Assembly: GCA_016194975.1 (NCBI GenBank)
Contig: JACQAM010000028.1
Span: 1-51,439 of the forward strand
DNA: 51,439 nucleotides
Source of the DNA: Bacteroidota bacterium
GTDB taxonomy: Bacteria; Bacteroidota; Bacteroidia; Palsa-965
Direction: 5' to 3'
In this document: one piece after another, positions 1-51,439 of the stretch
How positions within the stretch are numbered: position 1 is the stretch's first letter
Layout: every line of letters begins with the position of its first letter
Translations under genes and position numbers: made by a program
The notes under the pieces: generated by a model
The model's database searches: none
Seen by the model: only the letters and a program-made list of their open reading frames with translations
Told to the model about the DNA's origin: nothing

Positions 1-1004
<1,004 letters not shown>

Positions 1005-1019
1005 AAGTTTTGATCTGGT

Positions 1020-1083
1020 GTCCCGACGGGGTGTCGGGACGATTTTATAATTATCTGATACTCGATCCAGACGCTCGGTCTGG
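1020..1083 (-). promoter_or_regulatory. Two hairpins in the 16S leader
   Basis: Just upstream of the 16S 5' end are two perfect short stems. GTCCCGAC (1020-1027) pairs with GTCGGGAC (1033-1040) around a 5-nt loop. CCAGAC (1067-1072) pairs with GTCTGG (1078-1083). The first could be part of the processing stem that releases the 16S precursor. Its partner beyond the 16S 3' end is not in the window, so the role is inferred. Confidence 0.5.
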
Positions 1084-1113
1084 AAAGGATGGTCTTGCTT
1101 ATCTGGCCTTTCC

Positions 1114-1135
1114 CAATATTTTCAAAGAACTTCTG
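1114..1135 (-). promoter_or_regulatory. boxA-like antitermination motif in rRNA leader
   Basis: On the minus strand the leader reads AGTTCTTTGAAAATATTGG. This matches the TTCTTTGA-type boxA motif found ahead of rRNA genes, where Nus factors load. It sits about 110-130 nt upstream of the 16S 5' end. The assignment rests on motif and position only. Confidence 0.5.
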
Positions 1136-1376
1136 ATCTATTATTCAAGCCGCATTTATTCCTTCACGGTTAGCGGCAAAATCAGTTTCAAAAAAGAACA
1201 TCCGTTAAACGAAATTTGTAAAACGGGTTGCAAAATTACAACCTGTTTTCATATCTCCAAAGAATGTGGAAAAAAAGTGATCATTTCCAAATTCACCTGA
1301 AAAGCCAAATGAAATTCCAGAAAAATCCTGGCTTCTCATTTATTCAGAAAAGAACAAACCTCTATCAACGGGGGTG

Positions 1377-1384
1377 CAAATGTA
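1377..1384 (-). promoter_or_regulatory. Likely rRNA operon promoter (-7 box TACATTTG)
   Basis: The minus strand carries TACATTTG, an exact match to the Bacteroidota -7 consensus TAnnTTTG. Transcription would start near 1370 and give a leader of about 365 nt containing the boxA-like motif and hairpins. A weak TTAAA-type element lies about 22 nt further upstream. The gap 1005-1468 holds no gene that I can support. Confidence 0.5.
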
Positions 1385-1468
1385 ACAGCGGAATTGACAC
1401 TTTTAACACCCTACCATAAATAATGAATGAATAATGGATAAATATTTGATAATCAGACTGAATAATTT

Positions 1469-2176
1469 TCAGGGGGTACCACTAGAAACTTCAATTATTT
1501 TACCATTAATGAGATTGCCGCCTTCGACGATAAAGTTGACTATCCATTTAGCCATTTCTGAAGAACTTGATGCAGCTTTTATCTGTGGAAAAGCTTCGGT
1601 GAACATTTCTGTTTGAACTGAGCCTAAGGCAAGATAATTAACATGAATATTCCGACCCGCGAATTCCTCCGCCATAATTTCTGTAAGTCCCGCAAGCGCC
1701 GATTTACTCGAACTGTATGCAGCAAGCCCGGCAAACTTTTTACTGCCGCGAACGCCACCCATACTTCCAATGTTAACGATCTGACTTAATTGATTTCCTC
1801 CCATCATTGGCAAAAGAAGTTGTGTAAGCCTGAATACCGCAAAAACATTCGATTCATAAATACTTCTCAATTCATCCAATCCTGTTTTTTCAAATGGTTT
1901 TTTTATAAATGTCGCTGCATTATTGACAAGCACATCTATCCGATCATGCAGTCTGGAAATTCTGAAAATCATCTCCTGCAATTCCTTCTCATTCGTAATA
2001 TCGGTCCCGGAAATAAAAAGTTTTTCCGACACCCCGATCTTCCGCGTTTCCTCTTCCAGCTTTTCCAATCCGGGCGCCGATCTCGACAGCGCTATTACAT
2101 GATGACCTCTTCTGCAGCATTCAACTGCAGTTTCAAATCCTATTCCGCGGCTCGCCCCGGTAATTACAATATTCAT
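1469..2176 (-). CDS. Short-chain dehydrogenase/reductase (SDR family)
   Basis: A 235-residue classical SDR, a cytoplasmic NAD(P)(H)-dependent oxidoreductase. The nucleotide-binding motif TGASRGIG is at residues 6-13 and the NNA structural motif at 85-87. The catalytic triad is visible as Ser138, Tyr154 and Lys158 in YSSSK. The length is normal for the family. The substrate cannot be told from sequence. The protein lacks the usual long C-terminal GGW/GG segment of fatty-acid FabG enzymes and ends in IEVSSGTP. It is a single gene, divergent from the neighbouring outer-membrane protein, with an exact TATTTTTG box 20 nt upstream of its ATG. Confidence 0.88.
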   Translation of the reverse strand: MNIVITGASRGIGFETAVECCRRGHHVIALSRSAPGLEKLEEETRKIGVSEKLFISGTDITNEKELQEMIFRISRLHDRIDVLVNNAATFIKKPFEKTGLDELRSIYESNVFAVFRLTQLLLPMMGGNQLSQIVNIGSMGGVRGSKKFAGLAAYSSSKSALAGLTEIMAEEFAGRNIHVNYLALGSVQTEMFTEAFPQIKAASSSSEMAKWIVNFIVEGGNLINGKIIEVSSGTP

Positions 2177-2196
2177 ACTGGCAAATTAACACAAAA

Positions 2197-2204
2197 CAAA
2201 AATA
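2197..2204 (-). promoter_or_regulatory. -7 promoter box TATTTTTG for the SDR gene
   Basis: TATTTTTG on the minus strand matches TAnnTTTG exactly and lies 20 nt before the SDR start codon. No clear -33 TTG element is seen. Confidence 0.45.
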
Positions 2205-2235
2205 AATAGCATCGAAAGCTATTAACTTTATTGCG

Positions 2236-2778
2236 ATGAAATATCGTGCCTTTTTTATCATTATCTCATTTTGCGTTTTCAGCACACATGTCGCTGCACA
2301 GGATTCTCTCAATAAAATGAATTCCGTTTCTTCAATGCGCGAAAAAATTGTGTGGGGCGGGAATATCGGACTGAGTTTCGGCAATGTAACCACCATTGGT
2401 GCATCCCCAATCGTTGGTTACAAAGTCACCGAACGTTTCGTTCCGGGAATCGGCTTTTCTTATTACTACACCAAATTCCATTTCACAGGTTATACTCCGG
2501 TTTCAACTTATTATTACGGTGGCAGCATCTGGGCGCGCTATTATTTGCTGGAAAGAATTTTTGTTCACGGTGAAGCCGAAACGCTCAATGGAGAGTGGGA
2601 TCCTTATCTCCATCCCGGTTATCGCGATTACAGGAACAGCTACCTTCTCGGGGGAGGTTATCGCGAATTCAATGGAAGATTATCAACTTATGTGCTTGTA
2701 CTCTACGTTCTGAATTTCGCCGAGTCGGCTTATAATTCTCCATTGGTGATACGGGCAGGATTTGCTGTGGGAATGTAA
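2236..2778 (+). CDS. Small outer-membrane beta-barrel protein
   Basis: A 180-residue protein with a cleavable signal peptide (hydrophobic stretch at residues 5-20, cut after STHVAAQ). The mature part is rich in alternating aromatic and glycine strands such as YKVTERFVPGIGFSYYYT and ends in a beta-strand-like VIRAGFAVGM. This is typical of small Bacteroidota outer-membrane barrels that resemble OmpA/PorT-like proteins. No specific function can be assigned. The near-consensus box TAACTTTA (2223-2230) is only 5 nt before the ATG, which suggests an almost leaderless transcript. Confidence 0.75.
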   Translation: MKYRAFFIIISFCVFSTHVAAQDSLNKMNSVSSMREKIVWGGNIGLSFGNVTTIGASPIVGYKVTERFVPGIGFSYYYTKFHFTGYTPVSTYYYGGSIWARYYLLERIFVHGEAETLNGEWDPYLHPGYRDYRNSYLLGGGYREFNGRLSTYVLVLYVLNFAESAYNSPLVIRAGFAVGM

Positions 2779-2861
2779 TTGTGGAAAAAACAGGATGAGA
2801 AATCCCAGAAGTGAATACTGATTTAGTCTAACTTCGCTTTCCAAAAAAATCACTCAAACCC

Positions 2862-5800
2862 ATGAGAAAATTTTTTACCTGCATCATTATTTTTCTTCCC
2901 GGAATTTTATTTTCGCGAGAAGAACAACTTCCTAAAAATAATTACACCACGTATTTTGAAGAAGCTTACGCAACCTATCCTGATATTCCGCGCGGCATAC
3001 TCGAAGCGGTTGCATTCACCAATACAAAATTCAACCAGCTCACCGGAAATGAGATCGGCTGCATGGGAATGCCAGTGAAATTTTCGGTGATGGGACTGAT
3101 GGAAAACGGACAGAACTGGTTCAGGAATAATCTGGCAGTAGTTGATTCTTTTTCAGTTTACACTTCGCAGGAAATAAAAACTGATCCGCGGAAAAGTATT
3201 CTTGCTTATGCTGAAGCATTTCATCATTTCTATTCCATGTGTACGAATATGCACTATGATCATTGTGGTGGTAATCGACAAATTTATTCCACAGAGGAAA
3301 GTGTAAAATTATCGATCATGCTTCTGAATGAATTACCGATTGCAGAAAGCAATGATAGTATTGATTCGAAACAAAAAGACTTCGTTCAGGACACCTGGCT
3401 CTACGATATTTTCACTTTTCTCAACGATGCTAATTATTCTTCCACTTACAATTTTCCGAAATGGAATGTAGATCTGAATAATTTATTCGGCACGGATAAT
3501 TTTAAAATTCTTTCTTCCAAACATGTTTCTATTTCACGCGATGTGATCTCCGACGAAAACGGAAATAATTTTCGGCAGGATAATTCTTCCAATGAAATTC
3601 AATCCGCCGATTATCCTCCGGCTATCTGGAATCCTGCTGCTTCATGCAACTATACTGTAGGCAGAACACAAGCGATTTCCGCTGTAACCATTCACGACAT
3701 CGAAGGAAGTTATGCCGGAGCAATTTCCTGGTTTCAGAATTGTGCCGCACAGGTTTCTGCTCACTACGTGGTGCGTTCATCCGACGGACAAATAACGCAA
3801 ATGGTACTCGAAGCAAATAAAGCATGGCACGTTGGAACAGAAAATCCTTACACGATCGGAATTGAACACGAAGGTTACGCGTCGCAAACGGGCTGGTACA
3901 CGAACGCCATGTACACGGAGTCGGCTGCGCTCGTGCGCGACATCTGCGCAAGCAACAGCATTGATCCGCTTCGCTGCGGATGGTGGCCGTGGCTCGCAAC
4001 AACTTATTATAACCAGAGCGGAATTCCCGGAGCGTGCACGAAGATCAAAGGCCATCAGCATTTTCCCAATCAAACACATAATGATCCGGGACCAAATTGG
4101 GATTGGGAATATTATTATGAATTGATCAACAACAATCCGCCCGCTGCTGGAATGCTCACTACTGCAAGCGGAAATTTTTACGATCTCGGCGGACCTTCTG
4201 CAAATTATTTTGACAATGAAAGAAGTATATGGACGATTGCTCCTGCAAGCGCATCTTCGATCACAATAAATTTTAATTCATTCGATGTAGAGAACACGTG
4301 GGATTATCTTTTCATTTACGATGGCGCTGATATCAATGCGCCACTCATCGGTTATTACACTGGAACGAACGGGCCGGGAACAATTACTTCGAGCGGCGGT
4401 TCGCTCACTTTTGAATTCCGTTCTGATTGCGCAACAAATAATCCGGGATGGGATGCAACGTGGACGAGTACACAAATTGCTTCTGCCGATGCGATCGCGC
4501 CGACAACTTCTGTTTCTGTCAATGGAATATGGCAGACACAGGATTTCTCAACCAATTTTTCTGAATCAGATAATTCCGGAGGAAGTGGTCTCGCAAAAAG
4601 TTTTTTCCAGGTAATCGATTATGATGGCGCAGATTGGCGTGCAAATAATTCGCAGGGGTTTTTCTCCGATAATTTCGATCTCGCTGCAATAAATTCAGAA
4701 TGGAGCAGCGTTACCGGAACTTGGACATTGACAAACGGCGCCCTGAATCAAACCGATCAGAGTCTGACGAACACGAATATTTATGCGCCGCTCACACAAA
4801 ATCTTTCCAATCAATATTTATACAACTGGGCAGGAAAAATAGACGGCACAGGAAATAATCGCCGTGCAGGATTACATTTTTTCGTGGACCAGCCAACATT
4901 GACCAATCGCGGAAATAATTATTTTGTGTGGTTCCGCGTCGATCAATCGGTTTGCGAATGGTATAAAGTGACGAATGATGTTTTCTCGCTCGAACATTCT
5001 GTGCCGATGACGGTGAATGCAAATCAATGGTACGACTGGAAAGTAATTTACGATCGCACGACAGGAGAGATCGGCGTTTACCAGGATAATATTTTTGTCG
5101 GAAGCTGGACGGATCCTTCACCGATCTCCAATGGAAATTACATTTCTTTCCGCAGTGGAAATTGCGACTGGCAGGTGGATAATTTCAAAATTTATCGTTC
5201 GCGTTATTCCAACACGCCACAGAATATTTCAGTTGGAAATTGCGCGTCGTGCATGCTGCGTTATGAAAATCCCGATCCTGCAACTCCGGCGGGAAGAGTG
5301 AAATCCATTGTGCGCGATTCTGCAAATAATCTTTCTTCCGTCGCGTACCAGGATGTGAATGTGGACTGGACTACTCCGCTGGCGATCCCGCAGGTGAACG
5401 ATGGAAATGCTGCCGACATTGACCTTTCAACTTCAGCAACAAATCTTGATGCGAACTGGTCGGCTACAACAGATCCGAATTCCGGAGTATCTACTTATTA
5501 TTTTGCGCTGGGATCAACATCGGGAGATTCTGATGTGGTAATGTGGACGAACACCGTTGGAAATGATTCTGCTTTTCTTTCGAATCTTTCTCTTGCTAAC
5601 GGACAATGGTATTATTTTTCTGTGCGTGCTGAAAACGGCGCAGGACTCGTGACACAGAATTTTACGAGCGATGGCGTGCTCATCAATCTGACACTCGGAA
5701 TTTCTTCGCTCGGCACAAATGGATTTTCTGTTTCTGCTGGACCGAATCCTTTCAGCAATTCTACCGTGCTCAGTTATTCACTGGCAGAAAATTCAAAAGT

Positions 5801-5978
5801 GAAAATTGAATTGCATGATGCGGCAGGCCGCGTGATCCGGATCTCGGATGAAGAAGAAACAGCAGGGCAACATCGGTTTGATGTGGATGCCGCTTCACTC
5901 GGACTTTCAACGGGAATTTACCTCGTTACTTTTGATGTGGGTGGAAAACAATATTCGCTGCCCGTGATCAAACAATGA
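2862..5978 (+). CDS. Secreted N-acetylmuramoyl-L-alanine amidase with CUB and LamG-like domains, T9SS cargo
   Basis: A 1038-residue modular protein with a signal peptide (1-18). Residues about 25-210 form an all-helical region of unknown family, starting near YPDIPRGILEAVAF, which faintly recalls lytic transglycosylases. Residues about 265-420 are an amidase_2 (PGRP-like) domain with likely zinc ligands His278 and His398 and the DPGPNWDW motif carrying Asp408. Glu335 in GIEHEGY is a candidate catalytic residue. A CUB-like domain covers about 428-540, and a LamG/concanavalin-like domain about 600-785. Residues about 957-1038 are a T9SS type A sorting domain (GPNPFSNSTVLSYSL to the C-terminus). 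It would be exported through the outer membrane and cut peptidoglycan amide bonds, possibly of other cells. The next T9SS gene follows 7 nt later, so the two are probably co-transcribed. Confidence 0.88.
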   Translation: MRKFFTCIIIFLPGILFSREEQLPKNNYTTYFEEAYATYPDIPRGILEAVAFTNTKFNQLTGNEIGCMGMPVKFSVMGLMENGQNWFRNNLAVVDSFSVYTSQEIKTDPRKSILAYAEAFHHFYSMCTNMHYDHCGGNRQIYSTEESVKLSIMLLNELPIAESNDSIDSKQKDFVQDTWLYDIFTFLNDANYSSTYNFPKWNVDLNNLFGTDNFKILSSKHVSISRDVISDENGNNFRQDNSSNEIQSADYPPAIWNPAASCNYTVGRTQAISAVTIHDIEGSYAGAISWFQNCAAQVSAHYVVRSSDGQITQMVLEANKAWHVGTENPYTIGIEHEGYASQTGWYTNAMYTESAALVRDICASNSIDPLRCGWWPWLATTYYNQSGIPGACTKIKGHQHFPNQTHNDPGPNWDWEYYYELINNNPPAAGMLTTASGNFYDLGGPSANYFDNERSIWTIAPASASSITINFNSFDVENTWDYLFIYDGADINAPLIGYYTGTNGPGTITSSGGSLTFEFRSDCATNNPGWDATWTSTQIASADAIAPTTSVSVNGIWQTQDFSTNFSESDNSGGSGLAKSFFQVIDYDGADWRANNSQGFFSDNFDLAAINSEWSSVTGTWTLTNGALNQTDQSLTNTNIYAPLTQNLSNQYLYNWAGKIDGTGNNRRAGLHFFVDQPTLTNRGNNYFVWFRVDQSVCEWYKVTNDVFSLEHSVPMTVNANQWYDWKVIYDRTTGEIGVYQDNIFVGSWTDPSPISNGNYISFRSGNCDWQVDNFKIYRSRYSNTPQNISVGNCASCMLRYENPDPATPAGRVKSIVRDSANNLSSVAYQDVNVDWTTPLAIPQVNDGNAADIDLSTSATNLDANWSATTDPNSGVSTYYFALGSTSGDSDVVMWTNTVGNDSAFLSNLSLANGQWYYFSVRAENGAGLVTQNFTSDGVLINLTLGISSLGTNGFSVSAGPNPFSNSTVLSYSLAENSKVKIELHDAAGRVIRISDEEETAGQHRFDVDAASLGLSTGIYLVTFDVGGKQYSLPVIKQ

Positions 5979-5985
5979 TTTCTTT

Positions 5986-7212
5986 ATGAAAAAACTTTTT
6001 CTCTGTGCGTTACTTTTCATTGGCGCAAATCTTTCCGCACAATGGGATACACTGCAAACGAATTGCGCCACCAACTTCCGGGATATTTTTTTCGTGTCGC
6101 GCGATACCGGTTTCGCGGTGGGCGCGGATGCGGCCGGGCACGCTGACATACGCATGACCACGGACGCGGGTAGTGTTTGGACACAACCTGTGTTTCCTGC
6201 AAATTTTCCGGGACTGAACGCGGTTCGCTTTTTTTCTTCAACGGAAGGATGGGCCGTGGGCAACAGTGGCGTGATGATGAAGACGACCAATAATGGAATG
6301 AACTGGGATACGGTGAGCGCTGTAACTGCAGAAGATCTTTATTCCATTAATATTCCAACGAGCGCAACTATTTACATCGCCGGGGTGAATGGAACGCTGA
6401 TGCGGAGTTCAGATGATGGTGCAACATGGGCGGCGATCACCAATTCGGGAACGTCTCTTGACATCAATGATCTTCATTTCATAAATTCATCAGCAGGATT
6501 CATTTGTGGTAATGGAGGATTCATTTCTGCGACGGGCGATGCGTGTGCAAACTGGACTTTTTTCACGCAACCTTACGGAGGATTTTTCAATGCGAACGGA
6601 TACGATTATGCCGGAACGACGAACAATGCTTTTTGCGTGGGAGACTATGGCCTATCGATTTTTTCTACTGATGCAGGAATAACGTGGAATACGCAAACAC
6701 TTCCTACTGCTTACAATCTGAACAAAGTCCGTTTCGGAAATGACCTCGGCGGATTGATCGTGGGAGATCACGGAACAATTTTCATTTCCATTGATGGCGG
6801 AACCAGCTGGTACGACGATACCGTTTCTTTCATTCATGAAAATCTTTATTCGGCTGCTTATGATCACGATACTTCTGCATACGTGTGCGGGGACGCGGGA
6901 ACGATCCTGAAAAGTTTGCGTGATATTTCATCGGTGCATGAAAATATTTCTACAGGAATTTCTGCATCTGTTTTTCCGAATCCGTTCAATGATCAATTCA
7001 ATATTTCCTTTGCGCTGAAAAATTCTTCGGCAGTGAAAATTGAAATCGCTGACGTTACAGGAAGAATTATTTCTGAAAATAATTATGGGACGATCGGCGC
7101 GGGGGAACATATTTTTTCCTGCGATGAAATTGCAGATGCTGTTCCCGGAATTTATTTTGTGAAAGTGATGACGGAAAATTCTGCGATGACGATTCCCGTT
7201 GTGAAAGAGTGA
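5986..7212 (+). CDS. Secreted YCF48/BNR-repeat protein with T9SS sorting domain
   Basis: A 408-residue protein with a signal peptide (MKKLFLCALLFIGANLSAQ). The body has several repeats of the type FVSRDTGFAVGADAAG / TNNGMNWDTV / SSDDGATW / STDAGITW, the Asp-box/YCF48 beta-propeller signature also seen in sialidases and photosystem assembly factors. The last 80 residues (VFPNPFNDQFNISFAL onward) form a T9SS type A sorting domain that directs export and surface attachment. It starts 7 nt after the amidase gene and is probably in its operon. The propeller suggests binding rather than catalysis. The target is unknown. Confidence 0.88.
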   Translation: MKKLFLCALLFIGANLSAQWDTLQTNCATNFRDIFFVSRDTGFAVGADAAGHADIRMTTDAGSVWTQPVFPANFPGLNAVRFFSSTEGWAVGNSGVMMKTTNNGMNWDTVSAVTAEDLYSINIPTSATIYIAGVNGTLMRSSDDGATWAAITNSGTSLDINDLHFINSSAGFICGNGGFISATGDACANWTFFTQPYGGFFNANGYDYAGTTNNAFCVGDYGLSIFSTDAGITWNTQTLPTAYNLNKVRFGNDLGGLIVGDHGTIFISIDGGTSWYDDTVSFIHENLYSAAYDHDTSAYVCGDAGTILKSLRDISSVHENISTGISASVFPNPFNDQFNISFALKNSSAVKIEIADVTGRIISENNYGTIGAGEHIFSCDEIADAVPGIYFVKVMTENSAMTIPVVKE

Positions 7213-7618
7213 TTCTCGCTCACCCTTTTTACCGAATATTTTATTTATCAGTTGACCTGTAGAAATATTGCCACAGATTCTCACTGATTTTCACAGATTG
7301 ATCAGCCGGCCGTGCAGAGAAGTGCCGGAAAAAATTTGATGTGACGAACAGTGCCTTGTAGCCCCGATGGCGCGCCTGCTCCTGCTGCGCGACCAGCGGG
7401 AACAGAGCGATGAAGAAGTGATGAAGTGCCGCTCCTGAAAAATTCCGTGTTCGAAAATTTGAAAATGAACTTCCCCGGTCAAAATTACCACGCCCTCTAT
7501 GAACTGCCCTCGTTAAAATTTGAATCTTGAATTTCTGAATCTCCTGTATCTTTTTTAAAAGCGCGGCATTAGGAGTGTAAAATCGCCCGGAAAACAACGG
7601 GCTAAAAAACAAAATACC
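7213..7618. other. 406-bp gap upstream of gldM without a gene
   Basis: I see no gldL-like or other coding sequence here. The gap holds the word CACAGATTCTCACTGATTTTC (about 7270-7290), which recurs in related form in other gaps, and a GC-richer stretch (7310-7440) containing TGCTGCGCGACCAGC. It also holds a possible -7 box TATCTTTT (7547-7554) and a small hairpin, GCCCG (7585-7589) with CGGGC (7598-7602), ending 16 nt before the gldM ATG. This hairpin could affect translation of gldM. Confidence 0.5.
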
Positions 7619-9223
7619 ATGGCCGCAGCAGCAACACTTTCCCCGAGACAGAAGATGATAGGAATGATGTACCTCGTACTCACCGCACTTCTTGCACTGA
7701 ATGTAGCGAAAGAAATTCTCGACGCATTCGTAACCGTGAACAACGGTCTTGAACACACCAACCGCAGTTTTGATAAAGACATCAATTCTCTTTACGCAAA
7801 ATTCGACGAAAAGAAAAGTGTGGATCCAACGCGTGTAACGCCGAACTGGAATAAAGCGCAGGACGCAAAAAAAATGTCGAAAGATCTCGACGACTATCTC
7901 GTGAATCTGAAACGGAGATTGCTTCGCGAAAGTGAAGGATTCAAAAATCACGAGGAAGACACACTCAATCTTGCCAACCTCGACGGAAAAGAAAAATATG
8001 ATGCGACTACAAATATTCTTTGCGGAGATGCTGAAGACGGCAACAACGGCGCGGCGCATGATCTGCGTTTAAAACTCGCAAAATATAAAAGTGACATGAT
8101 CGGGTTGCTTACCGCCGAAGACCAGAAAAGCATGCACCTGAATCTTGAAACTCCGGATCCCACTGATGGCGGAGAATTCCATACGTGGGAAATGAAAAGT
8201 TTTTATCACACTCCCATCGCTGCCGACATTACGATTCTTTCCAAAATTCAGAATGATGTGAAAGGTGCGCAGGCCGATGTGGTGGATGCATTGCTCCGCG
8301 AAACAGATTCCGATATCATTCCCTTCGACACCGTTGCAGCACGCGTTATTGCACAAACAAATTATGTGATACAGGGTGAACCTTACAACGCGCAAATATT
8401 TCTCGCTGCATTCAACAAAACTCTTTCGCCACAGATTCTCGTTGGAACGTACGATCCGGCAACCGGAAAAATGACGGGCGCTTACGATTCGCTTCATGTG
8501 CAGAACGGAATGGGAATTTATAATGTGAATACGGCAGACGAAGGAATTTTCAAATACAGCGGCGTGATCAATATGAAAACTCCGAAGGGCGCGATCCGTC
8601 AATATCCGTTCGAACAGGAATATATTGTTGCACGTCCTGCACTCACCGTGAGTGCCGATAAAATGAACGTGATGTATGCAGGACTCGATAACCCTATCAC
8701 GGTTTCTGTTCCCGGTTTTGCCAATGAGAAAACGCACGTGACGGTGAATAACGGAACATTAGTGCCGCTCGGAAACGGAAAATTCACCGTGAAAAATCTG
8801 AAAGCAGGAAAATGTGTGGTGGCTGTGAGTGTTGACGACCAGGATGGAAAACCACGGAGCATGGGCACTATGGAATTCCGGGTAAAGAATTTACCAACGC
8901 CTATCGTTTATCCGAGTGGTGTTACAACACAACGCATTTCCGCAACAAAAATGGGAAATACACTCGGGCTCGTTTGTAAATACGGTGACGATTTCAATTT
9001 CGCGGCACAAGCGAACGTAGTTTCTTTCGATCTGAATATCTCTGATAAGTCGGGCGATAAATATGATAAAGAAGGAATCGCAGGAAAAGTTCTTCCTGAA
9101 GTGGCAAAATCAGCAATACGGAATTCAAAACGCGGAACACGCGTATCGTTCACGAATGTTTTTGCGATAGGCGCCGACGGAGTGAAACTGCATTGCCCCG
9201 ATATGGTTTACATCATTCAGTAA
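7619..9223 (+). CDS. gldM: Gliding motility / type IX secretion motor protein GldM
   Basis: A 534-residue GldM homologue, close to the usual length of about 510-530. The N-terminus is diagnostic: LSPRQKMIGMMYLVLTALLA, a short cytoplasmic tail followed by the single transmembrane helix (about residues 11-33) and a long periplasmic part made of helical and Ig-like domains. With GldL, GldM forms the proton-driven rotary motor of the T9SS and of gliding, and it contacts the GldK/GldN ring. Here it stands alone: none of gldK, gldL or gldN is adjacent. The two genes before it encode T9SS cargo. It could be a second GldM paralogue or a relocated sole copy. A terminator follows at 9294. Confidence 0.93.
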   Translation: MAAAATLSPRQKMIGMMYLVLTALLALNVAKEILDAFVTVNNGLEHTNRSFDKDINSLYAKFDEKKSVDPTRVTPNWNKAQDAKKMSKDLDDYLVNLKRRLLRESEGFKNHEEDTLNLANLDGKEKYDATTNILCGDAEDGNNGAAHDLRLKLAKYKSDMIGLLTAEDQKSMHLNLETPDPTDGGEFHTWEMKSFYHTPIAADITILSKIQNDVKGAQADVVDALLRETDSDIIPFDTVAARVIAQTNYVIQGEPYNAQIFLAAFNKTLSPQILVGTYDPATGKMTGAYDSLHVQNGMGIYNVNTADEGIFKYSGVINMKTPKGAIRQYPFEQEYIVARPALTVSADKMNVMYAGLDNPITVSVPGFANEKTHVTVNNGTLVPLGNGKFTVKNLKAGKCVVAVSVDDQDGKPRSMGTMEFRVKNLPTPIVYPSGVTTQRISATKMGNTLGLVCKYGDDFNFAAQANVVSFDLNISDKSGDKYDKEGIAGKVLPEVAKSAIRNSKRGTRVSFTNVFAIGADGVKLHCPDMVYIIQ

Positions 9224-9224
9224 C

Positions 9225-9290
9225 TTCTCTGAGTAGCGAGCGGAATTAAATCACTTGCCTCAAGAGGTTGCGGCAAGTGGGCTCAGAGAA
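9225..9290 (+). promoter_or_regulatory. Two-stem structured region after gldM
   Basis: TTCTCTGAG (9225-9233) pairs perfectly with CTCAGAGAA (9282-9290). Nested inside, CACTTGCC (9252-9259) pairs with GGCAAGTG (9272-9279). It starts 2 nt after the gldM stop codon and precedes the terminator, so it would lie in the gldM 3' UTR. Its function is unknown. Confidence 0.5.
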
Positions 9291-9293
9291 AAC

Positions 9294-9327
9294 AAATCGC
9301 GGTGGAGAAATCTGCCGCGGTTTTTTT
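9294..9327 (+). terminator. Rho-independent terminator of gldM
   Basis: AAATCGCGG pairs with CCGCGGTTT around a 12-nt loop and is followed by a run of T. It lies 70 nt after the gldM stop. Confidence 0.75.
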
Positions 9328-9330
9328 AGG

Positions 9331-9440
9331 AGTACGAAATACGAAAATTCTACTAAGAGGCTGTCTAAAATTGAGTGTTGCGATCCTTTGGCATGGATTC
9401 GTATTTCGTAACTTATAGTAGAATTTTCGTATTTCGTACT
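9331..9440. repeat. Perfect 25-bp inverted repeat flanking a 60-bp core
   Basis: The left arm 9331-9355 (AGTACGAAATACGAAAATTC and 5 more bases) is the exact reverse complement of 9416-9440. A third, inverted partial copy (CGTATTTCGTA) lies in the core near 9400. The core begins AGAGGCTGTCTAAAATT (9356-9372), similar to 51263-51279. The right arm overlaps the stop codon of the convergent nfu-like gene by 2 bases. It could be a MITE-like element or an extragenic palindrome. Confidence 0.8.
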
Positions 9441-10053
9441 ACACCGCCACCACTTCCATCACGCCGGGCACCATTCTTTTCAGCAGTGCTTCTATTCCTG
9501 CTTTCAGTGTGATCGTCGATGAAGGACAGCCATGGCACGATCCGCGCAGTTGCACGCGCACGATTCCGTTCTCAAATGATTCGAAGGTGATGAGCCCGCC
9601 ATCCTGCTCCACTGCGGGGCGAATATATTGTTCCAGCACTTCCACAATTTTCATTTCCATTTCATTCTGCGGAACGGCGTGCTCCGTAAAAACAGAAGTG
9701 GTATTTTCAAATGTGGAATCGGTGGCAATATTTTTTTTCGGCAATTCATCGATCACAGAATTTCCTTTCTGCAGATAATCGCGGAGAAATTCGCGCATCT
9801 CGCCAAGGATATCTTCCCATCCTATAGAATCTGATTTGGTAATGGAAACATAATTCGCCGAGATGAAAACATTTTTCACGAACGGGAATTTAAAAAGTTT
9901 TGCCGGCAGCGGAGCTTGAGCAGTTTCTCCCGCATTCCTGTAATTCGCAGTTGCGCCGTCTGCAATCAGAATCCTGTTTGCCACAAATTTCATCGACGCC
10001 GGGTTGGGCGTGCTCTCGCCGTAAATGATCACCGGAATTTCTTTGGTTTCCAT
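9439..10053 (-). CDS. Nfu-type iron-sulfur cluster carrier (NifU-like)
   Basis: A 204-residue protein from the chosen start METKEIPVIIYGESTPNPAS. It has an N-terminal Nfu_N domain (TPNPASMKF motif) followed by a C-terminal NifU domain with the cluster-binding CxxC in RGSCHGCPSSTITLK. It carries and delivers 4Fe-4S clusters to client proteins in the cytoplasm. A longer frame continues upstream to 10164, but those 37 residues do not resemble the family and would run through the promoter-like TACCTTTA (10058-10065), so the start at 10053 is preferred. That box is 4 nt before the ATG. It is convergent with gldM. Confidence 0.9.
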   Translation of the reverse strand: METKEIPVIIYGESTPNPASMKFVANRILIADGATANYRNAGETAQAPLPAKLFKFPFVKNVFISANYVSITKSDSIGWEDILGEMREFLRDYLQKGNSVIDELPKKNIATDSTFENTTSVFTEHAVPQNEMEMKIVEVLEQYIRPAVEQDGGLITFESFENGIVRVQLRGSCHGCPSSTITLKAGIEALLKRMVPGVMEVVAV

Positions 10054-10215
10054 AGTGTAAAGGTACGAAGCTGGAACGGAATTCGGAAGATGCGGATCTG
10101 CGGAAAGTTTGCAAAAAGCAGTTTCTGTGGAAAGGAATTTCCGATCTTCTTCCGGTGATTCCAATTCTGCAAGTCCGCATTTTCCGAATTCCGTTCCCCA
10201 TTCAACAATCTAAAA

Positions 10216-11310
10216 TCAACAATCAAGAATCGCTTTCTCTCTTCCCAACACCTTCAGCGTTCTTACGTGCGAAGCCAGCGCCGTGAAAAAAGTGCGTTTC
10301 TGATTGTAGGGCAAACCGAATTCTTTTGCAGTGCGTTCCACTATCGGTGATATCTTTTTGTAATGTACGTGGCTGATGTTCGGAAATAAATGATGTTCGA
10401 TCTGGAAATTAAGTCCGCCTATGAACCAACTCATCAATCGGCTCTTGCGTGCAAAATTTGCAGTTGTGTGCATTTCGTGAACAGCCCATTCATTTTCAAT
10501 ATTGCCTTCGGTGTTCAATGTCGGCTGCTCGGCACCTTCCACCACATGCGCCATCTGGAAAATTATGCTCATGATTATTCCTGCCGTGAGATGTACAATA
10601 ACGAATACGAGAAGCAGTTGCCACCAGGCAAATGGTGCAATAAGCATTGGCAGTCCGATCACAACAAAAAGATAAATTGCTTTACTCAGTATAAGAATGA
10701 AAAATTCACGCGCCGGTTTTTTCTTCTGATCTTTCAGAATTCCTTTTTTATTGTATTCTCTCAGTTGGAAAAAATCACCGCTGAATTTAGTCAGCGTCAT
10801 CAGGCAATAAAAAAAGAAAGCATAAATGTGCTGGAAGCGGTGAATTTTTTTCAGCGGCTCTTCGTGGCTCATGCGTATCACCACGCGCGAGCGTATGTCT
10901 TCATCAAAACCGTTTATGTTCGTGAATGTGTGGTGCAGAATATTGTGCTGCATTTTCCAGTTAAAAACATTTCCGCCTATCATGTACATCGTGCTGCCGA
11001 ATAAATTATTCATCCAGTTCATTTTTGAAAATGATCCGTGCATCGCATCGTGCATCACGCCCATTCCCGTTCCCGCCATTCCCACGCCCATCACCACGGC
11101 AAGCAGCAGCAGCATCCACACACTCATCGGCAAAAAAAGTATCAGCACAAAAGGAGCAAGATAAAGACTCAGCATCGCCGCCGATTTGAAAAGCATCCTT
11201 CCACCGCCTTTCATTGAAATTTTTTTCTCTTTAAAATAAGCATTCACATTTTTTCTCACCGCCGTTGCAAACTGCAACTTGTCGTTATCTATAAACCGGA
11301 TTGTTTTCAT
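10216..11310 (-). CDS. Membrane fatty acid desaturase (linoleoyl-CoA/acyl-lipid type)
   Basis: A 364-residue integral membrane di-iron desaturase. The three histidine boxes are HDAMHGSF (from about residue 87), HNILHHTFTN (about 122) and the C-terminal QIEHHLFPNISHVHY, whose QxxHH form is typical of front-end and acyl-lipid desaturases. Hydrophobic pairs lie between the boxes. It inserts double bonds into membrane lipid acyl chains, probably to tune fluidity. The start MKTIRFIDNDKLQF was chosen because the upstream residues of the open frame are not family-like. MPQKRK, six codons earlier at 11328, is an alternative start. Confidence 0.9.
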   Translation of the reverse strand: MKTIRFIDNDKLQFATAVRKNVNAYFKEKKISMKGGGRMLFKSAAMLSLYLAPFVLILFLPMSVWMLLLLAVVMGVGMAGTGMGVMHDAMHGSFSKMNWMNNLFGSTMYMIGGNVFNWKMQHNILHHTFTNINGFDEDIRSRVVIRMSHEEPLKKIHRFQHIYAFFFYCLMTLTKFSGDFFQLREYNKKGILKDQKKKPAREFFILILSKAIYLFVVIGLPMLIAPFAWWQLLLVFVIVHLTAGIIMSIIFQMAHVVEGAEQPTLNTEGNIENEWAVHEMHTTANFARKSRLMSWFIGGLNFQIEHHLFPNISHVHYKKISPIVERTAKEFGLPYNQKRTFFTALASHVRTLKVLGREKAILDC

Positions 11311-11539
11311 TTTTCTTTTTTGGGGCATTAGTTCAGCGAGGGTAAAAAAAATCATCCGCTCGCGGAAAAATAAACTGTTATAGGATCGGGGAAGAATAGA
11401 ATTGCAGCCCACATGTCAAACCTGCGCCTGAACTTTTCCTTGCACATTAAAGGTAAACTTTTATTTTACTTTTCCATTCTCACTTTCTGTCCACTCCCGA
11501 ATTTATTTAACACACTATAACGTTGAAAAATATTTTTTT

Positions 11540-11618
11540 GGGCGTGTCCCCGTCCTTCGACAAGCTCAGGATCGGGCCGGGCTATCCGGTCGGCGGAGCT
11601 CCCTCCTATCCCTCACGC
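11540..11618. repeat. Structured extragenic element of about 79 bp
   Basis: The 418-bp gap between the desaturase gene and nadB contains a compact GC-rich element. It begins GGGCGTGTCCCC, continues CTTCGACAAGCTCAGG and GGGCCGGGCTATCCG, and ends CTCCTATCCCTCACGC. GCGTG at 11542-11546 is complementary to CACGC at 11614-11618, so its ends can pair. From memory, similar strings recur in gaps of other Bacteroidota genomes, but I cannot check this here. The rest of the gap is AT-rich and shows no gene. Confidence 0.55.
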
Positions 11619-11713
11619 AAAATTTTCAAATTCACTATTTGTATATTCACATTCATTGGTAATTCGCATTTTCGTAAAATCCGTAATCTGTATATCTGTA
11701 ATCCTCCCCACTG

Positions 11714-11721
11714 TATCTTTG
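11714..11721 (+). promoter_or_regulatory. -7 promoter box TATCTTTG for nadB
   Basis: An exact TAnnTTTG match that ends 7 nt before the nadB ATG. It implies transcription starting at or next to the start codon. Confidence 0.55.
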
Positions 11722-11728
11722 TTCCCTA

Positions 11729-13348
11729 ATGTCACAACAGCAAACAGATTTTCTCATCATTGGCAGCGGAATCGCCGGACTTACTTATGCTTTAAAAGTT
11801 GCTGCGCATGGAAAAGTGATGATGATCACCAAGGCAAATGAAGATGAGTCGAACACGAAATATGCGCAGGGAGGAATTGCTGCGGTTCTTTACAAACCCG
11901 ATTCTTATAACAAACACATTGAAGACACGCTGAAGTGCGGCGACGGATTGTGCAATGAAGAAATTGTGCGCATGGTCATTGGAGAATCTACCGAACGTGT
12001 GATGGAACTTGCAGAATGGGGCGCAAATTTCGACAAGACTCCCACCGGCGATTACGAGCTCGCACGCGAAGGAGGGCATTCCGAAAAAAGAATTCTTCAT
12101 CACAAAGACATCACCGGTTATGAAATAGAACGCGCACTGCTCGAACAAGTGCATTCACATCCAAACATAAAAATTCTCGATCATCATTTCGCAGTAGAAA
12201 TTATTACGCAACATCATCTCGGCATAGAAGTGAATTCGCGCACACCCGACATTACGTGCTTCGGCGCGTATGTGATGAATACAAAATCAAATCAGGTGGA
12301 AACTATTCTCGCGCGCGTCACGCTTATGGCCACAGGCGGCGCGGGGCACGTGTACGCGATCACCACCAATCCCACTATTGCAACAGGCGACGGAATTGCA
12401 ATGGTGTATCGCGCAAAAGGAAAAGTAGAGAACATGGAATTCATGCAATTTCATCCCACGTCACTCTACAATCCGGGCGAACGCCCTTCGTTTCTCATCA
12501 CCGAAGCCATGCGTGGCCACGGAGGAATTCTGCGCACACGTGACGCCCGCCTGCCTGCCCGCGCAAGTTTGGGCGGGAATGACAAAGTCGGGCAGGGAAA
12601 AGAATTCATGCAGAAGTATGATGCACGCAAATCATTAGCACCACGTGACATTGTTGCAAGGGCGATTGACAACGAAATGAAATCATCGGGCGACGATTTT
12701 GTTTATCTCGACTGCACACATCTCGATGCGGAAGATCTGAAAAAACATTTTCCGAATATTTATAAAAAATGTTCCGGCATCGGCATTGACATCACAAAAC
12801 AAATGATCCCGGTTGTTCCTGCGGCGCATTATCTCTGCGGTGGAATTAAAGTAGATAAGAACGGGCAAAGCAGCATTCTGAATTTGTACGCCGTTGGGGA
12901 ATGTTCCTGCACCGGCTTGCACGGCGCAAATCGTCTCGCATCAAATTCTTTGCTCGAGGCAGTGGTGTATGCGCACACAGCAAGTCAGGATGGAATTATT
13001 AAATTCAAAAATATTTCATTCGAAAAAAATATCCCTTCGTGGAATACAGAAGGAACAGAAGCTCCGGAAGAAATGGTACTCATCACGCAATCGCTGAAAG
13101 AAGTACAGAACATCATGAGCAGTTACGTGGGAATTGTGAGAAGTAATTTACGTTTGCAACGCGCACACGATCGATTGGAAATTCTGTGGCACGAGAATGA
13201 AGCGTTGTACAAAAAGATCACGCTCTCGCAAACCGTTTGCGAATTGCGCAACATCATCAACGTAGCGTACATCATCATTAAGCAAGCGAGAGAACGGAAA
13301 GAAAGCCGTGGGTTGCATTACTCATTGGATTATCCGCCGGTGAAGTAG
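11729..13348 (+). CDS. nadB: L-aspartate oxidase
   Basis: A 539-residue flavoenzyme that oxidises L-aspartate to iminoaspartate, the first step of NAD synthesis. The FAD-binding GSGIAGL is at residues 12-18. Other family motifs are YAQGGIAAV, HHKDITGYEIERAL, EFMQFHPTSLYNPG, LAPRDIVARAID, PAAHYLCGGI and GLHGANRLASNSLLE. Oddity: between RTRD and GKEFMQKYD lies ARLPARASLGGNDKVGQ (about residues 273-289), which NadB homologues lack as far as I recall. It is encoded by a GC-rich palindromic stretch at 12545-12595, and removing it restores the expected LRTRDGKEFMQKYD. No nadA or nadC is adjacent. Confidence 0.95.
   Translation: MSQQQTDFLIIGSGIAGLTYALKVAAHGKVMMITKANEDESNTKYAQGGIAAVLYKPDSYNKHIEDTLKCGDGLCNEEIVRMVIGESTERVMELAEWGANFDKTPTGDYELAREGGHSEKRILHHKDITGYEIERALLEQVHSHPNIKILDHHFAVEIITQHHLGIEVNSRTPDITCFGAYVMNTKSNQVETILARVTLMATGGAGHVYAITTNPTIATGDGIAMVYRAKGKVENMEFMQFHPTSLYNPGERPSFLITEAMRGHGGILRTRDARLPARASLGGNDKVGQGKEFMQKYDARKSLAPRDIVARAIDNEMKSSGDDFVYLDCTHLDAEDLKKHFPNIYKKCSGIGIDITKQMIPVVPAAHYLCGGIKVDKNGQSSILNLYAVGECSCTGLHGANRLASNSLLEAVVYAHTASQDGIIKFKNISFEKNIPSWNTEGTEAPEEMVLITQSLKEVQNIMSSYVGIVRSNLRLQRAHDRLEILWHENEALYKKITLSQTVCELRNIINVAYIIIKQARERKESRGLHYSLDYPPVK
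12545..12596 (+). repeat. Palindromic repeat inserted in frame in nadB
   Basis: CCTGCCCG (12554-12561) pairs with CGGGCAGG (12589-12596), and CCCGC (12558-12562) can also pair with GCGGG (12573-12577). The sequence resembles the extragenic palindrome at 41699-41740. It adds 17 codons to nadB without breaking the frame. Confidence 0.7.
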
Positions 13349-13382
13349 TGGTCAGCGGCAGTATGCAGAAAAGAAATTTCCG

Positions 13383-13400
13383 CCCCTGACAACTGGCACT
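13383..13400. repeat. 18-bp extragenic word also present inside murI
   Basis: CCCCTGACAACTGGCACT in the gap after nadB is identical to 14578-14595, which lies inside the murI reading frame. Confidence 0.8.
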
Positions 13401-13516
13401 AACTTTTCGGCTCGGATTTTGCCGTTAAACCTAAGTATCATGCAAGATATTTTTATTCCGTTCACATTTGAAAGAAAATGAAAACAATAATTAACTTCAT
13501 CCAATAAATCACCAAC

Positions 13517-13870
13517 ATGAAAAATATTCTGAAAGTTTCAATCTGCGCATTTCTTATGGCATTCATTACGCCGCTGAAAATGAATGCGCAGGCAGCCAAT
13601 GTAACACAAACCGTGAAGATCAAAACTTCTGCCGAATGCGATATGTGCAAATCAAGAATTGAAAAAGAAGTGCGGGCAATGAAAGGTGTGAAGAGCGCCG
13701 ATCTTGATCTCACCACAAAAATCCTCACCGTGGAATACAATCCGAAAAAAATTTCACCCGAAAATATCCGCACAGCTATTTCCAACATCGGTTACGATGC
13801 CGACGATGTGAAAGCAAATAACCGCTCTCAGAAAGAACTGCCGAAGTGCTGCCATCCGCCGAAAAATTGA
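13517..13870 (+). CDS. Exported heavy-metal-associated (HMA) domain protein
   Basis: A 117-residue protein with a signal peptide (residues 1-26, ending MNAQA) and one HMA domain. The metal-binding CxxC is Cys41-Asp-Met-Cys44. The fold GVKSADLDLTTKILTVEYNP and the tail AISNIGYDADD are typical of the family. The C-terminus ends in an extra cysteine/histidine cluster, CCHPPKN, which may add a second metal site. It probably binds copper or a similar soft metal in the periplasm. A -7-like box CACATTTG is at 13463-13470. The next gene starts 4 nt downstream and is probably co-transcribed. Confidence 0.85.
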   Translation: MKNILKVSICAFLMAFITPLKMNAQAANVTQTVKIKTSAECDMCKSRIEKEVRAMKGVKSADLDLTTKILTVEYNPKKISPENIRTAISNIGYDADDVKANNRSQKELPKCCHPPKN

Positions 13871-13874
13871 ATCC

Positions 13875-14387
13875 ATGCCATTAATACTCCCGGTAAAAGG
13901 TATCTCTCCCAAATTCGGAAACGATTGTTTCATTGCTGAAAATGCAACCCTTGTTGGCGATGTTGTCTGCGGCGATCAATGCAGTTTCTGGTTCAACGCT
14001 GTTGTGCGCGGCGATGTGAATTCCATTCGCATGGGAAATAAAGTAAATGTGCAGGATGGCGCGGTCATTCATTGCACTTACGAAAAAACAAAAGTGAATA
14101 TCGGTAACCATGTTTCCATCGGGCACAACGCGCTCGTACACGGATGCACGCTGGAGGATAATGTACTCGTGGGCATGGGCGCGATCGTCATGGACAACGC
14201 GCACGTGGGAAGCAACACCATCATCGGCGCGGGAGCAGTAGTGACGGAAGGAATGAAATGCGAAGCGAATGCTGTTTACGCCGGAGTTCCCGCGAAAAAA
14301 ATAAAAGATATTTCTCCCGAATTACAGAAAGGTGAAGTGGATAGGATCGCGAATAATTATGTGCTGTATTCGAGTTGGTTCAAATAG
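13875..14387 (+). CDS. Gamma-carbonic anhydrase family protein
   Basis: A 170-residue left-handed beta-helix protein built of hexapeptide repeats (for example NVLVGMGAIVMDNAHVGSNT). Gamma-class features are the NAVVRGDVNSIRMG segment, NVQDGAVIHC and the histidines in NHVSIGHNALVHGC that would bind the trimer's metal. It ends with a short helix (RIANNYVLYSSWFK). Homologues act as carbonic anhydrases or unassigned YrdA-like proteins, so catalytic activity is not certain. It starts 4 nt after the HMA gene, and shared expression is likely. Confidence 0.88.
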   Translation: MPLILPVKGISPKFGNDCFIAENATLVGDVVCGDQCSFWFNAVVRGDVNSIRMGNKVNVQDGAVIHCTYEKTKVNIGNHVSIGHNALVHGCTLEDNVLVGMGAIVMDNAHVGSNTIIGAGAVVTEGMKCEANAVYAGVPAKKIKDISPELQKGEVDRIANNYVLYSSWFK

Positions 14388-14471
14388 GGAACTAACTGCG
14401 AACAATTCGAGAAAGTTTGAGATCAATCCGTGCAAATCAGTGCGCTCCGTGACAAATTTCCGGCGTTGGTA

Positions 14472-15305
14472 TCAATCCAACTGCGGCTTCATCACTACAT
14501 CCGCATTCTTCCCGGTCAGCTTTAAAAAAATATCATTGAATTTTTGCGGATCTCCACTGGTGCAATAGATGGTTTCTCCCCTGACAACTGGCACTGACAA
14601 CTGTTTTTCCTCTCCGCCCTCTGACCTCCGCCCTCCACTCTCCTCAAGAATTTTTTTCACCTGTTTCGCAATTGCCGGTGCCGGATCGATAACGCGAACT
14701 TTATCTCCCAGAATTTTTTCTATGAGCGGGCGCACGAACGGGTAATGCGTGCACGCAAGAACCAGTGCATCAATATTTTTTTCTTTCATCGGTTCCAGCC
14801 ATCCGCGCAGCATTTTTTCTGTCGCCGGCGAATCCAATTCTCCATTTTCAATTTGCTGCACTAATCCCGGGCAGGGTTGGTTGATCACTTTTACATTTTG
14901 CGCAAAACGTTCTACCACGCTGGCAAATAATTCGCCCTGGAAAGTTGCAGTCGTTGCAATCACTCCCACCACGCCGGTTTGTGTTTGCTCTGCTGCAGGT
15001 TTCACAGCGGGTTCCATTCCCACGAACAAAACACCCGGATGTTTTTCGCGAAGATATTTCAGTGCGGCAGCCGATGCCGTGTTGCATGCAATGACAATGA
15101 TCCTGCATTTTTTTTCCAGAAGGAATTTCACCACGCGTTCACTCAGTACACGGATCTGCTCCATTGTTTTTTCACCATAAGGAAGATTGGCGCTGTCGCC
15201 GAAATAAATAATATTTTCATTCGGCAATAATTCGCGCACCGCGCGCAGCACACTCACACCACCTATGCCCGAATCAAAAATACCTATTGGAGAAATTGAA
15301 TTCAT
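14472..15305 (-). CDS. murI: Glutamate racemase, with an unusual insert
   Basis: A 277-residue cytoplasmic racemase supplying D-glutamate for peptidoglycan. Motifs: IGIFDSGIGG with Asp11, YFGDSANLPYGEK, IACNTASAA with catalytic Cys74, and LVLACTHYPF with catalytic Cys185 and His187. Oddity: residues about 223-243 (ESGGRRSEGGEEKQLSVPVV) form a low-complexity insert before the conserved TIYCTSGDPQKF. Its DNA (about 14576-14645) is made of extragenic-type repeats, including an 18-mer identical to the gap at 13383-13400. The insert lies near the C-terminus, away from the catalytic residues. It is the last gene of the bamA/ompH block. Confidence 0.93.
   Translation of the reverse strand: MNSISPIGIFDSGIGGVSVLRAVRELLPNENIIYFGDSANLPYGEKTMEQIRVLSERVVKFLLEKKCRIIVIACNTASAAALKYLREKHPGVLFVGMEPAVKPAAEQTQTGVVGVIATTATFQGELFASVVERFAQNVKVINQPCPGLVQQIENGELDSPATEKMLRGWLEPMKEKNIDALVLACTHYPFVRPLIEKILGDKVRVIDPAPAIAKQVKKILEESGGRRSEGGEEKQLSVPVVRGETIYCTSGDPQKFNDIFLKLTGKNADVVMKPQLD
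14576..14645 (-). repeat. Extragenic-type repeat tract inside murI
   Basis: Read in the coding direction, the tract holds two purine-rich near-copies (GGAGGGCGGAGG and GAGGGCGGAG) followed by a direct repeat CAGTTGTCAG-TGC-CAGTTGTCAG. The 18-mer at 14578-14595 also occurs at 13383-13400 in a gap. The frame stays open throughout. Confidence 0.65.
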
Positions 15306-15323
15306 GATCTAAAGTTCCAAAAA

Positions 15324-15375
15324 AAACGAATCCCAAATTCCAATTTATTTTTTTTGGAATTTGGGACTTTTTACT
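15324..15375 (-). terminator. Strong hairpin terminator between ompH and murI
   Basis: TCCCAAATTCCAA (15331-15343) pairs perfectly with TTGGAATTTGGGA (15354-15366), a 13-bp stem with a 10-nt loop. On the minus strand it is followed by a run of T (15317-15325). It lies 47 nt after the ompH stop and could end transcripts of that gene or act as an attenuator before murI. Confidence 0.7.
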
Positions 15376-15412
15376 GCCGCTGCCGCTTTAAACTGCCGCT
15401 GCTGCCTACTGA

Positions 15413-15994
15413 TTAATGTCCGCCTCCGGGAGGTGGTTGCACTGTTCCTCCGCCTGTTCCGGTAGCCACTGCCGGTTTGGGTGCCGGAATTTTCAGTTGA
15501 GCCATCACCAGTGTAAAAATATCGTCGGTCGATTCGGAATAAAGTACATCGGAAGCTTCCGAACTATCGAGTACATATTTGTATCCGTTCTTTTTCGCTA
15601 CATCGGCAACTGCTTTTTTCGCTTCAGCGTTGAGCGGTTTAAGCAATGCATCCTGCAGGGCGGCGAGTTCTGTTTGCGCTTCCTGCGAATAGATCGCATA
15701 ATTCTGCTGCATATCGCTCAATTGTTTTTCTGCAAGTTTAATGTTGAGTGCGGTCATGTATTTCCGCTGGCTGTCGAGCTGGTTTGATTTGTAACTGTAC
15801 TCCTGCTCCATTGCATCGAGCGTTTTCTGGTAGGACAAACCGACTTTCGTGAGCGAATCTTTTACTTTCTGATACTTTGGCCAGATATTGTAAAGTGAAT
15901 CCATGTCGAGGTGAGCGATCTTCTGGGCGCCTGCATTGAGCGGCGCAACAAAACTGATGAGGGCAATGACCGCGATGCGCAATAATTTTTTCAT
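15413..15994 (-). CDS. OmpH/Skp-family periplasmic chaperone (second copy)
   Basis: A 193-residue protein with a signal peptide (about 1-23, ending AGAQ). It has the OmpH/Skp pattern: a short beta start (KIAHLDMDSLYNIWPKY), a long coiled coil (about residues 45-125) and a closing DVAKKNGYKYVLDSSE segment. Skp holds unfolded outer-membrane proteins on their way to BamA. A proline/glycine tail (TGTGGGTVQPPPGGGH) follows the domain. It is the last of a bamA-ompH-ompH run, with a 50-nt gap from the first copy. The two copies differ enough to be old paralogues. Confidence 0.88.
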   Translation of the reverse strand: MKKLLRIAVIALISFVAPLNAGAQKIAHLDMDSLYNIWPKYQKVKDSLTKVGLSYQKTLDAMEQEYSYKSNQLDSQRKYMTALNIKLAEKQLSDMQQNYAIYSQEAQTELAALQDALLKPLNAEAKKAVADVAKKNGYKYVLDSSEASDVLYSESTDDIFTLVMAQLKIPAPKPAVATGTGGGTVQPPPGGGH

Positions 15995-16044
15995 TTTTAT
16001 TTTTGGTTTGGTGTATTTGATTTATTTCCGGAATTTTCTGAAAA

Positions 16045-16608
16045 TTATTTTCCTCCGCTCCCACTGCTGCCTCCGCCTCCGCTGCCTCCGGATTTTTTCC
16101 AGCCGAGGATCTCAAGTACGTCGTCGCTTTTATCGTATTTAGGATTGGAATAAAGAATAGTAAGATCACTTGCTTTGTCGAACACCACTGCGTAACCGCC
16201 GCGTTCCGCCATTTCCTTCACTGCATTGTAGATCTGATCCTGTATGGGCTTCACCAACTCCTGGCGTTTTTTGAAAAGTTCTCCGTCCACACCGAATTTT
16301 GATTTCTGAAAATCTTTTGCCTCTTTTTCTTTTTCTACAATTTCCGCCTCTCTCTTCTGACGCAATTCATCCGTGAGTAATAATTGTTCCTGCTGGAAAT
16401 TTTTATACAACGCATCGATCTCTGCATATTTCGCTTCCACTTCTTTCTGCCATTGAACAGAAAGATCATTCAATTGTGTTTGCGCTTGCTGGTATGCCGG
16501 GCTTTGTCCGAGTATATAATCTGAATCCACAAAACAGAATTTCTGTCCGTAAGTGAAACCGGCCGTTGCAAGAAGTGCGATGACGATGGAGAAAATTTTC
16601 CGTTTCAT
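16045..16608 (-). CDS. OmpH/Skp-family periplasmic chaperone (first copy)
   Basis: A 187-residue protein with a signal peptide (about 1-21, ending GFTYGQ). It shows the same architecture as its downstream neighbour: KFCFVDSDYILGQSPAYQQA, a long charged coiled coil (about 40-130) and EMAERGGYAVVFDKAS near the end. A Gly/Ser-rich tail (SGGSGGGGSSGSGGK) closes the protein. Its predicted role is to escort unfolded outer-membrane proteins in the periplasm. It lies 61 nt after bamA. A weak -7-like box TACTTTAG sits at 16652-16659, so it may have its own promoter as well as bamA read-through. Confidence 0.9.
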   Translation of the reverse strand: MKRKIFSIVIALLATAGFTYGQKFCFVDSDYILGQSPAYQQAQTQLNDLSVQWQKEVEAKYAEIDALYKNFQQEQLLLTDELRQKREAEIVEKEKEAKDFQKSKFGVDGELFKKRQELVKPIQDQIYNAVKEMAERGGYAVVFDKASDLTILYSNPKYDKSDDVLEILGWKKSGGSGGGGSSGSGGK

Positions 16609-16669
16609 GATCTTTTGTTTTTTGGTTCCTTTCCCGAAAAACGGGGCTAAAGTACAAATTTGTAATTGC

Positions 16670-19159
16670 TCAGAGTTCCCCGAGATTCATTCCTATAGTG
16701 AAATGCACCTGCGAATGCTGCATGAAAGGTTGCGTAGGAACCGTATCGAAACGATATCCCCAGTCGAGGCCAAGTAATCCGAACATTGGCAGGAACACGC
16801 GCACACCCACACCTGCTGAACGGTAAACATCGAACGGATTGAATCCTTTGAAAGTGTCCCATGTATTTCCTGCTTCTACAAATGCGAGGCCATAAACTGT
16901 TGCGCTCGGATTAAGCGAAACAGGATAACGCAATTCCCACGTATATTTTGCAATGATTGGCGCACCGGTACGATGCGTGGTGAGCGATTGATCGTCGTAT
17001 CCGCGCAATGCAATAATTTCTCTTCCATCAAGCGCATAACCGGTGAGGCCACTTCCTCCGAGATAAAATCTTTCGAACGGTGCAATTCCGGTACGCGTGT
17101 TGTATGCGCCGAGATAACCAAACCCAATTCGTGTATTCAGAACAAGATTTCCTGAAATGCGCGTGAACCACGAAGAAGTGAATTTCCATTTATAGAATTC
17201 AACCCACTTGTAACGTTCCTGCGTGGAGAGCGTGGAATAATTTTTTCCGTTCCAGAGTGAATAGGGCGGAGAGAATTCTCCGATGACTTTTATATCCGAT
17301 CCGCTTCTCGGATAGATCATCTGGTCGGTAGAATTCCGGTCGAGCGTAAAACGCGCGTTGATATTGTTTGCATAACCATTCGCAAAAGCAAATACAGAAT
17401 AAAAATTATGCAGATCGTAGTATTGATAATTCGCTTCGAGATAAAGCGTAAAATAATCGTCCGGTTTTTTCAGGCGGATTCCGTAACCAACCGAAACACC
17501 CGTGATCTTCACAAAAGTTCTGTTCGGATCGGTGAATTTCAAACCGTTCGATTGTACAGAATGATAAAGAGTGAATGAAAGTGAATTCGGTTTTTTTCCG
17601 CCGAGCCATGGCTCTGTGAAAGATGCATTGTAAGATTGAAACCAATAACCATTCGATTGCGCGCGCACACTTAATTTTTGTCCGTCACCGGAAGGAAGCG
17701 GACGCCACGCGTCTTTTTTCCAGAAATTTTTCGTGGAAAAATTATTGAATACCACACCGAGTGTTCCTACCACTCTTCCTGCTCCCCATCCACCGGAAAG
17801 TTCCACCTGGTCAGAAGGTTTTTCCACCACCACATATTCTATATCTACAGTTCCTGTGTAAGGATCTGGTTTCGGATTGATCTGAATTCTTTCCGGATCG
17901 AAATAGCCGAGCGTCGCAAGTTCGCGCTGTGAGCGAATGAGATCGGAACGGCGGAACATCTGTCCCGGCCGCGTGCGTATCTCGCGCATGATCACTGCAT
18001 CATTTGTTTTTGTATTTCCGCTCACAATTACATTCCTGATCGTGGCTTGTTTCCCTTCGTAAATGCGCATTTCATAATCGATGGAATCACCGTGCACATT
18101 TACTTCCACCGGATCGATCTGGAAAAAAAGATAGCCATCATCCATGTAAAGTGAACTCACATCATTACCGGTTGGATTTTGGTACAAATGTGTTTGCAAT
18201 AATTCTTCGTTGTAAAGATCACCGGGTTTTATGCCGAGCACCTGGCTGAGTTTATCACTCGAATATTTTGTATTCCCATTCCAGGTGATGGTTCCGAAAT
18301 GATATACGTGCCCTTCATCAATTTTCATTTCTATCACAACACGGTTGAGCGATTTTTTGTAAACGGTATCCGTCACAAGTTTCGCATCACGGTATCCTTT
18401 CTTGTGATATTTGGCGATCACATTGTCCTTGTCTTTCGTGTAATTGTCTTCGAGATATTTTGCCGATTTGAAAACCTGGTACCAGCGTTTCTGTTTGGTG
18501 TCCTTCATCGCGCGCCTGATCTTTCCATCGGAGAAAGCCACATTTCCATCAATGAAAATATCGGAGATCTTCACTTTTTTTCCTTTGTCAACCACGATGT
18601 CGAGCAACAAACGGCTGTGTGCTGAATCCTGGTAATGCGGAACAAGCGTAGTCTTGCAATTCAGATAACCATCGGCGCGGTAATGTTCATTGACTGTTTC
18701 TGTAATGAAACGCGCACGGAAATCAGTAAGCAACATTCCGCCGAGATGAAGTTTAGCACGAAGATCTTCGTCCTCACTCTTTTTCACACCCACGATTTTG
18801 TATTTCGTGATCATCGGTTTTTCAACAACGATGATATCGAGCCAAATGTAATCGCCTTCCACTTTCGCAACTTCAATGCGGATATCATCGAACAAACCTT
18901 CTTTCCAGATATTGTCAATGGCATCGCCCGTTTTATCACCGGGAATCGTAATCTTATCGCCAATAGGCAATCCGGAAATAAGCCGCACCACATTCGAATC
19001 CACGATCTGGCAACCGTGAACATAAACTGCAACGAGATTGAAATCTTTTGTATTTGAATAATCCACAACATAATCTCCGCCTACCTGCCCGGTGCTGTTC
19101 TGCGCAAACACAGGAGCGAATGCAAAGAGAAAAAATATTATGGAGTAGATCTTTTTCAT
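16670..19159 (-). CDS. bamA: Outer-membrane protein assembly factor BamA
   Basis: An 829-residue Omp85 protein. A signal peptide (MKKIYSIIFFLFAFAPVFAQ) precedes about five POTRA domains (residues about 50-430, for example ITKYKIVGVKKSEDEDLRAK and IRNVIVSGNTKTNDAVIMRE) and a C-terminal 16-stranded barrel. Barrel marks include GGWGAGRVVGTLGV, the loop motif GGSGLTGYALDGREIIALRG and the terminal strand QVHFTIGMNLGEL. It folds and inserts outer-membrane proteins. The start MKKIYS (19159) was chosen because it begins a proper signal peptide. The frame runs on to 19195 but would then overlap uppS. It lies 16 nt after uppS and is probably co-transcribed with it. Confidence 0.95.
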   Translation of the reverse strand: MKKIYSIIFFLFAFAPVFAQNSTGQVGGDYVVDYSNTKDFNLVAVYVHGCQIVDSNVVRLISGLPIGDKITIPGDKTGDAIDNIWKEGLFDDIRIEVAKVEGDYIWLDIIVVEKPMITKYKIVGVKKSEDEDLRAKLHLGGMLLTDFRARFITETVNEHYRADGYLNCKTTLVPHYQDSAHSRLLLDIVVDKGKKVKISDIFIDGNVAFSDGKIRRAMKDTKQKRWYQVFKSAKYLEDNYTKDKDNVIAKYHKKGYRDAKLVTDTVYKKSLNRVVIEMKIDEGHVYHFGTITWNGNTKYSSDKLSQVLGIKPGDLYNEELLQTHLYQNPTGNDVSSLYMDDGYLFFQIDPVEVNVHGDSIDYEMRIYEGKQATIRNVIVSGNTKTNDAVIMREIRTRPGQMFRRSDLIRSQRELATLGYFDPERIQINPKPDPYTGTVDIEYVVVEKPSDQVELSGGWGAGRVVGTLGVVFNNFSTKNFWKKDAWRPLPSGDGQKLSVRAQSNGYWFQSYNASFTEPWLGGKKPNSLSFTLYHSVQSNGLKFTDPNRTFVKITGVSVGYGIRLKKPDDYFTLYLEANYQYYDLHNFYSVFAFANGYANNINARFTLDRNSTDQMIYPRSGSDIKVIGEFSPPYSLWNGKNYSTLSTQERYKWVEFYKWKFTSSWFTRISGNLVLNTRIGFGYLGAYNTRTGIAPFERFYLGGSGLTGYALDGREIIALRGYDDQSLTTHRTGAPIIAKYTWELRYPVSLNPSATVYGLAFVEAGNTWDTFKGFNPFDVYRSAGVGVRVFLPMFGLLGLDWGYRFDTVPTQPFMQHSQVHFTIGMNLGEL

Positions 19160-19175
19160 TTCAGGATTTAGTTTC

Positions 19176-19946
19176 TTATTTTTTTTCTGAAGCAAGCGGT
19201 GACGCCGTCACTACCTGCGCACTTGTTTTTCCGAAACGCCTTTCTCTTCCCTGGTAATCGACGATCGCTTTATAGAATTCTTCCTTGTTGAAATCGGGCC
19301 AGAGTGTTTCGGTGAAATAAAATTCTGCATAAGCGAGTTGCCAGAGCAGAAAATTGCTGATGCGATGTTCGCCGCTGGTGCGGATAAGTAATTCCGGATC
19401 GGGAAAACGCGAGGTGTTGAGAAAGGAAGAGAATTTTTCAGCATCGAGCTCTTCCGTTTTTATTTTTCCATCGCGCATTTTCTCTGCGATCTTTTTTGTG
19501 GCTTCCATGATCTCCCATCGTGAACTGTAGCTGAGAGCGAGAATGAGTGACATCCTGCTGTTGGAAGAAGTTTTGTCAATGGCTTCAAACAATTCTTTCC
19601 TGCAGGATTCCGGTAAACTTTCCGTATCACCAATCGTTTCAAGACGAATGCTGTTCTTGTTCAGTGTTTTTGTTTCTTCGTTTATCGTGTGCACGAGCAG
19701 TTGCATGAGCGCATCCACTTCTTCCTTCGGGCGATTCCAGTTTTCAGTGGAGAAAGCATAGAGCGTAAGATATTTTACACCGATCTCCGCTGCAGCTTCT
19801 GCTGTTTCGCGCACTGCTGTTACGCCATGCCGGTGGCCGAACACGCGTTCTTTTCCCTGCTGTTGTGCCCAGCGTCCATTGCCGTCCATGATCACCGCAA
19901 CATGATGGGGCAAACGATCCTTGTCAATTTTTTCTTTCCAGCTCAT
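19176..19946 (-). CDS. uppS: Isoprenyl transferase (undecaprenyl diphosphate synthase)
   Basis: A 256-residue cis-prenyltransferase that makes undecaprenyl diphosphate, the lipid carrier of cell-wall precursors. The catalytic Asp21 lies in VAVIMDGNGRWA. Other signatures are GHRHGVTAVRE, TLYAFSTENWNRP, DPELLIRTSGEHRISNFLLW and FYFTETLWPDF. Length and motif order are normal. It sits 15 nt after the DUF6089-like gene and 16 nt before bamA, so the three probably form one transcript that links the lipid carrier and outer-membrane assembly. Confidence 0.95.
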   Translation of the reverse strand: MSWKEKIDKDRLPHHVAVIMDGNGRWAQQQGKERVFGHRHGVTAVRETAEAAAEIGVKYLTLYAFSTENWNRPKEEVDALMQLLVHTINEETKTLNKNSIRLETIGDTESLPESCRKELFEAIDKTSSNSRMSLILALSYSSRWEIMEATKKIAEKMRDGKIKTEELDAEKFSSFLNTSRFPDPELLIRTSGEHRISNFLLWQLAYAEFYFTETLWPDFNKEEFYKAIVDYQGRERRFGKTSAQVVTASPLASEKK

Positions 19947-19961
19947 CGGGGGAAATGCGGT

Positions 19962-20762
19962 TCAGTAATTATAGCTTGAACACTTGTGGGGTTTTCCAGC
20001 AAGCTGGAACGTGATAGTGAGACCGACAAAAGAATACCAGTCTTTATTTCGGGGATTTCCTCTTTCGCGGCCTACGTCATTCGGAGTGGTGCTGCGATCT
20101 GCAACGGCAACAGCGAGCGGCCCTCCATTGGCAAGCAACACGGAAGGATCGGCATAAGTGGTACTCACATCATCAAGATAATCGGTGAAAGTTTTTCTCA
20201 TTCCCCATTCGGCAACAAGTCCTACGCGCTGGGCAAGGTTCGCGCGGAATCCTACACCGAACGGAATGCTGAGTTGCGTGCGGAGATATGCTTTGGATTG
20301 TCCTTCTGTTTTCAATGGCTGAAGATTCACCCATTGGTTTCCATACGACGCACGCGGATTGAAATTAAAAACTGCGAGGCCGAGAAACATGAATGGAGTG
20401 AATGGATATTTATCATCGCCGATCTTGTATTCGATGAAATTGAATTCCGCTCTTCCGCCGAATTCGGTGATGGGTGAACGGAAACTGAGATTTCTTTTTT
20501 GCTGCTCGTAAGAAGTAGAACGGGAATCAATTCCCTGCACACTTCCGAAAATAAGATCGCCGGCAACAGCAAACCGATAATTGAAATTGTGACGATAAAC
20601 GATTCCGGCTGCAGGACGCGTGAGACTTCCGAGATGAGTGGTCGGATTCAATTCACCAATGTAATATCCTCCACCGATGAAGAAGCCGATCTCGTCGGAA
20701 TTCTGGGCACTGGCGCAGTTCAGTGTCAGCAACGCTGCGAGTATGAAGAAAAAATTTTTCAT
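19962..20762 (-). CDS. DUF6089-like outer-membrane beta-barrel protein
   Basis: A 266-residue protein with a signal peptide (about 1-19, ending CASAQ). The N-terminal part EIGFFIGGGYYIGELNP and the repeated aromatic strands are those of the DUF6089 family, which in Bacteroidota usually stands directly before uppS and bamA, as here. It is likely an outer-membrane barrel. The function of the family is not known. An exact TATCTTTG box (20839-20846) about 77 nt upstream is the likely promoter of this gene, uppS and bamA. Confidence 0.8.
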   Translation of the reverse strand: MKNFFFILAALLTLNCASAQNSDEIGFFIGGGYYIGELNPTTHLGSLTRPAAGIVYRHNFNYRFAVAGDLIFGSVQGIDSRSTSYEQQKRNLSFRSPITEFGGRAEFNFIEYKIGDDKYPFTPFMFLGLAVFNFNPRASYGNQWVNLQPLKTEGQSKAYLRTQLSIPFGVGFRANLAQRVGLVAEWGMRKTFTDYLDDVSTTYADPSVLLANGGPLAVAVADRSTTPNDVGRERGNPRNKDWYSFVGLTITFQLAGKPHKCSSYNY

Positions 20763-20838
20763 CCGTTCTTTTCAATTTGTTTTTCCAGTCCTGAACGGGG
20801 TCTATTTAAGCTGGAGATTGTTGATTGCGGAACAGTTG

Positions 20839-20846
20839 CAAAGATA
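20839..20846 (-). promoter_or_regulatory. -7 promoter box TATCTTTG for the DUF6089-uppS-bamA transcript
   Basis: An exact TAnnTTTG match on the minus strand in the 175-bp gap between nadK and the DUF6089-like gene. It would give a leader of about 70 nt. Confidence 0.5.
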
Positions 20847-20937
20847 ATCCTTTTGCTCCTTTTTTCCTTTTGATTTTAACAACGATTATCAACTGTAAAC
20901 CGCCATTTATAAAATTGAAGAATTTATTTTCTTTCAA

Positions 20938-21819
20938 TCAGTTCCTCGCATCATAACCCCAGATGAGTTTTTCCCGGATGGTGTGAAAAAAATGCTGCTC
21001 ATTGAACCTTATCAGTGCTATTTTGAAATCTTCCTTGCGGATGATGAGTTCAGTGGATTGAGGGAACGCGTGATTTCTTGCGTCAAGCGAAACAAGATAT
21101 TGTTCGCTTCTACCTTCCACTTTGAGCGAGATCACACTATCTTCAGGAACAATGATCGGGCGCACATTCAGGTTGTGTGGCGATAGCGGCGTGATCACAA
21201 AACTTTTCGCGTCGGGCGTCATGATGGGTCCACCGCAACTGAGAGAATAGGCCGTGGATCCTGTGGGAGTTGCAACAATAATACCATCTGCCCAATAGGA
21301 ATTCAGAAATTCTCCGTTCACGGAAACATGCACCGTCATCATTGCTGAGGATTCTTTGCGCTGCACCGTTATTTCATTGAGTGCATAAGGCAGGTCGCCG
21401 AAAATATTTTCTTTCGTTTCTAATTTCAGCAGCGAACGTTTATCGATCACGAATTGTTTTGCTTTCAATCGCTCCACTGCATGATCCACCGCTTCTTCTA
21501 CGGTGAGCCCTGCGAGGAATCCCAGCCGCCCGGTATTCACACCGAGAATGGGAATTCCGGAATTTCTTACGTAGGAAATAGTTTCGAGGATCGTTCCATC
21601 GCCGCCAAAACTGATGAGGAAATCTGCCTGCCCGCGTATGGCATTGAAATCTTCCAGGATCTTTACTTTTTTCCCAATGAGAAAATGCGCGGAGAGGTGA
21701 TCGTGATAGGAATGCGAGATCAGTATTTCGGAACCGTTTTCTTCCAGCTTGTCAAAGAGCCCCTGCAGAACAGGTGGAAGAGGTTTTTCATTGATGCGGC
21801 CGTAGATGGCAACTTTCAT
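20938..21819 (-). CDS. nadK: NAD kinase
   Basis: A 293-residue kinase converting NAD to NADP with ATP or polyphosphate. The family signature is FGGDGTILET (GGDG at residues 72-75), followed by GVNTGRLGFLAGL, the ALNEITVQR segment and the glycine-rich DGIIVATPTGSTAYSLSCGGPI. Length is typical. It is preceded by a -7-like box TACCTTCG (21875-21882). A 175-bp gap with a separate promoter parts it from the DUF6089-like gene, although both belong to the conserved nadK-to-bamA block of Bacteroidota. Confidence 0.95.
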   Translation of the reverse strand: MKVAIYGRINEKPLPPVLQGLFDKLEENGSEILISHSYHDHLSAHFLIGKKVKILEDFNAIRGQADFLISFGGDGTILETISYVRNSGIPILGVNTGRLGFLAGLTVEEAVDHAVERLKAKQFVIDKRSLLKLETKENIFGDLPYALNEITVQRKESSAMMTVHVSVNGEFLNSYWADGIIVATPTGSTAYSLSCGGPIMTPDAKSFVITPLSPHNLNVRPIIVPEDSVISLKVEGRSEQYLVSLDARNHAFPQSTELIIRKEDFKIALIRFNEQHFFHTIREKLIWGYDARN

Positions 21820-22053
21820 GATCTGTTAATTCACCGCCTCCATTCTATAGACGGAAAAACGGTTATTGGTTGCCCGAAGGTACGAAATTAGGAAGCAGTG
21901 GACAGAACGCGGAAGGCCGCAAGAAGCAGCGGCAGTTAGAAAATTTTATTAAAAAAATTTTTCCGCTGCTACGGGCACTGCCTCTGACCGCTGCCGCTTA
22001 AAAAAGCGGCTCACTTTGAATGAGTTTAATAATGCAAATATTTTGTTTGGCTC

Positions 22054-22070
22054 CCTGCAATTTTTGCAGG
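22054..22070 (+). promoter_or_regulatory. Tight hairpin in leader of the 22099 gene
   Basis: CCTGCAA (22054-22060) pairs with TTGCAGG (22064-22070) around a 3-nt loop, 28 nt before the start codon. It is followed by AACTTTTCGT. It could be a regulatory or stability hairpin. The remainder of the gap 21820-22053 contains recurring GCAGCGGCAGT/CTGCCGCT words and no gene. Confidence 0.4.
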
Positions 22071-22098
22071 AACTTTTCGTTGTAAACCCGACCTCACC

Positions 22099-23562
22099 AT
22101 GAAAAACATCCTGAGTTTTTTATTGCTTCCTGCAATTGCGGCTACCGGTTTTTCTCAAGCGCAGCCGAATTATCTTTTCAACGACCGCGTGGATGTTTTT
22201 ACCAATAATGCCGACATGGGCTTGAAATGCATTTCATGGAATAGCGGCGCACTCTACCTGGGAAACTGTAGTGATTCATCGGGGAGAAGCGGCACCAGTC
22301 TTACATTTTACGATACCACGGGAATTCGCCAATGGAGTAAAAATTATTTCTACCCTGGATATTCATATCTGCAAGGATTTGCTTTGTGTGCACAGAATAA
22401 TTCTTCCTTCTATATAGCAGGAAATGCAACAGCAGACTCGTCCAGCCAGTCTGATTGTTTTTTCGCGAAATTCGATTCCAACGGTGACAGTTTATTTTTC
22501 AGTTTCTTCGGCGACTCTTTATATAACGATACGAGAAGTATTATTTCATTTTCATCAGACACTTTGCTGCTGCTGACGAATACGACTTCTGCAACGAATT
22601 CAAATCTTTACAGTATTTCGCTGAGTAAAACTGATACTTTGGGAAACATTGTGGGCAACCGTTCATTTGTTTATTCCTCAAGATTCGGCTCGCAGGTGAT
22701 GGTGGATGGGAGCAACAGGATTCTCGTTGGAGGAAACCAGAGCATCAGCCAGGTATTTATCAATGTTTATGATCTGCAAATGAATTATTCTACCACGTGG
22801 GCTTACAACTATCCGATGTTTGATTCTTTTCGCTCGTTCATCCTGACGAACAATAATATTTTCATTTGTTCAACGGTTTGGCTCCATTATCCACCGAATC
22901 CGAATTATTTTGATGCTGCGTATATCCGGAAATTGAATTTGGCAGGTACTGTACTTGCTAATATTACCATTGGCAGAACCCAGCTTGATCTTGATGCAGT
23001 AAATATTTGTGAAGTTGATACAACGCTTCTCGCACTCGGCGCTTATTCGGGCGGCACAAATTATATTTACTTTCTGAATTATAGTCCCGACACAATTTGT
23101 AAGGCAGAAACGTGGTGTACTTCCGGTCCCGGAATAATGATGGACCTGTGCATGCTTCCGGGAAATAAAATTGCTGCGGTTGGTTATGTTTCCCCGTATC
23201 CGTTCGGCACCACCGAAGATCACTGGTGTTTTCTAACGACAAATGCATTGGATTTTCTTACTTCCCAATGCGGATATGTGAATTCAACGGAAGAAATCAT
23301 TGCTGAAAACACGATGAGTATTTTTCCCGATCCTGCTGCTGATCAGCTCACCATTAAAATGAATTTTTCAGAAAATGAAAAATTGGAATTGGGAATTTTC
23401 AATTCGCTCGGAGAAAAAATTTATTGCCGAAAGTTTTCCTGCTCTCCCGGTGAAACAAAGACTACGGTTGATGTTTCTGAATTCTCTCCCGGAATTTATT
23501 TCATTCGCCTGCAAACGGATGGGAAAGAATATTTCTTGAAAAAATTTGTCGTAGCGAAATAA
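22099..23562 (+). CDS. Secreted protein with T9SS sorting domain, function unknown
   Basis: A 487-residue protein with a signal peptide (about 1-20, ending TGFSQ). The body is beta-rich with propeller-like repeats, for example FYIAGNATADSSSQSDCFFA and LPGNKIAAVGYVSPYPFG, which look like the SBBP/delta-60 type repeats that describe stored tracking-like segments. The last 80 residues (FPDPAADQLTIKMNFSE to the C-terminal FLKKFVVAK) form a T9SS type A sorting domain. It lies on the opposite strand to its neighbours, inserted between nadK and the second BamA-like gene. I cannot assign a molecular target. Confidence 0.82.
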   Translation: MKNILSFLLLPAIAATGFSQAQPNYLFNDRVDVFTNNADMGLKCISWNSGALYLGNCSDSSGRSGTSLTFYDTTGIRQWSKNYFYPGYSYLQGFALCAQNNSSFYIAGNATADSSSQSDCFFAKFDSNGDSLFFSFFGDSLYNDTRSIISFSSDTLLLLTNTTSATNSNLYSISLSKTDTLGNIVGNRSFVYSSRFGSQVMVDGSNRILVGGNQSISQVFINVYDLQMNYSTTWAYNYPMFDSFRSFILTNNNIFICSTVWLHYPPNPNYFDAAYIRKLNLAGTVLANITIGRTQLDLDAVNICEVDTTLLALGAYSGGTNYIYFLNYSPDTICKAETWCTSGPGIMMDLCMLPGNKIAAVGYVSPYPFGTTEDHWCFLTTNALDFLTSQCGYVNSTEEIIAENTMSIFPDPAADQLTIKMNFSENEKLELGIFNSLGEKIYCRKFSCSPGETKTTVDVSEFSPGIYFIRLQTDGKEYFLKKFVVAK

Positions 23563-23577
23563 TTATTTCAATTCCCG

Positions 23578-23615
23578 CCTGCTGCTTCCTGTTTGCTGCC
23601 TGCTGCTTCCTGTTT
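23578..23615. repeat. 17-bp direct repeat between convergent genes
   Basis: CCTGCTGCTTCCTGTTT occurs at 23578-23594 and again at 23599-23615, in the 52-bp gap between two convergent genes. The second copy touches the stop codon of the minus-strand gene. It belongs to the CTGCC/GCTGCTT word family seen in other gaps of the window. Confidence 0.75.
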
Positions 23616-25135
23616 TAAAACGCAGTTCCCATGTGCAGGAAAAATCCGTTTTCACCAAGGCGATTGAATGTGTATTCAAGGCGAATGGCAATATCATAAT
23701 ACGTAACCAGATCAATACCGGCGCCATAACCAAGCAGCAATGTATTCCCGAGAAAATTATGATCCGACTGAACGGACACATGATCGAAAACATAACCGGC
23801 ATCACAATAAATTCCGGGATAAACAGCGAGATGAAAAGTGTTGAACTTTTCTATCGGCAGAAAATCGAAACGATAAATGTGCGGCTTGAGTAATTCATAA
23901 CGTACACTCATTTTTGCCAAACCAAAACTCTGCCCGTCGATCACGTAGTATTCATATCCGCGAATGAAAGGCCCGAATCCCATTGCACGCTGATGATAAT
24001 ACGGAGGAACAACGCCGGGCAGCCACCTTCCCCTGATCATTGCCGCTCCGTAAACCCGGTGAAATAATTCTCCATACCAGCGCACCGATCCTGCAATGAG
24101 AAATAGATTCAGTTTTTCATCAGGAAGAATTCCCATCCCGTGTTTCGTGAATTCGATCTCCTCGTAATTTCCTTTCAGCGGATAAGCTTTGATGTCGCGC
24201 ACATCACGCACACAATGATACGAGAGTGAAAAATATTCCATCCTTGATTTTCCTCCCACAAAAAAATCGGGCTGCAGATCAAGAACAGTATCGCGCACAC
24301 TGAGCAACGTGTATTTGGTTTCCAGCGTCTGGCGCACATACAATCCTTTCCGGTACGCGAATAAAACACTTCCGGCGGTTTCAGTTCGCAGGTAATTTTC
24401 TTTGTCCTTGTAATAAACGAAATTATTATTCCGCGTTTCATAAGCTACTTCGTGGTTGCGCGTGTACGTTCCCGTGAGCGTGACGCCGAGCGTCCCTTTT
24501 TTATTGAGATATGGAATTGCGTATTGTCCGCCGAATTGTTTGGAATAACCGAAACGACAGATGAGCGCAACCGATTCTTTTCTCCCCCGGAAATTATATT
24601 TCCAGAGAAAAAAACCATAACTCGCACGATCCAGGTTGTGCCCGTCCCTGTACCACGTATTCACATTCTGCTCGTACACATCAAAGATTGGCGCCGGCCA
24701 GAAATACCAGCGCTCTTTTACATTGACCGTGATGTTCATCGAATGACAGGGAACGGCAGAAGTATCTCTTGAACACGCATAATAAATATTCACAAAATTG
24801 AAAAGAGAAGTGTTCAGCAGATTCTGTCTCGACCTTTCTGCGCGTTGTTGTAATTCATATCCGCGAATAGTATCACCGGCGTGAAATGTCATTTCCCGTT
24901 CGAGGACGAATTGTTTTGTTTTTTTATTGCCAGAAAAATTCAGCGCACTGATCACATACAGAGAAGAATCTTCCGGGAACGAATCGATCTTTGAAAGTTC
25001 TGTGGGAGTAGAAAGTATCCTGGGAAAATGAATGGAGCTGCTGTCGGAATGTATCTGCGAAAAAAGGATCCGTGTTCCCGGAAAAAAAAACAATATAAAA
25101 AAAAGTATCGTGAAATTTTTCTGAGGAATGATCAT
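23615..25135 (-). CDS. BamA/TamA-family outer-membrane protein with single POTRA
   Basis: A 506-residue Omp85-like protein. The signal peptide lies at the N-terminus (hydrophobic run about 10-25). A POTRA-like domain covers about residues 58-140 (ISALNFSGNKKTKQFVLERE, AGDTIRGYELQQRAERSRQN), followed by a C-terminal barrel with GYGAGIDLVTYYDIAIRLEY and a final strand ending in HMGTAF. It is shorter than bamA, with one POTRA domain. It is probably an outer-membrane insertion or lipid-transport relative of BamA/TamA. Its substrate is unknown. An exact TAACTTTG box is 7 nt before its ATG. Confidence 0.82.
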   Translation of the reverse strand: MIIPQKNFTILFFILFFFPGTRILFSQIHSDSSSIHFPRILSTPTELSKIDSFPEDSSLYVISALNFSGNKKTKQFVLEREMTFHAGDTIRGYELQQRAERSRQNLLNTSLFNFVNIYYACSRDTSAVPCHSMNITVNVKERWYFWPAPIFDVYEQNVNTWYRDGHNLDRASYGFFLWKYNFRGRKESVALICRFGYSKQFGGQYAIPYLNKKGTLGVTLTGTYTRNHEVAYETRNNNFVYYKDKENYLRTETAGSVLFAYRKGLYVRQTLETKYTLLSVRDTVLDLQPDFFVGGKSRMEYFSLSYHCVRDVRDIKAYPLKGNYEEIEFTKHGMGILPDEKLNLFLIAGSVRWYGELFHRVYGAAMIRGRWLPGVVPPYYHQRAMGFGPFIRGYEYYVIDGQSFGLAKMSVRYELLKPHIYRFDFLPIEKFNTFHLAVYPGIYCDAGYVFDHVSVQSDHNFLGNTLLLGYGAGIDLVTYYDIAIRLEYTFNRLGENGFFLHMGTAF

Positions 25136-25142
25136 CGGGAAA

Positions 25143-25150
25143 CAAAGTTA
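25143..25150 (-). promoter_or_regulatory. -7 promoter box TAACTTTG, 7 nt from start
   Basis: An exact TAnnTTTG match on the minus strand directly before the BamA/TamA-like gene, in the 42-nt gap after the CBS gene. It suggests separate, near-leaderless transcription. Confidence 0.55.
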
Positions 25151-25177
25151 CGTCAGAAGAACGTACCCTGTTTTCGC

Positions 25178-25840
25178 TTACATATTGATGTAATTCATGA
25201 ATTCATCATAACGCTGGCGGAGATCACCCTCGTTCGAGCTTCGGTGAAATGTTGCCTTGATCACATAATTATAACGGTTGAAAGTCTGCAGTATCCCCGA
25301 AAGATCTTCCTTATTCACTTTCAGCGTCACTTCCACTTTATTCGAGTCGGGCGAAGCGGCAACATAAGCGCTCAGGATCTTTGCATCATTTCCTTCCACG
25401 ATCTGCGCAATCTGTGAAAGCGAATAATCCACATTGTTCACTTCGAGCACAACGATGCCGCCCGGTTCACGCACAGCAGCAAGACGCGACAACTGTTCTG
25501 CGAGATATGGAAGCGTGATACAGCCAATAAAATTTCCCTGTTCATCGCTCACTGCAATTACATCGAGCGAAAGTTCCGCCATCAGCTTGAGCACATCATA
25601 AGCATGCTGGTTGGGCAGCAACAACGGTTTTACCAATGATAATTTACTTGTTGCAATAGTTGCATCGGAATCATCGAGGTCAAAAAGTTCATCATCGGAA
25701 ACCATTCCCACAAATTGCGTTCCGTCGATCACCGGCAAATGAGAAACATGAAATTCATCCATCCACACCAACGCTTTATCGACACTGTCGGTGATCTTCA
25801 GCGGTGGCAGATCGTCATTGAGTAATTCCTTTGCAAGCAT
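25178..25840 (-). CDS. CBS-domain protein with C-terminal ACT-like domain
   Basis: A 220-residue cytoplasmic protein. Two CBS motifs fill residues about 1-130 (VSHLPVIDGTQFVGMVSDDE and LSLDVIAVSDEQGNFIGCIT). They form a Bateman module that binds adenine nucleotides. Residues about 138-215 (GGIVVLEVNNVDYSLSQIAQ) look like an ACT domain. No catalytic domain is present, so it is likely a sensor or regulator. In Bacteroidota it typically stands between pdxJ and nadK, as in this window apart from two extra genes. The box TAACTTTG ends 4 nt before the ATG. Confidence 0.85.
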   Translation of the reverse strand: MLAKELLNDDLPPLKITDSVDKALVWMDEFHVSHLPVIDGTQFVGMVSDDELFDLDDSDATIATSKLSLVKPLLLPNQHAYDVLKLMAELSLDVIAVSDEQGNFIGCITLPYLAEQLSRLAAVREPGGIVVLEVNNVDYSLSQIAQIVEGNDAKILSAYVAASPDSNKVEVTLKVNKEDLSGILQTFNRYNYVIKATFHRSSNEGDLRQRYDEFMNYINM

Positions 25841-25844
25841 GAAA

Positions 25845-25852
25845 CAAAGTTA
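25845..25852 (-). promoter_or_regulatory. -7 promoter box TAACTTTG, 4 nt from the CBS gene start
   Basis: An exact TAnnTTTG match on the minus strand. With only 4 nt to the ATG, transcription would begin at or inside the first codon, unless a downstream start is used. Confidence 0.55.
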
Positions 25853-26001
25853 TAGGTCTTTTGATATATAACGCAGGAGGTAAAAGAATGTTACCGTTTA
25901 TAGTTAAATGGTATATCATCATTTGCACCCGGTATGCTGTGAATTTTTTATAATGACTTTTCTTAGTTGATAATTTTGAAACATTCTTTCGAACTTAACA
26001 G

Positions 26002-26009
26002 TAGTTTTG
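26002..26009 (+). promoter_or_regulatory. -7 promoter box TAGTTTTG for pdxJ
   Basis: An exact TAnnTTTG match ending 9 nt before the first ATG of pdxJ. It overlaps a possible TTG start at 26007, which argues against that longer start. Confidence 0.55.
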
Positions 26010-26018
26010 TTATTGAGA

Positions 26019-26738
26019 ATGATGACACGACTGAGCGTTAATATCAATAAGATCGCCACGCTGCGCAATAGCCGCGGAGGAAATAATCCTGATCTGATAA
26101 AAGTGGCGCTCAACTGCGAACGGTTCGGTGCACAGGGCATCACCGTGCATCCGCGCCCCGATGAGCGCCACATACGTTACGCAGATGTGCGTACGCTGCG
26201 CCCATTGCTGAAAACAGAATTCAATATTGAAGGAAATCCCCGTGAACCGGCATTCATAGATCTTGTTCTTGAAGTGAAGCCCGACCAGGTTACACTTGTT
26301 CCCGATTCAGGAAAACAACTCACTTCAGATCACGGATGGGATACGGTTGCTAATCGCGATTACCTGAAAAATATCATTTCGAAATTCAGGGAAAAAGGAA
26401 TTCGCACTTCAATTTTTGTCGATCCGGTGGTTGCGCTCGTAAAAGCAGCTGCGCTCACCGGCACCGACCGAATAGAATTATACACGGAATCTTATGCGAA
26501 AGATTTTTCATTCCGCCGCGATCTTGCCATCGCTCCTTTTGTTCTTGCTGCACAAGCTGCGGCAGAAGAAGGATTGGGCATCAATGCAGGGCACGATCTT
26601 TCGCTCGCTAACCTGGCGTTCTTCAAAAATAAAATTCCGGAGTTGATGGAAGTTTCCATTGGGCATGCGCTCATTTCCGATGCACTTTATTTCGGTTTGG
26701 AGAATACCATTATGATGTACAGGCGGCAATTGAAATAA
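26019..26738 (+). CDS. pdxJ: Pyridoxine 5'-phosphate synthase
   Basis: A 239-residue TIM-barrel enzyme that condenses 1-deoxyxylulose 5-phosphate with 3-amino-2-oxopropyl phosphate in vitamin B6 synthesis. Signatures: [96 protein letters not shown] and [16 protein letters not shown]. The first ATG is at 26019, and the next codon (26022) is also ATG and equally likely. It is divergent from the CBS-domain gene, the usual order in Bacteroidota. It is followed by a long inverted repeat. Confidence 0.95.
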
Positions 26739-26741
26739 TTT

Positions 26742-26819
26742 AAAGATTCAATAATTTGAAGATTCAAGGATTTACGAATAAGGATTTCCTCAATCGAATC
26801 TTTGAATTATTGAATCTTT
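26742..26819. repeat. 24-bp near-perfect inverted repeat after pdxJ
   Basis: The left arm 26742-26765 starts AAAGATTCAATAATTTGAAG. The right arm 26796-26819 is its reverse complement at 22 of 24 positions, with a 30-bp spacer. It lies between two genes on the same strand and ends 10 nt before the next ATG. It could act as a terminator-like hairpin or be a mobile palindrome. Confidence 0.8.
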
Positions 26820-26829
26820 TTCTACAGGC

Positions 26830-27603
26830 ATGAAATTATTCTACAGAAAATCCGGCTCCGGAAAACCGCTGATCATTCTCCACGGGCTCTTCGGAATTTC
26901 TGACAACTGGGCTACGCTCTCGAAGCAATGGTCGGAATTTTTCACCGTGTATGCAGTGGATCTTCGCAATCATGGTCAGTCGCCGTGGGACGATGAATGG
27001 AATTATAAAGTTATGGCTGAAGATGTGATGGAATTAATTGTGAATGAAAAACTGGAAGATGTGATGCTGCTCGGCCATTCGATGGGAGGAAAAGCTGCGA
27101 TGCGTCTTGCACTCGATCGCCCGGAAATTATTTCAAAACTCCTCGTGTGCGATATTGCCCCTAAAAAATATGACGAGCACAACCAGCAGGTAGTGGATGC
27201 ATTACTGAAAGTGAATCCGGAAAAAATTTCCTCAAGAAAAGAGGCGGAAAATATTTTAGCGCAATACATTCCTGAAAACGGTACGATCCAATTCCTGCTG
27301 AAAAATCTTTACTGGAAAGATGGCACTGATGATAAACAACAGCTCGCATGGCGCTTTAACCTCGAAGTGATCAGCAAAAATATTTCCATTGTTTCTGAAG
27401 CGACCGATGCTCCATTTCCGAATGAAACTGAAACGCTTTTTCTTCGCGGTGAAAGATCGGATTACATTTCCACAAAAGATGAAACTGAAATAAAAAATAT
27501 TTTTCCGCGTGCGCAGGTACGAACGATCGCAGGTGCGGGACACTGGATACACGCGGATCAGCCGGAAGAAATGTTTCATGCGGTGATGAAGTTTGCGAGG
27601 TAA
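26830..27603 (+). CDS. Alpha/beta hydrolase (YbfF-like esterase)
   Basis: A 257-residue serine hydrolase. The oxyanion segment is LHGLFGISDNWATL (from residue 18) and the nucleophile elbow is LLGHSMGGKAAM with Ser84. The C-terminal histidine lies in AGAGHWIHADQPEEM. The pattern LRNHGQSPWDDEWNY matches acyl-CoA esterases of the YbfF group. It is cytoplasmic with no signal peptide. The natural substrate is not known. It lies downstream of pdxJ but separated from it by a hairpin, so co-transcription is uncertain. Confidence 0.85.
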   Translation: MKLFYRKSGSGKPLIILHGLFGISDNWATLSKQWSEFFTVYAVDLRNHGQSPWDDEWNYKVMAEDVMELIVNEKLEDVMLLGHSMGGKAAMRLALDRPEIISKLLVCDIAPKKYDEHNQQVVDALLKVNPEKISSRKEAENILAQYIPENGTIQFLLKNLYWKDGTDDKQQLAWRFNLEVISKNISIVSEATDAPFPNETETLFLRGERSDYISTKDETEIKNIFPRAQVRTIAGAGHWIHADQPEEMFHAVMKFAR

Positions 27604-27766
27604 TCACAGTTACCGCTGCTGTACGAATTTCGTATTACGAAAAAACTAATCGTGACCTATAAGAAAGATAATTTCGTAAAACTTCTTCCTTTCGTGCTTC
27701 GCAGTTCGCTAATTTCGCAGTTCGTACAATAGCTAATAACTAACATCCCAATAACTAACTACTCAA

Positions 27767-28222
27767 ATGACAGCAGAGATCATTACCAGCAAGGGCACCA
27801 TGAAAGCAAACTTCTACGAAGCCGACGCGCCCAACACCGTTGCTAATTTTGTAAAACTTGCGAAGAGCGGATTTTACGACGGACTTAAATGGCATCGTGT
27901 TCTTCCCGGATTCGTGATACAGGGCGGGTGCCCGAACACACGCGCAGGTGCAACCGGAATTCCCGGTACCGGCGGACCCGGTTATAAAATTGATTGCGAA
28001 ACCTCCGGTGGAAATCAGTACCACGATAAAGGTGTTCTTTCAATGGCGCACGCCGGAAGAAATACAGGCGGCTCACAATTTTTCGTTGTGCTTTCGCGCA
28101 CGCAAACCGCGCACCTCGATCGTGCGCATACGTGTTTCGGAAAAGTTTTTGAAGGACTTGATGTGCTGGATTCCATCAGGCAGGGTGATTCTATAGACAA
28201 GATTGTTATTCACGAAAATTAA
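27767..28222 (+). CDS. Cyclophilin-type peptidyl-prolyl cis-trans isomerase
   Basis: A 151-residue single-domain cyclophilin, cytoplasmic. The active-site run is LKWHRVLPGFVIQGGCP (Trp where Phe is usual in FHRV), then GGSQFFVVLSRTQTAHLDRAH, with LDRAHTCFGKVFEG in place of the common LDGxHTVFGxV. It catalyses proline isomerisation in folding proteins. It lies 17 nt before the CPBP protease gene and is probably in one transcript with it and the M61 peptidase. The gap before it (27604-27766) contains recurring ACGAATTTCG-type words. Confidence 0.92.
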   Translation: MTAEIITSKGTMKANFYEADAPNTVANFVKLAKSGFYDGLKWHRVLPGFVIQGGCPNTRAGATGIPGTGGPGYKIDCETSGGNQYHDKGVLSMAHAGRNTGGSQFFVVLSRTQTAHLDRAHTCFGKVFEGLDVLDSIRQGDSIDKIVIHEN

Positions 28223-28239
28223 TTCAGGTCATTGCAGTG

Positions 28240-29214
28240 ATGGAACAGGCAACTAATATTCCCCCGCATGCGGCGCCGCTCTACAACAGGTTTCTTCAGA
28301 TCGGGAGATCCGGAAAAAATAACTGGTGGCGCTACGTGCTTGGAATTGTAATTGTTTCCGCGTTCTACATCGTCGGTGAAATTCCATTGGCGAAAATGGC
28401 GGTCAGTTCGGCACTGAAACACGGCCACACACTGGCAGAGATCCTCGACAACCAGGAAAAAATAATCGATCCCGCATTCACCGGGCTCAACAGCAATGTT
28501 GAACTCATTCTTGAATTGCTCATCTTCTTTTTTGCAATGGCCGGTCTGTGGATCGTGGTTCGTTTTCTTCATTCGAAAAAATTCACTTCCATCATCACGT
28601 CTGCTTCGCGGATAAGATGGAAACGATTTGCATTCGCATTTCTCATCTGGATGATCTTCGGTTTTGCAGGGCAGTATATTTCCATGCTCGTTTATCCCGG
28701 CAATTACAAAGTTTGTTTTCATCTTCAGCCCTTTCTCCTCACGCTTCTCATTGGCGTACTCATGCTCCCGGTGCAAACCTGGTTCGAAGAATATTTTTTT
28801 CGCGGCTATCTTCTCCAGAGCATTGGCACCATCACTAAGAGCGCGATCATTCCTGTTTTTATCACCGGGTTTTTATTCATGCTCGTGCACATGACGAATC
28901 CCGAAGTGAAAGCTTACGGCGCACTCACCATGTTTCCCGCTTATCTTCTTCCCGGAATTTTTTTCGCACTCTTCGCCACGCTCGACGAAGGATTGGAAAG
29001 CACGATGGGAATTCATTTTGCAAATAATCTTTTCGGCACCATAGGCGTCACGAGTTCGGCAAGCGCTATACAGGCGAACACGATCTGGACCGCAGAAAAA
29101 ATGTATCCGGTGAGTGATAATATTTTTCTTTTCGCTCAATTGCTGCTGCTGTTTTTCATTCTGATGAAAGTGAATAAATGGGAGCTGAAAAAACTTTACA
29201 GGAAATACCAATGA
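28240..29214 (+). CDS. CPBP-family intramembrane glutamic protease
   Basis: A 324-residue membrane protein with about eight hydrophobic helices and the CPBP/Rce1 motif EEYFFR, with Glu183, Glu184 and Arg188. Further family histidines are in MLVHMTNPEV and GIHFANNLFGT. Such proteins cleave substrates within the membrane or near its surface. In bacteria many are involved in peptide maturation or self-immunity. The ATG at 28240 was chosen over a GTG one codon upstream. Its last four bases, ATGA, overlap the start of the M61 peptidase gene, so translation of the two is coupled. Confidence 0.88.
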   Translation: MEQATNIPPHAAPLYNRFLQIGRSGKNNWWRYVLGIVIVSAFYIVGEIPLAKMAVSSALKHGHTLAEILDNQEKIIDPAFTGLNSNVELILELLIFFFAMAGLWIVVRFLHSKKFTSIITSASRIRWKRFAFAFLIWMIFGFAGQYISMLVYPGNYKVCFHLQPFLLTLLIGVLMLPVQTWFEEYFFRGYLLQSIGTITKSAIIPVFITGFLFMLVHMTNPEVKAYGALTMFPAYLLPGIFFALFATLDEGLESTMGIHFANNLFGTIGVTSSASAIQANTIWTAEKMYPVSDNIFLFAQLLLLFFILMKVNKWELKKLYRKYQ

Positions 29215-31064
29215 AAAAAATAATTTTTCTTTCTGTATTTTTTTTTCTTTTTCATGCCGGGAATATTTCTTCGCAGAATGATCTAAGTACTTATCATTTC
29301 TCGATCGACCTTACGAAACTGCACAACGATCTGCTTACGGTGAATCTCATCACGCCGTCTTTCACCACCGACACCGCCGTTTACCGAATGCCTGCCATTG
29401 TTCCCGGCACTTATAAAATTTACAACTTCGGCCGTTTCGTTTTTAATTTTCATGCTTATGATAAAAGCGGGAATGAACTGAATGCTTATCACAGCGATGC
29501 GAACACGTGGAAAATTCCGGGCGCAAAAAAACTGGATCATCTTTCTTATGACGTGGAAGACACATGGGACAGCAACCAGAGGGGAGAAGTGATCTTTGAA
29601 CCCGCGGGAACAAATTTCCAGCAGGACACAAATTTCGTTCTGAACAATCATGCCATTTTCGGTTATTTCGACGGGATGAAAAAAAATAATTATGAAATTC
29701 AAATCGCTCACCCGAATGGATTTTACGGATCGAGCGGACTCATTTCCACGATCAAGGATATGAATACGGATACGTATGCTGTTCCCGATTACATGCAGTT
29801 GGTAGATGGCCCCATTATGTATTGCAGGCCCGATACGGCGCACATTCTTGTTGGAGGAGCCGATGTTCTTATTTCCGTTTATTCTCCGCACAAACTCGTT
29901 ACCGCAAAATTCATTGCCGACAGTCTTCGATTGCTGCTCGATCTGCAGCGGCAATATCTTGGCGGCACGCTTCCCGTAAAAAATTATGCATTCATAATAT
30001 ATTGCACCGGTAACCCCGATGGATATCGTTCGCATTCCTTCGGCGCACTCGAACATTCTTATTCTTCGCTTTACACTCTGCTCGAAATGAAACCGGAACT
30101 CATTGCGCAAACCATCAAGGATGTTTCTGCTCACGAATTTTTTCACATCGTTACGCCGCTCAGTATTCATTCGAAAGAGATCGGCGATTTTGATTACGAT
30201 GTTCCGAAGATGAGCGAACATTTGTGGATGTATGAAGGGCTTACGGAATACGCGGCCCATCATGTGCAGATAAAATACGGTGATCTCTCTCTCGATAATT
30301 ATCTCAGGGACATCCGGCATGAAATGATCAGCGCAGATAATTTCGATGATGCTCTTTCATTCACAAAAATGAGCAAAGGTTGTCTGGATGAATATGAAGA
30401 TCAGTACAACAATGTTTACGCAAAGGGCGCGCTCATCGGTTTATGTCTTGATATTCGTTTGCGCCAGTTGTCGGATGGAAAATACGGAACGCAGGAATTG
30501 ATGAATGATCTTTCAAAAAAATACGGCAAGGATCGTTCGTTCGATGATGATTCACTTTTCAGCGATATTGTAAAACTCACGTATCCCGAGATCGGTGATT
30601 TTTTCAAACGATATGTGGAAGGAGGAGAACCGCTTCCTTTCGATTCTATTTTCGATGCTGTGGGCATCGGGTACCAGCGCCGCGCCATGGTGAAGGTTCT
30701 TGACCCGATGGGTGGTTATGGTATTCGATATGATTCCGATGGTAAACTCCGTTTGTTCCCTGGTAACGTAAATGATTTTGGAAGAGAAATGAAATTCCAG
30801 AAAGGCGATGTGCTCCTTTCTTTCAATGGAAAAAAAGTGACCGGAGAAAATATTTCTGAAGTGATGGATCATTACCGCGCAGGAATGAAAGAGGGAGATA
30901 AAATAAAATTCGTGGTAAAGAGAAATGTGAATGGAAAAACTGAAACAGTAAAATTAAAAGGGACACTTCGCACCGTGCAGGTTTCAAAAAAATATGTACT
31001 CACTCCTTATGACCATCCCACGGATCAGCAATTGAAGATCAGGAAAGCGTGGATCAATAAGTAG
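29211..31064 (+). CDS. M61-family (glycyl aminopeptidase) metallopeptidase with PDZ domain
   Basis: A 617-residue exported protein with a signal peptide (about 1-21, ending GNISSQ). An N-terminal beta domain precedes the gluzincin catalytic part. The zinc motif is HEFFH (His308, Glu309, His312), and the third ligand is expected in the EGLTEYAAHH segment. A PDZ domain fills about residues 500-590 (FQKGDVLLSFNGKKVTGENI). The start at 29211 gives a clean signal peptide and an ATGA overlap with the CPBP gene. It is a periplasmic or surface aminopeptidase by family. Its substrates are unknown. Confidence 0.9.
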   Translation: MKKIIFLSVFFFLFHAGNISSQNDLSTYHFSIDLTKLHNDLLTVNLITPSFTTDTAVYRMPAIVPGTYKIYNFGRFVFNFHAYDKSGNELNAYHSDANTWKIPGAKKLDHLSYDVEDTWDSNQRGEVIFEPAGTNFQQDTNFVLNNHAIFGYFDGMKKNNYEIQIAHPNGFYGSSGLISTIKDMNTDTYAVPDYMQLVDGPIMYCRPDTAHILVGGADVLISVYSPHKLVTAKFIADSLRLLLDLQRQYLGGTLPVKNYAFIIYCTGNPDGYRSHSFGALEHSYSSLYTLLEMKPELIAQTIKDVSAHEFFHIVTPLSIHSKEIGDFDYDVPKMSEHLWMYEGLTEYAAHHVQIKYGDLSLDNYLRDIRHEMISADNFDDALSFTKMSKGCLDEYEDQYNNVYAKGALIGLCLDIRLRQLSDGKYGTQELMNDLSKKYGKDRSFDDDSLFSDIVKLTYPEIGDFFKRYVEGGEPLPFDSIFDAVGIGYQRRAMVKVLDPMGGYGIRYDSDGKLRLFPGNVNDFGREMKFQKGDVLLSFNGKKVTGENISEVMDHYRAGMKEGDKIKFVVKRNVNGKTETVKLKGTLRTVQVSKKYVLTPYDHPTDQQLKIRKAWINK

Positions 31065-31122
31065 GGAGTTGGGAGTGAAATTAAAATTGCCCTTGCGCAT
31101 GAGAGCAACGGAAAAAAACGGA

Positions 31123-32160
31123 ATGAAAAGGAATCAGTTCTATTGGGCATTCCAGTTGGGCGGATGGATGCTTTTCGTTCTGCTGCAGGGAATTTTTCTT
31201 TCACTGAAAAAAGAACTCAACAATGATGCAATGGTCCTGCTCATGGCCGTTTTCATTTCCGGCATCCTGCTCACACAATTGCTGCGCGCTGTCATCATCC
31301 GTTTTCGGTGGTTGAATATTTCACGCCTGCGTTCAGTTCCGATGATGCTGGTGATGATCATAGCGATGGGAGGAATTGTTGCGTTGATGAAAACAGGTTT
31401 GGAAAAACTTTCTTCCGAAAATAATTATCACTTCGATCCGGTTCGTGTTTCGCTCGACACACTGAATTTTTCACTTTTCTTTTTTTTCTGGTCGGTCATT
31501 TATTTTCTCGTGCACATTGTAGAGAATTACAAAAGGGCGGAGATTGAAAATCTCAAATGGGAAGCAGCGATCAAAGAAACAGAACTGAACAAACTGAAAT
31601 CGCAATTGAATCCGCATTTCATGTTCAACGCCATGAATTCCATTCGCGCGCTCGTGGGCGAGAATCCTGCGCGGGCGAAAGAAGCGGTCACACAATTTTC
31701 CAATTTGCTCAGGAATACATTGCAGGTTGGAAAACAGAAATTCATCCCGCTTTCGCAGGAAATGGAAGTGGTGAAAGATTACATCGCCATCGAATCGGTG
31801 CGGCTGGAAGAAAGATTGAAAGTGGAATTGAATATTCCGGATGAATGTCTTTCCTTTGAAATTCCCCCGCTCATGATACAGACACTCGTGGAGAATGGAA
31901 TAAAACATGGCATTGCAAAAATTCCGGAAGGCGGAAAATTATTTGTGAATGCAAAAAAAGAAACGGGTAAACTCCATATTCTTATTTTTAATTCCGGCAA
32001 ATACAATGAGAATTCCATTCCTGAATCGGGTTTCGGATTGCGCAACACGAAAGAACGGCTGGCCATTCTTTACAATGGAAAAGCATCTTTCACGATCGCG
32101 AATACAGAAAACGCATTGGTAAAAACGGAACTCATCATTCCAGAAATTTCAGAAAAATGA
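31123..32160 (+). CDS. LytS/YehU-type sensor histidine kinase
   Basis: A 345-residue membrane kinase. Four hydrophobic helices (about residues 8-145) carry no large sensory domain. The His_kinase domain starts with LKSQLNPHFMFNAMNSIRAL, where the His of NPHF is the phosphorylation site. The ATPase part has LVENGIKHG and SGFGLRNTKERL. The start MKRNQFYWAFQLGGW fits family N-termini, and the open frame itself begins earlier at 31069. It ends ATGA with the response regulator gene, so the two are translationally coupled and should form a two-component system. The signal is unknown. Confidence 0.92.
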   Translation: MKRNQFYWAFQLGGWMLFVLLQGIFLSLKKELNNDAMVLLMAVFISGILLTQLLRAVIIRFRWLNISRLRSVPMMLVMIIAMGGIVALMKTGLEKLSSENNYHFDPVRVSLDTLNFSLFFFFWSVIYFLVHIVENYKRAEIENLKWEAAIKETELNKLKSQLNPHFMFNAMNSIRALVGENPARAKEAVTQFSNLLRNTLQVGKQKFIPLSQEMEVVKDYIAIESVRLEERLKVELNIPDECLSFEIPPLMIQTLVENGIKHGIAKIPEGGKLFVNAKKETGKLHILIFNSGKYNENSIPESGFGLRNTKERLAILYNGKASFTIANTENALVKTELIIPEISEK

Positions 32161-32876
32161 AAGTGATCATTATCGACGACGAACGGCTTGCGCGCCAGGA
32201 ATTGCGCAACATGCTTTCTACTTACCCGGGAATTGAAATTCTCGAAGAATGCGGCGATGTGAAAAGCGCCATTGAAAATGTGAACAGCAAAAAACCGGAT
32301 GTCATTTTTCTCGATATACAAATGCCGGGTAAAACCGGTTTCGATCTGCTGGAAGAACTGACTTTCGTTCCCGAAGTGGTTTTTGTAACTGCACACGATG
32401 AATATGCGATAAGAGCTTTCGATGTGAATGCGCTCGATTATCTCCTGAAACCTGTTCAACCGGCGCGACTGTCAGATGCAGTGAAAAAATTAATGACACG
32501 TATTGCAGAAAATAAAAATCTTCCTGCGAAATCGAATGCGCTTACTGAAGGCGACCAGGTTTTTGTGAAGGATGGTGAACGTTGCTGGTTTGTGAAACTC
32601 GGTGAAGTCCGTTTGTTTGAATCGGAAGGAAATTACGTGCGTTTGTATTTCGGAAATTCGAAACCGCTCATTCTGCGTTCGCTTAATTATCTCGATGAAC
32701 GCCTCGACAATAAAACTTTTTTCCGCGCGAGCAGGAAACATATCATCAATCTTCATTGGGTAGAAAATATCGAGAGCTGGTTCAACGGCGGACTGCTGGT
32801 AAAACTAAAAGGCGGCGAGCAGGTGGAAATTTCCAGGAGGCAGGCGGTGAAGCTGAAAGAGATGATGAGTTTGTAA
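32157..32876 (+). CDS. LytTR-family response regulator
   Basis: A 239-residue regulator. Residues 1-120 are a receiver domain with the phosphoacceptor Asp53 (VIFLDIQMPGKTG), the acidic pair in IIIDDERLARQ, Thr in FVTAHDEYAI and Lys in YLLKPV. Residues about 135-235 are a LytTR DNA-binding domain (RLFESEGNYVRLYF, FFRASRKHIINLHWVENIES). It overlaps its cognate kinase by 4 bases and is followed 23 nt later by the PAP2-like gene, a possible target or operon partner. Confidence 0.94.
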   Translation: MKVIIIDDERLARQELRNMLSTYPGIEILEECGDVKSAIENVNSKKPDVIFLDIQMPGKTGFDLLEELTFVPEVVFVTAHDEYAIRAFDVNALDYLLKPVQPARLSDAVKKLMTRIAENKNLPAKSNALTEGDQVFVKDGERCWFVKLGEVRLFESEGNYVRLYFGNSKPLILRSLNYLDERLDNKTFFRASRKHIINLHWVENIESWFNGGLLVKLKGGEQVEISRRQAVKLKEMMSL

Positions 32877-32899
32877 TAAAAAATATTGCTAATGTGCTA

Positions 32900-33535
32900 A
32901 TGAAATGTGAGTGGAAATCTTCACTGAATGATCTGCATTACCGGAAAAATATTTTCATTTCGGTTATTTTACTTTCCATTGTTCTTGCGATTTTCTTTTT
33001 CATTCTTGCATTCGCAGAAAAGCGTCACGGCTTCATCATTGAACGCGGTTGGAGGACTGCGATGTGTGCGCCGGAGGATCTTTCTGTTTTTATTTTTTCA
33101 CTCACCTACTCTGCCGCGATCATCGGCGTCATTTACTGTTTCACAAAACCGGGAACCGCATTACTGCTCATCAGAACTTATTTAGTGCTTCAGTTTTTCC
33201 GCAGCATAACATTGTTAGTCGTTCCGCTCGATCCACCGCCCGGTATTATTCCGCTTAACGATCCATTTCTGCACGCCACGTTCTACAATGGAAGAGCGAA
33301 CCTGAAAGATCTTTTTTTCTCCGGGCACGTGGCAACGTCGCTTATGTTTGCTTTCATCGTTAGAAATAAATTCCTGAAAATATCTTTTGTTGCCGCATCA
33401 ATCATCATTGGTGTTTTCATCATCATTCAACGTGTGCACTATGTGGTGGATGTGATTACTGCGCCGGCCTTCACGTATGCTGCTTATCGCATCGCTGCGA
33501 AATGGAATGCGCGCACTACCGCGCTTCAGTCCTGA
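32900..33535 (+). CDS. PAP2-like membrane phosphatase (sphingomyelin-synthase-related type)
   Basis: A 211-residue protein with about five or six transmembrane helices. The conserved phosphatase motifs of the PAP2_C group are DLFFSGHVATSLMF (SGH) and HYVVDVITAPAFTY (H..D). An N-terminal extension in the same open frame (from 32756) overlaps the regulator and was dropped. The chosen start is MKCEWKSSLN. It may remove or transfer phosphate head groups of membrane lipids. Its last 20 bases overlap the convergent AcpH-like gene. Confidence 0.75.
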   Translation: MKCEWKSSLNDLHYRKNIFISVILLSIVLAIFFFILAFAEKRHGFIIERGWRTAMCAPEDLSVFIFSLTYSAAIIGVIYCFTKPGTALLLIRTYLVLQFFRSITLLVVPLDPPPGIIPLNDPFLHATFYNGRANLKDLFFSGHVATSLMFAFIVRNKFLKISFVAASIIIGVFIIIQRVHYVVDVITAPAFTYAAYRIAAKWNARTTALQS

Positions 33536-34103
33536 AATGCTCCGTGTGCTGCACAAGCTCCGGAAAAAATTCACGGAAGAATTTTTCAAACTGATCGTAA
33601 TTTTTTTCGAGTGCGGCCGTTGCGCGTTCCATTCCGGAATTGAATTTCACCCTGCGCGACATGCCCGTGAGCACGCGATGCACGCCTTCTGTGTGCGCGT
33701 ACGCCATCAGCCAGTCGTGCTCGCGCATATACGGGAGCATCGTGCGCGGGCGTTCGGGAAACGTGTGCGCGTGTTTGCCCAGGAATGCGTACGTACGCTG
33801 CGAAAAATCCGCAAGAGTTTCAGAGGAAAATTCATTCCAGTTCTTCGCAAGAAAATGATCGAAAAATACATCGAGGATCACGCCTGAATAATGATTGAAT
33901 TCTTCACGCAACAGATCTTTCGCTTTCGAAGTAACAGGATGCGTATCGGTAAAATGATCGATGGCGCGATGCATGAGAATTCCCTGCTGAATATTTTCCG
34001 GGTAGTCAAGATATTTTTTTCCCTTCACATCATCAGCAATGAAATTACCGATGAGTAAACCTGCCTTGTTACCGGCGAGATAGAAATGGGCGAGAAAATT
34101 CAT
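33516..34103 (-). CDS. AcpH-like acyl carrier protein phosphodiesterase (DUF479)
   Basis: A 195-residue HD-like fold protein. The family starts MNFLAHFYLAG, used here as the start, and continues GNFIADDVKGKKY, GILMHRAIDHFTDTHPV, GVILDVFFDHFLAKNWNEF and YMREHDWLMAYA. It is predicted to release the phosphopantetheine arm from acyl carrier protein. Its C-terminal end overlaps the PAP2-like gene by 20 bases in convergent orientation. The open frame continues upstream to 34247 without family similarity. Confidence 0.85.
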   Translation of the reverse strand: MNFLAHFYLAGNKAGLLIGNFIADDVKGKKYLDYPENIQQGILMHRAIDHFTDTHPVTSKAKDLLREEFNHYSGVILDVFFDHFLAKNWNEFSSETLADFSQRTYAFLGKHAHTFPERPRTMLPYMREHDWLMAYAHTEGVHRVLTGMSRRVKFNSGMERATAALEKNYDQFEKFFREFFPELVQHTEHFRTEAR

Positions 34104-34211
34104 TCCATCCAAGAAACACAAAATAATTTCATCCCGAAAACGGCTCCCTGTTAAAAAGGTAAAACGTGTACGAAAATCTTTAATTCCCTGTTCACATTCG
34201 CGCTCCTTTGA

Positions 34212-34219
34212 TACCTTTG
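34212..34219 (+). promoter_or_regulatory. -7 promoter box TACCTTTG for the tolC operon
   Basis: An exact TAnnTTTG match 15 nt before the ATG at 34235. It lies inside the longer open frame (from 34208), which supports the internal start. Confidence 0.6.
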
Positions 34220-34234
34220 TTCCCGCATTCTCCA

Positions 34235-35725
34235 ATGAGACTATCACGACCTCTTTTTATTTTTATTCTATCTGCATTCGCCGCTTCAATGCGCGCGCAG
34301 GTGGGCACGTCGGCAAATTCTTTAAACACTTTTGTGGCGTCCGATTCCATTTTCATTCCGTCTGATAATTCGCAACCGTGGACGCTGCAGCAATGTATCG
34401 CGTATGCGCAGGTGCATAACATTTCTGTTCAGCAACAGGAGTTGAATGTGCAAATGGCGAAAGTGAATTTCACACAAGCCGAAGCGAATGTGCTGCCGAG
34501 CGTGAATGGATTTGCTTCGCACACGTACCAGTACGGGCGCACGATCGATCGTTTCACCAATACATTCGCGACGAACATGGTGCTGAGTGAAAATTTTTAT
34601 CTCAGCAGCAACGTCACACTTTTCAACGGACTCCAGAATTACAATACCATTCAGCAAACAAAATTCGGAGTGCAGTCGAGCATGTTCGCGGTGCAACAAA
34701 CGCAGAATGACATCGGGATGAATGTGGCAGGACAATATTTACAAGTGTTGTATGCGCAGGAACAACTTGCCGTTACGCAGCAGCAATATGATCTCACCGA
34801 AAAGCAAGTAGAGCGTGCACAGAAATTAGTGGATGCAGGCGCATCGGCAAAAGGAACACTGCTTGATCTGCAATCGCAATTGGCAACAGAAGAAGTTTCC
34901 GTTGTAACCGCGCAGAATAATCTCAACATCGCTTATCTCAATCTTGAACAGACCATGAACCTCGATTCCACTGTAGGATTCAATATTGTAAAACCTGATC
35001 TGACTTTGCCCAATGAAAATATTCTCAACACAACACCGGAACAGATTTTTCAAATTGCACTCAACAATCAGCCCGGAATAAAAAAATCGCTTACCGATCT
35101 GCAGAGTGCTGAAAAAGGCGTGGCCGTTGCTTACGGTTCACTGAGTCCGAACATCACGCTGCAGGGTTCCATTGGTACAGGATATTCCGGCGCATCGAAA
35201 CAACTTGCAAATTCTTCTTATGCGGGCAATGATACCGTTGGTGTAACCACCGGCGGAGATTATGTGCTCATTCCAAGTTATACCAATACCTACAGCACAA
35301 CTCCTTTCGCCGATCAGTTCAACAACAACGTGAATAAAAGTTTCGGCGTACAAATGAACATTCCCATCTTCAATCGTTTCCAGGTGAACAGTTCCATTGC
35401 AAAAGCAAAAATTCAGAGGGAAAATGCAGAACTCAGTGTCGATCTTTCGAGACAACAGTTATTGAAAAGTATTCAGCAGGCATTTGCCGATGCGAAAGCA
35501 GCATTGCTCAAATACAAAGCGTCGCAAGATGCGGTGAGTGCAGCACAGGAATCGTTCAAGTACGTGGAAGAAAAATTCAATGTGGGCGCTGCGAATTCCA
35601 TTGACTACAACAATGCAAAAAACAAACTTGCAAAATCACAATCGGATCTCCTGCAAGCCAAGTACGATTACATTTTCAGAATGAAAGTGCTCGATTATTA
35701 CCAGGGTGTTCCACTTACCTTCTAA
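34235..35725 (+). CDS. TolC-family outer-membrane efflux protein
   Basis: A 496-residue TolC-like trimeric channel. The start MRLSRPLFIFILSAF begins a signal peptide cut near MRAQ and follows a consensus promoter. Two OEP repeats are visible: WTLQQCIAYAQVHNISVQQQ to the first helical hairpin, and the second from about residue 270 to 490, with long coiled coils (AKAKIQRENAELSVDLSRQQ). The PIFNRFQVNSSI segment is typical. It forms the outer-membrane duct for the adaptor gene that begins 3 nt after its stop codon. Confidence 0.93.
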   Translation: MRLSRPLFIFILSAFAASMRAQVGTSANSLNTFVASDSIFIPSDNSQPWTLQQCIAYAQVHNISVQQQELNVQMAKVNFTQAEANVLPSVNGFASHTYQYGRTIDRFTNTFATNMVLSENFYLSSNVTLFNGLQNYNTIQQTKFGVQSSMFAVQQTQNDIGMNVAGQYLQVLYAQEQLAVTQQQYDLTEKQVERAQKLVDAGASAKGTLLDLQSQLATEEVSVVTAQNNLNIAYLNLEQTMNLDSTVGFNIVKPDLTLPNENILNTTPEQIFQIALNNQPGIKKSLTDLQSAEKGVAVAYGSLSPNITLQGSIGTGYSGASKQLANSSYAGNDTVGVTTGGDYVLIPSYTNTYSTTPFADQFNNNVNKSFGVQMNIPIFNRFQVNSSIAKAKIQRENAELSVDLSRQQLLKSIQQAFADAKAALLKYKASQDAVSAAQESFKYVEEKFNVGAANSIDYNNAKNKLAKSQSDLLQAKYDYIFRMKVLDYYQGVPLTF

Positions 35726-35728
35726 TCC

Positions 35729-37096
35729 ATGAAACGTTTCCTACTGATCGGCGGATCACTTCTTCTTATTCTCATCATCATTGCTGTTGTGAAAAAAGGG
35801 CACAAGCATGATGTGGTGCAGGTGGCGACGGAAAAATCGCATCGCGGAGATATTACCGAGATCGTTTCTGCAAGCGGAAAAGTTCAGCCCGAAGTGGAAG
35901 TGAAAATAAGTTCCGACGTGTCCGGTGAGATCGTTGAACTCATGGTGAAAGAAGGCGACACTGTGAAAAAAGGCGATCTTCTTCTCCGCATCAATCCTGT
36001 CATCTATCAATCGGCTGTCGATCGCATGAATGCAACACTCAACGGATCGAAAGCGCAACTCGCCAATAGCAGCGCACGTTTGGTGCAATCGCAGGCAAAT
36101 TTTGCCAATGCAGAATCTGCTTTCAACCGGAATAAAAAACTGCACGACCAGGGCGCTATCTCCGACGCCGATTTCGAACAGAGCAAAGCAACGTATGAAA
36201 GTGCCCAGGCCGATGTGAATGCTGCAAGTGAAAGTGTGAAGAGCTCCGATTTCAATGTGGGAAGTACAATGGCTTCATTGAAGGAAGCGAATGATAATCT
36301 TGCGAAGACAACGATCTATGCGCCGGTGGGTGGAACCGTTTCGAAACTGAACAAACGAAAAGGTGAACGTGTTGTTGGAACAGCGCAGATGGAAGGAACA
36401 GAAATTCTCCGTCTTGCAAATCTCAATGAAATGGAAGTGCAGGTGGATGTGAATGAAAATGATATTCTGCGCGTCACAGCCGGCGACACGGCGCTCATTG
36501 AAGTGGATGCGCACAACAACAGGAAATTCAAAGGCATCGTGACGGAAGTGGCAAACTCTGCGAATACAACCGGAACTACCACCGACCAGGTGACGAATTT
36601 TCCGGTGAAGATCCGCATCATGCGCGAGTCGTACGAAGATCTCATTGACAAACAACATCCGGATCGTTATGTTTTTCTCCCGGGAATGTCGGCAACAGTT
36701 GAAATTCAAACGAAGTCGGTGCGCAATGTAGTTTCTGTTCCCATTCAATCGGTGACTACGCGCACAGATACGGCTGCTAAACATGGCGTAGATGAAAATG
36801 CAGGTGAAAATTCTTCCGGTGGCGGAGATGACCCGGGAATTGTTTCGGGCGACACGAAAGAAAAAAAGGAAGTGAAAGTTGCTACCGAATGTGTTTTTGT
36901 TTACCGCGAAGGTTATGTAAAACTCATTCCTGTGAAAACAGGTGTCGAAGACAATATGTACATCGAGATCACCAGCGGATTGAAAGAAGGCGATGAAGTG
37001 ATCTCCGCTCCTTACAAAGCGATCAGCACGCAATTGTTCAATAATGCGAAAGTGGAAAAAGTTTCCAAAGAACAATTGTCAGTGGTGGAGGAGTAA
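35729..37096 (+). CDS. MacA/HlyD-type periplasmic adaptor (membrane fusion protein)
   Basis: A 455-residue adaptor anchored by an N-terminal helix (residues 4-22). It has the barrel-sandwich halves GKVQPEVEVKISSDVSGEIV and KTTIYAPVGGTVSKLNKRKG, a coiled-coil hairpin between them (about 95-195) and a beta-barrel part after them. A charged Gly/Ser-rich loop (GENSSGGGDDPG, about residues 365-380) precedes the last domain. It would join TolC to an inner-membrane pump. No ABC or RND pump gene is next to it: tsaB follows. The pump may be elsewhere in the genome. Confidence 0.92.
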   Translation: MKRFLLIGGSLLLILIIIAVVKKGHKHDVVQVATEKSHRGDITEIVSASGKVQPEVEVKISSDVSGEIVELMVKEGDTVKKGDLLLRINPVIYQSAVDRMNATLNGSKAQLANSSARLVQSQANFANAESAFNRNKKLHDQGAISDADFEQSKATYESAQADVNAASESVKSSDFNVGSTMASLKEANDNLAKTTIYAPVGGTVSKLNKRKGERVVGTAQMEGTEILRLANLNEMEVQVDVNENDILRVTAGDTALIEVDAHNNRKFKGIVTEVANSANTTGTTTDQVTNFPVKIRIMRESYEDLIDKQHPDRYVFLPGMSATVEIQTKSVRNVVSVPIQSVTTRTDTAAKHGVDENAGENSSGGGDDPGIVSGDTKEKKEVKVATECVFVYREGYVKLIPVKTGVEDNMYIEITSGLKEGDEVISAPYKAISTQLFNNAKVEKVSKEQLSVVEE

Positions 37097-37099
37097 ATA

Positions 37100-37189
37100 T
37101 TTTTCACTTTTCATTTTTGATTATTGATTGACCAGTTTTTTAATGAATACTGACAAATCAAAAATGCAAAATCAAAAATCAAAAATTCA
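37100..37189. repeat. AT-rich repeated words before tsaB
   Basis: The gap holds TTTTTGATTATTGATTG followed by AATCAAAAATGC and AATCAAAAATCAAAAATTC. The two halves are largely complementary and could fold. The same AATCAACAATC-type words occur at about 10205-10226. Confidence 0.6.
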
Positions 37190-37879
37190 TTGATCCTTCT
37201 TCTCGAGTCATCCACTTCCATCTGTTCTGTTGCGCTCACGCACGCGGGGCAACTAATTTCTTTTCGTGAAGTGAATGAGTTGAATTGTCACGCGGAAAAA
37301 TTGACCGTGTTCATTGATGAAGTGATGAAGGAAGCAGTGGTAAAATTTTCCGATCTCGATGCGGTGGCAGTGAGTAAAGGGCCCGGTTCTTACACCGGTT
37401 TGCGCATTGGTGTTTCTGCAGCGAAAGGAATTTGTTACGCGGTGAAAAAACCGTTGATCGCGATCGGAACATTGGATGCAATGGCGAACGGAATGAAAGT
37501 GGATGCAAAAGAAAATGATCTGCTCATCCCGATGATCGATGCACGCAGAATGGAAGTTTACTGCTCAGTGTATGATCACAATGCAACCATGATCAAAGCT
37601 GTTGCACCATTGATCCTCGATGAAGTTGATCTAACGGGAAGATGGAAGATGGAAGATGAACACCGTACACTTTGGTTTTCCGGTGACGGTGCGGCAAAAG
37701 CAAAAGAACTTCTTTCGAAAATTCCGGATGCGCGTTTCACAGAAGCCGGAATGCCTTCCGCGAAGAATATAGCTTCACTCGCCGAAAAATATTTTGCTGA
37801 AAAGAAATTTGAAGATCTCGCTTACTTCGAACCTTTTTACCTGAAGACTTTTCATCCGGGCCCGCAGCGGTCGAAGTAA
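37190..37879 (+). CDS. tsaB: tRNA threonylcarbamoyladenosine modification protein TsaB
   Basis: A 229-residue protein of the ASKHA fold that works with TsaD, TsaE and TsaC to make t6A37 in tRNAs. The start is a TTG codon giving MILLLESSTSICSVALTHAG, which aligns with the family N-terminus. No ATG is near. Family motif: KGPGSYTGLRIGVSAAKGI. Oddity: GRWKMEDE (from residue 150) is encoded by three tandem copies of GGAAGAT (37637-37657), a type of word otherwise seen in gaps. The sequence around it aligns poorly with family members as I remember them. Confidence 0.92.
   Translation: MILLLESSTSICSVALTHAGQLISFREVNELNCHAEKLTVFIDEVMKEAVVKFSDLDAVAVSKGPGSYTGLRIGVSAAKGICYAVKKPLIAIGTLDAMANGMKVDAKENDLLIPMIDARRMEVYCSVYDHNATMIKAVAPLILDEVDLTGRWKMEDEHRTLWFSGDGAAKAKELLSKIPDARFTEAGMPSAKNIASLAEKYFAEKKFEDLAYFEPFYLKTFHPGPQRSK
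37637..37657 (+). repeat. 7-bp tandem repeat (3 copies) inside tsaB
   Basis: GGAAGAT is repeated three times in a row. The 7-bp period is not a multiple of three, so each copy is translated in a different frame. The total of 21 bases keeps the gene in frame. Confidence 0.8.
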
Positions 37880-37931
37880 ATTGTAACTAATCTAAAAAGG
37901 GGATTCTTATACATGTGAAAGCTATTACTCA

Positions 37932-39347
37932 CTACTTCACAATAATAATTTTCCCACTCTTCAAAATTGTATCAGAGTTTCTTATTTGATAAGAATAAAC
38001 AGCAGAAGCCAAATTCAATTTAATCGGAAAGGCTTGATTTCCTTGTGGTATTTCTGCATCCCAAACTTTTTGACCGATCATATCAAACACTTCTATTCTT
38101 GAATCAGTTGGAAAATTTCCTTCGATGCTGAATTCACCGTTTGATGGATTAGGAAATATGCTGATTGTATTTTCTTTCGTTAAAGTATTAATACTTGTAT
38201 TCGTTAATCCCAATTCCACTAAATCTCCATAGGGATGACTTCCGTTCATTCCATTAAAATCGAACAAGTCTGTTAGAACTCCAGTATTTGTGTCATAAGA
38301 AAAAATATTACCAAGTGAATCTGTACCTCCCAGTTGTGTCATTCCATAAAAGATTCCGTCAATAGTCATAATCAAGGTTCCTTCAGGCTGATTTCCATTT
38401 ACACCATTAAAATCAAACCTGTTTGTAAATGTTGAACTATTGGGGTCATAGGAAAAAATATTTCCATTGTTTGATACTCCTCCGTTCTGGGTCATACCAA
38501 ACAAAATTCCGTTAGCATTTTGTACTAATGATCCTCTGGGCCATTTCCCATTTGCTCCATTGAAATTTTGGAGATTGAGCAGTGTTCCATAAAGCGGATC
38601 GAAAAGAAAAATATTCCCTAAACTGTCAGCCCCCCCTAATTGTGTCATTCCGTATAAGTAGCCATCATTTCCTTGTATGAGTGACCCATAAGGATCTTTT
38701 CCACTAGTCTGTAAAAAATTAAATTCGCCAGAACATATTCCGGTAATGGGATCATATGAAAATATATCACCAATATGATAAATTCCTCCTTTTAGAGTCA
38801 TTCCGTATAATTTTCCATCAGACGCTTGCATTAATGAACCAAATGGTTTGTGCGTCCAACCAAGTGCTAAGTCATATAAATATGTGAATATTCCGTTTGA
38901 AGGATCAAATACAAAAATATTTCCCCAATTGCAGGAGCTTGTATATGATCCACCATTCTTAGTCATTCCGTATAATTTTCCATCAGACGCTAATAAAAGC
39001 GACCCGCTTGGAAGCCATCCGTCAAACATATTAAAATCATGTAATTTTGTGAAAACTAAATTTGTAGGGTCAATTGAAAAGAGTGTACCTGCATTTGAAA
39101 TTCCACCTTGTTCAGCCATTCCATATAATTTCCCATTATTTGCCTGAACTAAAGAGCCGTAGGGATATTTACCATTGGTATCATTGAAATTGTATAAAAC
39201 AGAAAAATTCGCATTTGAAAGATCATAAGAGAATATTGTACCGTTATTATATGTTCCCCCGTCTTTTGTCATTCCGTAAAAAACGTGTTGGGCTTGTAGC
39301 GTAGCGAACAAATTCAAGAACAAGAGCAGTGAACTAATTTTTTTCAT
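37932..39347 (-). CDS. GloVer-type tandem-repeat secreted protein, T9SS cargo
   Basis: A 471-residue protein with a signal peptide (about 1-20, ending ATLQAQ). The body has seven repeats of a unit of about 50-60 residues with the core LYGMTxxGGxxxxGNIFSYD and FNGxNGxxPxGSL, the pattern of the GloVer/TIGR03803 repeats. The C-terminus (ISIFPNPSNGEFSIEGNFPT to KSGKIIIVK) is a T9SS type A sorting domain. The base composition is visibly AT-richer than neighbours: one 60-base line (38401-38460) has 18 G+C. The start MKKISS was chosen over an ATG six codons upstream because it begins the signal peptide. It may have been gained by transfer. Its binding target is unknown. Confidence 0.85.
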   Translation of the reverse strand: MKKISSLLLFLNLFATLQAQHVFYGMTKDGGTYNNGTIFSYDLSNANFSVLYNFNDTNGKYPYGSLVQANNGKLYGMAEQGGISNAGTLFSIDPTNLVFTKLHDFNMFDGWLPSGSLLLASDGKLYGMTKNGGSYTSSCNWGNIFVFDPSNGIFTYLYDLALGWTHKPFGSLMQASDGKLYGMTLKGGIYHIGDIFSYDPITGICSGEFNFLQTSGKDPYGSLIQGNDGYLYGMTQLGGADSLGNIFLFDPLYGTLLNLQNFNGANGKWPRGSLVQNANGILFGMTQNGGVSNNGNIFSYDPNSSTFTNRFDFNGVNGNQPEGTLIMTIDGIFYGMTQLGGTDSLGNIFSYDTNTGVLTDLFDFNGMNGSHPYGDLVELGLTNTSINTLTKENTISIFPNPSNGEFSIEGNFPTDSRIEVFDMIGQKVWDAEIPQGNQAFPIKLNLASAVYSYQIRNSDTILKSGKIIIVK

Positions 39348-39511
39348 CTTTTTAGATTTAAGCAAAACTTTGATTCATTCTGCCTAATAAAATTAGAGGA
39401 AACTATTTGCAAATCAGAACAAGTATATCCCAAGAATATACATGTCCAAACGAGTTCGATTGACTAAACTCTTTTGTGACTTTTACACTTATGCTTTAGA
39501 ACTGACCACTT

Positions 39512-39592
39512 ATAAAATCTATCCTTCTCTTCGGTCGTGATGAATTTATCATTCGAAGCAGTAACAACTGTCAGTTTTATTTTTTCAGAGTG
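39512..39592 (-). pseudogene. Decayed C-terminal fragment of an alpha/beta hydrolase
   Basis: In the gap after the hydrolase stop, the minus strand in another frame reads EKIKLTVVTASNDKFITT followed by EEKDRF. The intact hydrolase next door has EKIPDRTNVTIITASNDRYV followed by SPGQEEKQVEE. The match covers the catalytic Asp region. The fragment has no start, and the upstream half is missing. It is most likely the remnant of a second, diverged copy lost by deletion between the two genes. Confidence 0.65.
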
Positions 39593-39593
39593 A

Positions 39594-40223
39594 TCACCGC
39601 AAAATTTCCCTCACCACTTCCGCATCCATTTCATGCTCTCCCTCAAAACGGATATGACGCAGATCCGGCCTTAATTTTTTCATTTCCTCTACTTGTTTTT
39701 CTTCCTGCCCGGGAGAAACGTAACGATCATTTGATGCCGTAATAATTGTCACGTTCGTGCGATCCGGAATTTTTTCCAGAGAAAGATCCGGCGGAAAAAA
39801 TCCGCAGTAAAGAATAAGTTCATCCATTCCCGATTTTCCCATCGCCGCCCAGCGTGAAGCCGTTGCAGCTCCCTGAGAAAATCCAAGAACGGAAATTTTT
39901 ATTTCCTGCTCCGTTTCTCCCAACACCTCATCATGCACACAGTCGAGAAAAAAAACATAATCGCGGATATCATCGAGCCGGTCTTCTTTCGTCATCCACG
40001 ACGCAACAACTTTTTCATGGCCTTTCGAATAAAAACGATGCAACCCTTCCGGTGCAATGATCAGTAATTCTTTTTTTACCAATGAAGAAAATTTTTCCAG
40101 GAACTCATCCGCCAATTGCGAATACCCGTGCAATACAAATAAAACCTGCTTCGTTTCGCTGTTCAATTCCCCGAGCGAAAAATAACGCGCTGTCTTTTCT
40201 GTTATCAGTTTGTTCTTTTTCAT
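39594..40223 (-). CDS. Alpha/beta hydrolase (phospholipase/carboxylesterase-like)
   Basis: A 209-residue cytoplasmic hydrolase. Motifs are FVLHGYSQLADEF (oxyanion region), LGFSQGAATASRW with the nucleophile Ser116, ITASNDRYVSPGQ with the probable catalytic Asp, and FEGEHEMD with the catalytic His. This is the pattern of the small carboxylesterase group of dienelactone hydrolase-like enzymes. The substrate is unknown. A decayed relative of its C-terminal part lies directly behind it (39512-39592). Confidence 0.85.
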   Translation of the reverse strand: MKKNKLITEKTARYFSLGELNSETKQVLFVLHGYSQLADEFLEKFSSLVKKELLIIAPEGLHRFYSKGHEKVVASWMTKEDRLDDIRDYVFFLDCVHDEVLGETEQEIKISVLGFSQGAATASRWAAMGKSGMDELILYCGFFPPDLSLEKIPDRTNVTIITASNDRYVSPGQEEKQVEEMKKLRPDLRHIRFEGEHEMDAEVVREILR

Positions 40224-40375
40224 CGGTTACGAATTACGAATGAACTCGAATATGCGTATCACTGATTCTTCACTACTGATAAACACGACTGCCGCTGGCG
40301 CTTAAAAACTACTGCCTACTGCTTTCTGCTTTCTACCCCGCCGCTCCCGCTTGCAATCGGGATTCGTCGGGCAAG

Positions 40376-41569
40376 CTACGGCTTCCCGCCTTCTGAAACA
40401 CTGTCCGAATCTTTTTCATCGACCGGCAACGGCATCACGTGGGCGCCGAGAATTTCAAGAATGGGCCGCGGATAATAAATTCCTTTGTTGAATTTATTGC
40501 AGAGAATAATGATCGTCACGTCATCAGAAATTCCGCGATAGAACGCCGAGGTATATCCATGCCACCAGCCATTATGAAAAACAGATTTCGCTCCATCGTC
40601 AAATGAAAGTATTCTCCATCCATAACCGTAATCCTGATTTTTCTTTTTCAGCAAATCGGGGCTATGGCCGGTGAATGCTTCCGCGAGCGTTTCTTTTTTC
40701 AGGATGCTACCGTTCTTCAACGCACGATCCCATTTGAAAAGATCTTCTACCGAAGAAAAAACGCCTTTGTCGCCCGCCACTCCATCGAGAAAATTATCCT
40801 GCCACCAGCTCCATTGTTTGAAATATCCTTTTGTTTTTCCGGGATGATCTTTTCCATCGGTGTTGATCCACGTATGCGTCATCTTCAATGGAATGAAAAA
40901 ATTCGCCTGCATAAAGTCGCAGAATTTCTGTCCCGAAATTTTTTCGACAATACTTGCGAGCACTACGTAACCGGTATTGCTGTAATCAAATTTTTCCCCG
41001 GGCGCATGCGCGGCTCGCACATCCAGGCGCTTCATAAGCGCGAGCACACTGTCGTTCGTGTACACAGGCGGTTCATCGATCTTCTGCTGTCGAAAATAAT
41101 TATCGCAGATGTTCGTGTACTTGTCCAACCCGGCGCGATGCGTGAGTAATTGTTCAATGGTAATTCCACTCCACGGAAAACCCGGAAGATATTTTTCAGG
41201 CGAATCGCTGTATTTCAATTTTCCCTGCTGCCTGAGCAACATGATCGCAGCTGCGGTGAATTGCTTGGAAACAGAAGCAAGTTGAAAAGAACAATCGAGT
41301 GTAAGTGAATCGCGTTGTTCATGATCGCGCCATCCGAACGATTTTTCGTAGAGCACCACTCCGCGCTGCGCGACCAGCACACAACCACTGAAAACGCCGT
41401 CTTTGAACCGATGCTGGAAAAAAGTATCGAGCTGCGAATGTTTCTGGTCGCCGTTGATCAGTTTGTAAATGATCGCCGTGCTGTCGATTGCCGGCGCAAT
41501 TGTCTTGGGTTGTGCTGAATTACAACCTGCAAGGACCATGACCGGAATAAGGAAAAGAAAATTTCGCAT
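40376..41569 (-). CDS. Serine hydrolase lipoprotein (beta-lactamase/D-Ala-D-Ala peptidase-like)
   Basis: A 397-residue protein with a lipoprotein signal peptide (lipobox LAGC, Cys16). The penicillin-binding fold is shown by the SxxK motif Ser99-Val-Ser-Lys102, the YSN motif in FDYSNTGYVVLAS and HNGWWHG near the C-terminus, in place of KTG. Proteins of this class C/esterase-like group act on D-amino acid peptides or esters, and few are true beta-lactamases. It probably sits in the periplasm or outer membrane. A short palindrome (GCTTGC 40349-40354, GCAAGC 40371-40376) overlaps its stop codon. Confidence 0.88.
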   Translation of the reverse strand: MRNFLFLIPVMVLAGCNSAQPKTIAPAIDSTAIIYKLINGDQKHSQLDTFFQHRFKDGVFSGCVLVAQRGVVLYEKSFGWRDHEQRDSLTLDCSFQLASVSKQFTAAAIMLLRQQGKLKYSDSPEKYLPGFPWSGITIEQLLTHRAGLDKYTNICDNYFRQQKIDEPPVYTNDSVLALMKRLDVRAAHAPGEKFDYSNTGYVVLASIVEKISGQKFCDFMQANFFIPLKMTHTWINTDGKDHPGKTKGYFKQWSWWQDNFLDGVAGDKGVFSSVEDLFKWDRALKNGSILKKETLAEAFTGHSPDLLKKKNQDYGYGWRILSFDDGAKSVFHNGWWHGYTSAFYRGISDDVTIIILCNKFNKGIYYPRPILEILGAHVMPLPVDEKDSDSVSEGGKP

Positions 41570-41698
41570 ACGGAATTTGCTTCTGCAAAATCAGGATAAT
41601 TGTTCATCACTGGATCCATGGTGTCTTCTCGTTATTCACAGCCGGTTTTTAACAAGTAGGATCGTTTCGCAGATGAATTGCATTAAGATTTTTCAGGA

Positions 41699-41740
41699 GC
41701 CTGCCCGCCGAAACGCAAGCCCGTGCTTCGGCAGGCGGGC
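41699..41740. repeat. GC-rich extragenic palindrome
   Basis: GCCTGCCCGCCGAA (41699-41712) is complementary at 12 of 14 positions to TTCGGCAGGCGGGC (41727-41740), around a 14-nt centre that itself folds (GCAAGCCCGTGC). It resembles the insert in nadB (12545-12596) and the stretch at 51374-51411. Confidence 0.75.
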
Positions 41741-41772
41741 GCATCACTATCACTTTAATCAAATCATCAATA

Positions 41773-41806
41773 AAAAAACCTCCATGCAATGCAAGGAGGT
41801 TTTTTT
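41773..41806 (-). terminator. Rho-independent terminator of the coiled-coil lipoprotein gene
   Basis: AAAAAACCTCC pairs with GGAGGTTTTTT around an 11-nt loop that contains the palindrome TGCATTGCA (minus strand). It lies 21 nt after the stop of the minus-strand gene. With T runs on both strands it could stop transcription from both sides. Confidence 0.85.
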
Positions 41807-41827
41807 TGAATTTTATTTTTCGCCGGA

Positions 41828-42676
41828 TCATTCCACAATGATCACGCAGTATTTCGACACGCTCCAGAATTTATCTTTATCCGTGATCACGATCTTCGTG
41901 ATCTTTCCATTCTCATTCGTGAAAGAATAAGAACTCGCCGGGTGCGTGGTCGCGAGAGTGGCTTTCTTCACTCCTCCAAGCGGAATTTCACTGATCTCGG
42001 TATAATCGACCTGCGTAAAATATTTTGTGTTCAGGTCATCCGAAAGTTTTTGTGTTTTACCAATACCGATGAATCCGCCTTCTTTGGTGAGTACGCCTTC
42101 GCTCGTCAGTGTTTTCGAATTACCATAAGCATAATAGGCGGTGTGAAGTTGCGTAGTCATCGCATCATTCTGCTGTTGCGTTTCCTGGTAATTCATCGAG
42201 AGATTACTCAGTTCGAGATTCAACGCCTGCAACTGGTCGCGCAATTCGGTGATCTCCTGCTCACGATCGGCCAGTTCTTTCGTCAGGTTGTCGATCGTGG
42301 TTTGCATAGAAGCAATTTTCAGATCGGCACTTTTCAGATTTTTTTTCGCGGCAGCAAGGCGTTGTTTGTTTTTCACCATCATATCGTAAATGGCGCTAAT
42401 GTCATTCGTGATCTGGTCCTTGCGGCTGCTCACATCTCCGCCAGTCGTATCAGCAGTAATGATCTTTTCTTTTTTCTTGATCTCATCAAGATTAGTCTGG
42501 ATATCATTCATGGCGCGGAAAAAAGAATCGAGCGCAGCAGCTTGCTTCGAGTTGACGCCGTTAAGATTTTCGTTAGCGTTGGTAAGACTGTCTTTCACCG
42601 GATCTTTTGCAGGTCCGTCGCTTGAACAGGAGAACCAGAACGGTGTAAGCAGCAGGAGAAAACATATTTTTTTCAT
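41828..42676 (-). CDS. Coiled-coil lipoprotein, possible Cbp1-like adhesin
   Basis: A 282-residue protein with a lipoprotein signal peptide ending FWFSC (Cys16). Residues about 40-185 are a long coiled coil with heptads such as LADREQEITELRDQLQALNL. The C-terminal part contains EGGFIGIGKTQKLSDDLNTK and YFTQVDYTEISEIPLGG, which I associate with Bacteroidota lipoproteins annotated as Cbp1-like collagen-binding adhesins, though this is from memory. The start MKKICF was chosen to fit the signal peptide. The box TAACTTTG is 24 nt before the ATG. The C-terminal TKIVITDKDKFWSVSKYCVI looks like a small beta domain. Confidence 0.75.
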   Translation of the reverse strand: MKKICFLLLLTPFWFSCSSDGPAKDPVKDSLTNANENLNGVNSKQAAALDSFFRAMNDIQTNLDEIKKKEKIITADTTGGDVSSRKDQITNDISAIYDMMVKNKQRLAAAKKNLKSADLKIASMQTTIDNLTKELADREQEITELRDQLQALNLELSNLSMNYQETQQQNDAMTTQLHTAYYAYGNSKTLTSEGVLTKEGGFIGIGKTQKLSDDLNTKYFTQVDYTEISEIPLGGVKKATLATTHPASSYSFTNENGKITKIVITDKDKFWSVSKYCVIIVE

Positions 42677-42700
42677 AATGCGGTTTGTTTTTTGAAGAAA

Positions 42701-42708
42701 CAAAGTTA
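42701..42708 (-). promoter_or_regulatory. -7 promoter box TAACTTTG for the coiled-coil lipoprotein
   Basis: An exact TAnnTTTG match on the minus strand, 24 nt before the start codon at 42676. Confidence 0.5.
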
Positions 42709-42770
42709 AAAAAAACACGTAGCCGAAGGACGTGAATTTCGACAGCCAGCAGGAACTTTTCGTCCGTTTG

Positions 42771-43373
42771 TTAAGCTTTCACAAAAGCTTTTTTCAGGTG
42801 CTTGTAAGACTCCCTGATCTCCGCATAACGGCGCTGGCGTTTCTTCGCAAATTCCTCCTTCTTCACAGCAACTTTTGCTTTTGTTTTCGCGAGCATTTCC
42901 GAAAGATCATGTTTCTTATTCTCGAACTCTTCGAGCGCTTCCATTTGCCCGAGCGCATAATGAATGCGGATCACTTCCAGTTTGATGCGCATGGTTTCTA
43001 TTTCATGCAACAGTTCTTCTTCAAAGCCGGAAGCTTTCTCCGCCGATTTGATTTTCCGTTCAAGCTTGTCCATCGATTTGCTGATCTTTTTTTTCTGCTC
43101 TTCAAATTTATCCCTGCTATCGGCTTTTCCGAGCGAAAGCTGCACTTGTAATTCATCCACTTCGGCACGAAGATCATTTGCCGCGCGGCGCGACTGCGTA
43201 CCGATCTTCGCTTTTGCATTGTGAAGAAAAGAATTGAATTTCTTTTTCACTTCTTCGTATTTATCAGCGGCTTCTGCTTCACCGAGCGAAAGTTGTACCT
43301 GCAAATTTTCAATGCCGGTTGCTGCTTTTCTAAGCAATGTTGCGAATTTCTCGCCTGATTTTTCGTTTGCCAT
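42771..43373 (-). CDS. Cytoplasmic coiled-coil protein with threefold internal repeat
   Basis: A 200-residue, highly charged, all-helical protein with no signal peptide. It contains three related units: LQVQLSLG at residues 24-31, the identical LQVQLSLG at 75-82 and the diverged IRIHYALG at 135-142. Each is followed by an acidic/aromatic D-K-Y/F-EE-type stretch and a lysine-rich helix (EEVKKKF, EEQKKKI, ENKKHDL). I do not recognise the family. The repeats could form a stack of helical hairpins or an extended rod. It lies next to the coiled-coil lipoprotein, and both precede the PBP4 gene on the same strand. Confidence 0.75.
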   Translation of the reverse strand: MANEKSGEKFATLLRKAATGIENLQVQLSLGEAEAADKYEEVKKKFNSFLHNAKAKIGTQSRRAANDLRAEVDELQVQLSLGKADSRDKFEEQKKKISKSMDKLERKIKSAEKASGFEEELLHEIETMRIKLEVIRIHYALGQMEALEEFENKKHDLSEMLAKTKAKVAVKKEEFAKKRQRRYAEIRESYKHLKKAFVKA

Positions 43374-43513
43374 TTTATTCCGGATTTATTATTGAAACGA
43401 AATTGCTGCGGAAAAATCAAAATGATAATGACACCGGTCAAATGAAAGGATGATGGTGGTCACTTTTTCTATACAAGGAAACTTCGGGAGAAATGATTTG
43501 GCCTCTGTGAAAT

Positions 43514-43579
43514 GGTTATGAGTTTTGAGTTGTGGATTTTGAGTAAAGCTTTTTCCTCCACTTCGTGAAACTCATAACC
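43514..43579. repeat. 11-bp inverted repeat built of recurring words
   Basis: GGTTATGAGTT (43514-43524) is the exact reverse complement of AACTCATAACC (43569-43579). Further ATAACTCAT-like words follow at once. The gap 43374-43585 shows no gene. Confidence 0.6.
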
Positions 43580-43585
43580 CATAAC

Positions 43586-45169
43586 TCATTCCAGTTGTGC
43601 CATTAAAATAAATAATCTTTCAAATTTATCGCGCAGTTCATCTTCGCTCCACAAGGTATTGTTGCCGATCATTGCAAAACAAAGCATTTTTCCACTGCGT
43701 GTTTTCACATAACCGGCGTATGATTTTACCCGCGACATGGTTCCGCTTTTTGCATGGAGATTTCCGTCGGCTTCCGTTCCGTCGGCAAGTTTGCGTATTG
43801 TTCCTGATTCACCTGCGACGGGAAGTGATTTGTAAAATGAAGGGAACATTGCTGTGTCTTTCGCATACGTGCGCAGCATTTGCACGAGTTGGTGCGTGGT
43901 GATCGCATCCATGCGCGAAAGCCCGCATCCGTCTATCATGCATATTCCGCGCAGATCCACATTTCTCTGGCGCCAGAAATTGTAAACGATATTCACCGCG
44001 CTCGTTGTACTTCCGTAGCCGTTCACTTTCCACGCGATCGCACGCAGAATACTTTCGGCATAAAAATTCTGGCTCACCTGATTGGTGTGAAAAACAAGAT
44101 CAGCAAGACTCGCGGATGAACACGACGTGATCACTTTTCTTCCTTCGGTTGCATCCGACTTCAGATGATTCAATCGCATCAAACGCAAAGTGGTTGCCGA
44201 ATCGCGAATGCCAATTCCATATTCTTTCAATGACGATCTCAAAGTCTGCGCACAGAACAAAGCCGGATCGGGAATAGCAGCGCGCTCTTCATGATAAGCA
44301 GAAATTTCTCCGACAGCTGTTCTGTCAAACTGAAACGGCGCGCCAATTACATACGCATACGATTTTCCTATTGAGGAATTCACGATCACATTATTGTACA
44401 ATTTCAATCCGGGAATGAACGGCGACATGCGGATGCTGGTTCCTCCGCCCGAAGGAGAAATCTGCATTGTGAAAATATTTTCGTTGATGTTCAGTCCGCA
44501 CGGGCCCGTACCATAATCACTTTGCATATCATTCCATGTCCATCCGCCGGGAACAGGATCACGATCATAAGATTCTGCATCGCCTATCACGCAACCTGCA
44601 ATGCTGTCGATGCCCAATCTTTTTATAGCGAGCGCCCAACCGTTCACTACTTTTTCCACACTGCCGCCGAATGTAGGACTGCCGAGTGTGGGATCGCCGC
44701 CACCGTGTATGTAAATATTTCCGTTGAGTGTTTTTGTTCCGGCATCAATAGTTCCATCGTATTGCAGCGTAGTGGAAAAACGGAATCCCGGCCCGAGAAT
44801 AGAAAGCGCAGTTCCTGTTGTTACAATTTTCATCACTGAAGCAGGAAGCAATCCGCGGTCGATATCTATTGCGCAAATTGGTTTTTCACTATCCACATCA
44901 GCGAGATAAAAACTCCATCCGCCGCCGCGCATGTGCGGATCATTGTTCATTGTATCGAGAAAAGATTTTAAACGGCCGAGTGAAGAAGTATCGACAAGAA
45001 CAATTTTTCCTGTGCTGTCTTTCTTCTGGATGATCTTATTTTCTTTTTGTTTGACGGGTGGCGTTCCATTGGTTGAAAAAGAAAGCATGGCGCCAATAAT
45101 TCCGAGCGGAATAATAAAAAGTGCAGCGACTTGTTTTACCGTGAGCGTTTTATTGAGGAAGCGTTTCAT
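43586..45169 (-). CDS. dacB: PBP4-type D-alanyl-D-alanine carboxypeptidase/endopeptidase
   Basis: A 527-residue class C penicillin-binding protein with an N-terminal membrane segment (about residues 11-30). The catalytic SxxK is Ser111-Val-Met-Lys114 in LLPASVMKIVTT. The C-terminal KTG-like motif is HAKSGTMSRVKSYAGYV (KSG). A long insert typical of PBP4 lies between the motifs (IHGGGDPTLGSPTFGGSVEK onward). It trims and cleaves peptidoglycan cross-links in the periplasm. An exact TAAATTTG box lies 7 nt before its ATG. A 100-bp tandem duplication lies just upstream. Confidence 0.92.
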   Translation of the reverse strand: MKRFLNKTLTVKQVAALFIIPLGIIGAMLSFSTNGTPPVKQKENKIIQKKDSTGKIVLVDTSSLGRLKSFLDTMNNDPHMRGGGWSFYLADVDSEKPICAIDIDRGLLPASVMKIVTTGTALSILGPGFRFSTTLQYDGTIDAGTKTLNGNIYIHGGGDPTLGSPTFGGSVEKVVNGWALAIKRLGIDSIAGCVIGDAESYDRDPVPGGWTWNDMQSDYGTGPCGLNINENIFTMQISPSGGGTSIRMSPFIPGLKLYNNVIVNSSIGKSYAYVIGAPFQFDRTAVGEISAYHEERAAIPDPALFCAQTLRSSLKEYGIGIRDSATTLRLMRLNHLKSDATEGRKVITSCSSASLADLVFHTNQVSQNFYAESILRAIAWKVNGYGSTTSAVNIVYNFWRQRNVDLRGICMIDGCGLSRMDAITTHQLVQMLRTYAKDTAMFPSFYKSLPVAGESGTIRKLADGTEADGNLHAKSGTMSRVKSYAGYVKTRSGKMLCFAMIGNNTLWSEDELRDKFERLFILMAQLE

Positions 45170-45176
45170 GGAGGTA

Positions 45177-45184
45177 CAAATTTA
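45177..45184 (-). promoter_or_regulatory. -7 promoter box TAAATTTG, 7 nt from the dacB start
   Basis: An exact TAnnTTTG match on the minus strand, implying a leaderless or near-leaderless dacB transcript. Confidence 0.55.
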
Positions 45185-45191
45185 CCCAGAA

Positions 45192-45391
45192 TTCGCTATG
45201 CGCATGGGAAGATTACAGATTGTCAGGAATACAGATTACAGATTCAGGTGGATTTACAGACAATATTCTCCCACAAAGCAACCGAGTCCTGTTCGCTATG
45301 CGCATGGGAAGATTACAGATTGTCAGGAATACAGATTACAGATTCAGGTGGATTTACAGACAATATTCTCTCACAAAGCAACCGAGTCCTG
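45192..45391. repeat. 100-bp tandem duplication
   Basis: 45192-45291 and 45292-45391 are the same 100-base unit, differing at one base (C at 45271, T at 45371). The unit contains ACAGATTACAGATTCAGG words. It fills most of the 345-bp gap between the divergent dacB and 45515 genes. Open frames across it are products of the repeat and are not counted as genes. The rest of the gap shows nothing clear. Confidence 0.95.
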
Positions 45392-45514
45392 GCTAAAAAA
45401 AACTTCGTCGGAAAAATATTGTATGAAGATTGTCTCTTGATTTTTTTAAGAATTTTCAAACCAAAAAAGTGTACTTTAGTCAATCAGCATAAATCATTTC
45501 CTGCAATTTAAAAG

Positions 45515-46636
45515 TTGGCACTGAACAAAAATATCTTTTCGCTATTCAATCTGACGCGTTCGGAATTTTTCGCGGTGGTTTTAACTGCTGTGATTATTTT
45601 TTACTGCGGAAAAATTCACAGCCAGGGATGCAGCGATGCCGGGCTTTGTTCATTCGGTTCTCTCAATCTTCTCGAATCGCGCTACGTGAGCATTCCTTAT
45701 GACGAAGTAAAACTTTCTACAGTGGATGTGAACGATGTGGATATTTATGGAAACGTTATTGTTGATTCTGCAAATTCTTCTCATCCTTCAAACGGGTCGA
45801 ATGTTCAAATCACGCAGAATCATATTCATGATGCTACTTCCACTAGCGTGCTTGCGAATTATGAATTCACTTCCTATTTCGGGATCGGCGCTGAAGATCA
45901 TACGTTGATCTACGTGAGTCAGCTGGAAGGAAATTTCAGGATCAGAAAACGACTTTTTGCACAAGCGAAAATTCCTTATTACATCATCAACGGAAAACTG
46001 GCGAACACAAATGGATTGGGAGATGTTACACTGAGTATGAGTTACGTCGCTTTCAATAACGGAAAGTCGAGCTGGAGTCTTGCCGGCGGCGTGAAAATTC
46101 CAAGCAACAATTCTTCTTTATCCATCAATGGCCGTCCGCTGCCAATGGTTTACCAGACCAGTTTGGGAAGTACGGATCTTCTCATCGGAACGCGGATCGC
46201 TATTCACAAATGGGATCTTTCGCTGGGATATCAGCATTCCTTCAATGGAAATTCAAATCAATATCTGCACGATCATCTTTCGGCGGATAGTCTTGCTTAC
46301 AATAAATATTTTGAATCGAATCAGCTCCGCAGAAATGATGATGCTGTTTTCCGTGTGAACAGAAAGTACACCGTAAAGAAAATGATGTTCAGTACAGGAT
46401 TGCTCTGCATCTATCACATGCAGAATGATGATATCACGAATGCGTTTGGAGAAAGAGTGAAAGCTGTGGGTTCTCAGGGAATGACATTGAATCTTGACAT
46501 CGCCGGAAGCATTCCATTGTGTAAGAATACTCAGCTTACATTCATTCTTGCGAAACCGCTTGTGCAGCGCTCGTATATTGGTGATGGATTAGCACGAAGC
46601 TTTGTTGGAATAATCGGGTTGAAGCAGAGTTTTTGA
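45515..46636 (+). CDS. Outer-membrane transporter-like beta-barrel protein
   Basis: A 373-residue protein that probably starts at a TTG codon (no ATG is near). It has a long N-terminal region with a hydrophobic segment (about residues 17-31) ending KIHSQ, after which the mature part begins GCSDAGLCSFGSL. The remainder is beta-rich with strands such as SWSLAGGVKIPSNNSSLS and WDLSLGYQHSFNGNSNQYL, and a final strand that ends in Phe (GLKQSF), as in outer-membrane barrels. It may be a channel or transporter of the meta-pathway phenol type. The function is not known. Confidence 0.72.
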   Translation: MALNKNIFSLFNLTRSEFFAVVLTAVIIFYCGKIHSQGCSDAGLCSFGSLNLLESRYVSIPYDEVKLSTVDVNDVDIYGNVIVDSANSSHPSNGSNVQITQNHIHDATSTSVLANYEFTSYFGIGAEDHTLIYVSQLEGNFRIRKRLFAQAKIPYYIINGKLANTNGLGDVTLSMSYVAFNNGKSSWSLAGGVKIPSNNSSLSINGRPLPMVYQTSLGSTDLLIGTRIAIHKWDLSLGYQHSFNGNSNQYLHDHLSADSLAYNKYFESNQLRRNDDAVFRVNRKYTVKKMMFSTGLLCIYHMQNDDITNAFGERVKAVGSQGMTLNLDIAGSIPLCKNTQLTFILAKPLVQRSYIGDGLARSFVGIIGLKQSF

Positions 46637-46728
46637 GCAGTTGCAGTTGTCATTTAAATTCAGCGTTTTCTTGCAGATACAGGACTGAAAACCGACAACT
46701 GAAAACCGGCAACTGGCAAACTTTTTCC

Positions 46729-46736
46729 CAACTTTG
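46729..46736 (+). promoter_or_regulatory. Possible -7 box CAACTTTG for the sigma factor gene
   Basis: It matches TAnnTTTG at five of the six specified positions (C replaces the first T), 38 nt before the first ATG. The assignment is weak. Confidence 0.3.
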
Positions 46737-46774
46737 ATAAAATAATTTTTCCGCCAGCGCGACTTCCCTCATAG

Positions 46775-47365
46775 ATGAAGCAAGTGGCACATACTCCGAT
46801 ACTGATGGCAGCAGAGCAAAACAGGTTTCTTGAGGAAACAGTGAAACGCGAAAGACGCCGTCTGTTCGAATTCATCCGCAAGCGGGTTCCCGAAGATGAA
46901 GATGCTGAAGATATCGTTCAGGACGTTTTCATAGAGCTAACCGAGAATCTGCGAGTGGAGAATGTGATCGAAAGAGTTTCGGGATGGATGTATCGTGTGG
47001 CGCGCAACAAAATTGCTGATCTCTTTCGCCGGCGCAGAACGGAATCGCTCGAAGCGCGTTATGAAAGACTGAACGACGAAGGAGAAGAAGGCCTGGGGTT
47101 GAACGACCTTTTACCCTCTGCAGAGGCCGGGCCCGAAGCGGAATATGCGCGGCGCGTGATGATGAGTGAAATAATGGAAGCACTGGAAGATTTGCCGGAA
47201 GAACAGCGATGGATTTTCTGGGAGAATGAAGTGGAAGGAAGAACTTTCAAAGAACTTTCTGAAGAATCGGGAATTCCGCTCAACACTTTGCTTTCGAGAA
47301 AAAGGTATGCAGTTCTTTTTTTAAGAGATCGATTGAAAGAATTGTACAGTGATTTGAAAACGTAA
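46775..47365 (+). CDS. ECF-type RNA polymerase sigma factor
   Basis: A 196-residue sigma-70 family factor. Region 2 spans about residues 25-95 (DAEDIVQDVFIEL, VSGWMYRVARNKIADLFRRR), and region 4 about 135-190 (LPEEQRWIFWENEVEGRTFK, ELSEESGIPLNTLLSRKRYA). A second ATG at 46805 (MAAEQNRF) fits the family start equally well. No anti-sigma factor or FecR-type gene is adjacent. The small membrane protein that follows is a candidate partner or target. Confidence 0.9.
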   Translation: MKQVAHTPILMAAEQNRFLEETVKRERRRLFEFIRKRVPEDEDAEDIVQDVFIELTENLRVENVIERVSGWMYRVARNKIADLFRRRRTESLEARYERLNDEGEEGLGLNDLLPSAEAGPEAEYARRVMMSEIMEALEDLPEEQRWIFWENEVEGRTFKELSEESGIPLNTLLSRKRYAVLFLRDRLKELYSDLKT

Positions 47366-47374
47366 CAGGTAAAA

Positions 47375-47461
47375 GGTATTGGGATATGAGGGTATTAAGG
47401 TACTCGGAGCGTGGTAAACAATTTCAGACTAAATACCTCATTACCCTAATACCTCAATACC
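47375..47461. repeat. 28-bp imperfect inverted repeat after the sigma gene
   Basis: The left arm 47375-47402 starts GGTATTGGGATATGAGGG. The right arm 47434-47461 is its reverse complement at 23 of 28 positions. It is built of GGTATT/GAGGTA words and separates the sigma factor gene from the small membrane protein gene. Confidence 0.75.
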
Positions 47462-47529
47462 CGTGCAACTGAACATTGAAAAAGAAATAAAACTCAATAA
47501 AGAAATTAACCTTATTAAAACAAACTAAC

Positions 47530-47901
47530 ATGAAATGGATCTTCAAAGGAATATGTGTAGCGCTGGTAGCAACCGCCTTCATATTCGGACTCGGATGGGT
47601 AACTATGCATTTGTGGAACTGGATCATTCCCGGACTCACAGGATGGCACATGATCGACTACTGGCACGCAATGGGATTGCTGATCCTCTGTAAAATTCTC
47701 TTCGGAAGTTTCCGCAAAGGCGGATGCTGGGGCGGAAGATGCGGAGGCGGGTGGAGAAATCACCGTCATGGCTACTGGAGAAAACGCTGGGAAAATAAAA
47801 TGGCGAACATGACTCCCGAAGAACGCGAAAAATTTAAAATGGGAATGAGCAAGTGCGGGTGGTATGATTGTGATGAGAATGCGGAAGGGAGTAAGCAGTA
47901 G
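47530..47901 (+). CDS. Small membrane protein linked to the ECF sigma factor
   Basis: A 123-residue protein with two transmembrane helices (about residues 4-26 and 42-60), a Gly/Cys-rich stretch (GGCWGGRCGGGW) and a basic, His-containing C-terminal part (NHRHGYWRKRWENKMANMTP, then EEREKFKMGMSKCGWYDC). From memory, proteins with LWNWIIP, the ALGLLILCKILFG-type helix and PEEREKF often stand next to ECF sigma genes in Bacteroidota. Metal or redox sensing by the Cys/His residues, or control of the sigma factor, is only a guess. Its last codons (SKQ) run into a GCAGTAGGCAGTTGACAGT repeat word. Confidence 0.75.
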   Translation: MKWIFKGICVALVATAFIFGLGWVTMHLWNWIIPGLTGWHMIDYWHAMGLLILCKILFGSFRKGGCWGGRCGGGWRNHRHGYWRKRWENKMANMTPEEREKFKMGMSKCGWYDCDENAEGSKQ

Positions 47902-47914
47902 GCAGTTGACAGTT
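47891..47914. repeat. GCAGT-type repeat word at the end of the membrane protein gene
   Basis: GCAGTAGGCAGTTGACAGT forms three near-copies of an 8-9 bp unit that cross the stop codon at 47899-47901. Confidence 0.6.
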
Positions 47915-47915
47915 A

Positions 47916-47953
47916 AAAGAAGACGTTCTTCAGAAATGAAGGGCGTTTTTTTA
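47916..47953 (+). terminator. Rho-independent terminator after the small membrane protein
   Basis: AAGACGTTCTTC pairs with GAAGGGCGTTTT (12-bp stem with some G-T pairs) around the 6-nt loop AGAAAT, followed by a T run. Confidence 0.8.
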
Positions 47954-48025
47954 TTGAAATTATAAAAAAAAAAATTTGAAGAGGAAATTTTAAAACACAA
48001 AACTGAAAACGGGAAACTGAAATCA

Positions 48026-48499
48026 TCAAACTCCCGGCACACAGATCTTTTTCACTTTGAATCCCGCATTGCAATACACATTCAGGTAATAAATTCCTGC
48101 CGGTAATCCCTGCACACTCACCTGGAACTGGTAACGCAGTACATTCGGAAAAGTGGTGGAATAAAATATTCTTCCGAAACGATCGAACAACTGCACGTTC
48201 ATATCGCCCTGGTTTTTCAATAAAGCATCCACGTAAATAAGATCGTAAGCGGGATTCGGCGTAAAATCAAAATCGACCGGTTCACAAATTCCATAGGAAA
48301 AATTCTGAGCGGAAATTCCATTGTTGCGTGCAAAGCAATCGTTGCGGTACGTTTTTCCATCGCATGCACACACGGGATCATAATGTGGGTCGCAATAAGC
48401 GCCGTTCTGAATGAGCGAACTGTCGACACATTGAGCAGCTAATTGTAACTTCCCGCAAAAGAAAAATACCAAACATGCAGCAAGCGCCGTTCTTATCAT
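48026..48499 (-). CDS. Secreted Kazal-type protease inhibitor-like protein with T9SS-like tail
   Basis: A 157-residue protein with a signal peptide (about 1-23, ending LAAQ). Residues 24-73 are a Kazal domain with six cysteines (24, 36, 44, 46, 55, 72) and the core DPVCACDGKTYRNDC. The rest (DFTPNPAYDLIYVDALLKNQ to GFKVKKICVPGV) resembles a T9SS type A sorting domain, with PNP near its start and GLPAGIYYLNVYC. Kazal domains inhibit serine proteases, so it may protect the cell surface or interact with other cells' proteases. The box TATCTTTA (48504-48511) is 4 nt before the ATG. Confidence 0.85.
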   Translation of the reverse strand: MIRTALAACLVFFFCGKLQLAAQCVDSSLIQNGAYCDPHYDPVCACDGKTYRNDCFARNNGISAQNFSYGICEPVDFDFTPNPAYDLIYVDALLKNQGDMNVQLFDRFGRIFYSTTFPNVLRYQFQVSVQGLPAGIYYLNVYCNAGFKVKKICVPGV

Positions 48500-48519
48500 A
48501 CACTAAAGATACGAAAGCC

Positions 48520-49275
48520 ATGCTCAGGATGTTTCTCTTCTTCCTCGCACTCGCTGCGTGCGCCCCGAAAAATAATACGGATGAAAATGCAGTTTCAGAC
48601 AACAGAAGTGCATTTGAAAAAAAACTTTCGAAAATGAAAGTTGCAGAAGTGGACACGCTTTACACGCACATCTGCGCACACCTCGACAAGAATAGATATG
48701 CGCTCGCTGAAAAATATGCCGCAGCTACAACCGATGCTGAAAAAAACACATTGCTCGGTAAGGCCGCACAATTATTGCTCACCACTTTATCCGATAGTAT
48801 TTTTATTTGCTGGTACGGCACCGGGTGGGATTTCAACGGAACCACTACTTGTCCGCGACAGGGAAATATTGCCTGCGGATATTTCGTGACCACTGTTTTA
48901 AAACAATCGGGTTTCAACATCAAAAGAAATTTTCTTGCGCAACAGGCATCAAGCGTAATGATCCGTACTTTTTGCCCGGATGAAAAAGTGAAAACGATCA
49001 CCAATAACCAGACTAAAAAAGTTTTCGATTACATGCGCGTGCAGGAGGACGGCATTTATTTCATTGGCCTCGACAATCACACGGGCTTTCTTGTAAAAAA
49101 AGGAGATGAAATAAATTTCGTGGATGCCGATTATGAAACGGGCGTCGATAAAGTGATCTGCGAACCGATGGAAGAATCTGCCATCATAAAGAATAACGGA
49201 TTTTTTGTTCTTGGTGATCTCTTGCATTCGGATGAGACCATGGTGAAATGGCTGAATGGCGATGCGATCGAATAA
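48520..49275 (+). CDS. Lipoprotein with NlpC/P60-like (papain-fold) features, family unknown
   Basis: A 251-residue protein with a lipoprotein signal peptide (lipobox LAAC, Cys14). The conserved-looking core is WYGTGWDFNGTTTCPRQGNI followed by ACGYFVTTVLKQSGF, where Cys119 at the start of a helix is followed by HTGFLVKKGDEINFVDADY with His187. This Cys-then-His order with a small-residue helix resembles NlpC/P60 peptidases, which cut peptidoglycan peptides, but the match is from pattern only. The start at 48520 avoids overlap with the Kazal gene. The two start codons are 20 bases apart, in divergent orientation. Confidence 0.65.
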   Translation: MLRMFLFFLALAACAPKNNTDENAVSDNRSAFEKKLSKMKVAEVDTLYTHICAHLDKNRYALAEKYAAATTDAEKNTLLGKAAQLLLTTLSDSIFICWYGTGWDFNGTTTCPRQGNIACGYFVTTVLKQSGFNIKRNFLAQQASSVMIRTFCPDEKVKTITNNQTKKVFDYMRVQEDGIYFIGLDNHTGFLVKKGDEINFVDADYETGVDKVICEPMEESAIIKNNGFFVLGDLLHSDETMVKWLNGDAIE

Positions 49276-49402
49276 TCTTTGATGACAAATTCAACTTACC
49301 TCTATTGAAAAAAAATAATTCATTGCAAAAAATATTTCCCATTCCCGTGGCCTTGTCGTTTTTAATTATGACTGTTCTCAGCAACATCAGGAATTCTTGA
49401 AG

Positions 49403-49410
49403 TACATTTG
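49403..49410 (+). promoter_or_regulatory. -7 promoter box TACATTTG for the last T9SS cargo gene
   Basis: An exact TAnnTTTG match, 23 nt before the ATG at 49434. The same octamer stands in the rRNA promoter at 1377-1384. Confidence 0.55.
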
Positions 49411-49433
49411 CAGCAACCAAAACCTGACAAAAA

Positions 49434-51152
49434 ATGAAACAATCATTACTTTCTTTCACATTTATTATGATGCTGGCTACTCCCGCATTTTCACAGTTGG
49501 GAAGAAACACTTCTTTCCCGCACAGCAACGAGCAGACGGTTACAAATTCTGCATTTCGCGCCAATCATTCTGCAATAAATTATTTTGCAGGAAGGCCCGT
49601 CGAATCAAACAAGCACAATGTAAGTGCATTGAGAACACCTTTCGATCCGCTGTCAACAGATGTGATCATCACTAATATTCCGGCAACGAATTTCAGGAAT
49701 GTGAAGATCGCTGCTGCATTCAACGGATGGCTTTTCGCAGCGTATTCCATGAATGATGCAACAGGTGGCGGACTTGGTGCAGCTAAATCAACAGATGGAG
49801 GACTCACATGGACACCTTTCTTCGGTGTAACATCTGCCGGAATTGATTATCCTTCACTGGATCTTGTTGTTGCAGGAAATACAGTGGGAACTATTTCATT
49901 TTACATTGCCGGAATTCTTAATAATGGCGGTAGCTATTCGGCATGGGTTGATAAATTCAATGGAAATACCGGAGCATTCATGGGTGAAAATTTCAATGAA
50001 GGCAGCGCGAATACGATGTATGATATTGCTCTTGCAACTGATTATGTGAATCCCTCTTTTGTTTCTACCGGTTACAGCGTTGCAGTAATTTATACACGGA
50101 CTTCCGCTCCTGCCGATTCACTTATCTATGCAGTTTCGGTTGACAGCGGCACAACTTACATTAACCGGCAGGCTGCATTCGCAACGTTAGCTTATTTGCG
50201 CAAAGCAGATATTGCTTATGGCTATTCTCCGAACCGGAACAACGGCCGTTATTTTGTAGCATTTGAATCGCGCGTTTTGTCAACGGACGATATCGGAAAT
50301 GTCGGTTTCATTTATACTTCTTCTGATCCGACAACAACTTTCACCACTGCAATTTATCCCGATTCTGCAGATGCAGGAATGAGAGGCCTTATGCGTTATC
50401 CGAATATCGCTTGCGAAAATGATAATGTGAATGCAGATAGCGGACAGGTTGTTTCCATGATCACGGTCGACCGGAAATATTCTTCTACCGACTGGGATGC
50501 GCTGTCTCTTATTTCTCCGATCTCTGTGAATGCTACACTTTCCAACTGGCATCGACTTGATATTGACAATACGGTGAATACCGATGTGGAAGGCGATGTT
50601 ACATTCTCCACTGCTAATTCCATGTTTGAAGTTACTTACTACGATTCCTCTCTTGCTAAACTTCTTCTTGTGAAAACAGGTTTGAATCTTACTTCAGCAA
50701 GCGCATGGACGATCGTCACTTCACAATACAATGATGTAACGACGAATCTCGCTGCTCCAAAACCACAGATCGTTGTGAGCGCAAATGATTCTGCTGCAAA
50801 TCTTGCCTGGAATGCAGAAGGAATTTCCGCGCATGGCGTTCCTATGTTTGACAAAGAAGTGGTAACGGTTTCCGTTCATGATCTTGCTGGTGCATCCGGA
50901 TTCGATAAACCCTTTCCTGATCCGGCGAATGATGAAGTGAATTTTAATTTCGATCTGAGAGAACAGAAAAATGTGAAACTTGAAATTTACAATATGCTCG
51001 GAGAAAATATTTCCACACTGGATATGGGAACTATCGCTGCCGGCGAACACCGCACTCTTGTTGATGTTTCTTCTATGGAAGCCGGAATTTATTTCTATCG
51101 TTACACAGCGGGAAAACAATTAGTGAGCGGAAAATTCACCGTTACTCATTGA
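49434..51152 (+). CDS. Secreted protein with T9SS sorting domain (sialidase/BNR-like fold)
   Basis: A 572-residue protein with a signal peptide (about 1-21, ending TPAFSQ). The body looks like a beta-propeller: WLFAAYSMNDATGGGLGAAK followed by STDGGLTWTPFF contains an Asp-box (S-T-D-G-G-x-T-W). Further blades are FISYIYTR/FVAFESRV-type strands. The C-terminal 80 residues (FPDPANDEVNFNFDLREQKN to GKFTVTH) are a T9SS type A sorting domain. No catalytic residues of sialidases can be recognised. Transcription ends at a hairpin at 51173. Confidence 0.82.
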   Translation: MKQSLLSFTFIMMLATPAFSQLGRNTSFPHSNEQTVTNSAFRANHSAINYFAGRPVESNKHNVSALRTPFDPLSTDVIITNIPATNFRNVKIAAAFNGWLFAAYSMNDATGGGLGAAKSTDGGLTWTPFFGVTSAGIDYPSLDLVVAGNTVGTISFYIAGILNNGGSYSAWVDKFNGNTGAFMGENFNEGSANTMYDIALATDYVNPSFVSTGYSVAVIYTRTSAPADSLIYAVSVDSGTTYINRQAAFATLAYLRKADIAYGYSPNRNNGRYFVAFESRVLSTDDIGNVGFIYTSSDPTTTFTTAIYPDSADAGMRGLMRYPNIACENDNVNADSGQVVSMITVDRKYSSTDWDALSLISPISVNATLSNWHRLDIDNTVNTDVEGDVTFSTANSMFEVTYYDSSLAKLLLVKTGLNLTSASAWTIVTSQYNDVTTNLAAPKPQIVVSANDSAANLAWNAEGISAHGVPMFDKEVVTVSVHDLAGASGFDKPFPDPANDEVNFNFDLREQKNVKLEIYNMLGENISTLDMGTIAAGEHRTLVDVSSMEAGIYFYRYTAGKQLVSGKFTVTH

Positions 51153-51172
51153 TCCCCGTACTATTTTTTTTT

Positions 51173-51198
51173 AAAGAGGGCCTTGTGTCCTCTTTTTT
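51173..51198 (+). terminator. Rho-independent terminator after the last gene
   Basis: AAAGAGG (51173-51179) pairs with CCTCTTT (51189-51195), followed by more T. Confidence 0.8.
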
Positions 51199-51262
51199 TG
51201 CGTTTAAAAATATCTTGCAGGAAAATGAAATTGCCTGGAGAGAGAAAAAATCAGAAACCATT

Positions 51263-51439
51263 AGAGGATGTTTAAAATTCATTTTTTGGAATTGTTATGA
51301 TGCCATTTTTGTTCAGCCGAGACGCATTTTGCAGGCCATAGTGGAGCGACTACGACCAAGAAATGCAACCCCGCCTGCTAAAGGAAAATGGGTCGTGCGT
51401 GGGCGGGCAGGGAAGGATGGAAAAAAATGGCGCATAACA
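51263..51439. repeat. Extragenic element running to the window end
   Basis: It begins AGAGGATGTTTAAAATT (51263-51279), matching AGAGGCTGTCTAAAATT at 9356-9372 at 15 of 17 bases. Inside, TGTTATGATGCCATTTTT (51293-51310) is nearly the reverse complement of the final bases (AAAAAATGGCGCATAACA), so an inverted repeat encloses about 110 bases, including a GCCTGC...GGGCGGGCAGG part. No gene is present. The full extent lies outside the window. Confidence 0.6.

Follow-up and report, generated by a model that had tools for sequence, protein, structure and literature searches.

A degenerate tract of heptanucleotide repeats has probably taken over a permissive loop of the glutamate racemase MurI in this Bacteroidota genome, lengthening the loop by about 10 residues. 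The gene lies on the minus strand of the window, by which we mean the whole stretch of 51,439 nucleotides that was analysed, as an intact reading frame of 277 aa (14472..15305), and its product matches Pfam PF01177 (E 2.9e-22) and NCBIfam TIGR00067 (207.4 bits, above the cut-off of 146.65). Two of its residues, C74 and C185, which we take to be the catalytic cysteines of glutamate racemase, are invariant across 36 aligned MurI sequences.

An earlier note on this DNA had claimed that the residues before TIYCTSGD are coded by repeat words, and two blocks of words are indeed found inside the intact frame, which contains KKILEESGGRRSEGGEEKQLSVPVVRGETIYCTSGD; at this place, MurI reads GGRRSEGGEEKQLSVPVV. 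The first block (14581..14603, minus strand), found by word search, consists of CTGACAA-family words, which read CAGTTGT CAGTGC CAGTTGT CAG on the coding strand, with spacings of 7, 6 and 7, and code for QLSVPVV. The second (14609..14636, minus strand) consists of the GGAG words GGAGGGC, GGAGGTC, AGAGGGC and GGAGAGG, for which TRF reports periods of 7 and 14, and codes for GGRRSEGGE. Neither block is a long exact tandem array: in the GGAG part, TRF counts no more than 3.6 copies at 77%, and the CTGACAA block, with its one 6-base step, is missing from the TRF list and falls below our lag-7 threshold, which counts against our reading. An endless repetition of GGAGGTC would code for GGRRSEV and one of TTGTCAG for QLSVVSC, in both cases cyclically the same peptide in all three frames. 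TTGTCAG is open in every frame, while the opposite strand, CTGACAA, has stops in all of them; therefore, only the TTGTCAG orientation could be kept in murI, and it is this orientation that the coding strand carries.

The two halves of the insert differ in how they relate to the rest of the genome. The earlier note had placed gap and gene in one sequence family, and this holds for the QLSVPVV half, whose word family, represented by CAGTTGTCAG, is common in gaps (12 occurrences in 85 kb of intergenic DNA versus 6 in 759 kb of coding DNA). The GGRRSEGGE half lends the claim no such support: it has a period of 7, but GGAGGKCRGAGGKC has no copy outside murI in this genome, which also counts against our reading. 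A pattern related to GGAGGKCRGAGGKC is present in 2 of 148 genomes of the phylum, and with the patterns tried, GGAG words were not found as a gap family. Upstream of murI, the window word search found a third ACTG-type tract, ACTGCCGCTGCCGCTTTAAACTGCCGCTGCTGCC (15373..15406, plus strand), and the segment at 15318-15412, just upstream of the gene, forms a strong hairpin of AATTTGGGA words and T runs (z -4.73), which is possibly a terminator.

At the protein level, alignment length and AlphaFold2 pLDDT place the tract in a linker (residues about 223-243; 14577..14639, minus strand) between a helix at 209-222 and a strand at 245-249. In an alignment of 110 MurI sequences, the segment that runs from IAKQV to TSGD is longest here, with 41 residues, followed by lengths of 37, 36 and 35; 70 sequences have 31 and 21 have 30, and the lengths in homologues range from 25 to 41 if L248, which ends at a contig end, is left out. 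This count includes eight sequences that lack the trimming motif, all with a 31-residue linker, and two entries (L014 and L216) that look like the same gene. Some homologues (L218, L224 and L225) also have the RGE that precedes the strand, so the extra part comes to about 10 residues, or about 30 nt, a length that is not divisible by 7 and in that respect counts against a heptamer tract. AlphaFold2, run on 36 sequences, gave a mean pLDDT of 87.3, with residues 230-239 below 50, and the core of the linker is accordingly predicted to be disordered. Conservation of the insert across MurI, which the earlier note had proposed to check by alignment and had named as a refutation of its view, can thus be rejected: with the longest and a length-variable linker, and with pLDDT below 50, the insert is neither conserved nor confidently structured. 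As for the gene as a whole, the closest genome among those searched has a MurI with 74% identity. Among the best 80 of 549 matches, the top named ones are Flavobacteriales/Bacteroidetes MAGs together with many Chloroflexota/Anaerolineae, at about 50-64% identity over the best segment, and most other MurI of the same class are only 31-43% identical. To judge from these identities, a horizontal transfer of murI is likely.

A seven-base periodicity is also present in the gaps of this genome. We used a sample of 844 kb of the assembly, window included, in which genes were called by our own hexamer score and not from annotation, so that some gaps and gene ends are misplaced (85 kb intergenic and 759 kb coding). 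In this sample, exact 5-mers recur at lag 7 at a rate of 10.5/kb in intergenic DNA versus 1.6/kb in coding DNA; other intergenic lags (4-6 and 8-10) give 1.8-5.0/kb, and there are further peaks at 14 and 21. Counted as tracts, the intergenic DNA holds 64 at lag 7, compared with 3-8 at lags 4, 5, 6, 9, 10 and 11 and 32 at lag 8. The gap tracts are short and degenerate, and their words vary from locus to locus (CTGACAA, AACTCAT, AACTGAC, TACGAAA, AAATTGT, AATCTGT and others). Identical units were found in 30 pairs of tracts, whereas 500 draws of random gap heptamers gave 5.8 such pairs on average and at most 18. A common AAY core, seen in 55 of the 64 units versus an expected fraction of 0.665, is suggestive only and was not used. 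Other repeats in the window include a tandem duplication of 100 bases with a 99% match at 45192-45391, containing ACAGATT words, and GTCATTCCGTATAA, present three times about 160 bases apart (38644, 38797 and 38962).

The identity reported by the earlier note between a gap and murI is easily located: CCCCTGACAACTGGCACT occurs on the plus strand at 13383-13400 and at 14578-14595, the former beginning 35 nt past the stop of the preceding frame (11729-13348, nadB by name only). A search of the entire assembly of 4,104,499 bases returned exactly these two sites, and nine occurrences of a shorter word, CTGACAACTGRCA, both 18-mer sites counted in. The further claim that such a match is improbable by chance stands in part. 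With long repeats left in, 54 gap-gene segment pairs of the 844 kb sample share an 18-mer, versus 2-5 in five dinucleotide shuffles, and 203 gap-gap pairs do so, versus 0-1, so that the sharing of 18-mers is a general property of the DNA of this genome. Taken alone, the argument is not a strong one, given that by our own arithmetic from 54 pairs per 844 kb about 0.15 gap-gene pairs would be expected within 1.2 kb, and that a local copy is possible. By itself, the match on CCCCTGACAACTGGCACT does not tell a shared family from such a copy.

The strongest rival explanation is a simple local copy of some 18-35 bp between murI and the nadB gap, in either direction, which would need no genome-wide family and which is compatible with the tract reading. 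Several observations speak for it: the 18-mer is present at two places only, the murI tract and the nadB gap align without gaps over about 35 nt with a score of 21, whereas none of 300 shuffles scored above 13, and the CCCC within the 18-mer coincides with the RGE codons, whose residues are kept in some homologues such as L218, L224 and L225. There is also a parallel in GltX, whose gene has a 20-mer in common with the gap right after its own stop, about 450 bp away. Against it, the word family is far wider than two sites, and a local copy leaves the heptamer make-up unexplained. Moreover, local homogenisation can be rejected as a general rule, since tracts 200-5000 bp apart are no more alike than permuted tracts (70 near pairs among 91 tracts, p 0.90; three window tracts, among them that of murI, lie below the lag-7 threshold and were for that reason added by hand). 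MurI and GltX are two cases of word sharing with nearby gaps among these 70 pairs, which we do not treat as significant. On balance, we regard a local copy as the sole origin of the tract as rather unlikely.

It could also be supposed that an RPE-, REP- or MITE-like mobile palindromic element was inserted in frame, which we judge quite improbable. Inverted partners (score at least 11, within 200 bp) do exist for 26 of the 64 gap tracts, versus 2 of 64 controls, and strong folds were obtained for three of the six stretches of the window that were folded (z -6.65, -4.73 and -4.72). The strongest of these is a long hairpin formed by a pair of TACGAAA words (9330..9440, plus strand), a 20-mer of which is found again at C22:112124; a pair of tracts of AAAATCA words with inverted arms in another gap of the window (37099..37189, plus strand) does not fold strongly (z -1.53 for 37095-37189). 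The murI tract, in contrast, is one-armed and unstructured, with no palindromic fold at 14570-14650 (z +0.69), and the inverted pair GGTCAGCGGCAG ... CTGACAACTGGCACT directly behind the nadB stop (13349..13400, plus strand) forms only a weak hairpin (z -0.82, not significant). No constant ends were seen, words change between loci and between congeners, and Rfam gives no match at 9000-16000. An RNA element was likewise rejected, on the basis of this Rfam result and of the non-significant fold in the nadB gap.

Similar tracts are also found inside other genes of this genome, and the word "extragenic", which the earlier note had used for the tract, is for that reason too narrow. In coding DNA, there are 23 tracts at lag 7 versus 5-15 at lags 4, 5, 8, 10 and 11, an excess of only about 2.4-fold, so that roughly 10 of the 23 may be due to chance. 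The larger numbers at lags 6, 9 and 12 (57, 38 and 31) count against our reading, although they are expected from the codon period. A dictionary of 13-mers made from intergenic tracts matches 38 coding regions, whereas reversed words match 9. Wholly within called genes we find 22 lag-7 tracts, with four more rows at gene edges; by eye, 6 of the 22 resemble signal peptides, and others lie in GltX, IleRS, AroE and PyrD. For GltX, IleRS and AroE, the places of the tracts are loops of variable length among relatives, which is not to say that the tract makes the loop longest: AroE of G003 has about 14 residues more at this loop than AroE of this genome, and the GltX tract fills its loop without lengthening it, both of which count against our reading. 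GltX of G016 carries its own repeat-like QLANGNVQLANLQ at the same loop. PyrD was rejected as an insertion case, since its length is that of most relatives and most residues are kept; thus, chance probably accounts for some of the 22 in-gene tracts, which counts against our reading. In G004, the top match to PyrD (L156, contig C59) has one in-frame TAG. The same ACTG words code for a C-terminal tract, QLSAAV...QLSAAI, in the gene at C12:45523. A 13-mer, TCAGCGGCAGTTG, occurs both in a C-terminal tract of G000 and in the linker that murI of G001 codes for; it hints at an older tract but is too short for a claim.

These counts also bear on a further alternative, namely that a disordered linker of low complexity drifted in the ordinary way and looks heptameric by chance, which would suit the length variation of MurI linkers and the modest coding excess at lag 7, but which we find very improbable, as drift of a protein gives no reason for a period of 7 nt in DNA or for the excess of dictionary words and of 18-mers shared with gaps.

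How a tract of repeats could have come to fill the MurI loop may be pictured as follows. Short tracts of 7-base words are numerous in the gaps of this lineage, and the words would arise and spread through replication slippage or template switching in steps of 7 bases. For a tract to persist within a gene, it would have to pass two filters, namely that the coding strand be free of stops and that the site tolerate variable length. The phase of insertion would not matter, because a heptamer without stops can be read through in any frame and codes cyclically for the same heptapeptide. The MurI loop, which joins the last long helix to the TSGD strand, passes both filters, and it presumably has no catalytic role.

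Repeat words of this kind are not restricted to the genome studied here. One array, AAATTCAAAATTCAAAATTC, built of AAAATTC, is present in 12 of 395 genomes of the phylum and its reversed control in none, and CTGACAACTGACAACTG is present in 24 of 395, with 3 for the reversed control as read off the table. We grouped the 27 matches to the AAAATTC array into 19 sites, of which 10 lie in frames that span 120 codons or more from stop to stop; the nine of these frames given to Pfam (L303 was left out) all have a match. They include IleRS of G025 (another family), LeuRS of G407 and of this genome, TsaC/Sua5, a glycosyltransferase, proteins resembling LuxE and OmpA, a methylmalonyl-CoA mutase and a sugar aminotransferase. 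The last two score under NCBI's cut-offs, as does LeuRS of this genome because it is partial in its locus. IleRS of G025, the one array frame compared with relatives, again has its tract in a length-variable loop to which it adds no length, which counts against our reading. In three related genomes (L203-L205), CTGACAA words code for N-terminal VISCQLSVISGQ and similar sequences that look like signal peptides by eye. In G308, G102 and G266 (L191, L196 and L200), three genomes from another family, a frame that runs into GIFDSG, the start of MurI, has CTGACAACTG arrays at its 5′ end, a match to the racemase family being shown for L191. In L302 (1018-3018, G000:C4), the C-terminal part of the LeuRS of this genome and a nuclease-like DUF559 domain share one frame; our literature search found no paper on DUF559 with leucyl-tRNA synthetase.

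Congeners use different words. For instance, CAGTTGTCAG is found 12 times in 85 kb of gaps here and is absent from 46 kb of gaps of G001, of which 7 kb are N. G003 and G007 show periods of 7 and 14. In G001 and G005 (L082-L101 and L106-L108), gaps contain octamer words (CAACTTTT and GAATTGGT), with a peak at lags 8 and 16 beside or in place of 7, while small samples of G006 (76 kb), G054 (40 kb) and G019 show no lag-7 peak, those of G006 and G054 counting against our reading. Only tentatively can one suggest that a mutational process spread through a lineage of Bacteroidota keeps writing new 7-base words, or 8-base words in some congeners, into gaps, protein loops and signal peptides. Such a process would be a major source of new sequence and new length in the loops of essential enzymes, and its words would turn over from one species to the next within a genus.

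If the phenomenon is general, stop-free heptamer tracts would offer a ready route from non-coding repeat DNA to protein, since they are open in every frame, yield the same cyclic heptapeptide and are present in aminoacyl-tRNA synthetases, MurI, TsaC and AroE. In public genomes, one could then directly count how the variable loops of essential enzymes originate, and annotators would be warned that protein repeats such as KIQNSKF or QLSVVSC are features of the DNA and not of the protein. A search of one literature library gave no text match for KIQNSKF.

Among systems already described, the Rickettsia palindromic elements are longer palindromic units in which a non-coding repeat is kept in frame in housekeeping genes. 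The accommodation in frame is alike, but the murI tract, unlike theirs, is not palindromic. For intergenic heptanucleotide or heptameric repeats in Bacteroidetes, the sole match in that library was the report of MacGregor (2015, PMC4679880), which describes TAACTGA direct repeats in Beggiatoaceae, Cyanobacteria and some Bacteroidetes. These are mostly intergenic and, within ORFs, run in the stop-free direction except for sets at ORF ends; one set lies near the end of MurG, and the in-frame peptide is LSVISYQ. The two systems are alike in that both consist of heptamers that are mainly intergenic and sometimes in ORFs, with QLSVVSC here and LSVISYQ there, and copies well inside frames are stop-free in both, murI using TTGTCAG. 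The unit here, CTGACAA, is one base from the TAACTGA rotation CTGATAA, but it is a different unit: CAGTTATCAG, in which one TAACTGA word meets the next, does not occur in the 844 kb sample. Further differences from the system described in PMC4679880 are that many word families coexist here as short, degenerate tracts, often in inverted pairs, and that in-frame tracts lie in internal loops of essential enzymes. In the Orange Guaymas genome, the sets are mostly just upstream of start codons (PMC4679880). Of the two sites compared here, that of murI is internal and the other is behind the nadB stop.

Over-representation of a unit of 7 has been reported for long simple repeats by Mrazek et al. (2007, as cited in PMC4679880 and PMC4692102), with slippage tied to a 7-base polymerase contact as a proposed cause. 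The unit of 7 is over-represented in our intergenic sample too, but their repeats, as cited there, are long tandem arrays and ours have varying units and few copies. The GGGAATC repeats of Xanthomonas and the GGGGA(C/T)T repeats of Nostoc (Rehm et al. 2015, PMC4692102) are likewise gap heptamers with degenerate units, in Xanthomonas with convergent inverted pairs; those families are G-rich, in contrast to the many non-G-rich families and the coding tracts found here. Thus, the class of repeat is known, and what sets this genome apart as a variant is the mixture of word families, their degeneracy, their inverted pairing and their presence in internal loops of essential enzymes.
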